From assembly GCA_022842905.1 (NCBI GenBank), contig JALHOS010000036.1, positions 1 through 32,518 of the forward strand: a stretch of 32,518 nucleotides of DNA. The letters are read 5' to 3'. The translations under genes were made by a program, and so were the position numbers. Shown piece after piece: positions 1 through 32,518 of the stretch; the stretch's first letter is position 1; each line of letters begins with the position of its first letter. The stretch comes from Myxococcaceae bacterium. Lineage in GTDB: Bacteria > Myxococcota > Myxococcia > Myxococcales > Myxococcaceae. The notes under the pieces are model-generated. The model was not told where the DNA came from and ran no database searches. It worked only from the letters and a program-made list of their open reading frames with translations.

Positions 1-417
1 GGTCCCGCCGCGGCCGCTGCGCCAGCGCGCGCGGCGCCTCCCGGTCTCAAGCCGCACCCGGCGCCGAGCGTGGGCGTCAAACGGATCCAGCAGCGGGTGA
101 AGATGCAGGCGCAGGTCGACTTGGGCTCCGACGACAACTTCTTCAGCGGCTTCTCGTCCAACATCTCCGACGGCGGGCTCTTCGTCGCGACGGGCAAGCT
201 CCTGGCCATCGGCACGGAGGTCGATCTGTCCTTCACGCTGCCGTCAGGCGAGAAGATCGACGCGAAGGGCGCCGTGCGGTGGGTGCGCGATCTGAACGAC
301 TCCACGCCGGACACGCTGCCCGGCATCGGCGTGCAGTTCGTCGGCCTCGAGCCCAAGGCCGAAGAGGCGATCCGCCGCTTCGTGCAGTCCCGCGAGCCGA
401 TCTTCTACGCAGAGTGA
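1..417 (+). CDS. PilZ domain protein, 5' end cut by the window
   Basis: The reading frame is open from base 1, so the gene probably begins before the window. The GTG at 70 gives a 115-residue PilZ-only protein as an alternative. The first 23 visible codons are Ala/Pro-rich and look like a linker after another domain. The PilZ domain follows with an intact c-di-GMP signature: an RxxxR motif (RIQQR, about 74-88) and an NxSxxG motif (NISDGG). It ends with the usual hydrophobic strands (GIGVQFVGL) and a short helix. PilZ domains bind c-di-GMP and pass the signal to a partner domain or protein, often in motility or secretion. The partner domain lies outside the window, so the pathway cannot be named. 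The 418-597 gap after it shows nothing I can assign. Confidence 0.85.
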   Translation, partial: GPAAAAAPARAAPPGLKPHPAPSVGVKRIQQRVKMQAQVDLGSDDNFFSGFSSNISDGGLFVATGKLLAIGTEVDLSFTLPSGEKIDAKGAVRWVRDLNDSTPDTLPGIGVQFVGLEPKAEEAIRRFVQSREPIFYAE

Positions 418-597
418 GCTCGCTCGGGCGGCCTGCTGCGGGAAAGGGCACGAAGGGCACGGCTCGCACCGCCGGAACGCCGACCGGCAGGATGAGCGCC
501 CCTCGAGGCGCCGACCCACGCCCTTCGGGGCACCGCCTCGCGACCCCGCTCCGGGCGCGCCGCCTCCGCGCGCGCTCGGGCCCTCCTCGGCCTGCTG

Positions 598-1509
598 CTA
601 GGTCAGCGCGAGCACGCGCTCTTCCAGCCGCTTCCCCCGCCAGACGGCGGTCAACAACACCCCGCGCTGCGCCAAGAGGCCGACCACCTGGGTGATCAGC
701 TGCTCCGCCAGCACCTGCTCCGAGTCGAAGTGCACCGCGAGGATCTGGTTGGGCTCGAGCAAGGCTTGGGTGCAGCCGGTGAGCTTGGCGATCTCCTCGA
801 GCGGAGGCGAGCCCTTGGCGAGCTGGACGCGGAACTCGGCCGCCTTGCCGGTGATCTCCGCCATCGACGCGGCGCGCACGAGCTTGCCCTTGTCGAGGAT
901 CGCCGTGGCGTCGCACAGCTCTTCGAGCTCCTGCAGGTTGTGGCTCGACACGACCAGCGTGTGCTGGCCCTTGAGCTCGCGAATCAGCTCTCGGACGGCC
1001 GCGGCGATCTTCGGATCGAGGCCCGCGGTCGGCTCGTCGAGCAAGATCACCGGCGGGCTGCCCATGAGCGCCTGGGCCATGGCGACGCGCTTGGCCATGC
1101 CGTGGGACAGCGCGCCGGCCTGCACGCCCCAGGTCTCCGGCAGCTGCACCCGCTCGAGCGCGCGGCGGGCCTCGGCTTCCGGCTGCTCGAGCCCCGACAG
1201 CGAGCCCCAGTACGTGAGCAGCTCGCCGACCGGCCAGAGCGGAGGCAACACCGCGTCCTGCGGCAGCACGCCGACCTTCTTCTTGAGCGCGCCAGGCTCG
1301 CTGGCGTCGGCGCCGAGCACCTCGATGCGCCCGCTCGTCGGCGAGAGGAAGCCGCACATCATGCTGAAGGTCGTCGTCTTCCCGGCGCCGTTGGGGCCGA
1401 TGAGGCCGTAGCAGTGGCCGGCCTGCACGTCGAAGGACACGTCGTTCACGGCGGTCTTCGGGCCGAACTGCTTGGTCACGCGCTCGACGCGAATGGCGGG
1501 TGTGCTCAC
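598..1509 (-). CDS. ABC transporter ATP-binding protein
   Basis: A 303-residue cytoplasmic ATPase of the ABC-2/drug and polysaccharide exporter type. It energises the permease encoded just upstream. Visible motifs are Walker A GPNGAGKT at residues 38-45, Q-loop Gln84, Walker B VILLDE at 154-159, the D-loop GLD, and switch His190. The signature motif is LSHGM (134-138) rather than LSGGQ, which is common in this subgroup. A C-terminal extension of about 90 residues follows the nucleotide-binding domain. The GTG start at 1509 overlaps the permease stop by four bases (GTGA), so the two genes are probably translationally coupled. A longer open frame upstream lies inside the permease gene in another frame and is not real. 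The substrate cannot be read from the sequence. Confidence 0.92.
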   Translation of the reverse strand: MSTPAIRVERVTKQFGPKTAVNDVSFDVQAGHCYGLIGPNGAGKTTTFSMMCGFLSPTSGRIEVLGADASEPGALKKKVGVLPQDAVLPPLWPVGELLTYWGSLSGLEQPEAEARRALERVQLPETWGVQAGALSHGMAKRVAMAQALMGSPPVILLDEPTAGLDPKIAAAVRELIRELKGQHTLVVSSHNLQELEELCDATAILDKGKLVRAASMAEITGKAAEFRVQLAKGSPPLEEIAKLTGCTQALLEPNQILAVHFDSEQVLAEQLITQVVGLLAQRGVLLTAVWRGKRLEERVLALT

Positions 1510-2447
1510 AGATCCCTCGCCGCCAGAGTGACCTGCGCCGTGCCCACGAAACACGCGCCCCAGCCGACGTGCGCCAACGCCGCGCCCAACAGCTGCCGCC
1601 AGTCGGGGTGCAGCAGGCCCTGACCGAAGTGCCACACCGACGCGTAGCGCAGGTACGCCGCCCAGGACTCGCTGCGCGCGAGCGTGTCGAGCATGCCGTG
1701 CGCCTCTTCGCCCGGGAAGCGGAACCACCCGCCCAGCGACGACACGAAGGCCAGCGCGAGGATCGCCATGATGTTGACCACCAGGCTCACGCCAGGCGTG
1801 CGGAACAGCGCGCTGAAGAGCGCCGTCAGGCACGCCCAGGCCACGCCGAGCAGCCCGAGCGCCAGGAACAGCTTGGCCGCCCAGCGCGCCATGGCGCCCC
1901 ATTCGAAGTCGGCGTGGAAGGCGCGGGTGACGCCGACCATGAGCAGCGTGCCCACCGCGAGCATGATCAGCAGCGCGGTGATCTGCGCCAGCAGCTTGCC
2001 TACGAGGATCGAGCTGCGCCGCACGCGCACCACCAGGTAGCGAATGGACTTGGGGCCCACCTCACCGGACAGCTGGTCGAAGCCCATGAGGGCCACGAAG
2101 AGCGGGACGAACCAGGTCAGCAGCTTGAAGGCCGCGAGCAGCACCAGCGGCAGATCGAGCACCGCCTCGACGTACGCCTCGTCGTTGGTGAAGGTGGAGA
2201 GGAACTTCCGCTTCTGCTCTGCCAGCTCGTGTTTGGCCGCCGACGGGTCCGCGCCCTTGGCCACCGCTTCGGCGAGCGCCTTGTCCGCCTGGTTGGTGAC
2301 GACCTTCATCGCCACGCCGACCGCGCCCAGCACGAGCCCCGTGAAGAGGAGGAACAGCGCCAACAGCACCAGCACGCGGCCGGAGGTCGCCGCGCGCCGC
2401 AGCTCCCCTTTCCAGATCGCCAGCAGTTCGTTCACGGTTGGGGCCAC
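1506..2447 (-). CDS. ABC-2 type transporter permease
   Basis: A 313-residue inner-membrane protein with about six hydrophobic segments: one near residues 24-47, a soluble loop of about 50 residues, then segments near 95-120, 150-175, 195-215, 225-245 and 275-305. This matches the ABC-2 permease layout, with a large first extracytoplasmic loop. The sequence RRSSILVGKLL before the third segment is typical of these permeases. The GTG start at 2447 is followed by a second in-frame GTG at 2435; either could be used. It forms an exporter with the overlapping ATPase gene. Upstream it is divergent from a penicillin-binding protein gene, 74 bases apart. The cargo is unknown. Confidence 0.88.
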   Translation of the reverse strand: MAPTVNELLAIWKGELRRAATSGRVLVLLALFLLFTGLVLGAVGVAMKVVTNQADKALAEAVAKGADPSAAKHELAEQKRKFLSTFTNDEAYVEAVLDLPLVLLAAFKLLTWFVPLFVALMGFDQLSGEVGPKSIRYLVVRVRRSSILVGKLLAQITALLIMLAVGTLLMVGVTRAFHADFEWGAMARWAAKLFLALGLLGVAWACLTALFSALFRTPGVSLVVNIMAILALAFVSSLGGWFRFPGEEAHGMLDTLARSESWAAYLRYASVWHFGQGLLHPDWRQLLGAALAHVGWGACFVGTAQVTLAARDL

Positions 2448-2521
2448 TCCTCGAGGCCGCGCGTCCTACACGGCCGCGATCGCGCGCGCCACGTCCCTTG
2501 CTTGTACAGTGCCTGGGCTCG

Positions 2522-3700
2522 ATGGCCCGCTTCCTCTCTCTGGTTTGCCTGCTCGCGCTGGCCGCGTCGGCCGAGGACGGCGATCCGCTCGTCGTCCCCA
2601 GTCGCAAGACGGCCCCGCCACTCGCGTCGGCCCGGCCGCTCCCCAAGGAGCTCGATCTGCTCGGCACCCTCCAGCCGCTCGGCGACGGTCGGCTCGGGGT
2701 GGAGCACCAGGGGCGGCGGCGGGCGGTCACGCTGGTGCCGTCGCTCCAGGAGCGGCTCTTGGACACGCTGGTCCAGTACGAGACGCCGTACGCGGCGGTC
2801 GTGGTGGTGGAGCCTTCCACCGGCCGGCTGTTGGCCATGGTCGAGCACAGCGAGGAGGACCCAGCGCTGCGCGGGCTGTGCACGCGGGCGGTGTACCCGG
2901 CGGCCAGCATCTACAAGATCGTCAGCGCCGCGGCGCTGCTGGACAGCGGGCTGAGCGAGGACGAGGGCGTCTGCTACCACGGGGGCAAGCGGCGGCTGAC
3001 GCCGGCGCTGCTCGAGGACTCCGAGAAGGACTTCCGCTGCCACACGCTCGGCAGCGCCATGGGCGCGTCGGCCAACGTCGTCTTCGCCAAGCTCACCGCG
3101 CGCTTCCTCGACGCGGAGCGGCTCGGGCGCTTCACGCGGGCCTTTCACTTCAACGCGCCGCTGGCCTTTCCGGTGCCGGTGGAGCCGTCGCTCGCGAAGA
3201 TCCCCGACGACACGTTCGACCTCGCCCTCACCGGCGCTGGCTTCGGCGACGTCTACTTGTCTCCGCTGCACGGCGCGCTGCTCGCGTCCGTCGTCGCGAA
3301 CGGGGGCGTGTGGCGCAGCCCGGTCCTGTTCGACGGTGACGCCGCCGAGGAAGAGCGAGTGCTCGAGCCGCAGGTGGCCCGCAGCCTCGAGGCCATGCTG
3401 GCCCACACGGTGACCGACGGGACCGCGCGGCGGGTCTTCCACGAGCGAGGCTTTCGGCTTCCGGACGCCGTCGGCAAGACCGGGTCGCTGGCCGACAAGA
3501 CGCCGTTTCGCGACTACACCTGGTTCGTCGGCTACGCGCCCAAAGAGCGCCCGCAGGTGGCGGTGGCGGCGGTGATCGTCAACGGGCCGAAGTGGCGCAT
3601 TCGCGCGCCGTGGCTGGGCCGTGAAGCGCTGCGCCTGGGACTGTCGACGCGCAGGACGGCGGCGGCCGCTAGCCCAGCTGGATCCACCGCTGTGCAATGA
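2522..3700 (+). CDS. Penicillin-binding transpeptidase domain protein
   Basis: A 392-residue secreted protein with a signal peptide (hydrophobic residues 4-16, Ala-rich end at 14-17). It carries the three serine acyl-transferase motifs of penicillin-binding proteins: SxxK as SIYK at 129-132 with nucleophile Ser129, SxN as SAN at 183-185, and KTG at 319-321. It should act in the periplasm on peptidoglycan stem peptides, as a transpeptidase or carboxypeptidase. It is short for a class B PBP and shows no clear dimerisation domain, so it looks like a stand-alone PF00905-type protein. The last 20 residues are Ala-rich and low complexity. Its 3' end overlaps the convergent DUF4388 gene by 32 bases. 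A regulatory or sporulation-type role is possible but not shown. Confidence 0.88.
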   Translation: MARFLSLVCLLALAASAEDGDPLVVPSRKTAPPLASARPLPKELDLLGTLQPLGDGRLGVEHQGRRRAVTLVPSLQERLLDTLVQYETPYAAVVVVEPSTGRLLAMVEHSEEDPALRGLCTRAVYPAASIYKIVSAAALLDSGLSEDEGVCYHGGKRRLTPALLEDSEKDFRCHTLGSAMGASANVVFAKLTARFLDAERLGRFTRAFHFNAPLAFPVPVEPSLAKIPDDTFDLALTGAGFGDVYLSPLHGALLASVVANGGVWRSPVLFDGDAAEEERVLEPQVARSLEAMLAHTVTDGTARRVFHERGFRLPDAVGKTGSLADKTPFRDYTWFVGYAPKERPQVAVAAVIVNGPKWRIRAPWLGREALRLGLSTRRTAAAASPAGSTAVQ

Positions 3701-4808
3701 AGCGGTCGAAGAACACGAGCACCTCGAACTCCCGAAGCGGCGCCACGCGGACGATCCCCTCCAGACTCCGCTTCCCGTCGAGCCGGCTGAGCAGGTAGCG
3801 CTCGGGCGCCGTCAGCGGCTCGTCCTTCAGCTGGACGTCGCGGACCAGCAGCGTCGGCACTCGCGGCGAGGCCAGCAAGGTCTGCTTGAGGTTCGGAAGC
3901 CACGCCTCTTCGATCTGCTTGAGCAGCAGCTGGCCTTCGGGTCCCGGCGAGAGCTGCTGGGCGTGGCGGGCCAAGGCCAGCGCGTCGCGGTAGTTGTGCT
4001 GCGCGTAGAGGGACTGAGCGCTCGTCAGCAGCTCCGGCGCGGTCGGCGCTTCGCCCAGGCCCATGTCGATCTCGACCTGCACGCTCGACGTCGAGCTGTG
4101 GGGGAGCCGCGGCTTGGCCTTCACCGCGCCCAGCCGGTGGAGCGCGAAGAGGCGCTGGTAGAGGAAGAAGTCGGTCGCGTGCAGCGACAGCGCGAGCTGG
4201 TCGATCGTCTGGCCCTGCTCGATCGCCAGGTACAACTTCTCGTCGAGGCTGCCCGGCCGCGCGGGCTCCGCCAGGTTCCCCCGGTCCAGCTCGAGCTGCA
4301 CGTCACCCGACGGGAACGCCGCGCGAATGTGCTGCCAGGCCACCTGGCGGAACTCACTCTCCTTGTCGAGGTCGAGCAGCGCCACCCGCAGCGCGATGCC
4401 GTCGACCACCTTCGCCGGGCCCGGTTCGAAGCTGAAGTCACCTTCAGCCCAGGTGAACGCTTCGAGGATCGTCTCGCGGAACTTCAGCGACAGCGCGTTC
4501 TCGAGCACCGGCTCGGTGACCAGTCCGATCATCACCAAGATCCGCCCGAGGAAGATCTTCGTTTCTTTCTGGGTTTCGAAAGCGCGGTTGAACTGCTCTT
4601 CGTTGATGTGGCCCAGGTTGATCAGGAACTGCCCCAAGAACTCCCGCGGCAGGTTGCTCGACACGTTCACCACTTCGCCGTTCTCGAGGGCGATCTGCTT
4701 GCGCGTGGTGTCGCGATCCAGCGTGAGCAGCCCGCTCGCGCGCCGGTTGCCCAGGTAGACACAGAGATCCCGCAACGGCATGGTGGTGAAGGTGCCGCTC
4801 AGACTCAT
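3669..4808 (-). CDS. DUF4388 (PATAN-like) domain protein
   Basis: A 379-residue cytoplasmic protein. Residues 1-130 match the DUF4388 pattern: an N-terminal GTF..MPLRDLC..LG segment, a strand ending in IALENGEVVNV, then two helical repeats of the form LGQFLINLGHI and LGRILVMIGLV, and WAEGDFSFEPG. DUF4388 proteins are abundant in Myxococcota, where they occur with gliding-motility and two-component proteins and are thought to mediate protein-protein contacts. The middle part has helix pairs resembling tetratricopeptide repeats (about 255-300), and the C-terminus looks like a winged helix. The ATG at 4808 is only 25 bases from the divergent glutaredoxin gene. The exact role is unknown. Confidence 0.82.
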   Translation of the reverse strand: MSLSGTFTTMPLRDLCVYLGNRRASGLLTLDRDTTRKQIALENGEVVNVSSNLPREFLGQFLINLGHINEEQFNRAFETQKETKIFLGRILVMIGLVTEPVLENALSLKFRETILEAFTWAEGDFSFEPGPAKVVDGIALRVALLDLDKESEFRQVAWQHIRAAFPSGDVQLELDRGNLAEPARPGSLDEKLYLAIEQGQTIDQLALSLHATDFFLYQRLFALHRLGAVKAKPRLPHSSTSSVQVEIDMGLGEAPTAPELLTSAQSLYAQHNYRDALALARHAQQLSPGPEGQLLLKQIEEAWLPNLKQTLLASPRVPTLLVRDVQLKDEPLTAPERYLLSRLDGKRSLEGIVRVAPLREFEVLVFFDRFIAQRWIQLG

Positions 4809-4833
4809 GGCGCGCCGACCTGCAGGGGATTCA

Positions 4834-5088
4834 ATGCGGATCGAGTTCTACACCAAGCCTGGCTGCGCGTTGTGTGACGTCGCCAGCGAGCTGCTCGACG
4901 ACGCCCAAGACGAATGGGGTTTCGTGCGTACAGACTGCAACATCCTGCGACACGAAGCCTGGTTCGACCGCTACCGGTACCGGGTGCCGGTGGTGGTGAT
5001 TGATGGCACCGAGGCCCTCGAGCTGCGCTTTGATGCCGCCGCGCTGCGCGCCGCGCTGGCGCGGGCAGCCCACAAGGAGTCGTCGTGA
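4834..5088 (+). CDS. Glutaredoxin-like (DUF836-type) thiol protein
   Basis: An 84-residue cytoplasmic protein with a compact thioredoxin fold. It has a CxxC motif (CALC, Cys11 and Cys14) after the first strand (IEFYTKPG) and the cis-Pro segment YRVPVVVIDG. This is the small glutaredoxin/DUF836 family, which reduces disulphides or exchanges thiols with small partners. The ATG at 4834 was chosen because the fold begins directly there; an upstream in-frame ATG at 4780 would add 18 residues lying inside the divergent gene. The stop overlaps the GTG of the aminotransferase gene by four bases, so the pair is probably translated together. Confidence 0.85.
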   Translation: MRIEFYTKPGCALCDVASELLDDAQDEWGFVRTDCNILRHEAWFDRYRYRVPVVVIDGTEALELRFDAAALRAALARAAHKESS

Positions 5089-6347
5089 GCGAAGAGTACG
5101 CACAGTCGTTTCGCCAGGTGCCGCGCACCGGGGTGATCTTCGTCACGACCGAAGCGACGCGGCTGGGCTTCAGCCCCAAGAACCCGGACTGGTGCAACCT
5201 GGGCCAAGGCCAGCCGGAGACCGGCGCGCTGCCCGGCGCTCCCGAGCGGCTCGCGGCGGTCGCGATCGACCCCGACGATCAGGAGTACGCGCCGGTCGCT
5301 GGCCTCATGGAGCTGCGCGAGGCGATCGCCACGCTCTACAACCGGCTCTACCGAAAGGGGCTGCCCAGCCAGTACACCGCGGAGAACGTCTGCGTGTCGG
5401 GCGGCGGCCGGGTCGCGCTGACGCGGGCGGCGGCGGCGCTGGGCAACATCAACCTGGGGCACTTCCTGCCCGACTACACCGCGTACGAAGAGCTGCTCGA
5501 CGTCTTCAAGGCCTTCACGCCGATCCCGATCCTCCTGGAAGGCGAGCGCGGCTACGCGTTCAGCCCCGAGCAGCTGCGGCGGGAAATTCAGGGGCGCGGG
5601 TTGGGCGCGCTGCTCTTCTCGAACCCCTGCAACCCGACGGGGAAGGTGATCGGCGGGCAGGAACTCCACGGCTACGTCCAGGCTTCGCGCGAGCTCGACT
5701 GCGCGCTGTTGATCGACGAGTTCTATTCACACTACGTGTGGAACGCGCCCCCGGGCCGGCTCCCCGTCGAGTCCGCCGCGCGCTACGTCGAAGACGTCAA
5801 CCGCGATCCGGTGGTGCTCTTCGACGGGCTGACCAAGAACTGGCGCTACCCCGGCTGGCGAATCGCCTGGACCGTGGGGCCCAAGCAGGTGATCGACGCG
5901 GTCAGCTCCGCTGGCAGCTTCCTGGACGGGGGCGGCAACAAGCCCGTGCAGCGCGCCGCGGTGCCGCTGCTCGCCGAAGACGTGGTCGTCGCCGAGACGC
6001 AGGCGATCCACGCGGCGTTTCGCGACAAGCGCGATCGGTTGCTGGCCGGGCTGTCGAGGCTCGGCGTCACCGCGGACCGCGTGCCCGACGGCACGTTCTA
6101 CGTGTGGGGCAACGTCAGCCAGCTCCCGCCGCCGCTCGACGACGGCATGGGCTTCTTCCGCGCGGCGCTCGAGCAGAAGGTGATCGTCGTCCCCGGCGAG
6201 TTCTTCGACGTGAACCCGGGCAAGCGGCGCTCCAAGCGCGCCTCGCGCTTCCGCCACTACGTGCGCTTCAGCTTCGGCCCATCCATGGCGACCCTCGAGC
6301 TCGCGCTGGGCCGCCTGGAGAAATTGGTGAAGCAGGCGGCGCGGTGA
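5085..6347 (+). CDS. PLP-dependent class I/II aminotransferase
   Basis: A 420-residue fold-type I pyridoxal-phosphate enzyme. Visible landmarks are NPCNPTGK (Asn183), the PLP-binding Asp211 in IDEFY, the Schiff-base lysine Lys251 in DGLTKNWRYPGWR, and a C-terminal RFSFG segment carrying the carboxylate-binding arginine. It should move an amino group between an amino acid and a 2-oxo acid. The substrate cannot be assigned; the overall pattern resembles aspartate/alanine-type enzymes. The GTG start overlaps the glutaredoxin stop (GTGA). It ends seven bases from the convergent 202-residue gene. Confidence 0.9.
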   Translation: MSEEYAQSFRQVPRTGVIFVTTEATRLGFSPKNPDWCNLGQGQPETGALPGAPERLAAVAIDPDDQEYAPVAGLMELREAIATLYNRLYRKGLPSQYTAENVCVSGGGRVALTRAAAALGNINLGHFLPDYTAYEELLDVFKAFTPIPILLEGERGYAFSPEQLRREIQGRGLGALLFSNPCNPTGKVIGGQELHGYVQASRELDCALLIDEFYSHYVWNAPPGRLPVESAARYVEDVNRDPVVLFDGLTKNWRYPGWRIAWTVGPKQVIDAVSSAGSFLDGGGNKPVQRAAVPLLAEDVVVAETQAIHAAFRDKRDRLLAGLSRLGVTADRVPDGTFYVWGNVSQLPPPLDDGMGFFRAALEQKVIVVPGEFFDVNPGKRRSKRASRFRHYVRFSFGPSMATLELALGRLEKLVKQAAR

Positions 6348-6353
6348 AGCCGA

Positions 6354-6962
6354 TCAGCTGGCCTGGGCGATGGCGCCGAAGAAGTCGGCGTCCTTCCAGA
6401 CGCTGACCACGGGGCCTTCGACCAGCGCGCGGAAGCCCTGCGGCACCGCCAACCCGACGCGCGCCGCGCAGGCCGCCGCGGTGCTCGCCCGAGGCAGCGC
6501 CAGCGAAGCGCGCCGGCTGTCGCAGAGGATCGTCACGATCGCCGGTGCCTTGGAGACGCCCGAGAAGCGCACGCGGTTGTCGGCCAGCTGCTCCACGCGC
6601 AGCCCCGCGTCCTGCAGCAGCACCCGCAGGCACGGCGGCGTCGCCGCCGGGACCACCAACTCCAAGAGCCGAAGATCGACGTCGCCGTCGTCCGCGGTCG
6701 CGACCAGGTGCACGTCTCGCGGGAGCGCGTCCTTGAGCCGCAGCGCGGCGGGCAGCGGGCGGGTGTGCTCGGGCAGGCTCACGCTCAGCTCGTCCGTCGG
6801 CAGCCCCACGTGCAGCGTCGTCGCCGGCCTGCTCGCGACCTCGCCGGACAGCCGGAAGCGGTTGCCGCCGCGCCACTCGACCCGAAACGCGGGGTCCTGC
6901 GTCTGCAGGCGAAAGCGCCCAGGGTTGAGCGGAATGACCTCGTGGCTCACGGGCGCTGGCAC
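6354..6962 (-). CDS. Hypothetical protein (202 residues)
   Basis: I do not recognise a family. The frame reads like a real protein, with alternating hydrophobic strands (FRLQTQDPAFRVEW, TTLHVGLPTDELSVSL, DVHLVATADDGDVDL) and a C-terminal segment LVEGPVVSVWKDADFFGAIAQ. There is no signal peptide or membrane segment, so it is probably soluble and beta-rich. The GTG at 6962 is the outermost start; a second GTG 12 bases inside is equally possible. It is convergent with the aminotransferase and divergent from the rhodanese-like gene. Confidence 0.65.
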   Translation of the reverse strand: MPAPVSHEVIPLNPGRFRLQTQDPAFRVEWRGGNRFRLSGEVASRPATTLHVGLPTDELSVSLPEHTRPLPAALRLKDALPRDVHLVATADDGDVDLRLLELVVPAATPPCLRVLLQDAGLRVEQLADNRVRFSGVSKAPAIVTILCDSRRASLALPRASTAAACAARVGLAVPQGFRALVEGPVVSVWKDADFFGAIAQAS

Positions 6963-7046
6963 CTACACGAGCCGCCCCGCGGACGGTAGGGCCGTCGAGA
7001 AGAGGCTGGAATGACAGGGCAAATTCCGGCACGGTGCGGACCACCC

Positions 7047-7451
7047 ATGACTCGTGCCGGGCTGGTGGTGGCGGTGGTGCTGCTCAACGTGCTGGGCGGG
7101 GGCTGCGCCCGAGCGAAGGCCGTCGTGCGTGACGTGGCGATCGCCGAGGCGAAGGCGCAGCTCGACCAGGGGGCCGCGACGGCGCTCGACGCGAACGAAG
7201 AGAGCTTTCGCGCCAAGCACGGCTGGCTGCCCAACGCGGTGCTCTTGTCCAGCTACGACGAGTACGCGCTGAGCGAGCTGCCCGCGGACAAGGACCGGCC
7301 GCTCATCTTCTACTGTTCGAACAGGCTCTGAGGGGCCTCCCACGCAGCCGCCGGTCGGGCGGCGCAAGCAGGGTGGCAGCAGGTGTCCGTCATGAAGGAC
7401 GGGCTCAAGGGCTGGGTCCAGGCGGGGCACGCCGTTCAGAAGGCGCCGTAG
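7047..7451 (+). CDS. Rhodanese-like protein, probable selenoprotein (TGA 7329-7331 read as Sec)
   Basis: Read through one TGA, the frame gives a 134-residue rhodanese-like protein. Residues 1-25 look like a secretion or lipoprotein signal (hydrophobic core ending LGGGCA). The rhodanese part follows with ALDANEESFRAKHGWLPNAVLL, LPADKDRPLIFYC (Cys90, the expected catalytic Cys), then N-R-L-U95-GASH. After the TGA the family-like sequence continues in the same frame: AAGRAAQAGW, VSVMKDGLKGW and VQAGH, up to a TAG. Stopping at the TGA would remove the last third of the domain. The TGA sits five residues after Cys90, where as I recall related proteins have a second Cys. A hairpin follows (see 7336-7376). 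The start at 7047 places the signal peptide at the N-terminus; an ATG at 7011 is the alternative. A pseudogene with a nonsense mutation is the competing reading. Confidence 0.75.
7336..7376 (+). promoter_or_regulatory. Candidate bacterial SECIS element of the rhodanese-like gene
   Basis: A perfect 6-bp GC stem (GCCGCC 7347-7352 with GGCGGC 7358-7363) closes a five-base loop GGUCG. The loop starts 21 bases after the TGA; in E. coli fdhF the GGUC of the loop is at a similar distance (18 bases, from memory). A lower stem CCUCCC 7336-7341 with GGGUGG 7371-7376 (one U-U mismatch) extends it. Known bacterial SECIS elements bind SelB through a G/U in the apical loop, which this has. Confidence 0.65.
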
Positions 7452-7613
7452 CGCGCGGTCTCTCTCGGGTCCGGATCGACGACCCAAGAGTGCACTTCGA
7501 CCCGGCGCGCGCGCTCGACGAATTCGCGCGTTGGTGAGTTGGAGCGGCGCGGCGCAGGTTCTGCATTCGAGCTTCGGCTGCCTACTTCGGCAGACAAGGA
7601 GCGTCGTCCCCAC

Positions 7614-7952
7614 ATGGATCTGACCCACGAGCGCTTGAGCCCCATGCTGTACCGCATCACCGAGACGCTGAAGGACAACCCCGAGGAGCTCCACGCGTTC
7701 GAGCGGTGGGCGGTCGCCGTGCTGCAGGGCCTCGTCGCCGCGGCCGGAGAGGGTGACGCGCCGCTCAAGCGGGTGCTCATGGATCTGGGGCACGAGCTGG
7801 CGGATCTGCAGCGCGATCTCTCGGCAATTCACGTGACCGGCCGCAGCCAGGTGCGCCGCATGTGCCGCCGCGAGTGGCTGACGACGTTGATCGAGCTGGT
7901 CGACCAGAGCCGCGGGTACGGCGACTCCGGCGTCTGGCGCGTCGCGGCGTAG
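7614..7952 (+). CDS. Hypothetical protein (112 residues)
   Basis: An unrecognised, mostly helical small protein with no signal peptide or membrane segment. The ATG at 7614 is chosen because AAGGAG lies at 7596-7601; the frame is open further upstream but has no better site. Hydrophobic heptads are visible (LYRITETL, FERWAVAVLQGLVAA, LMDLGHELADLQRDL). The C-terminal half is basic around RSQVRRMCRREW. It stands alone, convergent with the ccm genes. The 160 bases before it (7452-7613) hold no gene that I can see. Confidence 0.65.
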   Translation: MDLTHERLSPMLYRITETLKDNPEELHAFERWAVAVLQGLVAAAGEGDAPLKRVLMDLGHELADLQRDLSAIHVTGRSQVRRMCRREWLTTLIELVDQSRGYGDSGVWRVAA

Positions 7953-7966
7953 TCTGAAGAGCGGCG

Positions 7967-8905
7967 CTACGGCAGCGGAGGCTTCGCCGCGGCCTGCGCG
8001 CGGAGCTGCTGGACCGCCATGCGCATCATCGGCGGGGCTTCGGGGCCGGCCTGCTCGAGGTACGCCTCGAAGTTCACCAGCGCGCGCGCCGAGTCCTGCT
8101 GATCCATGGCCATCATCCCCGCGAAGAGTCGGCCGTCGTAGGCCTCGGGGTACTTCGCGGCCAAGGACTCGAGCTCGCTGAGCGCGCGGGGCAGATCGCC
8201 CTCGAGCGCGACGATCACCGACCGCCCGACGCGGGTGCGCACGTGGAACGGGTCAATCAACGTCGCGCGGTGGACCATGGGCACGGCTTCTTCGAAGCGC
8301 TGCTTGCGCATGAGCGCCAGCGCGGCGGTGGCGAGGGTGTCCGGATCATCCGGGCTGTTCTTCGCCTGCGCGAGGAGTCGCTCGAGCTTCTCGTCGACGG
8401 GCGGCGGCTGGTTCTGCATGACCGCGGGGCCCGGCCCACCGGTGGCCGACATGCCTTCGGGGCGGGAGTCGCTGGACGCGTTGAGCTGAACGCCCAAGAA
8501 CACGAAGAAGGACACGAGCCCGCCGCCCAAGAGCGCGCCCTTGAGCGTGGGGTTGTTGGCCAAGAAGCCGGTGGGCTTGGCCTGTTCCTTCTGCTCCGAT
8601 CTCGCTTCGGCCTTGCGCAGCTCGTGCTGCTTCTGATCACGCTCGCGGAGCACCTGCGCGGCGGCCTTCTGGAGTCGCTCGCGCTCGGCTTCCCACCGGG
8701 CCGCGTCCGCCAGGTGTTTGTTCGCCGTGTGCTCCTTGAGCTCGGCGATCAGCGCCTGGTACCGCGCCTGGTAGTCGTCGACCGTCTCCAGCGGCTGGCT
8801 CTTGAGGCGCGACTTGTTGATCAGCAGGTAGCCCAGCGCGGCGGCCGCCGAGCCCCCCAGCACCCACAGCCCAGGACCCCAGTTCGTCGTGGCGCCAGCG
8901 TCCAT
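7967..8905 (-). CDS. CcmI-like TPR protein of cytochrome c maturation
   Basis: A 312-residue membrane protein with two hydrophobic segments (about residues 11-28 and 118-138) and a charged coiled-coil-like stretch between them (about 60-110). Tetratricopeptide-like helix pairs follow from about 170 to the end (for example DPDTLATAALALMRKQRFEEAV and YDGRLFAGMMAMDQQDSARAL). This is the layout of CcmI/CycH-type proteins, which hold apocytochrome c for CcmF and CcmH at the periplasmic face. The ATG at 8905 overlaps the ccmH stop by one base (TGATG); a GTG three bases upstream is also possible. It is the last gene of the minus-strand ccm run. Its TPR part is only loosely similar to classical CcmI, so the name is by context. 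Confidence 0.78.
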   Translation of the reverse strand: MDAGATTNWGPGLWVLGGSAAAALGYLLINKSRLKSQPLETVDDYQARYQALIAELKEHTANKHLADAARWEAERERLQKAAAQVLRERDQKQHELRKAEARSEQKEQAKPTGFLANNPTLKGALLGGGLVSFFVFLGVQLNASSDSRPEGMSATGGPGPAVMQNQPPPVDEKLERLLAQAKNSPDDPDTLATAALALMRKQRFEEAVPMVHRATLIDPFHVRTRVGRSVIVALEGDLPRALSELESLAAKYPEAYDGRLFAGMMAMDQQDSARALVNFEAYLEQAGPEAPPMMRMAVQQLRAQAAAKPPLP

Positions 8906-9417
8906 CACTTCTCCAGATCGGCGCGGACCTGCGCCAGGTACGGGTCTTCGTCAGGGCTTTGCGGCGCGGGCGCGGCGGGCGCGGCCTTCGCGGCGTCGGG
9001 GGCGGACGGGGCTGGGGCCAGCTCCGACGGCAGCCCGCGCTTCTTGGACTGCAGCCAGATCAACAGCAGCCCCACGGCGAGCAACCCCACCGGCGCGGTC
9101 CACAGCACGGTGTTGAGCCCGCCGGTCGTCGGCTCGAGCAGCACCCACTCACCGTAGCGGGCCACGAAGTAGTCGAGGATCTCCTGGTCAGACTTGTTCT
9201 CGGCCACGAGCTCGCGGACCTTGTCGAGCTGCGCGCGGGCCATGGAAGCGGGGGAGTCGCTGATCGCCACGCCCTGGCAGACGGCGCAGCGCAGCTGTTT
9301 ACCCAGCCGCTGCACGCGGGCCTCACGCTCGGTGTCGAGCGGCGCCTGGCCTTCGCGCGGCGGGGCGTACCCCTGGCCCAGCACCATCACCAACCCCAGC
9401 GCCAACACGGTGCTCAT
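8905..9417 (-). CDS. ccmH: Cytochrome c maturation protein CcmH
   Basis: A 170-residue membrane-anchored periplasmic thiol protein. It has an N-terminal signal segment (residues 3-15) and the family motif LRCAVCQ with Cys44 and Cys47. The following helices (MARAQLDKVRELV and EILDYFVARYGEWVLLEP) are diagnostic. One transmembrane helix lies near 104-122, with an Ala/Pro-rich cytoplasmic tail. CcmH reduces the CxxCH haem-binding cysteines of apocytochrome c together with CcmG and hands them to CcmF. Its ATG overlaps the ccmG stop (ATGA), and its stop overlaps the next start, so the genes are tightly coupled. Confidence 0.95.
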   Translation of the reverse strand: MSTVLALGLVMVLGQGYAPPREGQAPLDTEREARVQRLGKQLRCAVCQGVAISDSPASMARAQLDKVRELVAENKSDQEILDYFVARYGEWVLLEPTTGGLNTVLWTAPVGLLAVGLLLIWLQSKKRGLPSELAPAPSAPDAAKAAPAAPAPQSPDEDPYLAQVRADLEK

Positions 9418-10127
9418 GGCTGCTTCACCTTCTGCTGGAGCTCGTCGGACTGCTTGGCCATGGCGAGGATCTGCTCCGCCGTCTGCCCCCCGACCGCCAG
9501 CGCGCGCACGAAGATCGTCGTGTTGTCCGCCGGCACCGGGAAGCTCGCGAGCTTCGCCTGCGTCAGCCCGTCGAGCGCCCCCTTCACCTGCGCTTCGATC
9601 GCCGGGTCCTCGAGGATCTCACTGACGCGGGCGTTGAGCGTGTAGTCGTCGAGCGGGGCGGCGTACTTCCCGCGAATCACGCCCTGCTTGGTGACGAAGT
9701 ACGTCTCCGGCACGCCGGCCACCGCGTAGTCCACCGCCACGGTGGACTTGGGATCGAACAGCTGCGTGAGCGACCAGCCGTGCTGCGCCAGGAACTGCTT
9801 GGTGTTCTCTTCGGTGTCCTCGAAGACGATGCCCAAGAAAGCGACGCGGTCCGCGAAGCGCTTCGCGCCGGCCTCGAGCACCGGGTGCTCCTGCTTGCAC
9901 GGCCCGCACCACGTCGCCCAGAAGTTGATGACGAGGGGCCGACCCGCGTAGTCCGACAGCGAGACGAACTCGCCGTTGTCCAGCCGCTTGATGCGGAAGG
10001 CCGGGGCGGGCTTGCCGTCGAGCATGAAGGGCACCGCGTGCGGATCGGTGCCGAAGGCCTTCGCCATGACGAAGAGGATGAGGCCGGTCGCGGCCAGCGC
10101 GATGCCGACGCCGATCGCTCGATTCAC
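9414..10127 (-). CDS. ccmG: Thioredoxin-like CcmG/DsbE family protein
   Basis: A 237-residue membrane-tethered thioredoxin-fold protein. An N-terminal anchor (residues 4-22) is followed by the redlike domain with WCGPC (Cys74, Cys77), the acidic insertion GIVFEDTEENTKQFL, and the cis-Pro segment GVPETYFVTKQG. It passes electrons to apocytochrome c or CcmH in the periplasm. The protein is longer than the usual 160-185 residues: about 60 extra C-terminal residues (from about 178) contain LTQAKLASFPVP and a helical tail. The GTG start overlaps the ccmF stop (GTGA), and GGAGGTAA in the end of ccmF serves as its ribosome site. Confidence 0.93.
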   Translation of the reverse strand: MNRAIGVGIALAATGLILFVMAKAFGTDPHAVPFMLDGKPAPAFRIKRLDNGEFVSLSDYAGRPLVINFWATWCGPCKQEHPVLEAGAKRFADRVAFLGIVFEDTEENTKQFLAQHGWSLTQLFDPKSTVAVDYAVAGVPETYFVTKQGVIRGKYAAPLDDYTLNARVSEILEDPAIEAQVKGALDGLTQAKLASFPVPADNTTIFVRALAVGGQTAEQILAMAKQSDELQQKVKQP

Positions 10128-12148
10128 GCGTTACCTCCGGTCGCGGCGGCTGCGGGCACGGTCGCCTCGGGGCTGGGTGAGGTCTTCTGCGCCGCCTTGC
10201 GCTGCGGCCACAGGGCGATCAGCGTCCCCAGGATCAGCAGCGGAATCGAGTACCAGATCCACCCGACCAGCGGGAACACCCAGGTGTTGAACGACGCGGT
10301 CTCGGCCTGCGGATCGTACGAGAGCAGCGACACGTACACGTCGCGGAAGACCATCTCCTGCACGCTGGGCGAGCCGATGGGGTCGGTGCTGCGCGCGTAG
10401 TAGTTCATGCGCGGGGCCTCTTCGCCGTGGTGCGCGGTGATCGTGCCGTCCGGGGAGATCACCGACACGTTCGCGCTGGTCCAGGTCTTGTGCGGCGCCT
10501 GGCCCGACTCGAGCCCGTCGAAGCGCAGCAGGTACGCGCCGACCTTGAGCGTCTCGCCCTTCTTCAGCGCGCCCGTCGCGTGCGTCTTGAACGCGGCCGA
10601 CGCGGCGATGGCGACCACGATCGCCACGATCCCCAGGTGCACCACGTAGCCGCCGAAGCGCCGGCGCGCGCGGCTGGCGCTGCGGAACAGCGCGACGAAG
10701 GCCGTCTCCTTCTGCTCGTCCATGCGCTGCTTGGCGGGCAGGAACATCTCCCGGAGCGTGATGACGGTCGCGAACGCGGCGAGCCCAAAGGCCAGCAGCG
10801 GCATGAAGCCGCGGTAGCCCAGCGCCGCGCAGACCGCGATCGTCGCCAGGCCGACGATGCCGGGGATCGTGAACTGCCGCTTGAGCACCGCGGGATCGGC
10901 CTGCCCCCATGGCAGCACCGGGCCGACGCCCATGAGGAAGAGCATGAGCAGCCCGCCGGGCAGCGCCATGGTGTTGAAGTACGGCTCGCCCACGCTGATC
11001 TTCTTCTTCTGCAGCGCTTCGGTGACCAGCGGGAACGTCGTCCCCAAGAGCACCGTGAAGGTCTGCGCCACGAACACCAGGTTGTTCACCAGGATCGACC
11101 CTTCACGCGAGGCGACCGTGGCCAGGTTCGTCTCCGCGACCAGCAGGTGTCCGCGCACCGTCAACAGCACGATGCAGAAGACGATCACGATGGCGATGAA
11201 GACCAGGAACGTGGGGCCGATGTCCGACTGCGTGAAGCTGTGCACCGAGTTGAAGACGCCCGAGCGCGTCATGAAGGTGCCGATGAGCGTGAGCACGAAG
11301 CTGCCCAGCGCGAGCGCAATCGTCCACAGCTTGAGCGACTTGCGGCGCTCGAGCACCATGGTCGAGTGAATGAACGCCGTCGCCGTGAGCCACGGCATGA
11401 ACGACGCGTTCTCCACCGGATCCCACGCCCAGTAGCCGCCCCAGCCGAGCACCGCGTACGCCCACCAGGACCCGAGGATGATGCCAATGGACAGGAACAG
11501 CCACGGCACGAGTGTCCACTTGCGCAGGGGCACCAGCCACGCGTCGCCCAGCTCACCGCGGAGCAGCGCGCCCGCGGCGATCCCGAACGGAATCGTCATG
11601 CCCACGTAGCCCAGGTAAAGCATGGGCGGGTGGATGATCATGAGCGGGTGGTTCTGCAGGAGCGGGTTGACGCCGGGGCCGTCGGACAGCGGGTTGGGGA
11701 TCGCGGTCCACGGGTTGGCCGGCCCGGCGATCAGGAACGCGAAGAACGTCGCCACCGCGGCGATCGTGCCCAGCGTCAGCAGCATGTAGCGCTCGTGCTC
11801 CTTGCGGTAGACGAGCGTGAACGCGAGCACGTACAGGCCCATGATCGCGCCCCAGAAGAGGATCGACCCTTCCAGCGCGCTCCACAGCGAGACGATGGTG
11901 AAGATCGTCGGCGTCGCCCGGCTGCCGACCTGAGAGACGTACTTCACCGAGAAGTCGTGCTCGAGCAGCGCCTTCACCATGACCAGGTTGGACCCGATCA
12001 TGGACGCGGAGAACGCGTACATGGCGCCGCGCACCCACGGCAGCGCGCCGTCGCGCCGGGTCATGCCGGTGTACAGGCCGACGACCGCGGCGAAGACCGC
12101 GCAGGCCAACCCGAAGAGGATGAGGCCGTAACCCAGAGTCGAATTCAC
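10124..12148 (-). CDS. ccmF: Cytochrome c haem lyase subunit CcmF
   Basis: A 674-residue polytopic inner-membrane protein with about 14-15 hydrophobic segments. The WWD haem-handling domain is clear (WGGYWAWDPVENASF, about residues 236-250), with conserved histidines around HPLMIIHPPMLYLG (167-180). It ligates haem from CcmE to the reduced cysteines of apocytochrome c with CcmH. A large periplasmic loop lies between the last two hydrophobic regions (about 525-620), and the tail is Ala/Pro-rich. The GTG start at 12148 fits the N-terminal signal-anchor. ccmA, B, C, D and E are not in the window, so the maturation system is split across the genome or only partly shown. Confidence 0.95.
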   Translation of the reverse strand: MNSTLGYGLILFGLACAVFAAVVGLYTGMTRRDGALPWVRGAMYAFSASMIGSNLVMVKALLEHDFSVKYVSQVGSRATPTIFTIVSLWSALEGSILFWGAIMGLYVLAFTLVYRKEHERYMLLTLGTIAAVATFFAFLIAGPANPWTAIPNPLSDGPGVNPLLQNHPLMIIHPPMLYLGYVGMTIPFGIAAGALLRGELGDAWLVPLRKWTLVPWLFLSIGIILGSWWAYAVLGWGGYWAWDPVENASFMPWLTATAFIHSTMVLERRKSLKLWTIALALGSFVLTLIGTFMTRSGVFNSVHSFTQSDIGPTFLVFIAIVIVFCIVLLTVRGHLLVAETNLATVASREGSILVNNLVFVAQTFTVLLGTTFPLVTEALQKKKISVGEPYFNTMALPGGLLMLFLMGVGPVLPWGQADPAVLKRQFTIPGIVGLATIAVCAALGYRGFMPLLAFGLAAFATVITLREMFLPAKQRMDEQKETAFVALFRSASRARRRFGGYVVHLGIVAIVVAIAASAAFKTHATGALKKGETLKVGAYLLRFDGLESGQAPHKTWTSANVSVISPDGTITAHHGEEAPRMNYYARSTDPIGSPSVQEMVFRDVYVSLLSYDPQAETASFNTWVFPLVGWIWYSIPLLILGTLIALWPQRKAAQKTSPSPEATVPAAAATGGNA

Positions 12149-12210
12149 GCTCGACCTTGTACAGCCGCCGCTTTCTCCGTCGCGAACTTTTTGGGCTGGG
12201 GCGCAGACAT
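12145..12210 (-). CDS. Possible 21-codon small ORF before ccmF
   Basis: An ATG at 12210 opens 21 codons (MSAPQPKKFATEKAAAVQGRA). The TGA overlaps the ccmF GTG by four bases, the same coupling seen throughout this operon. AAGGG overlaps the stop of the VWA gene about 11 bases upstream. The peptide is basic and not hydrophobic, so it is not CcmD-like. It may only serve translational coupling, or it may be chance. Confidence 0.3.
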   Translation of the reverse strand: MSAPQPKKFATEKAAAVQGRA

Positions 12211-12224
12211 TGCGCTTTCGGCCC

Positions 12225-13997
12225 TTATGCCGGCAACGCCAACAACTTCGTGGTCATGACTCGCTCGACCCACCCCTGGCGAGGCGCCGCGCCGACCGCT
12301 ACCGGCGCGTCCAAGAGCGCCTGGAGGACCCTCGGCACCTGGTACGGATCGTCGAAGCTCGTCACGTCGACCTCGCTGTACGGCACCCCGAGCGACGCTG
12401 CGCAGGACCGCACCGTCATGCCCCGCGCCGCGCTCGGAGCCAGCGACAGGAGCAGCGCCAGCGCCGACACCTGGTAGCCCACGTCGCGGAACACCCGCGC
12501 GAACTGATCGCCCGCCTCCCCAGCCTCGTCGCCGACCACGATCACCACCAGCCGCGCCGACACGGGGAACGTCAGCCCCGTCTGCGCGAGCGCCCGAACC
12601 GCCGCGGCGTGCACGGTGCCGCCGTCGGCCTTCACGGTGGCCAGCATGTGCTGCACTGCGGTGCGCGTCGCCGCCTTGGGGCGCAGGACGGTGCCGACGG
12701 TGTCGAACGTGGCGCAGTGGAGCTTCTCGAGCGGGAAGCCGGCGAGGATCTTCGAGAGCGCCTCCTTCGACTGCTCGATGGCGCCCTGCATGGACCCAGA
12801 CTTGTCGATCAGGAACAGCACGCGGACGTCGGTGTCCTTCGTCGCGGCGCTGACGGCCTTCTGCGCGGCCACGTCGGCGGCCTCGGCGAGCTTCTCCTTG
12901 AGCTGCTTGGACTGGACGTTCTTGGCGATGTTGAGGGAACGCTGGTCGGTCGCCGAGGCGATCGCCTGTTCCCAGCGCGTTCGGATCTCCGCGTCGGCCA
13001 TGAGGCCCAGGCTCTCGAGCGTCGGCGTGAGGATCCGCAGGTCGCGATCCGACAGGCTGGGGACCAGCGCCGCCATGATCGCCGGCGTCAGGCCCAGCTC
13101 CTTCGGGAGCCGGCCGACGACCTCCTTGTAGGACAGGCGCTGCGTGTCGATCGCCTCGCAGATCTCCGCTTCGGACAGCCCGTCGAAGCGGTCCGACTTC
13201 TGTACGGCCAGCCCGCTCAGGCCGACGGTGCGGTGCCCCGCCGCGGCCTGCTTCTGCTTCCAGCCGAGCACCTCGAAGAACGCTTGGCCTTGCGGCTTGT
13301 AGCCGGCCTTGCGCGCGAGCTGCTTGATCGTCTCCTTGAAGCCGGCCTTCACCAGCCCGGCGAGGAGCGCGGGGTTCTGCTCTCGGTACGCCAGCCACTT
13401 GGTCGCCGCGCGCTTCCAGCGACCCAGCGGAGGCTTCTTCGCGGCGGGGTCGCCGAAGCCGGCCTTGCGGTTGAGCTTGGCGATCGCCGGGAGCTCGAGG
13501 AGCTCAGCCACGCGCAGCACCGCCTTGGGCGTCAACATGCGCGTCGACTTCTTCTCGTAGAGCAGCAGCATCGCCTCGCCGATCTGCCGGTAGTCGTCGT
13601 CGTGGAAGGCGACCTCGCCGTCGTCTTCGCGCACGGGTTGGCCAGAGCGGCTCTGCACGAGCATGAGCGCCGCGCAGGCGACCTTGAGATCGCGCCAGTC
13701 GGTCTGCGTGAGCGCGTAGCTGGCGAAGTGGGCCATGAGGTCCTGGTTGAGCGCGTAGATCTCCAGGAGCTTCTCGTAGAGCGTCACCGCGGCGGACTCG
13801 TGCAGCCCGGGCGAGACGAGCTTGGCGCCCTTCGGCAGCGCGGCGCCCTTCTTCGGCCGCGGCGCCCACTTGCCCTGCAGCTCGAAGCCGGGTCGGTTGT
13901 GCCAGAGGTGCGCCGAGCTGGAGAGGACCAAGTCGAGCAGCTTCTCGGCGGGGCCGAGCTGGGCTTCGGGGAGCAACGGCTTCTTCGTGGTAGCCAT
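12225..13997 (-). CDS. VWA domain protein with helical N-terminal region
   Basis: A 590-residue cytoplasmic protein. The C-terminal third is a von Willebrand A domain with the metal-site motif DxSxS as DKSGS (Asp398-Ser402) after the strand VRVLFLI. A TVHAAAV segment supplies the usual Thr, and VVIVVGDEAGE the later Asp. The first 390 residues are Lys/Ala-rich helices. The order (long helical region, then VWA) recalls TROVE/Ro60 RNA-binding proteins, but I see no decisive TROVE signature, so this is only a structural analogy. The ATG at 13997 starts MATTKKP; a longer frame upstream runs into the divergent gene. The stop is 76 bases from ccmF, so co-transcription with ccm genes is likely. Confidence 0.8.
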   Translation of the reverse strand: MATTKKPLLPEAQLGPAEKLLDLVLSSSAHLWHNRPGFELQGKWAPRPKKGAALPKGAKLVSPGLHESAAVTLYEKLLEIYALNQDLMAHFASYALTQTDWRDLKVACAALMLVQSRSGQPVREDDGEVAFHDDDYRQIGEAMLLLYEKKSTRMLTPKAVLRVAELLELPAIAKLNRKAGFGDPAAKKPPLGRWKRAATKWLAYREQNPALLAGLVKAGFKETIKQLARKAGYKPQGQAFFEVLGWKQKQAAAGHRTVGLSGLAVQKSDRFDGLSEAEICEAIDTQRLSYKEVVGRLPKELGLTPAIMAALVPSLSDRDLRILTPTLESLGLMADAEIRTRWEQAIASATDQRSLNIAKNVQSKQLKEKLAEAADVAAQKAVSAATKDTDVRVLFLIDKSGSMQGAIEQSKEALSKILAGFPLEKLHCATFDTVGTVLRPKAATRTAVQHMLATVKADGGTVHAAAVRALAQTGLTFPVSARLVVIVVGDEAGEAGDQFARVFRDVGYQVSALALLLSLAPSAARGMTVRSCAASLGVPYSEVDVTSFDDPYQVPRVLQALLDAPVAVGAAPRQGWVERVMTTKLLALPA

Positions 13998-14082
13998 GGG
14001 CGCGCAGAACAGCAGTGATGTGGGAGGCTGCGCCACGACTTTGTGCGGCGCGCCGGTGTGACGGTTCGAGAGGAGCGGTGAC

Positions 14083-14463
14083 GTGAAGAACGGGACGTTG
14101 GGTGTGGCGGTGGCGGTGGTGCTCGGCGCGGCGTGTGCGCCGACTCGGCCGCAGCAGACGGAGTTCGAGCTCACCTACTACTACTTGAAGTTCTGACGCG
14201 TCTGCGACGCCACGAAGGCGGCCGTGAGCCGCTTGCCAACGGAGCTGCCGGGCCTGGTCACGATTCGGCTCGTCCCGCACACGGACGCCGAGGCGGAGGC
14301 CGCGGTGCGCACGAACGACTGGAGCAGTCACGGGGCGATCGTGCGGCGAGGCAGCAAGGTGATCTACCGCGCGGCGGATCACCGCGTGGCGGCGCTCGAC
14401 ATGCACCGGGCGGTGCTCGCCGAGCTGGACCTGCCGCCGTGGTGCCAGCCGTTCACTCAGTGA
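14083..14463 (+). CDS. Small thioredoxin-like protein, probable selenoprotein (TGA 14194-14196 read as Sec, UxxC motif)
   Basis: A GTG at 14083 with GAGAGGAG at 14068-14075 opens a 126-residue protein if the TGA at codon 38 is read through. A signal segment (hydrophobic residues 6-18, LGAAC) precedes a strand ELTYYYLKF. Then comes U38-R-V-C41, that is, a UxxC redox motif in the exact place of CxxC in a thioredoxin fold. The frame continues with VSRLPTELPGLVTIRLV, WSSHGAIVRRGSKVIYRAADHRV and a final helix, ending at TGA 14461-14463. The first part alone (37 codons) would be a signal peptide and one strand, which makes no sense as a protein. A candidate SECIS hairpin follows the TGA. It is divergent from the VWA gene and ends just before a hairpin shared with the SPFH gene. 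Confidence 0.75.
14214..14236 (+). promoter_or_regulatory. Candidate bacterial SECIS element of the UxxC gene
   Basis: GCGGC 14218-14222 pairs with GCCGC 14228-14232 around a five-base loop CGUGA. One G-U and one A-U pair extend it outward, followed by an A-G mismatch and another G-C pair. The loop begins 26 bases after the TGA and has G at its second position. That fits the published description of bacterial SECIS elements (loop 16-37 bases from UGA, G in the first two loop bases), as I recall it. Confidence 0.55.
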
Positions 14464-14469
14464 AGAAGA

Positions 14470-14509
14470 GGGGAGGGCGCGCCCGCTGAGCTTCGAGCGA
14501 GCCCTCCCC
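14470..14509. terminator. Hairpin between convergent genes
   Basis: GGGGAGGGC (14470-14478) pairs perfectly with GCCCTCCCC (14501-14509), with a small inner GCT/AGC stem. It lies between the stops of the UxxC gene and the SPFH gene and could terminate both. There is no T-run, so it may be only a 3' stabilising hairpin. Confidence 0.5.
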
Positions 14510-14531
14510 ATGCTTCACCGCCCGGAGCGAC

Positions 14532-15650
14532 TCAGGCGTTGGTCCGCAGCTGCAGGCGCTCGAGCGCACCTTCGCCGAGCACCAGGTTGACCTTGCCGAC
14601 CTTGGCCGCGAGGTCCTTGTACGCCTCGAGCTCCTTGAGGCGCAGGAGCAGCGGGTTCTCGGACAGCACCTTGGCAGTCTGGGCCAGGCTGCGCGTGGCG
14701 GCCGTCTCCTCACGGCGGAGGATCACGTTCGCCTCTGCTTCCTTCTGGGCCTGGGTCACCTTGTTGAGGAGCTCCTTCATCTCACCAGGCAGGACCACGT
14801 CCTTGAGCCCCAGCTCGACCAGCTCGAGCCCCACGCCCTCGGCGCGAGCACGCACCGACGGCGTCATGACCTGCACCAGCGCGTCGCGCGCCGCGAGGAG
14901 CTCGTCCAGCGTGCGGGCGGTGACCGCTTCCCGCGCCGACAGCTGCATGGCCAGGTAGATCAGATCGTCTGGCGCGCGGGCCACGGAGGCCAGCCGCCGC
15001 GCGTCGCGGACGCGCACGGTGGCGCTCAGGTTGAGCCGCAGGGTGACGCGGTCCTTGGTCATCACCTCCTGGCCGGACACCGCCAGGACGCGCTCCCGCA
15101 AATCGATCACCGAGAGGTTCACCGACCGCACCGTGGTCCACGCCGCGTGCCGCCCCGCCGGCAGCACCTGCTCGAGCACGCCGTCGACGAAGCGGACCAC
15201 GACGTGGCCTTCCGGCGCCGTCACCTCGACGTAGTCCTTGCCCTTGGCCAGCGCGGCGACCTCCAGCGGCAGCGGGCTCGCGACGATCGCCGACGTGTCG
15301 TAGGTGCGCAGGGCGATCAGCGGCCGCACGGCGCCACCGTCGCGCTCGAGCTGTCGTTCCACGGTCCACACGTGGTGAACGCCGGCGCCGAGCCACAGGG
15401 TCGGCTTGCCGCGGCGCAGGACCAGCGCGCGCTCGTGCTCTGCGAGAGAAAGCACCGTCAGCTCGTCCTTCGGCACGAGCGCCAGGCGGGACTCGTCGAG
15501 CTCCACGAGCAGCGACGTGGTGGCGTGGCGCTCGACCTTCACCTGCCGCAGCGGCGCGAACACGCGGTGCAGGCCCGGTCGCAGGTAGCGGCTCGGACGA
15601 CCGTCGATCAGCAGGAAGCCGCGCTCGTGCTGGGAGATCTCGATCTTCAT
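14532..15650 (-). CDS. SPFH/band-7 (slipin-like) domain protein
   Basis: A 372-residue protein. Residues 1-120 are an unusual beta-rich region with two repeats of the type ERGFLLIDGRPSRYLRPGLH and ERALVLRRGKPTLWLGAGVH. The SPFH core follows (VNLSVIDLRERVLAVSGQEVMTKDRVTLRLNLSATVRVRD) and then LGLKDVVLPGEMKELLNKVTQAQKEAEA, the conserved helix. The last 70 residues are a charged helix. SPFH proteins oligomerise on membranes and organise lipid or protease complexes. No N-terminal membrane helix is visible, so attachment to the membrane is uncertain. The ATG at 15650 follows GAGGAGGGACACC. It stands alone on its strand. Confidence 0.87.
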   Translation of the reverse strand: MKIEISQHERGFLLIDGRPSRYLRPGLHRVFAPLRQVKVERHATTSLLVELDESRLALVPKDELTVLSLAEHERALVLRRGKPTLWLGAGVHHVWTVERQLERDGGAVRPLIALRTYDTSAIVASPLPLEVAALAKGKDYVEVTAPEGHVVVRFVDGVLEQVLPAGRHAAWTTVRSVNLSVIDLRERVLAVSGQEVMTKDRVTLRLNLSATVRVRDARRLASVARAPDDLIYLAMQLSAREAVTARTLDELLAARDALVQVMTPSVRARAEGVGLELVELGLKDVVLPGEMKELLNKVTQAQKEAEANVILRREETAATRSLAQTAKVLSENPLLLRLKELEAYKDLAAKVGKVNLVLGEGALERLQLRTNA

Positions 15651-16013
15651 GGTGTCCCTCCTCGTGGTGCCGCCCTTCGAAAAGCGACGGGGGCCGCCGC
15701 GCTCACGGGGGCCGACCCACGCGCCTGACGAGCTCGAGAACTTCCTCCAGCTCACCAAACCCGCCGCGGCAGACGCTCGAGCGACACCTTCAGGCCGACT
15801 GCTCCTGAAGGGGCCTTCGAGGCCGAGTGGAGTGGGGCGTGGCTTCCTGCGAGCGCCTCACGGTGATCGTCGCAGCCCTGCAAACGAGCCTGCGGGCTTC
15901 TTCGACCGTGGCGAGGCGCTGGCGACTTCTCTTCGGGCCAGGCGTCTACGACGTCCACCCCACCGGCGTGCTGCGGCCGTGGGACTGCTCCAGCGTGCGC
16001 GACAGCCCCCAGG
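15651..16013. other. Intergenic stretch with a hairpin, no gene seen
   Basis: No frame here reads like a protein. An inverted repeat CCTTCAGG (15787-15794) / CCTGAAGG (15804-15811) forms an 8-bp stem, followed by GGCC-TTCGA-GGCC. I cannot assign either a function. The stretch just upstream of the SPFH gene presumably holds its promoter, but no clear -35/-10 pair was found. Confidence 0.4.
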
Positions 16014-16089
16014 TTGGGCGAGGAGGAGTTGAACCTCCGACGGCGAGACGACCAAGTCTCGTGCTCTAACCAGGCTGAGCTATCGCTCC
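16014..16089 (-). tRNA. tRNA-like sequence, probably degenerate (anticodon uncertain)
   Basis: On the minus strand a 76-base cloverleaf can be drawn. The D arm (GCTC/GAGC with the GGTTA loop), a 5-bp anticodon stem (CGAGA/TCTCG), a five-base variable loop and a perfect T arm (GGAGG-TTCAACT-CCTCC) are all good. Two parts are not normal: the anticodon loop has eight bases (CTTGGTCG) instead of seven, and the acceptor stem GGAGCGA/TCGCCCA has mismatches at pairs 1 and 3. By position the anticodon would be UGG (Pro); by resemblance of TTGGT it would be GGU (Thr). CCA is not encoded. It is either a decayed tRNA or an unusual one with an enlarged loop. It is not a tRNA-Sec. Confidence 0.5.
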
Positions 16090-16169
16090 GGCGTAACAGG
16101 CCGGTGTCCCCTTCAGTGGAGACGCTCTTTCGTGGGGCGCCGTTCGAACCGACACCTGACGGGGAAGGG

Positions 16170-16201
16170 AAAACCGCCGCGCCCTTAAACGGGCGAGGCG
16201 G
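16170..16201 (-). terminator. Intrinsic terminator after the NmrA-like gene
   Basis: On the minus strand CCGCCTCGCCC-GTTTAA-GGGCGCGGCGG forms an 11-bp stem with one mismatch, followed directly by TTTT. It lies about 90 bases after the stop of the oxidoreductase gene and before the tRNA-like sequence on the same strand. Confidence 0.75.
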
Positions 16202-16289
16202 CTCCCAACCACGAGGTGGCGCAGCGCTTGTCCCTTTCAGAGTGCGCCGCGCGACGTGGCGCTCGGCGACGGACTGACTTGAACCTCCT

Positions 16290-17147
16290 TCAGCGCTCGA
16301 AGACCGAGGCGACGAACTGCTCGAGCGTGACGAGGCCGCGCTGCGCCGCCCCTTCGAACGTCATCAGCCCGCTGTCCATCGCGCTCCCCATCTCCGCGTA
16401 GGCGGTGGCCCACGCCGTGTTGAGCCCAGCCTGCGTCAACGCCGGTACCCGCGCTTCGGGCGGCACGAAGACGGGGGTGATCGCCTTCTTCATCGCGGCG
16501 CCGAAGACCTGCGCCGCGTCCGTCATGGACCGCTCGGCCGGGCCCGCGAGCTCCAACACCCGCGGCGCCGCCACGCCCTGGCGCAGCGCCCAGGCCGCGA
16601 ACGCGCCGATGTCCGACGTGTGCACCATGGGGAAGGGGGCGGTGACGTTGTTCAGGCTGGGCAGCACTCCTTGCTCCTTCATCGGGTGCATGTTCGCGAG
16701 CAGGTTCTCCATGAAGTAGCCGGGACGGAGGAAGGTGATCGGCGTGCCGACCGTCGACAGCGCCTTCTCCGCGGCGCGGACGATGACGATCGGCCCCGTC
16801 TTCCCGGGCTGGTGGGCCGCGATCGACGACAGGAACACGACGTGCTTCACGCCGCTCGCGGGGATCGCCGCCTTCATCGCCTCGACGTGCGCCGCGCCGT
16901 TGGCGAGCAGGTCCGTCGCCGCGGGGTTCGGCGGAACGAGCAGGTACGCGCCGGTCGCGCCGGTCAGCGCGGCGGTCAGCGCCTTGGCGTCCTTGAGATC
17001 GGCGACCGCCACCTCCGCGCCCCGCTTCTTCCAGGCCTCGCCCTTGTCCGCGCTTCGGACGATGACGCGCACCTTCAGCCCCTGCGCCAGCAGCGTGTTG
17101 GCGACGACCTGCCCCGTGTGTCCAGTGACTCCTGCAATTGCGAACAT
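16290..17147 (-). CDS. NmrA-like NAD(P)-binding oxidoreductase
   Basis: A 285-residue soluble Rossmann-fold protein of the atypical short-chain dehydrogenase/NmrA group. It starts with FAIAGVTGHTGQVVA, a GxxGxxG-type dinucleotide site (residues 6-12). VIVRSADK follows at the end of strand 2, where an Arg suggests NADP preference, then HVVFLSSIAAHQ and ITFLRPGYFMENLL. The usual catalytic YxxxK is not visible, as in many NmrA or quinone-reductase-like members. The ATG at 17147 follows GAGGAG. It is divergent from a LysR regulator with a dyad between them, which is the classical arrangement of a LysR target gene. The substrate is unknown. Confidence 0.9.
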   Translation of the reverse strand: MFAIAGVTGHTGQVVANTLLAQGLKVRVIVRSADKGEAWKKRGAEVAVADLKDAKALTAALTGATGAYLLVPPNPAATDLLANGAAHVEAMKAAIPASGVKHVVFLSSIAAHQPGKTGPIVIVRAAEKALSTVGTPITFLRPGYFMENLLANMHPMKEQGVLPSLNNVTAPFPMVHTSDIGAFAAWALRQGVAAPRVLELAGPAERSMTDAAQVFGAAMKKAITPVFVPPEARVPALTQAGLNTAWATAYAEMGSAMDSGLMTFEGAAQRGLVTLEQFVASVFER

Positions 17148-17216
17148 GTGTGCTCCTCGTGTGGGTGGACTGCGTGGTTGCTCGACGGCGGCGCACACAT
17201 ACGGGTGAACTCGACA

Positions 17217-17237
17217 TTCGGCCAATCGATGGGCGAA
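17217..17237. promoter_or_regulatory. Probable LysR operator
   Basis: TTCGGCCA and TGGGCGAA flank a five-base centre, forming a dyad with one mismatch and the T-N11-A spacing class of LysR sites. It lies in the divergent gap between the NmrA-like gene and the LysR gene. Its position over the upstream ATG (17229) favours the later start for the regulator. Confidence 0.5.
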
Positions 17238-17246
17238 ATACTCACC

Positions 17247-18152
17247 ATGCATGGGACGAATCTGGCCGAGGTCGATCTCAACCTGCTCGTGTCACTCCAG
17301 GCGCTCCTCGAAGAGCGCCACGTCACGCGCGCGGCGCGTCGGGTCGGCGTGACCCAGCCGGCCATGAGCCACGCCTTGGGGCGCCTTCGCGTGGTCTTCG
17401 ACGACGCGCTGCTGGTGCGATCCACCGCGGGTCTGGTGCTCACCCAGCGCGCCCAGGCGCTGCTGCCGCAGTTGGCGGAAGCGCTCTCCGCCGTGCAGTC
17501 CGTGTTCTCACCGCCTCAGGCGCAGACGCTCGAGGCGCTCAAGCGCAGCTTCTCGCTCGGGTTGGTGGACTACTCGGAGGCCGTGCTCCTGCCTCGGCTC
17601 TGCCAGGTGCTCCAAGAAGAGGCGCCCTGGGTTCAGCTCAACTGCCGGCAGCGGTTCACCGACGCGGTCGGGGCGCTGGCGACGGGGGAGCTCGATCTGT
17701 GGCTCGGCGTCGGGCCTCCTGTCGTCCCGGAGCTGTTCGTGCAGAGCCTGCTCACCGAGACGTACCTGTGCGCGGTGCGGCGAGGCCACCCGCTCTCGAA
17801 GAAGCGAGTGACGCTCAAGGACTTCGCGCAGGCGCGACACGTTCAAATCGCTCCCGGCGAGACGGCGGGCGGCCCGCTCGACACGGCGCTGGCGGAGCGT
17901 GGGCTGAGGCGGCACGTGTCGGTGCGGTTGCCGCACTTTCTGGTCGCGCCGCAGCTCTTGCGGTCGACGGAGTTGGTGCTGACGGCCCCCGCCCGGCTCA
18001 TTCGAGGAGCCGAACGCAGCGAGCGGCTCCACGTGTTCGAGCCTCCGCTCCCGATCAAGGGCTTCACGTTGGTGCAGGCCTGGCACGCGCGCGTGCATGC
18101 CGATCCGGCCCACCAGTGGCTCCGGGCGGCGGTGGCCAGCTGCCTGCGGTAG
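17247..18152 (+). CDS. LysR family transcriptional regulator
   Basis: A 301-residue DNA-binding regulator. Residues 9-70 are the winged helix-turn-helix (DLNLLVSLQALLEERHVTRAARRVGVTQPAMSHALGRLR is the conserved pattern, split here by the usual LysR spacing). A linker helix and a two-lobed effector domain follow (FSLGLVDYSEAVLLPRL, GELDLWLGVGPP, LCAVRRGHPL). The set resembles the NodD/NahR-type branch. The ATG at 17247 is chosen because it is closest to the first helix and lies downstream of the dyad; an in-frame ATG at 17229 adds six residues. Neither has a strong ribosome site. It likely controls itself and the divergent NmrA-like gene. Confidence 0.92.
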   Translation: MHGTNLAEVDLNLLVSLQALLEERHVTRAARRVGVTQPAMSHALGRLRVVFDDALLVRSTAGLVLTQRAQALLPQLAEALSAVQSVFSPPQAQTLEALKRSFSLGLVDYSEAVLLPRLCQVLQEEAPWVQLNCRQRFTDAVGALATGELDLWLGVGPPVVPELFVQSLLTETYLCAVRRGHPLSKKRVTLKDFAQARHVQIAPGETAGGPLDTALAERGLRRHVSVRLPHFLVAPQLLRSTELVLTAPARLIRGAERSERLHVFEPPLPIKGFTLVQAWHARVHADPAHQWLRAAVASCLR

Positions 18153-18249
18153 CCCGCTCGCTCATTGGGCAAGACAACCGAGCGCGAACTGAATATGTGA
18201 GCCGGCGCTTCAGCCGGTCGGATCCTCCGCTTTCCAAAGAGCCAGCCAC

Positions 18250-19410
18250 ATGAACATTCACGAGTATCAGGGCAAGCAGATCTTCAAGAAGTACGGCGTC
18301 CCGGTGCCGCGCGGCATCATGGTGAAGACGGCCGAGGACGCGGAGAAGGCCGCCAAGGAGCTCGGGACGAAGGTCGTCGTCGTCAAGGCGCAGATCCACG
18401 CCGGCGGCCGCGGCAAGGGCGGCGGCGTGAAGATCGCCAAGAGCCCGGCGGAGGCGAAGGACCTCGCGTCGAAGATGCTGGGCATGATCCTCAAGACCGC
18501 CCAGACCGGCCCCGAAGGCCGCAAGGTCGGCACGCTCTACATCGAGGAAGGCCTCGACATCGCCAAGGAGTACTACCTGGGCGTGACGCTCGATCGTGCG
18601 ACGAGCCGCGTGACCTTCATGGCCAGCACCGAAGGCGGCGTGGAGATCGAAGAGGTCGCCCACACGCACCCCGAGAAGATCCTGCGCGCGTCGGTGGACC
18701 CGGCCGTCGGCTTCCAGCCGTTCCAGGGGCGCACGTTGGCGTTCGGGCTCGGGCTGACCGGCGATCAGGTCGGCAAGTTCGTGAAGTTCTGCCAGGCGCT
18801 CTACACGGCGTACGTCGAGACCGACGCGTCGCTGGTGGAGATCAACCCGCTCATCACCACCAAGAGCGGCGACGTGCTGGCGCTCGATTCGAAGATGAAC
18901 TTCGACGACAACGCGCTGTACCGCCACGGCGACATCGCCGAGATGCGGGACGTCGCGGAGGAAGATCCGCGGGAAGCGAAGGCCAAGGAGTTCGACCTCG
19001 CGTACATCGCGCTCGAAGGGACGATCGGCTGCATGGTCAACGGCGCCGGGCTGGCGATGGCGACCATGGACACCATCAAGCTCGTCGGCGGGCAGCCGGC
19101 GAACTTCCTCGACGTGGGCGGCGGCGCGACGAAGGAGAAGGTCACCGCGGCGTTCAAGCTGATCCTCGCCGACCCGTCGGTGAAGGCGGTGCTCGTGAAC
19201 ATCTTCGGCGGGATCATGAAGTGTGACGTGATCGCCGAAGGTGTCATCGCCGCGGCGAAGGAAGTGCAGCTCAAGGTCCCGCTCGTGGTTCGCCTCGAAG
19301 GCACCAACGTGGAGCTGGGCAAGAAGATCCTGCGCGAGTCGGGCCTGCCGATCACGCCGGCGGACAACCTGCGCCAGGCGGCCGAGAAGGCCGTCGCGGC
19401 GGTCAAGTGA
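18250..19410 (+). CDS. sucC: Succinyl-CoA synthetase beta subunit
   Basis: A 386-residue cytosolic TCA-cycle protein. With SucD it converts succinyl-CoA and ADP to succinate, CoA and ATP. The start [21 protein letters not shown] is diagnostic. An ATP-grasp domain follows ([16 protein letters not shown] at about 42-57), with Mg-binding residues in LVEINPL, and the C-terminal CoA-ligase domain ([33 protein letters not shown]). The length is normal. The ATG at 18250 matches the family start; the ribosome site (AAAGAG) is weak. A GC-rich hairpin (CCGGC/GCCGG) lies about 40 bases upstream in the likely leader. sucD follows after 37 bases. Confidence 0.97.
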
Positions 19411-19447
19411 GCGGGCCTCTCTTCAACGGACTTCTCGGAGAACGAAC

Positions 19448-20341
19448 ATGAGCATTCTGGTCGGCAGCAACACCAAGGTCGTCGTGCAGGGCATCACCGG
19501 CTCCGCCGGCAGCTTCCACGCCAAGCAGTGCATGGAGTACGGCACGCAGGTCGTCGCCGGCGTCACCCCGGGCAAGGGCGGGCAGCTGTTCGAGGGCAAG
19601 GTGCCCATCTTCGACACCGTCGAGCAGGCCGTGAAGGCGACCGGCTGCAACACGTCGGTGATCTTCGTGCCGCCGCCGTACGCCGCGGACAGCATCATGG
19701 AGGCCGCGGACGCGAAGTTGGACCTGGCGATCTGCATCACCGAGGGCATTCCGGTGAACGACATGGTCAAGGCCAAGCGGTTCATCGGCGGGACGAAGAC
19801 GCGGCTGATCGGCCCCAACTGCCCCGGCGTGATCACGCCCGGAGCGAAGTGCAAGATCGGCATCATGCCGGGCCACATTCACAAGCCCGGCCGCATCGGC
19901 GTCGTGTCTCGCTCGGGCACGCTGACCTACGAAGCGGTGTTCCAGGTGACGTCGCTGGGCATGGGGCAGTCGACGGCGGTCGGCATCGGCGGCGACCCGG
20001 TGAACGGGACGAACTTCATCGACGTGCTCAAGCTGTTCAACGACGACGCCGAGACGGACGCGGTGATCATGATCGGCGAGATCGGCGGGTCGGCCGAAGA
20101 GGAAGCCGCCGCTTGGGTGCAGGCGAACTTCAAGAAGCCGATCGCGGGTTTCATCGCCGGCGCCAGCGCGCCTCCGGGCAAGCGCATGGGCCACGCCGGA
20201 GCGATCATCTCCGGGGGCAAGGGCACCGCGGCGGACAAGGTCAAGGCCATGACCGCAGCCGGTTACGTGATGGCGGCCTCGCCGTCGGAGTTGGGCACGA
20301 CCCTGGTCGAGGCGATGAAGCGCAAGGGGCTCAACGCGTAA
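19448..20341 (+). CDS. sucD: Succinyl-CoA synthetase alpha subunit
   Basis: A 297-residue partner of SucC. The N-terminal CoA-binding Rossmann domain contains [11 protein letters not shown] (11-21), and the middle has [12 protein letters not shown]. The phosphohistidine is His249 in GHAGAI. The power-helix residues of the active site ([12 protein letters not shown]) are present. The ATG at 19448 follows GGAG at 19437-19440. It is co-transcribed with sucC. The downstream Uma2 gene is only 35 bases away and may be carried on the same transcript by read-through. Confidence 0.97.
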
Positions 20342-20376
20342 CGGGGCCCTCGCTCACCGCTTGGGCGCCGCTCCGC

Positions 20377-20955
20377 ATGCCCCACCTTCCTGTGCGGGTT
20401 CGCCGACCGCTGAAGCGCTCCGAGTTCGACGTGCTCGTCGGCGCGGGGTGCTTCGCCGGCGAACGAGTCGAGTTGATTGGTGGGTCGCTCGTCGCGAGAC
20501 CACCTCGAGGAGTGAAGCAGGCTGGGGTGGTCGAACACCTCTCGGCCTGGCTCGTGCCCGCGCTCTCAGGCCTCGCGCGCGTCCGAGTGCAGTTGCCTTT
20601 TCTGGCGCACGGCGAGTCCGAGCCGATCCCCGACGTGCTGATCACCACCGAGCGGTTCGGCAGCAAGCACCCCGCGACGGCGGTGTTGGCGATCGAGGTC
20701 GCTGACAGCAGCGCCAGCTTCGACACCACGACCAAGGCCGCGCTGTACGCCGTGTCTCGAGTCAGCGAGTACTGGGTGTTCTCGATCAAGACTCGTCGGG
20801 TCGAGCGCTTCCACCGCGCGGTCGGCGGGCGCTACGCCAAGCGCCAGGTGCTGCGAGCGGGCTCGGTGCTCGTCGTCCCGGGCTTCGAACACGTCAGCGC
20901 ACCCGTCGAGCGCGTGCTGCTGGCCGGCCCCCCACGTCGCCGCGCCGCGCACTGA
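20377..20955 (+). CDS. Uma2 family (DUF820) putative endonuclease
   Basis: A 192-residue protein of the PD-(D/E)xK-fold Uma2 family. The pattern is clear: an N-terminal segment ending RVELIGGSLVARPP, then PIPDVLIT (acidic residue), LAIEVADSSASFDTTTKAALYAVSRVSEYWVF with the catalytic Glu and Lys. These proteins are common in cyanobacteria and Myxococcota and are predicted nucleases, but their biological role is not established. The ATG at 20377 is the first one close to the conserved part and has no clear ribosome site. Confidence 0.85.
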   Translation: MPHLPVRVRRPLKRSEFDVLVGAGCFAGERVELIGGSLVARPPRGVKQAGVVEHLSAWLVPALSGLARVRVQLPFLAHGESEPIPDVLITTERFGSKHPATAVLAIEVADSSASFDTTTKAALYAVSRVSEYWVFSIKTRRVERFHRAVGGRYAKRQVLRAGSVLVVPGFEHVSAPVERVLLAGPPRRRAAH

Positions 20956-21005
20956 GCCCGGCGTATTCCCACGACCGCGCCGAGGCGGTGTGTCATAGCG
21001 GCGGC

Positions 21006-21962
21006 ATGTCAGAGCGACGCATCGCCCTCTTCATCGACTTCGAGAACCTGGTCACCAACACGGGGATCACCGCAGCCGCGTTCGACCTCAAGCCGTCGCT
21101 CGACGCGCTGCTCGAGAAGGGCAAGGTGATCTTCCGCCGCGCCTACTGCGACTGGAGCCGCTTTCACGAAGCGAAGGCCGGGCTGCACTCGGTCGGCGTG
21201 GAGCTGGTGGACGTGCCGCCGTCGACGCGCTCGGGGAAGAACGGCGCCGACATGCGCCTGGTGATCGACGCGCTCGAGCTCTGCTACGCGCGCGAGCACA
21301 TCGACACCTTCGTGATCGCCTCGGGCGACAGCGACTTCTGCCCGCTCGCGTACAAGCTGCGTGAGAACGACCGGCTCGTCATCGGCCTGGCGGTGCGCGA
21401 GGCGACAAGCCCCCTGTTCGTCAAGGCCTGCGACGAGTTCATCTATCTGCGCGCGTCGCCGCGGAGAGATGAGCTGCGCGCGGCGGGGCCTCAACGCGGG
21501 CGCTCCGAGCACCGACCGCCCCGGCCCGAAGGCCAGGGCTCCCGTCGCCAGGCCGTGGTCCCGGAGATCGCCCGCCAGGTGCTCGCCAGCGTGCTCTCGA
21601 AGGCCACCGGGCCGGTCAACCCGTCGCTCATCAAAGAGACGATCATTCGCCGGCAGCCGGACTTCGACGTGAAGGACCACGGCTTCGCCACGTTCTCGCG
21701 GCTGCTCGACGCGCTCGAGAAGGAAGGCCTGTGCGCCAAGCTGACGCAGGGCCGGCAGACCTACGTGGTGGCCTCCGACGCAGCGAAGCAGCGCCCCGAG
21801 CAGGACGCGGGTGATTCGGAGACCGGGGAGCAGGACGCGGCCGACGTGGCCGAGCACGACGGGGCCGATGACGCCCATGACGACGCTGGGCCGGTGCCCC
21901 CGCTCGACGACGAAGGCCCCGGCGACGACGAAGAGTCGATCGACGACCCCGACGAGCCCTGA
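21006..21962 (+). CDS. NYN (LabA-like) nuclease domain protein with LOTUS-like domain
   Basis: A 318-residue cytoplasmic protein. Residues 1-150 form a PIN-like NYN domain with the acidic set Asp10 in FIDFENL, Asp80 region in KNGADMRLVIDAL, and ASGDSDF. This is the LabA/MARF1-type RNase fold. After a basic linker (RRDELR..RPPRPEGQGSRR), residues about 180-255 look like an OST-HTH/LOTUS domain (VPEIARQVLASVLSK, NPSLIKETIIRRQPDF, FSRLLDALEKEGL). The last 55 residues are very acidic (Asp/Glu/Gly). The domain pair suggests RNA binding and cleavage. The ATG at 21006 is preferred over one at 20988 because the fold begins right after it. Confidence 0.88.
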   Translation: MSERRIALFIDFENLVTNTGITAAAFDLKPSLDALLEKGKVIFRRAYCDWSRFHEAKAGLHSVGVELVDVPPSTRSGKNGADMRLVIDALELCYAREHIDTFVIASGDSDFCPLAYKLRENDRLVIGLAVREATSPLFVKACDEFIYLRASPRRDELRAAGPQRGRSEHRPPRPEGQGSRRQAVVPEIARQVLASVLSKATGPVNPSLIKETIIRRQPDFDVKDHGFATFSRLLDALEKEGLCAKLTQGRQTYVVASDAAKQRPEQDAGDSETGEQDAADVAEHDGADDAHDDAGPVPPLDDEGPGDDEESIDDPDEP

Positions 21963-21984
21963 AGCGGGAGCGGTGAAGAAGGAC

Positions 21985-22013
21985 TTGGCAGGGGAACGGG
22001 TGGGGTGCTACCG
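21985..22013 (+). promoter_or_regulatory. Candidate promoter of ndk
   Basis: TTGGCA (21985-21990), 17 bases, then CTACCG (22008-22013). The same -10-like CTAnnG at the same spacing occurs before rpsP and rpmI. It lies 39 bases before the ndk start. Confidence 0.4.
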
Positions 22014-22052
22014 GGCCGCCACACCCGCAGTACGCCTTCACAGGAGTCACCC

Positions 22053-22490
22053 ATGGCCATCGAGCGCACCCTCTCCATCATCAAGCCGGACGCCGTCGAG
22101 CGCGGTCTCATCGGCAAGGTCGTCGCCACGTTCGAAGAGCGCGGCCTCAAGCCCGTCGCGATGCGGCTGACGCACCTCTCGCAGGTGGAGGCCGAGGGCT
22201 TCTACGCCGTGCACAAGGAGCGCCCCTTCTTCAAGGACCTGGTGAAGTTCATGACCAGCGGCCCGGTGGTGGTGATGACGCTCGAAGGGGAGAACGCCGT
22301 CGCGAAGAACCGCGAGATCATGGGCGCCACCAACCCGGCGAACGCCGCCGAAGGCACGATCCGCAAGATGTTCGCGCAGAACATCGAGCGGTCCTCGGTG
22401 CTCGGCTCGGACAGCCTCGACAACGCGAAGATCGAGACGGCGTACTTCTTCCGATCGATCGAGCAGCACGGCTACGAGTGGAAGCGGTAA
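22053..22490 (+). CDS. ndk: Nucleoside diphosphate kinase family protein lacking the catalytic His
   Basis: A 145-residue protein with the full NDK fold and normal length. The family lines [39 protein letters not shown] and [15 protein letters not shown] are intact, including Lys11, Tyr51, Arg87 and Arg104. The active-site segment normally reads N-x-x-H-G-S-D-S. Here it is S114-S-V-L117-G-S-D-S: the phosphate-carrying His is Leu (codon CTC at 22401-22403) and the neighbouring Asn is Ser. In M. xanthus Ndk, as I recall it, this segment is NTVHGSDS. Without His the ping-pong transfer of phosphate between NTPs and NDPs should fail. CAGGAG precedes the ATG at 22053. The gene overlaps rlmN by 13 bases. 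Confidence 0.9.
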
Positions 22491-23575
22491 CCAAGACCGA
22501 CGTCTTGGGGCTCTCGCCCGAAGCGCTCACCCAGTTCGTGGTGGGCCTGGGCGAGCAGCCGTTTCGCGCGAAGCAGCTCTTCAAGTGGCTGCACCAGCGC
22601 GGCGCGGTGTCCTTCGAGGAGATGACGGACCTCGGCAAGGGCTTGCGCGCCAAGCTCGCCGAGGTCGCCGTCATCGGCGCCGTCGAGAAGGATCTGGAGC
22701 AGCGGTCCGTCGACGGGACGATCAAGTACCGCTTCCGCACCCACGACGGGAAGCTGGTCGAGTCCGTCTACATGCCGTCGGCGGACCGCAAGACCTTGTG
22801 CGTGTCGACGCAGGTCGGCTGCGCCATGGGCTGTACGTTCTGCGCCACGGCGACGCTGGGGCTCACGCGGCACCTGACGCCGGCGGAGATCGTCAGCCAG
22901 GTGCACGCCGTCAACCGCGAGGTGCGGAAGAACGAGGGCCTCCAGTTGCTGCGGCCGCTCACCAACCTCGTGTTCATGGGCATGGGCGAGCCGCTGCACA
23001 ACTTCGAGAACCTCAAGGCCGCGCTGGAGTTGTTGCAGCACGTGGACGGGCCGAACTTCTCGTCGCGCCACATCACCGTGAGCACCGTGGGGCTCGTGCC
23101 GATGATCGAGCGCTTCGGTCGCGAGACGGACGTGAAGCTGGCGATCTCGCTCAACGCGTCGAACGACGAGACGCGGGATCGGATCATGCCGGTGAACAAG
23201 CGGTGGAAGATCGCCGACCTGATGGCGGCCTGCCGCGCGTTCCCGCTCAAGCAGGGCCGGCGCATCACCTTCGAGTACGTGCTCATGGCCGGCGTGAACG
23301 ACACCGACGACGACGCGCGGCGCTTGGCGGCGCTGCTCACCGACGTGCCCGCGAAGGTGAACTTGATCCAGTACAACGAGAACGTCGGCCTGGGCTTCGC
23401 GACGACGCAGGACAACCGGGCCGAGGCGTTTCGGGCGATCCTCGACGCGGCTGGCGTCGCCGCGTTCATTCGCGCGAACCGGGGCCGCGATATCGCCGCG
23501 GCGTGTGGGCAGCTCGCCAACGTTTCGAAGGGCGCCGCCCTCACGCCCAAGCGGAGCGTCGCGGCGGGGCCCTGA
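22478..23575 (+). CDS. rlmN: Dual-specificity 23S rRNA/tRNA adenine-C2 methyltransferase RlmN
   Basis: A 365-residue radical-SAM enzyme that methylates A2503 of 23S rRNA and A37 of some tRNAs. The Fe-S motif CxxxCxxC is CAMGCTFC (Cys115, Cys119, Cys122). [11 protein letters not shown] and [18 protein letters not shown] are diagnostic. Cys343 in AAACGQL is the methyl-carrying cysteine (Cys355 in E. coli). The N-terminal HhH-like part ([24 protein letters not shown] split by family spacing) is present. The GTG at 22478 lies inside the end of ndk, and no other start suits the N-terminus, so the genes are coupled. The Fic gene follows at four bases. Confidence 0.96.
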
Positions 23576-23579
23576 GGTC

Positions 23580-24173
23580 ATGGATCCGCTCTTTGGCGCA
23601 GGCGGAGGGTCGGCGCGCGCCGCGATCGTGCTGCGGCTCCACCACGACGGCGTCGCTCCGCTGGAGGCGCTGGGTCGGTTGGCCGCGTTTCACGTGGGCA
23701 CCGTCGGCGTTCGCGGCTTCCGGACGGCGCACGTGGCGGCGGGCGTGCAGCACTTTCCGGCGCCAGAGGACGTGCCACTCCTGTTGGGCGCGCTCGTCGA
23801 GGCGATTCGCCGGTTGTTCGAGGACGCGCGTGACGTGCAAGACGAGCTGCGCGCGGCGGGCTTCGTCCTGTGGGGGCTGACGGCGATTCACCCGTTCGAC
23901 GACGGGAACGGGCGCACCGCGCTCGACTTCACCCAGCTGGTGCTCGTGCAGCGGTGGAACACGAAGGCGCCGCCGCTCCGAGATGACGGTCGGCTGGATC
24001 ACCGGCTCGCGCCGATCTTCCGAGCGATCGAGCCGCGCAATGACGGTTCGGTGCACGGCTTCGTCGCCCAGCGCGCCGAGCTCTTGAGGGTGTTCTCGAG
24101 CGTCACGCCCGCAGCGCTGGCCGCGCACGAGCCGTTCGACGATCTGGGCAGAGCGCTCGCGGCGCAGCTGTAG
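23580..24173 (+). CDS. Fic/Doc family protein
   Basis: A 197-residue protein with a Fic core. The motif is HPFDDGNGRTAL (His104 catalytic, Asp108, GNGR anchor for nucleotide phosphates). Upstream, GFRTAHVAAGVQHFPAPEDVPLLLGALVEAI is the usual beta-hairpin and helix region, here in two parts of the pattern. Fic enzymes transfer AMP or other groups to hydroxyl side chains. The second arginine of the full HPFx(D/E)GNGRxxR motif is Leu115 (GRTAL), as in the Doc-like branch, though Doc has K in place of the second G. No antitoxin-like gene adjoins it. The ATG at 23580 is four bases after rlmN. Confidence 0.85.
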   Translation: MDPLFGAGGGSARAAIVLRLHHDGVAPLEALGRLAAFHVGTVGVRGFRTAHVAAGVQHFPAPEDVPLLLGALVEAIRRLFEDARDVQDELRAAGFVLWGLTAIHPFDDGNGRTALDFTQLVLVQRWNTKAPPLRDDGRLDHRLAPIFRAIEPRNDGSVHGFVAQRAELLRVFSSVTPAALAAHEPFDDLGRALAAQL

Positions 24174-24300
24174 TTTCCTGACCGCCGCTTCGGGGAACGT
24201 AAAGGGCCTGGTCGGTCGGTCGAACCCTCCGTCCGCTCGTGTAATTCGACTTCGACGCGCTGCGCCGGAGCGCGCTGAGCGCCGCGCCGACAATCCGCCC

Positions 24301-24936
24301 ATGCCTGTCTCGATCGAGCCCCGCCCGCTGCGCGACGTCATCCGTGACCTGGAGTACCGCGACGTTCCAGTTTCCAAGAAGCTGGCGGAAGAGGCGCTCG
24401 CCGCGATCGCCGCCGACGGGCTGGTGACGAAGGACGAGATCGACCGCCTCGAGGTCTACGGCGACGGCGAGTACGACTGGAAGCGCCAGCGCCGCGACGA
24501 GTCGAAGTCGTGGAAGCAGGGCACCGACGCCGGCCGCGCCATGCTCAACAGCTTGGCCGAGGCGATCGAACAGGTGTACCGGTCCGCCGAGCGCAGCAAG
24601 AAGCTCGCGACGGTGCCGTCGGCGCCCACGTTCAACCCCTGGAATCCCTGGTCGTACTGGGGCCTTGGCGCGTCGACCAAGGGCGCGCCGATCTCCAAGG
24701 ACCAGCTGCTCGAGCGCGTGCGCGAAGGCGCGGTGGGCTGGCTCAACAACAGCGTCGAGCGGCTGCTCGAGAAGTACCCCAAAGCCACGGTGCAGGACCG
24801 CACCATGGTCGTCGTCCCGAAGCCCGAGGTGAAGGCCGCGATCGAGCAGCTCCGCCGCGACTGGGTTGCGGGGAACGTGCCCGATGGCGACCTGGCGGCC
24901 GGGCTCAAGCCCCTGCTCGACGCGAAGTACCGCTGA
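24301..24936 (+). CDS. Hypothetical protein (211 residues)
   Basis: I do not recognise a family. The protein is soluble and mostly helical, without signal peptide. Residues 25-60 (KKLAEEALAAIAADGLVTKDEIDRLEVYGDGEYD in pattern) resemble a helix-loop-helix, EF-hand- or TerB-like acidic stretch. A Trp/Pro-rich linker NPWNPWSYWG lies near 116-125. The second half has repeated helices (QLLERVREGAVGWL, VERLLEKYPKATVQD). The ATG at 24301 is preceded by no obvious ribosome site. The 127 bases upstream hold no promoter I can name. Confidence 0.65.
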   Translation: MPVSIEPRPLRDVIRDLEYRDVPVSKKLAEEALAAIAADGLVTKDEIDRLEVYGDGEYDWKRQRRDESKSWKQGTDAGRAMLNSLAEAIEQVYRSAERSKKLATVPSAPTFNPWNPWSYWGLGASTKGAPISKDQLLERVREGAVGWLNNSVERLLEKYPKATVQDRTMVVVPKPEVKAAIEQLRRDWVAGNVPDGDLAAGLKPLLDAKYR

Positions 24937-24953
24937 GCGAACTCGCCGGGTTC

Positions 24954-24982
24954 TTGACGTCACCGTGACGAAGTGACTAAGG
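24954..24982 (+). promoter_or_regulatory. Candidate promoter of the rpsP operon
   Basis: TTGACG (24954-24959), 17 bases, then CTAAGG (24977-24982). The -35 is one base from the sigma-70 consensus. It lies 34 bases before the rpsP ATG. Confidence 0.45.
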
Positions 24983-25016
24983 GCCCCCCACTTCCAACGC
25001 ACTGGAGTCACACATC

Positions 25017-25277
25017 ATGGCCGTCGTCCTTCGTCTCGCTCGCGCTGGCGCCAAGAAGCGCCCGTACTACCACGTCGTCGCCGCTGACTCGCGCTGCCCG
25101 CGCGACGGCAAGTTCATCGAGAACATTGGGTCGTACGATCCGAACTTCGATCCTCCGAAGTTCGCGGTGCTGGACGAGCGGTGGGATCACTGGACGAAGG
25201 CGGGCGCCAAGCCGAGCGACACCGTCGCGGGCCTGTACCGCAAGCTCAAGCGCAGCGCCCCCGCCGCCAAGGCGTGA
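25017..25277 (+). CDS. rpsP: 30S ribosomal protein S16
   Basis: An 86-residue ribosomal protein. The start AVVLRLARAGAKKRPYYHVVAADSRCPRDGKFIE (in two family blocks) and NIGSYDPNFDPP identify S16, which is needed for 30S assembly. GGAG lies 11-14 bases before the ATG. It opens the rpsP-khpA-rimM-trmD cluster, the conserved order for 30S maturation and tRNA methylation genes. The tail is short, basic and Ala-rich. Confidence 0.97.
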   Translation: MAVVLRLARAGAKKRPYYHVVAADSRCPRDGKFIENIGSYDPNFDPPKFAVLDERWDHWTKAGAKPSDTVAGLYRKLKRSAPAAKA

Positions 25278-25287
25278 GCGTCGTCGC

Positions 25288-25542
25288 ATGAAGGCGCTGG
25301 TCGAATACCTAGCCCGGGCGTTGGTCGACAAGCCCGAGGCCGTCGAGCTGACCTCGACACCCCAAGACGGAGCCGTGCTCTACGAGCTCAAGGTCGCTCC
25401 CGATGACATCGGCAAGGTCATCGGTCGAGACGGCCGCACGGTGAACGCGCTGCGCACCGTCGTTCAAGCTGCTGCTCAGAAGAAGGGCGAAAAGGCGCGC
25501 CTGGAGATCATCGATCTGAGGCGGCCGCAGCAGGCGCCATGA
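25288..25542 (+). CDS. khpA: KH domain RNA-binding protein KhpA
   Basis: An 84-residue single KH domain. The RNA-binding loop is IGKVIGRDGRTVNALR (GxxG as GRDG, residues 48-51), followed by VVQAAAQKKGEKARLEII. KhpA binds many RNAs and, in several bacteria, pairs with KhpB. The position between rpsP and rimM is the common one. It starts ten bases after the rpsP stop, and its TGA overlaps the rimM ATG (ATGA). Confidence 0.95.
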   Translation: MKALVEYLARALVDKPEAVELTSTPQDGAVLYELKVAPDDIGKVIGRDGRTVNALRTVVQAAAQKKGEKARLEIIDLRRPQQAP

Positions 25543-26051
25543 AGGCGGCGCTGCTCGTGTGCGGGTACGTCGCCCGCGCGCACGGCCTGGCCGGTGAGGT
25601 CGCCATTCGCACGTTCGATCCGGCGTCCACCGCGCTGACCGACGCGCGGCATGTCACGCTGACCAAAGACGAAGCGCCGGCCAAGAAGTACCGGCTGGTG
25701 CAGGTGGGCCAGGCTTCGCAGGGCGATCTGCTCGTGCGCCTGTCCGGCGTGAAGTCTCGTGAGGCCGCGCAGGCGCTGGTGGGCTCGACCGTGTCGGTGG
25801 CGCGCGACGAGCTGCCGCAGCCAGAGGCCGGCGAGGTGTTCCTGGGCGATTTGGTCGGCCTGTCGGCGCGAACGCCAGACGGCCGCGTGCTGGGCTCGGT
25901 GGTCGAAGTTTGGAGCCACAGCCCGGTGCCCAACGTCGTCATTCGCGACGGCGACGGCGAGGTGATCGTGCCCTTCGCCGAGGACTTCGTGCTCGCGGTC
26001 GACGTCGACGGAGGGACGATCACCGTCCAGCCTCCGGAGCTGCTCGAGTGA
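25539..26051 (+). CDS. rimM: Ribosome maturation factor RimM
   Basis: A 170-residue protein with two beta-barrel parts. The N-terminal motif [21 protein letters not shown] and the PRC-barrel region ([47 protein letters not shown]) define RimM. It binds S19 and helps form the head of the 30S subunit during 16S rRNA processing. Its start overlaps khpA and its TGA overlaps the trmD GTG, so all are coupled. Confidence 0.95.
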
Positions 26052-26782
26052 GCTTTCACTGTGAGGTCCTCACGCTCTTCCCGGCGATGATCCGCGGCTA
26101 CGCGGCGGAGTCGATCCTGGGCAAGGCGATCGAGCGCGGGCACGTGGGGCTGACGATCACCGACGTCCGCGACTTCGCGACCGGCAAACACCACGTCACC
26201 GACGACACCCCGTACGGCGGCGGCGCGGGCATGGTGATGAAGGTCGAGCCGCTCGTCGGCGCGATCGAAGCGGCCAAGCAGCGCCAGCCGACCGCAAGGG
26301 TGTTGGTGCTCAGCCCCCGAGGTCGGGTGTTCAGCCAGGCCGTGGCGAAGGAGCTCGCGGCGCTGCCGGGCCTCATCCTCGTGTGTGGGCGCTACGAGGG
26401 CATCGACGAGCGGGTGCTCTCCTACGTCGACGGCGAGCTGTCGATCGGCGACTTCGTGCTGACCGGCGGCGAGCTGGGCGCGCTGTGTGTGTTCGACGCG
26501 GTGGCGCGGCTGCTCCCCGGCGTGCTGGGCAACGCTGAGTCGGCGCAGACCGAGAGCTTCGAATCAGGGCTGCTCGAGCACCCGCACTACACCCGACCGG
26601 TCGAGTTTCGCGGCGCGCGGGTCCCCGCGGTCCTCCAGGGGGGCGATCACGCGAAGATCGCCCGCTGGCGACGGTGGCAGGCGCTCACGCTCACGCAGGC
26701 ACGCCGGCCTGATCTCTTCACCCGGCACACGCCGACGAAGGACGACCTCAAGCTGTTGGGGCTGCGCGAAGACGAGCTGTGA
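26048..26782 (+). CDS. trmD: tRNA (guanine-N1-)-methyltransferase TrmD
   Basis: A 244-residue SPOUT (trefoil-knot) methyltransferase that makes m1G37 in tRNAs and so prevents frameshifting. Visible family segments are [44 protein letters not shown] (the SAM-binding knot) and [14 protein letters not shown]. The GTG at 26048 overlaps the rimM stop. In most bacteria rplS follows trmD; here the next gene is prs on the other strand, with only 19 bases between the stops. Confidence 0.96.
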
Positions 26783-26801
26783 AGCGGCCCGTCGAAGGCG
26801 G

Positions 26802-27755
26802 TCAGACGAAGAGGCTCGAGAGCGATTCGGCGCGGTAGATGCGGGCGATCGCCTCGCCGAACAGGCGCTCGGTGCCCACCGCGCGGATCTTGCTGCAGGC
26901 CTGCGCGGGCTTGCTCAGCGGCACGGTGTCAGAGACGACCAGCTCTTCGAGCACCGACTCGGTGACCCGCGCGATCGCCGGGCCCGAGAGGATCGGGTGG
27001 ACGATGTACGCGAACACCCGCCGCGCGCCCTTTTCCTTCAGCGCCACCGCTCCCTGCGTCAGGGTGCCGGCCGTGTCGACGATGTCGTCGACGATGATCG
27101 CGTCCTTGCCCTTCACGTCGCCGATGAGGTTCATCACCTCCGACGCGTTGGGCCGCGGGCGGCGCTTGTCGATGATCGCCAGCGGGCAGTTCAGTCGCTT
27201 CGAATACGCGCGGGCGCGCTCCACACCACCGGCGTCTGGCGAGACGATCACCACGTCTTCGTTCGACGGGAAGCGCTTGCTCAGATCGTCCAGGAACACC
27301 GGCGACGCGTAGAGGTGATCGGAGGGGATGTTGAAGAAGCCCTGGATCTGCCCGGCGTGCATGTCCATGGACACCACGCGGTTGACGCCGGCGGTGCCGA
27401 GCAGGTCCGCCTTGAGCTTGGCGGTGATCGGCGTGCGGGCCGCGACCTTCCGGTCCTGCCGCGCGTAGCCGTAGTAGGGGATCACCGCGGTGATCGACGC
27501 CGCGCTCGCGCGCTTGAGCGCGTCGGTCATGATCAGCAGCTCCATCAGGTGGTCGTTCACCGGCGGGCAGGTCGACTGAATGATGAAGGCGTCGAAGCCG
27601 CGCACGTTCTCGCCGATCTCCACCTGGCTCTCGCCGTCGCTGAAGCGGCCCACGTCGGCGCGACTGAGCGGGCGCTTGAGGTACTCGCAGATGCGCTCCG
27701 CCAGCGGTCGGTTGGAGTTCCCGGCGAACACTTTGAAGTCGTGGCTGACGGACAT
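26802..27755 (-). CDS. prs: Ribose-phosphate pyrophosphokinase
   Basis: A 317-residue enzyme making PRPP from ribose 5-phosphate and ATP for nucleotide, His and Trp synthesis. Family segments are KVFAGNSNRPLAERI, GRFSDGESQVEI, PYYGYARQDRK (ATP binding), VSMDMHAGQIQGFF and the PRPP loop DDIVDTAGTL. Length is normal. The ATG at 27755 is divergent from infC, with 125 bases between the starts. It is the class I, phosphate-activated type by its length and motifs. Confidence 0.96.
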   Translation of the reverse strand: MSVSHDFKVFAGNSNRPLAERICEYLKRPLSRADVGRFSDGESQVEIGENVRGFDAFIIQSTCPPVNDHLMELLIMTDALKRASAASITAVIPYYGYARQDRKVAARTPITAKLKADLLGTAGVNRVVSMDMHAGQIQGFFNIPSDHLYASPVFLDDLSKRFPSNEDVVIVSPDAGGVERARAYSKRLNCPLAIIDKRRPRPNASEVMNLIGDVKGKDAIIVDDIVDTAGTLTQGAVALKEKGARRVFAYIVHPILSGPAIARVTESVLEELVVSDTVPLSKPAQACSKIRAVGTERLFGEAIARIYRAESLSSLFV

Positions 27756-27816
27756 GGCGCGGTCGCTGCTACTCGATCACGGGCCTCGCTTTCAACGCTG
27801 GGCGCGCCGGGTCGCC

Positions 27817-27844
27817 TTGACTCGAAGGGGCCGATCGGTAAGGT
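27817..27844 (+). promoter_or_regulatory. Candidate promoter of infC
   Basis: TTGACT (27817-27822), 16 bases, then TAAGGT (27839-27844) in the prs/infC gap. The -35 differs from consensus by one base. The predicted transcript would start about 30 bases before the infC start codon. Confidence 0.5.
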
Positions 27845-27880
27845 GCCGCCGCCTTTTCAACTCTTCGTGGAGACGCCGCC

Positions 27881-28624
27881 ATCGCTATCGCACGCGACCA
27901 AAGAACTGACCGCCGTATTCGCGCCAAGGAAGTCCGAGTCGTGGGCCCCAATGGGGAACAGCTCGGCGTCCTGCCGACCGAAGTCGCGCTGTCGAAAGCC
28001 CAAGAACTCGGCCTGAACCTCGTCGAGGTCAACCCTCAAGCCAAGCCCCCGGTCTGCAAGATCATGGACTACGGGCGCTTCAAGTACGAAGAGAAGAAGA
28101 AGGCGAACGAGGCCAAGAAGAAGCAGGTCATCGTCAAGGTCAAGGAAGTCAAGCTCCGGCCCAAGACCGAAGAGCACGACTACGAGACCAAGGTCCGCCA
28201 CGTGAAGGAGTTCTTGGAAGAGGGCAACAAGGCCAAGATCACCATCATGTTCCGCGGCCGCGAGATCACGCACCGCGAGCTGGGCACGCAGATCCTCGAC
28301 GACGTCGTCGCCGACGTGAAGGACATCGCCATCATCGAGCAGCCGCCGCGGCTCGAAGGCAAGCAGATGTTCATGATCCTTGGGCCCAACCCGAAGGTGG
28401 CCCAGCGCGCCCGCGACGCCCAGCGCGCCGCCCTGGCCGCTGCCGAGAAGGAGAAGGCCGAGCGCAAGGCTTCCGAAGGCCCCAGCCCGTCTCGTCCCGA
28501 CGGCAAGCCGGCCAGCCCGTCTTCGCCCAGCGCTCCGCCGCCGGCGGTCGCGCAGCCTCCAGCGGCCGGTCAGCCGCCCGCGCCGTCACAGCCGTCAGCG
28601 CCCGCCGCCCCGAAGGCGCCGTAG
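27881..28624 (+). CDS. infC: Translation initiation factor IF-3 with a non-standard ATC start
   Basis: A 247-residue IF-3. The conserved N-terminal stretch RDQRTDRRIRAKEVRVVGPNGEQLG begins before the first ATG/GTG-type start (GTG at 27941). It is preceded in frame by ATC at 27881, with GGAG eight bases upstream, so ATC is the likely start. IF-3 genes often use rare starts so that IF-3 can repress its own translation. The N-domain, the basic linker (YEEKKKANEAKKKQ) and the C-domain (KAKITIMFRGREITHRELG) are complete by about residue 170. The last 70 or so residues are a Pro/Ala/Ser-rich tail absent from E. coli IF-3 but known in the M. xanthus Dsg protein. IF-3 binds the 30S subunit and checks start codons. 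Confidence 0.93.
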   Translation: MAIARDQRTDRRIRAKEVRVVGPNGEQLGVLPTEVALSKAQELGLNLVEVNPQAKPPVCKIMDYGRFKYEEKKKANEAKKKQVIVKVKEVKLRPKTEEHDYETKVRHVKEFLEEGNKAKITIMFRGREITHRELGTQILDDVVADVKDIAIIEQPPRLEGKQMFMILGPNPKVAQRARDAQRAALAAAEKEKAERKASEGPSPSRPDGKPASPSSPSAPPPAVAQPPAAGQPPAPSQPSAPAAPKAP

Positions 28625-28655
28625 AACGTTCTTCCCCGCGACGTGCGGGAACGTT
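28625..28655 (+). terminator. Hairpin directly after infC
   Basis: AACGTT (28625-28630) pairs with AACGTT (28650-28655) and CCCGC (28635-28639) with GCGGG (28645-28649), with a four-base bulge. It starts right at the infC stop. There is no T-run, and its end overlaps the TTGACA box of the next promoter. It may stabilise or attenuate the infC transcript, or be part of an L20-type control region. Confidence 0.4.
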
Positions 28656-28682
28656 GACAAGGCGGACTTGGCCGGGCTACGC
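28654..28682 (+). promoter_or_regulatory. Candidate promoter of rpmI-rplT
   Basis: A perfect TTGACA (28654-28659), 17 bases, then CTACGC (28677-28682). It lies 39 bases before the rpmI ATG, allowing the ribosomal protein genes to be transcribed apart from infC. Confidence 0.5.
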
Positions 28683-28721
28683 ACGCCGCCCTTTCACGTT
28701 TCCCAACAAGAGGTTCACGCA

Positions 28722-28931
28722 ATGCCCAAGATGAAGACGCGCTCGAGTGCGAAGAAGCGCTTTCAGGTGAAGAAGAGCGGCAAGGTGAAGCACGCCCGTG
28801 CCTTCGGCAAACACTTCATGTCGTTCTCGAAGAGCCAGGATCAGAAGCGCGGCCTGCGTGGCACGGGGCACCTGCGCGACATGGATGCGAAGAAGGTCGT
28901 CAAGGAACTGTTCCCCTACGGGGCGAACTGA
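28722..28931 (+). CDS. rpmI: 50S ribosomal protein L35
   Basis: A 69-residue basic ribosomal protein. PKMKTRSSAKKRFQVKKSGKVKHARAF (family start, given in part) and the LRGTGHLRDMDAKKV region identify L35. AGAGG precedes the ATG at 28722. The order infC-rpmI-rplT is conserved in bacteria. The longer frame upstream lies inside infC in another frame. Confidence 0.96.
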   Translation: MPKMKTRSSAKKRFQVKKSGKVKHARAFGKHFMSFSKSQDQKRGLRGTGHLRDMDAKKVVKELFPYGAN

Positions 28932-28956
28932 AGTCTCGTAGGTCGGAGAGAGAACC

Positions 28957-29304
28957 ATGCGCGTCAAGAAGGGTTTCAAGGCTCGTCGCCGTCGTAACCG
29001 CGTCCTCAAGCTCGCCAAGGGCTTCCGGGGCCGCCGAAAGAACTGCTACCGCCGGGCGAATCAGGCCGTGCAGCGCGCGCTGGACTACGCGTCGCGCGAT
29101 CGCCAGCGCCGGAAGCGTGAGTTCCGCTCGCTGTGGATCGTCCGCATCAACGCGGCCGCTCGCGCGGTGGGGCTGAGCTACTCGAAGCTGATCAACGGGC
29201 TGCTCAAGGCCAAGGTCGCCATCGACCGCAAGATCCTCGCGGATCTGGCCGTGCACGATCCGGCCGGCTTCCAGGCCGTCGCTGCCATGGCGAAGGCCGC
29301 CTGA
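28957..29304 (+). CDS. rplT: 50S ribosomal protein L20
   Basis: A 115-residue ribosomal protein needed early in 50S assembly, and in several bacteria a repressor of its own operon. [40 protein letters not shown] and [19 protein letters not shown] style segments are all present at the normal length. GGAGAG lies seven bases before the ATG. Confidence 0.97.
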
Positions 29305-29341
29305 CCCGCCTTTCGGGAACACGACGAAGTCGGGAGTAGAC

Positions 29342-29373
29342 GGGGTCGCCTTTCGCACTGCGGAGGCGGCCCC
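29342..29373 (+). terminator. Hairpin between rplT and pheS
   Basis: GGGGTCGCC (29342-29350) pairs with GGCGGCCCC (29365-29373) through nine pairs including one G-U, followed by TTCGTCATTT. It could terminate the rplT transcript or attenuate pheST. The T-rich tail is broken, so its strength is uncertain. Confidence 0.5.
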
Positions 29374-29413
29374 TTCGTCATTTCGGCGCCGCAGCCGCGC
29401 CTGTGAGGGACGC

Positions 29414-30454
29414 ATGAGCGACAAGCTGGACGGACTGTGGGCGGCGGCGAAGGCCGAGCTCGACGTGGCCACCACGAAGGACGCGGTCGAAGCGGTGCGC
29501 GTCAAGTACACGGGGAAGAAGGGCGCGCTGTCGGCGATCCTCGGGGGCATGGGCAAGCTCGCCCCCGAAGAGCGCAAGGCGCTCGGCGAGCAGGCCAACA
29601 AGGTCAAGGCGCAGCTCGAGGCGGCGCTGGAGCAGGCGGCCGTGCGGCTCGAGGAGGCGGCGCTCGAAGCGGAGCTGGCCGGCGCGAAGCTGGACGTGAC
29701 GCTCCCCGGTCGCCACGTGCGGCTGGGCCGTCGGCACCCGGTCTCCCAGACGCTCGACGACATCGTCGCCACGTTCGCGCGGCTCGGCTTCGACGTGGCC
29801 CAGGGCCCGGAGATCGAGCTGGACTGGTTCAACTTCGAAGCGCTCAACGTGCCGGCGGATCACCCCGCGCGGGACATGCAGGACACCTTCTACGTGGACG
29901 CGCAGTGGCTCGCGAAGGGCGTGGGCCCGACGGTGCTGCGCACGCACACGAGCCCCGTGCAGATCCGCACGATGCTGGCGCAGAAGCCGCCGGTGCGCGC
30001 CGTCATGCCCGGCCGCGTGTACCGCAAGGACTCGGATCAGACCCACACGCCCATGTTCCACCAGGTCGAAGGGCTGTACGTGGACCGCCACGTCACCTTC
30101 GCCGAGCTCAAGGGCACGCTCGACGCGTTCGCCAAGGCGTTCTTCGGCGCCAAGGCCAAGACGCGCTTCCGCCCCAGCTTCTTTCCGTTCACCGAGCCGT
30201 CGGCCGAGGTCGACGTGTCCTGCGTGTTCTGCGGCGGGAAGGGCTGCCGGGTGTGCAAGCAGTCGGGGTGGATCGAGGTGCTCGGCAGTGGGCTGGTGCA
30301 CCCCAACGTGCTCAAGCACGCCAGCTACGACCCCGCCGAGGTGACCGGCTTCGCGTTCGGCATGGGGATCGAGCGGCTCACCATGCTCCGCTACGGCATC
30401 GACGATCTGCGCACCATGTTCGAGAACGACGCGCGTTTCCTGGCGCAGTTCTAA
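29414..30454 (+). CDS. pheS: Phenylalanyl-tRNA synthetase alpha subunit
   Basis: A 346-residue class II synthetase subunit. The N-terminal coiled coil (about residues 1-90) binds tRNA. The catalytic core has RHPVSQTLDDIVATFARLGF, LRTHTSPVQIRTM, PGRVYRKDSDQTHTPMFHQVEGL (motif 2) and GFAFGMGIERLTMLRYGI (motif 3). A four-cysteine knuckle (CVFCGGKGCRVC) lies near residues 275-286, as in many PheS. With PheT it forms the heterotetramer that charges tRNA-Phe. The ATG at 29414 follows GAGGG. pheT begins 22 bases after the stop. Confidence 0.97.
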   Translation: MSDKLDGLWAAAKAELDVATTKDAVEAVRVKYTGKKGALSAILGGMGKLAPEERKALGEQANKVKAQLEAALEQAAVRLEEAALEAELAGAKLDVTLPGRHVRLGRRHPVSQTLDDIVATFARLGFDVAQGPEIELDWFNFEALNVPADHPARDMQDTFYVDAQWLAKGVGPTVLRTHTSPVQIRTMLAQKPPVRAVMPGRVYRKDSDQTHTPMFHQVEGLYVDRHVTFAELKGTLDAFAKAFFGAKAKTRFRPSFFPFTEPSAEVDVSCVFCGGKGCRVCKQSGWIEVLGSGLVHPNVLKHASYDPAEVTGFAFGMGIERLTMLRYGIDDLRTMFENDARFLAQF

Positions 30455-30476
30455 GGCAAAGAAGAGGACCGCACTC

Positions 30477-32518
30477 ATGAAGGTCAGCACCAAGTGGTTG
30501 TCCGACTACGTCGTCCTCCCGCCCGTCGACGAGCTGGCGCGGCGCCTCACCATGGCCGGGCTCGAGGTCGAGAAGGTCGACCGCCAGGCCGCGGCGCTCG
30601 AAGGGGTCGTCGTCGCGCAGATCGTCGAGTCGGTGCAGCACCCGAACGCCGACAAGCTGTCGGTGACGAAGATCGCTTCGGGTGGGGCGGCGCCACTGCA
30701 GGTCGTCTGCGGGGCCAAGAACTACAAGGTCGGGGACAAGGTGCCGCTGGCGACGGTCGGCGCGACGCTGCCCGGGGGCTTGCGGATCGAGCAGGCCAAG
30801 CTCCGCGGGGTCGACTCGAGCGGCATGCTCTGCAGCTCGAAGGAGCTGGGGCTCGATGAAGGCAACGCGGGCCTGCTGATCCTCGATCCTTCGCTGACGC
30901 CGGGGACGCCGATCGCCCAGGCGCTGGGGTTGGACGACGTGATCCTGGAGCTGAACGTCACGCCGAACCGGGCCGACGCGCTGTCACACCTGGGCGTCGC
31001 GCGGGAAGTGGCCGCGCTGCTGGGGCTGCCGCTCAAGAAGCCCGCCGCGGCGCTGAAGGAAGCGGCCAAGCCGGCGTCGGCCGCCATCACCATTCGCATC
31101 GACGACGCGCAGCGCTGCTGGCGCTATGCGGCGCGGGTCGTCGAGGGCGTCAAGGTTGGACCGTCACCTCGGTGGATGCAGGAGCGGCTCAAGGCCTGCG
31201 GCGTTCGGGCGATCAACAACCTGGTCGACATCACCAACTACGTGCTCCTGGAGTACGGGCAGCCGTTGCACGCGTTCGATCTCGACAAGGTGGCCGGGGG
31301 GCAGATCGTCGTGCGCACGGCCAAACCGGGCGAGACGCTCAAGACGCTCGACGACAAGGACCGGACGCTCCACGCGGAGGATCTGCTGATCTGCGATCGC
31401 GACTCGGCGCAGGTGCTCGCGGGGGTCATGGGCGGCGCGCAGAGTGAGGTGACGGCGGCGACGACCCGCGTGCTGCTCGAGTGCGCGACGTTTCAGCCGA
31501 CGACGGTGCGCCGGTCGTCCAAGCGGCACGCGCTGCACACCGAATCGTCTCACCGCTTCGAGCGCGGCACCGACGTGTCCGTCGTTCCGGAGGTGCTCGA
31601 TCGCGCGGCGGCGCTCATGGTCGAGCTCGCGGGCGGGACCGTGCTGTCGGGCCGCGTCGACGTCTACCCGACGCCCAAGGCGCCGCTCCGCGTCACGCTG
31701 CGGACCCAGCGCGTGGCGGAGCTGCTCGGCACGCCGGTGCCCGAGGCCGAGTGCCATCAGATCCTCGCCGCGCTCGGGTTCGTCTGCGTCAGCGCGACGC
31801 CGGGCAGCGGGCAGTTCGAGGTCCCGCTCGCGCGCGTCGACGTCGGCGGGGAGGAGGATCTGATCGAGGAGATCGCCCGCGTCCGCGGCTTCGACACGAT
31901 CCCCAGCGCGCTGCCCCGAGGCTTGTCCCAGCTCGAGCCGGAGCGTCCGCTGGCCACCGTCGAGCGGGCGCTGCGCCGGGCCATGGCGGGGCAGGGCTAC
32001 GACGAGGTGGTCAACTACTCCTTCGTGTCGAAGAAGGAGCTGGCCGCTTTCGGCGCGGCGGACTCGGCGATCGCCCTGACCAACCCGCTGTCCGAAGAGC
32101 AGTCGGTCATGCGCACGACGATGCTGCCGAGCCTGGTGGGGAACGTGCAGCGGGCGTCGCGGCACCAGGCGACGGGCGTGCGCTTCTATGAGTTGGCGCG
32201 GACGTACCGGCCGAACCCCGAGGGCGGCCGCGGGGCGGTGCCGGTGGCGATCGAGACGTACGAGCTGGCCGGGCGATCTGGGGCGCGCGAGACGGGGCGA
32301 CGTCGTGGACGGACAAGGACGCCGCCGCGGACTTCTATGACGCCAAGGCTGCGGTCGAGTCGGTGCTGCAGGCGTTGCGGATCACCGGGGCGACCTACGA
32401 GCCAATCGAATCGTCGTGGTACCACCCGCGGGCGTCGGCGGTGGTTCGGCTGCGCGACGTGGTGCTGGGGACGATCGGCGAGCTCCACCCGAAGGCGGCC
32501 AAGGCGCTCGAGGCGCCG
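30477..32518 (+). CDS. pheT: Phenylalanyl-tRNA synthetase beta subunit, 3' end cut and apparent frameshift near 32271
   Basis: The visible 680 codons cover most of PheT (about 800 residues). The N-terminal KVSTKWLSDYV, the tRNA-binding OB fold (VVVAQIVESVQHPNADKL), the B3/B4 editing region (NRADALSHLGVAREVAALLGL), B5 and the catalytic-like domain (RFYELARTY) are in one frame to about 32270. There the frame turns into Arg-rich nonsense. Reading on with one extra G in the GGG at 32271-32273 restores GAIWGARDG, SWTDKDAAADFYDAKAAVESVL, SSWYHPRASAVVRL and LGTIGELHPKAAKAL, the normal PheT continuation, open to the window end. This is either a sequencing error in a G-run or a true frameshift; as PheT is essential, error is more likely. 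No stop occurs in the original frame before the window ends. Confidence 0.93.
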   Translation, partial: MKVSTKWLSDYVVLPPVDELARRLTMAGLEVEKVDRQAAALEGVVVAQIVESVQHPNADKLSVTKIASGGAAPLQVVCGAKNYKVGDKVPLATVGATLPGGLRIEQAKLRGVDSSGMLCSSKELGLDEGNAGLLILDPSLTPGTPIAQALGLDDVILELNVTPNRADALSHLGVAREVAALLGLPLKKPAAALKEAAKPASAAITIRIDDAQRCWRYAARVVEGVKVGPSPRWMQERLKACGVRAINNLVDITNYVLLEYGQPLHAFDLDKVAGGQIVVRTAKPGETLKTLDDKDRTLHAEDLLICDRDSAQVLAGVMGGAQSEVTAATTRVLLECATFQPTTVRRSSKRHALHTESSHRFERGTDVSVVPEVLDRAAALMVELAGGTVLSGRVDVYPTPKAPLRVTLRTQRVAELLGTPVPEAECHQILAALGFVCVSATPGSGQFEVPLARVDVGGEEDLIEEIARVRGFDTIPSALPRGLSQLEPERPLATVERALRRAMAGQGYDEVVNYSFVSKKELAAFGAADSAIALTNPLSEEQSVMRTTMLPSLVGNVQRASRHQATGVRFYELARTYRPNPEGGRGAVPVAIETYELAGRSGARETGRRRGRTRTPPRTSMTPRLRSSRCCRRCGSPGRPTSQSNRRGTTRGRRRWFGCATWCWGRSASSTRRRPRRSRR

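What the first reader, a model, noticed from the sequence alone, without database searches (positions are those of the whole stretch)
7047..7451. Rhodanese-like gene with in-frame TGA: probable selenoprotein
The domain's catalytic Cys90 is followed five residues later by TGA. The same frame then continues for 40 codons with rhodanese-like sequence (ASHAAAGRAAQAGW, VSVMKDGLKGW) and ends at TAG. A GC stem with a GGUCG loop starts the right distance after the TGA. Selenocysteine at this second thiol position of an exported rhodanese would be unusual and would give a Cys-Sec pair on one loop.
Basis: partly seen in the sequence, partly recalled or inferred. Interest (0 to 1): 0.85.

Follow-up and report, generated by a model that had tools for sequence, protein, structure and literature searches.

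The report
Rhodanese selenoprotein with Cys-Sec loop
A small, probably exported sulfur-handling protein of a myxobacterium appears to carry selenocysteine (the rare 21st amino acid) beside its catalytic cysteine, and its relatives switch that position between selenocysteine and cysteine.

Summary
Window 7047-7451 encodes a rhodanese-domain protein (PF00581, E 1.3e-10). Its codon 95 is an in-frame TGA (7329-7331), five residues after the catalytic-type Cys90. The genome has tRNA-Sec, SelB, SelA and SelD. A search of 195 genomes of the phylum gave 75 matches: the aligned codon is TGA in 31 and a Cys codon in 44. A hairpin of 6 or more bp with a 5-nt loop, 21 nt after the TGA, is in 31 of 31 TGA forms and 0 of 41 Cys forms tested, with compensatory changes. 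SelA is in 16 of 16 TGA genomes against 8 of 15 Cys-only ones. So it is, with little doubt, a selenoprotein. Its role (a Cys-x4-Sec persulfide or disulfide-reducing loop) is inference. Rhodanese selenoproteins are a known kind: TsoB has UxxxxU, and the catalogued form 1 (UxxS) may be this same family, whose sequence I could not get. The protein reaches no NCBIfam cut-off. Verdict: real, a new member of a known kind, moderate interest.

The parts
7047..7451 (+). Rhodanese-domain selenoprotein gene, 134 residues with Sec95; ATG 7047, stop TAG 7449-7451 (an ATG at 7011 is an alternative start)
7047..7106 (+). Hydrophobic N-terminus (MTRAGLVVAVVLLNVLGGGC): probable signal peptide, possibly a lipoprotein one
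   Evidence: read from the sequence and relatives; no predictor run
7314..7316 (+). Cys90 codon, position of the rhodanese nucleophile
   Evidence: invariant in 31 of 31 aligned proteins; loop start in the model
7329..7331 (+). In-frame TGA read as selenocysteine 95
   Evidence: 31 TGA and 44 Cys codons at this site in 75 matches
7347..7363 (+). bSECIS hairpin: arms 7347-7352 and 7358-7363, loop GGUCG 7353-7357
   Evidence: 31 of 31 TGA forms, 0 of 41 Cys forms; compensatory pairs
7967..12148 (-). Context only: cytochrome c maturation genes (CcmF-like, thioredoxin-like, CcmH-like, TPR protein)
   Evidence: Pfam; neighbours also in L093-L095

Best explanation
The gene encodes a small, probably exported single-domain rhodanese whose active-site loop is Cys-x4-Sec. 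UGA 7329-7331 is read as selenocysteine, directed by the hairpin at 7347-7363 acting with SelB and tRNA-Sec (supported by comparative sequence evidence, not by experiment). Most likely mode of action (inferred, about 0.5): Cys90 takes up a sulfane sulfur or reacts with an oxidised thiol; Sec95, at the other end of the same loop, attacks it and resolves it as a Cys90-Sec95 selenenylsulfide; a periplasmic thioredoxin-like partner re-reduces it. It would then be a persulfide or disulfide reductase rather than a plain sulfurtransferase. Lineages without Sec decoding keep a CxxxxC form.
For: In-frame TGA inside one rhodanese domain. tRNA-Sec 71.9 bits, SelB, SelA and SelD in the genome. Site is TGA in 31 and Cys in 44 of 75 matches. 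Hairpin in 31 of 31 TGA forms and 0 of 41 Cys forms; random synonymous codons give 6.61 of 31; pairs 4, 5 and 7 change on both sides among 23 distinct sequences. SelA in 16 of 16 TGA genomes against 8 of 15 Cys-only ones. Cys paralogue in the same genome, ending at TGA, so TGA is not reassigned. Cys90 and Sec/Cys95 invariant in 31 of 31 aligned proteins. Model: strand 86-89, loop 90-96, helix 97-107, pLDDT 89.8; rhodanese fold, GlpE 1gmx Z 16.4.
Against: No protein evidence. The hairpin's energy is not special in this GC-rich DNA. One of the 16 TGA genomes, G051, shows no tRNA-Sec above the cut-off, though it has SelA. The 31 TGA forms are related, so their count is not 31 independent events; the tree needs 6 changes, 3 of them forced. 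No conserved neighbour supports the proposed chemistry, and the Cys90-Sec95 distance was not measured.
Confidence: 0.88

Rival explanations
1. The TGA is an ordinary stop or a sequencing error, leaving a truncated or dead rhodanese gene.
For: A standard ORF list ends the frame at 7331; most TGA codons are stops.
Against: TGA at the same site in 31 matches, otherwise Cys only; protein-level constraint after it; hairpin restricted to TGA forms; Sec machinery present.
Confidence: 0.03
2. It is a selenoprotein, but the family is already catalogued as 'rhodanese-like domain-containing protein form 1' (motif UxxS, WP_010941598.1), so only the chemistry is open.
For: 20 of the 31 TGA forms, the window's included, have Ser three residues after the Sec, that is UxxS; the review gives UxxS for form 1.
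Against: The other 11 have UxxC. A 2006 table lists no rhodanese among the selenoproteins of Anaeromyxobacter dehalogenans or Geobacter sulfurreducens (passage). The form 1 sequence could not be obtained, nor its paper.
Confidence: 0.4
3. It is a selenoprotein in which Sec95 does not resolve a persulfide: it may itself carry sulfur or selenium as a perselenide, or reduce an oxyanion, as the rhodanese-fold As/Sb reductase does.
For: The fold also houses an As/Sb reductase (2j6p among the matches, Z 12.5); the match is to the fold only.
Against: Cys90 is kept in 31 of 31 aligned proteins, which fits a two-residue loop better than a Sec-only nucleophile.
Confidence: 0.35

Closest known systems
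TsoB, rhodanese/DsbD fusion-like selenoprotein (NCBIfam NF045694; form 5 in PMC13188914)
   Same: Rhodanese domain; matched by 31 of 31 members. In the window protein, residues 78-133 align with profile positions 104-159, equal lengths. Its motif UxxxxU has two Sec at the same spacing as Cys90 and Sec95.
   Different: TsoB is a 572-position fusion model; this is a 134-residue single domain, 29.7 bits against a cut-off of 805, with Cys instead of Sec at the first position. That the motif falls on residues 90/95 is inferred from the ungapped range.
Rhodanese-like selenoprotein form 1 (UxxS, WP_010941598.1)
   Same: Rhodanese domain with Sec; the UxxS motif fits 20 of 31 TGA forms.
   Different: Unknown: its sequence could not be compared.
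rhodanese_LYCAU (NF041203; form 3, CxU)
   Same: Rhodanese-related (seleno)protein; matched by 31 of 31 members, best E 3e-12.
   Different: Motif CxU puts Sec two residues after Cys, here five; 29.2 bits against a cut-off of 115.
PQQ-dependent catabolism-associated CXXCW motif protein (TIGR03865)
   Same: Best NCBIfam E-value for the window protein, 1.4e-8 over residues 72-132; two-Cys motif by its name.
   Different: 34.8 bits against a cut-off of 128.05; CXXCW is not CxxxxU; no selenium in its description.
GlpE-type single-domain sulfurtransferases
   Same: Fold: 1gmx, Z 16.4, rmsd 1.8 over 105 residues.
   Different: 20% identity. From general knowledge, GlpE has a single loop Cys and no second thiol.

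Membership tests
Bacterial selenoprotein (SECIS-directed) | In-frame TGA aligned with Cys in homologues | tested here: met
   31 TGA, 44 Cys of 75 matches
Bacterial selenoprotein (SECIS-directed) | Sec decoding genes in the genome | tested here: met
   tRNA-Sec, SelB, SelA, SelD
Bacterial selenoprotein (SECIS-directed) | Hairpin within published bSECIS limits, conserved in Sec forms | tested here: met
   31 of 31 TGA forms against 0 of 41 Cys forms; limits from PMC13188914
Bacterial selenoprotein (SECIS-directed) | Selenium in the purified protein | not testable with these tools
   needs expression or mass spectrometry
Rhodanese domain (PF00581) | Match above the Pfam gathering score and rhodanese fold | tested here: met
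   42 bits against 22.2; fold matches
Rhodanese domain (PF00581) | Sulfurtransferase activity | not testable with these tools
   needs an enzyme assay
TsoB (NF045694) | Score above the curated cut-off (full fusion protein) | tested here: not met
   29.7 bits against 805
TsoB (NF045694) | Sec at both loop positions (UxxxxU) | tested here: not met
   first position is Cys in the window and in 31 of 31 aligned proteins
rhodanese_LYCAU (NF041203) | Score above cut-off and CxU spacing | tested here: not met
   29.2 bits against 115; spacing is CxxxxU
PQQ_CXXCW (TIGR03865) | Score above cut-off | tested here: not met
   34.8 bits against 128.05
Rhodanese-like selenoprotein form 1 (UxxS) | UxxS motif at the homologous loop position | tested here: inconclusive
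   UxxS is present here, but the form 1 sequence could not be compared

The most novel reading that the evidence does not exclude
An uncatalogued family of exported single-domain rhodaneses whose CxxxxU loop works as a selenenylsulfide redox switch (a persulfide or disulfide reductase of the cell envelope), a stand-alone counterpart of TsoB, in which Sec and Cys have been exchanged several times within one phylum in step with Sec decoding.
Probability: 0.3. Interest if true: 0.6.

Novelty: new member of a known kind. Interest (0 to 1): 0.42.

Why it matters
Standard ORF calling ends this protein at residue 94, losing the Sec and the last 39 residues, so such genes are likely to be misannotated. 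The family gives a natural Sec/Cys comparison set (31 Sec and 44 Cys matches in one phylum, sometimes both in one genome), well suited to asking what selenium adds in a rhodanese loop. In the passages I read, rhodanese selenoproteins are listed as predicted, with no tested function.

Tried and rejected
Plain stop, pseudogene or sequencing error: rejected by the recurrence of the TGA. Genome-wide TGA reassignment: rejected, because the Cys paralogue in the same genome and other family members end at TGA. Hairpin energy as proof: not usable, z near zero. The minus-strand ORF 6963-7832 across the gene looks like a shadow: its matches are ORFs antisense to the homologous rhodanese genes. Function from neighbours: Ccm genes lie near the Sec gene only in the window and L093-L095. 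They are not seen in L087 or L096-L099, and L100 is too short to tell. L096, L098 and L099 share neighbours that in L098 are ThiC, enolase and GlpX-type FBPase. No match in plasmids, phages or viral contigs. The only named genome hits were a Myxococcaceae MAG and a remote rhodanese in an Asaia MAG.

Rows left out: the pattern script required [LIVM][VIL]FYC and missed 4 of the 44 Cys rows. These were read and all are TGC, but they are not in the hairpin count. The 41 Cys forms counted there are 40 of those 44 plus L074. L004 and L015 are the same gene and were counted once. The tRNA-Sec comparison (15 of 16 against 7 of 15) uses a 60-bit limit chosen after seeing the scores; at Rfam's 47 bits the second figure is 9 of 15. 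One search also printed a count of further in-frame TGA codons, which is zero partly by construction and is not used.

Full report
Observation. The frame 7047-7451 is open apart from one TGA at 7329-7331 and reads as a 134-residue protein with Cys90 and U95. Pfam finds one rhodanese domain across the TGA, residues 33-125, E 1.3e-10. A standard ORF list ends the frame at 7331. The hairpin GCCGCC-GGUCG-GGCGGC lies at 7347-7363.

Machinery. The window is contig C36 of a 7.85 Mb assembly, 98.9% complete. The assembly holds tRNA-Sec (71.9 bits; ARAGORN names it SeC, anticodon TCA), SelB (74.3 bits), SelA (451.8 bits) and SelD (378.3 bits).

Relatives. A search of 195 genomes of the phylum gave 60 genomes and 75 matches at E <= 1e-9; 31 matches contain one TGA and 44 none. 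At the aligned site the 31 have TGA and the 44 have TGC or TGT (31 and 40, the last four Cys forms). The genome's own second copy is a Cys form (L002). Genome G023 holds a Sec and a Cys form about 1 kb apart. One relative, L004, comes from a contig titled Myxococcaceae bacterium. The window is therefore most likely from a myxobacterium.

SECIS. A stem of 6 to 8 pairs closing a 5-nt loop, 21 nt after the TGA, is in 31 of 31 TGA forms and 0 of 41 Cys forms; synonymous codons drawn at random from the Cys forms' usage give 6.61 of 31. Among 23 distinct TGA sequences, pairs 1 to 6 are kept in all, and pairs 4, 5 and 7 show changes on both sides. The Cys form L023 encodes the same AAGRA peptide with other codons and lacks the hairpin in this register. 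In the laxer test (any loop start from 16 to 33 nt), 5 of the 41 Cys forms also have stems of 6 to 7 pairs or, for L023, 7 pairs elsewhere, so a hairpin as such is not rare here; the fixed place is what separates the groups. The published limits for bacterial SECIS elements are met (PMC13188914, section 5 read).

Co-occurrence. Of 60 related genomes 31 had a match, 16 of them with TGA. SelA is in 16 of 16 TGA genomes and 8 of 15 others (Fisher p 0.0024). tRNA-Sec at 60 bits or more is in 15 of 16 and 7 of 15 (p 0.0059). Genomes are related, so these p-values are optimistic. The exception, G051, has SelA but no tRNA-Sec even with laxer filters; an assembly gap is my guess. A tree of 72 proteins needs at least 6 Sec/Cys changes, 3 of them forced by well-supported branches. 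Two Cys forms nested among Sec forms (L036, L091) come from genomes G055 and G041, which show no SelA and no tRNA-Sec above the cut-off, as expected if Cys replaced Sec when decoding was lost. The tree has few columns, and many forks are unresolved.

Structure and mode of action. AlphaFold2 gives a confident rhodanese domain (mean pLDDT 89.8; the first 20 residues are poor) with strand 86-89, loop 90-96 and helix 97-107. The closest solved chains are rhodaneses, led by 3tp9 (Z 17.1) and GlpE 1gmx (Z 16.4). Cys90 takes the place of the rhodanese nucleophile (general knowledge of the family), and Sec95 lies near the end of the same loop. Both positions are invariant, counting Sec as Cys, in 31 of 31 aligned proteins. 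I infer a two-residue redox loop: Cys90 carries the sulfur or mixed disulfide, and Sec95 resolves it as a selenenylsulfide. The existence of TsoB, a rhodanese joined to a DsbD-like part (named so), fits re-reduction by a thiol relay. The N-terminus looks like a signal peptide with a Cys that could be lipidated (no predictor run). None of this chemistry is shown, and the residue 90-95 distance was not measured.

Context. The gene faces a cytochrome c maturation cluster, 7967-12148 on the minus strand. Members of it lie near the Sec gene in L093, L094 and L095 too, but not in L087 or L096-L099. The link is weak, and I read no function from it.

Known families. A 2026 review lists five rhodanese selenoprotein forms with motifs UxxS, UxxG, CxU, UxxG and UxxxxU (PMC13188914: outline, passages, section 5 and part of section 7). 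An earlier review names rhodanese forms as predicted selenoproteins (PMC9312934, passages). An algal rhodanese-like selenoprotein is mentioned in PMC7539508 (passage). Marine surveys list rhodanese-related families (PMC1088965 and PMC2398784, passages). No NCBIfam model reaches its cut-off for the window protein; for the other 30 members only E-values were seen. Searches of the held library for rhodanese or selenoprotein with bacteria and SECIS, myxobacteria, TsoB, Anaeromyxobacter, Geobacter, Myxococc-, extH, and for the motif CxxxxU and related phrases turned up, in the listings and passages seen, no description of this family. The papers behind forms 1, 2, 3 and 5 are not held. Form 1 (UxxS) may be this family: 20 of 31 TGA forms have UxxS and 11 have UxxC. 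I therefore file it as a new member of a known kind.

Noticed in passing
window 16012-16089 (-): A tRNA gene (Rfam tRNA 43 bits) that ARAGORN cannot name and gives a four-base anticodon, tggt. Its nearest relatives, found in 2 of the 34 other genomes searched (86-89% identical), are called tRNA-Met with anticodon cat; the window copy has one extra base in the anticodon loop region and one in the D-loop region. It may be a decaying copy or an odd isoacceptor.
   Followed up: partly
L039, L041, L042, L065-L067, L069-L073: In 11 of the 31 Sec forms the Sec is followed by UxxC-H instead of UxxS-H, so a third thiol lies three residues after the Sec.
   Followed up: no
L087 (G023), Sec form near 6.0-6.4 kb and Cys form near 7.4-7.7 kb: A Sec rhodanese and a Cys rhodanese lie about 1 kb apart on opposite strands.
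   Followed up: no
genome G051: It carries a TGA-form rhodanese and SelA, but no tRNA-Sec above the Rfam cut-off even with laxer filters: an assembly gap or a divergent tRNA-Sec.
   Followed up: partly

What the first reader, a model, noticed from the sequence alone, without database searches (positions are those of the whole stretch)
14083..14463. Second in-frame TGA gene: exported thioredoxin-like protein with UxxC
A strong ribosome site and GTG lead through a signal segment and one strand to TGA, with Cys exactly three positions later (U-R-V-C). The frame stays coding-like for 88 more codons to a stop. A TGA falling by chance in the first position of a CxxC-type site is unlikely. I do not recognise a named family, so this may be a poorly described selenoprotein.
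Basis: partly seen in the sequence, partly recalled or inferred. Interest (0 to 1): 0.85.

Follow-up and report, generated by a model that had tools for sequence, protein, structure and literature searches.

The report
Uncatalogued myxobacterial selenocysteine thioredoxin-like lipoprotein
A gene interrupted by what looks like a stop codon is in fact very probably read through with the rare amino acid selenocysteine, giving a small membrane-anchored, thioredoxin-shaped protein of uncultured myxobacteria that no database family or selenoprotein catalogue I searched contains.

Summary
GTG 14083 to stop 14461 encodes 126 residues, with an in-frame TGA at codon 38 and Cys at codon 41 (U-R-V-C). Fifteen homologues were found, all in one myxobacterial family. 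Fourteen have TGA at exactly this codon; one has Cys. In TGA copies the ten codons after TGA keep 94.5% synonymous identity (46-73% elsewhere); the Cys copy falls to 31% there. All 15 TGA copies fold a hairpin with loop CGUGA/C, 26 nt after UGA, meeting the published bacterial SECIS constraints; the Cys copy has lost it. The genome carries SelA, SelB, SelD and tRNA-Sec. The predicted structure is a thioredoxin fold (pLDDT 86). An invariant lipobox-like Cys suggests a lipoprotein. No Pfam or NCBIfam family matches, and a 2026 catalogue of prokaryotic selenoproteins lists nothing that fits. The cis-proline typical of thioredoxin folds is replaced by Gly in an invariant Ser-His-Gly; an invariant Asp-His-Arg lies in the loop expected to face the active site. 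Most likely it is a membrane-anchored periplasmic selenol/thiol oxidoreductase; its substrate is unknown, and metal or cluster binding is the main open alternative.

The parts
14083..14463 (+). Selenoprotein gene, GTG start, 126 residues plus TGA stop (in-frame TGA read as Sec)
   Evidence: 15 homologues, aligned along the whole length; coding bias on both sides of the TGA
14070..14075 (+). Shine-Dalgarno GAGGAG, 7 nt before GTG
   Evidence: Read from the sequence
14083..14136 (+). Signal segment ending in the lipoprotein-type Cys18 (codon 14134-14136)
   Evidence: Cys18 invariant in 16/16. Homologues have canonical lipoboxes such as LLLTAC; the window's own LGAAC is atypical at -3
14194..14205 (+). 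U-R-V-C motif: Sec codon TGA 14194-14196, resolving Cys 14203-14205
   Evidence: TGA in 14 of 15 homologues and TGT (Cys) in L014
14197..14226 (+). Codons +1 to +10, under synonymous constraint only in TGA copies
   Evidence: Synonymous identity 94.5% versus 46-73% elsewhere; Cys copy 31%
14217..14233 (+). bSECIS hairpin: stem 14217-14222/14228-14233, loop CGUGA 14223-14227, 26 nt after UGA
   Evidence: Folds in all 15 TGA copies at -7.7 to -12.9 kcal/mol and not in the Cys copy; two pairs with compensatory changes, one of them seen in the window itself
14326..14334 (+). Invariant Ser82-His83-Gly84, Gly84 at the cis-proline position at the start of the third strand of the fold
   Evidence: Invariant; strand 83-89; Gly84 aligns with the cis-Pro of a Plasmodium thioredoxin, PDB 4o32/3ul3
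14377..14385 (+). Invariant Asp99-His100-Arg101 in the loop between the last strand and last helix, expected to face the active site
   Evidence: Invariant; between strand 92-98 and helix 104-114. Proximity to Sec is inferred from thioredoxin topology, not measured

Best explanation
The gene encodes a selenoprotein of a small, apparently uncatalogued family restricted, as far as sampled, to one family of mostly uncultured myxobacteria. The UGA at codon 38 is decoded as selenocysteine by SelB and tRNA-Sec, directed by a hairpin 26 nt downstream (comparative evidence shown; decoding itself not observed). The product is exported and lipid-anchored at Cys18 (inferred). Its single thioredoxin-fold domain carries Sec38-Arg-Val-Cys41 at the start of the first helix (predicted). 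Most likely the Sec selenolate attacks an oxidised substrate (a disulfide, a peroxide or a sulfenic acid) in the periplasm, Cys41 resolves the selenenyl-sulfide, and a partner thiol system re-reduces it (inferred from UxxC chemistry). Invariant His83, Asp99, His100 and Arg101 would shape the site in place of the usual cis-proline (inferred). The substrate and electron donor are not identified.
For: 14 of 15 homologues have TGA at the same codon and one has Cys. Synonymous constraint covers the ten codons after TGA and is lost in the Cys copy. A hairpin satisfying the four constraints of the bSECIS model given in PMC13188914 occurs in 15/15 TGA copies and not in the Cys copy, with compensatory changes. 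Sec machinery is complete: SelA 521 bits, SelB N-terminal part 296 bits, SelD 378 bits, tRNA-Sec 71.9 bits, all over cut-off. The genome with the Cys copy shows neither SelA nor a strong SelB match. AlphaFold pLDDT 85.8 gives a thioredoxin fold and Foldseek's PDB matches are thioredoxins, best E 7e-5. The profile also matches PDB thioredoxins weakly at E 0.002. Cys18 is invariant.
Against: There is no direct proof of Sec insertion. The SECIS hairpin alone is not specific: 32 of 761 TGA triplets in the window have such a hairpin at the same spot. Covariation rests on few changes (2 compensatory cells; 14 of 500 shuffles do as well). RNAalifold prefers a different consensus fold. The lipobox of the window copy is atypical. 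The cis-proline expected of thiol-disulfide oxidoreductases is missing. SelB is found only as an N-terminal part in this MAG. The Cys-copy genome is only 79% complete, so its missing SelA/SelB is weak evidence.
Confidence: 0.82

Rival explanations
1. The protein is a Sec-containing thioredoxin fold, but it binds a metal ion or iron-sulfur/copper centre through Sec38, Cys41 and His83/His100, and acts as a metal chaperone, scavenger or sensor and not as a thiol-disulfide oxidoreductase.
For: The cis-proline that normally blocks metal binding at CxxC (Su et al. 2007, as cited in PMC2757866 and PMC6210436) is replaced by an invariant Gly preceded by His. Two invariant His lie in loops expected to flank the site. 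Relatives lie next to VWA_CoxE or MoxR/DUF58 genes; CoxE-type proteins are linked to metal-centre maturation (general knowledge).
Against: No metal-protein family match. One homologue has Cys at the Sec position, and most Sec UxxC thioredoxin folds are thought to act in thiol redox. Spatial closeness of the His residues to Sec was not measured.
Confidence: 0.12
2. The TGA is a true stop; a separate protein starts downstream (for example GTG 14224).
For: A mechanical ORF begins at GTG 14224 and codes to 14463.
Against: Conservation runs from the lipobox through TYYYL up to the TGA and continues after it in 15 homologues. The Cys copy is one continuous ORF. GTG 14224 lies inside the hairpin loop. 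A protein starting there would lack the first strand and the active site.
Confidence: 0.02
3. UGA is read as Trp, Cys or by plain readthrough and not as Sec.
For: An in-frame TGA alone does not say which residue is inserted.
Against: Other genes here use TGA as an ordinary stop. The genome has full Sec machinery. The hairpin and synonymous constraint are specific to the TGA copies. The homologue without TGA has Cys, the usual Sec counterpart.
Confidence: 0.02
4. Sequencing error or pseudogene with a nonsense mutation.
For: The genome is fragmented, 667 contigs.
Against: The same TGA occurs in 14 other genomes from several genera, with protein-level conservation on both sides.
Confidence: 0.01

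Closest known systems
Thioredoxin (PF00085), including Sec-containing bacterial Trx with UxxC
   Same: Predicted fold, topology and position of UxxC at the start of the first helix; weak profile match to PDB thioredoxins
   Different: No PF00085 match for any of 16 members at E<=1; URVC and not WCGPC; cis-Pro replaced by Gly in SHG; lipoprotein-type signal
UxxC thioredoxin-like selenoproteins in the PMC13188914 catalogue (GOS_C NF045500, SaoT NF040730, HUIPC-motif NF047660, DsbG-like NF041057, thiol:disulfide interchange protein PF13098)
   Same: Thioredoxin-like proteins with UxxC, mostly predicted by Sec/Cys pairing
   Different: None of these models matched any of the 16 members at E<=1 in the NCBIfam or Pfam scans. 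The best seleno-model was UXX-star family 3 (NF047338), one member at E 0.043
CcmG/DsbE/ResA-type membrane-anchored periplasmic thiol oxidoreductases
   Same: Membrane-anchored, periplasmic thioredoxin fold (inferred); a CcmG-like protein is encoded at 9414-10127 in the window
   Different: No AhpC-TSA/Redoxin match; the Ccm cluster is not found in the flanks of the named relatives

Membership tests
Bacterial selenoprotein (Sec-UGA decoded by SelB/SECIS) | In-frame UGA conserved among homologues, with Cys as the alternative | tested here: met
   14 of 15 homologues TGA, 1 TGT
[quoted passage not shown]
   15/15 TGA copies, 0/1 Cys copy; model from PMC13188914; background 32/761 TGA
Bacterial selenoprotein (Sec-UGA decoded by SelB/SECIS) | SelA, SelB, SelD and tRNA-Sec in the same genome | tested here: met
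   SelB only as an N-terminal part
Bacterial selenoprotein (Sec-UGA decoded by SelB/SECIS) | Selenium found in the protein | not testable with these tools
   Needs 75Se labelling or mass spectrometry
[quoted passage not shown]
   (predicted model)
Thioredoxin (PF00085) | Match to the family model | tested here: not met
   No match among 16 members at E<=1
[quoted passage not shown]
   Invariant Gly84 there, preceded by His83
Catalogued Trx-like selenoprotein families in NCBIfam (SaoT, GOS_C, HUIPC, DsbG-like, UXX-star) | Score over curated cut-off | tested here: not met
   No convincing family match; best weak match NF047697 TrxA E 0.0088
Bacterial lipoprotein | Signal segment with lipobox [LVI][ASTVI][GAS]C | tested here: inconclusive
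   Cys invariant and lipobox canonical in several homologues; the window copy has G at -3

The most novel reading that the evidence does not exclude
A thioredoxin-fold selenoprotein lipoprotein whose active site has replaced the cis-proline by an invariant Ser-His-Gly and added Asp-His-Arg, making Sec-Cys-His a metal- or cluster-binding or otherwise new catalytic site in the myxobacterial cell envelope.
Probability: 0.15. Interest if true: 0.75.

Novelty: new variant of a known kind. Interest (0 to 1): 0.55.

Why it matters
It adds a family, with a Sec/Cys pair and a visible SECIS, to the more than 110 known prokaryotic selenoprotein families, in myxobacteria, for which I found no described selenoprotein in the papers searched. 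A standard-code ORF call breaks the gene at the TGA, so the family is easily missed. The natural Sec/Cys pair, with the hairpin lost in the Cys copy, is a clean test case for SECIS evolution. The missing cis-proline makes it a test of what that residue does in thioredoxin folds.

Tried and rejected
Single-sequence scan of genome contigs found nothing; the alignment-based scan did. One archaeal hit from it (L049) lies in a frame broken by stops and is taken as chance. Weak phylum hits G175, G149 and G085 cover only part of the protein and did not recur with the profile. An alternative longer hairpin (columns 14-24/29-38) has no covariation support, and the RNAalifold consensus has no compensatory pair; the 24-29/35-40 hairpin was preferred. 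Rfam has no matching SECIS family in the region. Conserved operon partners were sought: the gene stands alone. A VWA_CoxE gene (12225-13997) is next door in five relatives, and Porin_O_P plus DUF58/MoxR genes in others, so the neighbourhood gives no clear pathway. The Ccm cluster in the window is not conserved nearby. The tree could not place the Cys copy firmly, though it belongs to the same genus (g16) as four Sec copies. Literature: the 2026 review and deep-Sep show no such family; Haft and Tolstoy 2025 is not held.

Full report
OBSERVATION. The described feature is exactly where stated. GTG 14083 opens a frame of 37 codons, TGA at 14194-14196, and 88 further codons to TGA 14461-14463; with TGA as Sec the product is VKNGTLGVAVAVVLGAACAPTRPQQTEFELTYYYLKF-U-RVCDATKAAV...WCQPFTQ. 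GAGGAG lies 7 nt before GTG. Codon-position GC is typical of coding sequence on both sides of the TGA (third position 0.92 and 0.93), and a codon-score screen of the window ranked this TGA first.

CONSERVATION. A six-frame search of 193 related genomes found 15 clear homologues in the same taxonomic family, from several genera; 14 carry a TGA inside, and one (G059, locus L014) carries none. Reading the loci shows the TGA at the same codon in every case, and TGT (Cys) in L014. The alignment A1 of 16 proteins has invariant Cys18, Thr31, Tyr32, Tyr34, Leu35, the Sec/Cys column 38, Val40, Cys41, Ser82-His83-Gly84 and Asp99-His100-Arg101, so conservation lies on both sides of the TGA. A profile search of 195 genomes of the phylum found the family only in the same taxonomic family, in 16 genomes. 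The named collection gives the same group: MAGs titled Archangium sp., Myxococcaceae, Myxococcales, Archangiaceae and Myxococcus sp.. This excludes a sequencing error, a pseudogene and a chance TGA.

SECIS. In the TGA copies, pairs of sequences that share an amino acid in codons +1 to +10 use the same codon 94.5% of the time, against 46-73% in other stretches of the gene. The Cys copy shares codons with the TGA copies only 31% of the time there and 61% elsewhere. So the constraint is on the nucleic acid, and it vanished when Sec was replaced by Cys. The segment folds in all 15 TGA copies (window included) into a hairpin with loop CGUGA or CGUGC starting 26 nt after UGA (window 14217-14233; -7.7 to -12.9 kcal/mol), and not in the Cys copy (-4.9, no such hairpin). 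The hairpin meets the four constraints of the bSECIS model quoted in PMC13188914, including G then U in the loop. Two of its six pairs show compensatory change, one of them C-G to G-C in the window itself. By itself the hairpin is not rare (32 of 761 TGA triplets), and the consensus folding program prefers another structure without compensatory pairs. The weight therefore rests on its conservation in 15 of 15 and its loss in the Cys copy. Rfam has no matching family there.

MACHINERY. The genome has SelA (C287, 521 bits), SelD (C66, 378 bits), tRNA-Sec (C3, 71.9 bits) and SelB (C31, 296 bits, matched over its N-terminal part only), all above curated cut-offs. Among 30 genomes of the family, the one with the Cys copy lacks SelA and any strong SelB match, but it is only 79% complete. 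Some genomes with TGA copies also miss one of the two (G047 SelA; G017, G026, G042 strong SelB), which may reflect fragmented assemblies.

FOLD. AlphaFold2 on A1 gave mean pLDDT 85.8 with the order strand 28-34, helix 39-49, strand 59-65, helix 69-78, strands 83-89 and 92-98, helix 104-114: the plain thioredoxin fold with Sec38 just before the first helix. Foldseek against the PDB returned thioredoxins (best E 7e-5, TM 0.5-0.6 by query length). The profile matches PDB thioredoxins weakly (E 0.002). In that alignment Gly84 lies opposite the cis-proline of a Plasmodium thioredoxin, with His83 before it. The cis-proline is said to be more strongly conserved across thioredoxin-fold groups than the CxxC pair, and may prevent metal binding (PMC2757866); changing it in human Trx1 allows a [2Fe-2S] cluster to be incorporated (PMC6210436). 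The Asp-His-Arg triplet sits in the last strand-helix loop, which in thioredoxins faces the active site (general knowledge). I could not measure distances in the model.

LOCATION. Cys18 is invariant and several homologues have textbook lipoboxes (for example LLLTAC, LVLAGC), so the protein is probably a lipoprotein exposed outside the cytoplasm. The window's own LGAAC is not canonical at position -3.

NEIGHBOURHOOD. The gene stands alone. In the window and five named relatives it is next to a divergent VWA_CoxE-domain gene. In the other main group it lies between a Porin_O_P gene and DUF58/MoxR genes. No redox partner is consistently linked.

NOVELTY. None of the 16 members matches a Pfam or NCBIfam family convincingly (best redox-family NCBIfam values are TrxA E 0.0088 and UXX-star family 3 E 0.043). 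The catalogue in the 2026 review PMC13188914 lists many UxxC thioredoxin-like families, but the words lipoprotein and myxo- do not occur in it, and deep-Sep (PMC12013277) reports no such family. Haft and Tolstoy 2025 could not be read, though the catalogue cites NCBIfam accessions for their families and NCBIfam was searched. I therefore call it an uncatalogued family of a known kind, with an unusual active site.

MECHANISM. Shown by comparison: conserved Sec codon, SECIS, Cys alternative, Sec machinery. Predicted: thioredoxin fold. Inferred: lipid anchor, periplasmic thiol/selenol redox cycle with Sec38 attacking and Cys41 resolving. Unknown: substrate, electron donor, and whether the SHG/DHR residues serve catalysis or metal binding.

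Noticed in passing
It matches several rhodanese seleno-models below cut-off.
   Followed up: partly
window 7967-12148 (-): Cytochrome c maturation cluster: CcmF, a CcmG/DsbE-like thioredoxin, CcmH and a TPR protein.
   Followed up: no
window 4780-5088 (+): Small glutaredoxin-like protein with CxxC (MRIEFYTKPGCALCDV), weak matches to glutaredoxin 3 and the Uxx-star family.
   Followed up: no
window 16012-16089 (-): ARAGORN reports a tRNA with an undetermined type and a four-base anticodon reading (tRNA-???, tggt).
   Followed up: no
G059 (loci L014, L047): A genome of the same genus as Sec copies has Cys in place of Sec, the hairpin lost and no SelA/SelB detected: a possible case of loss of the Sec trait.
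   Followed up: partly
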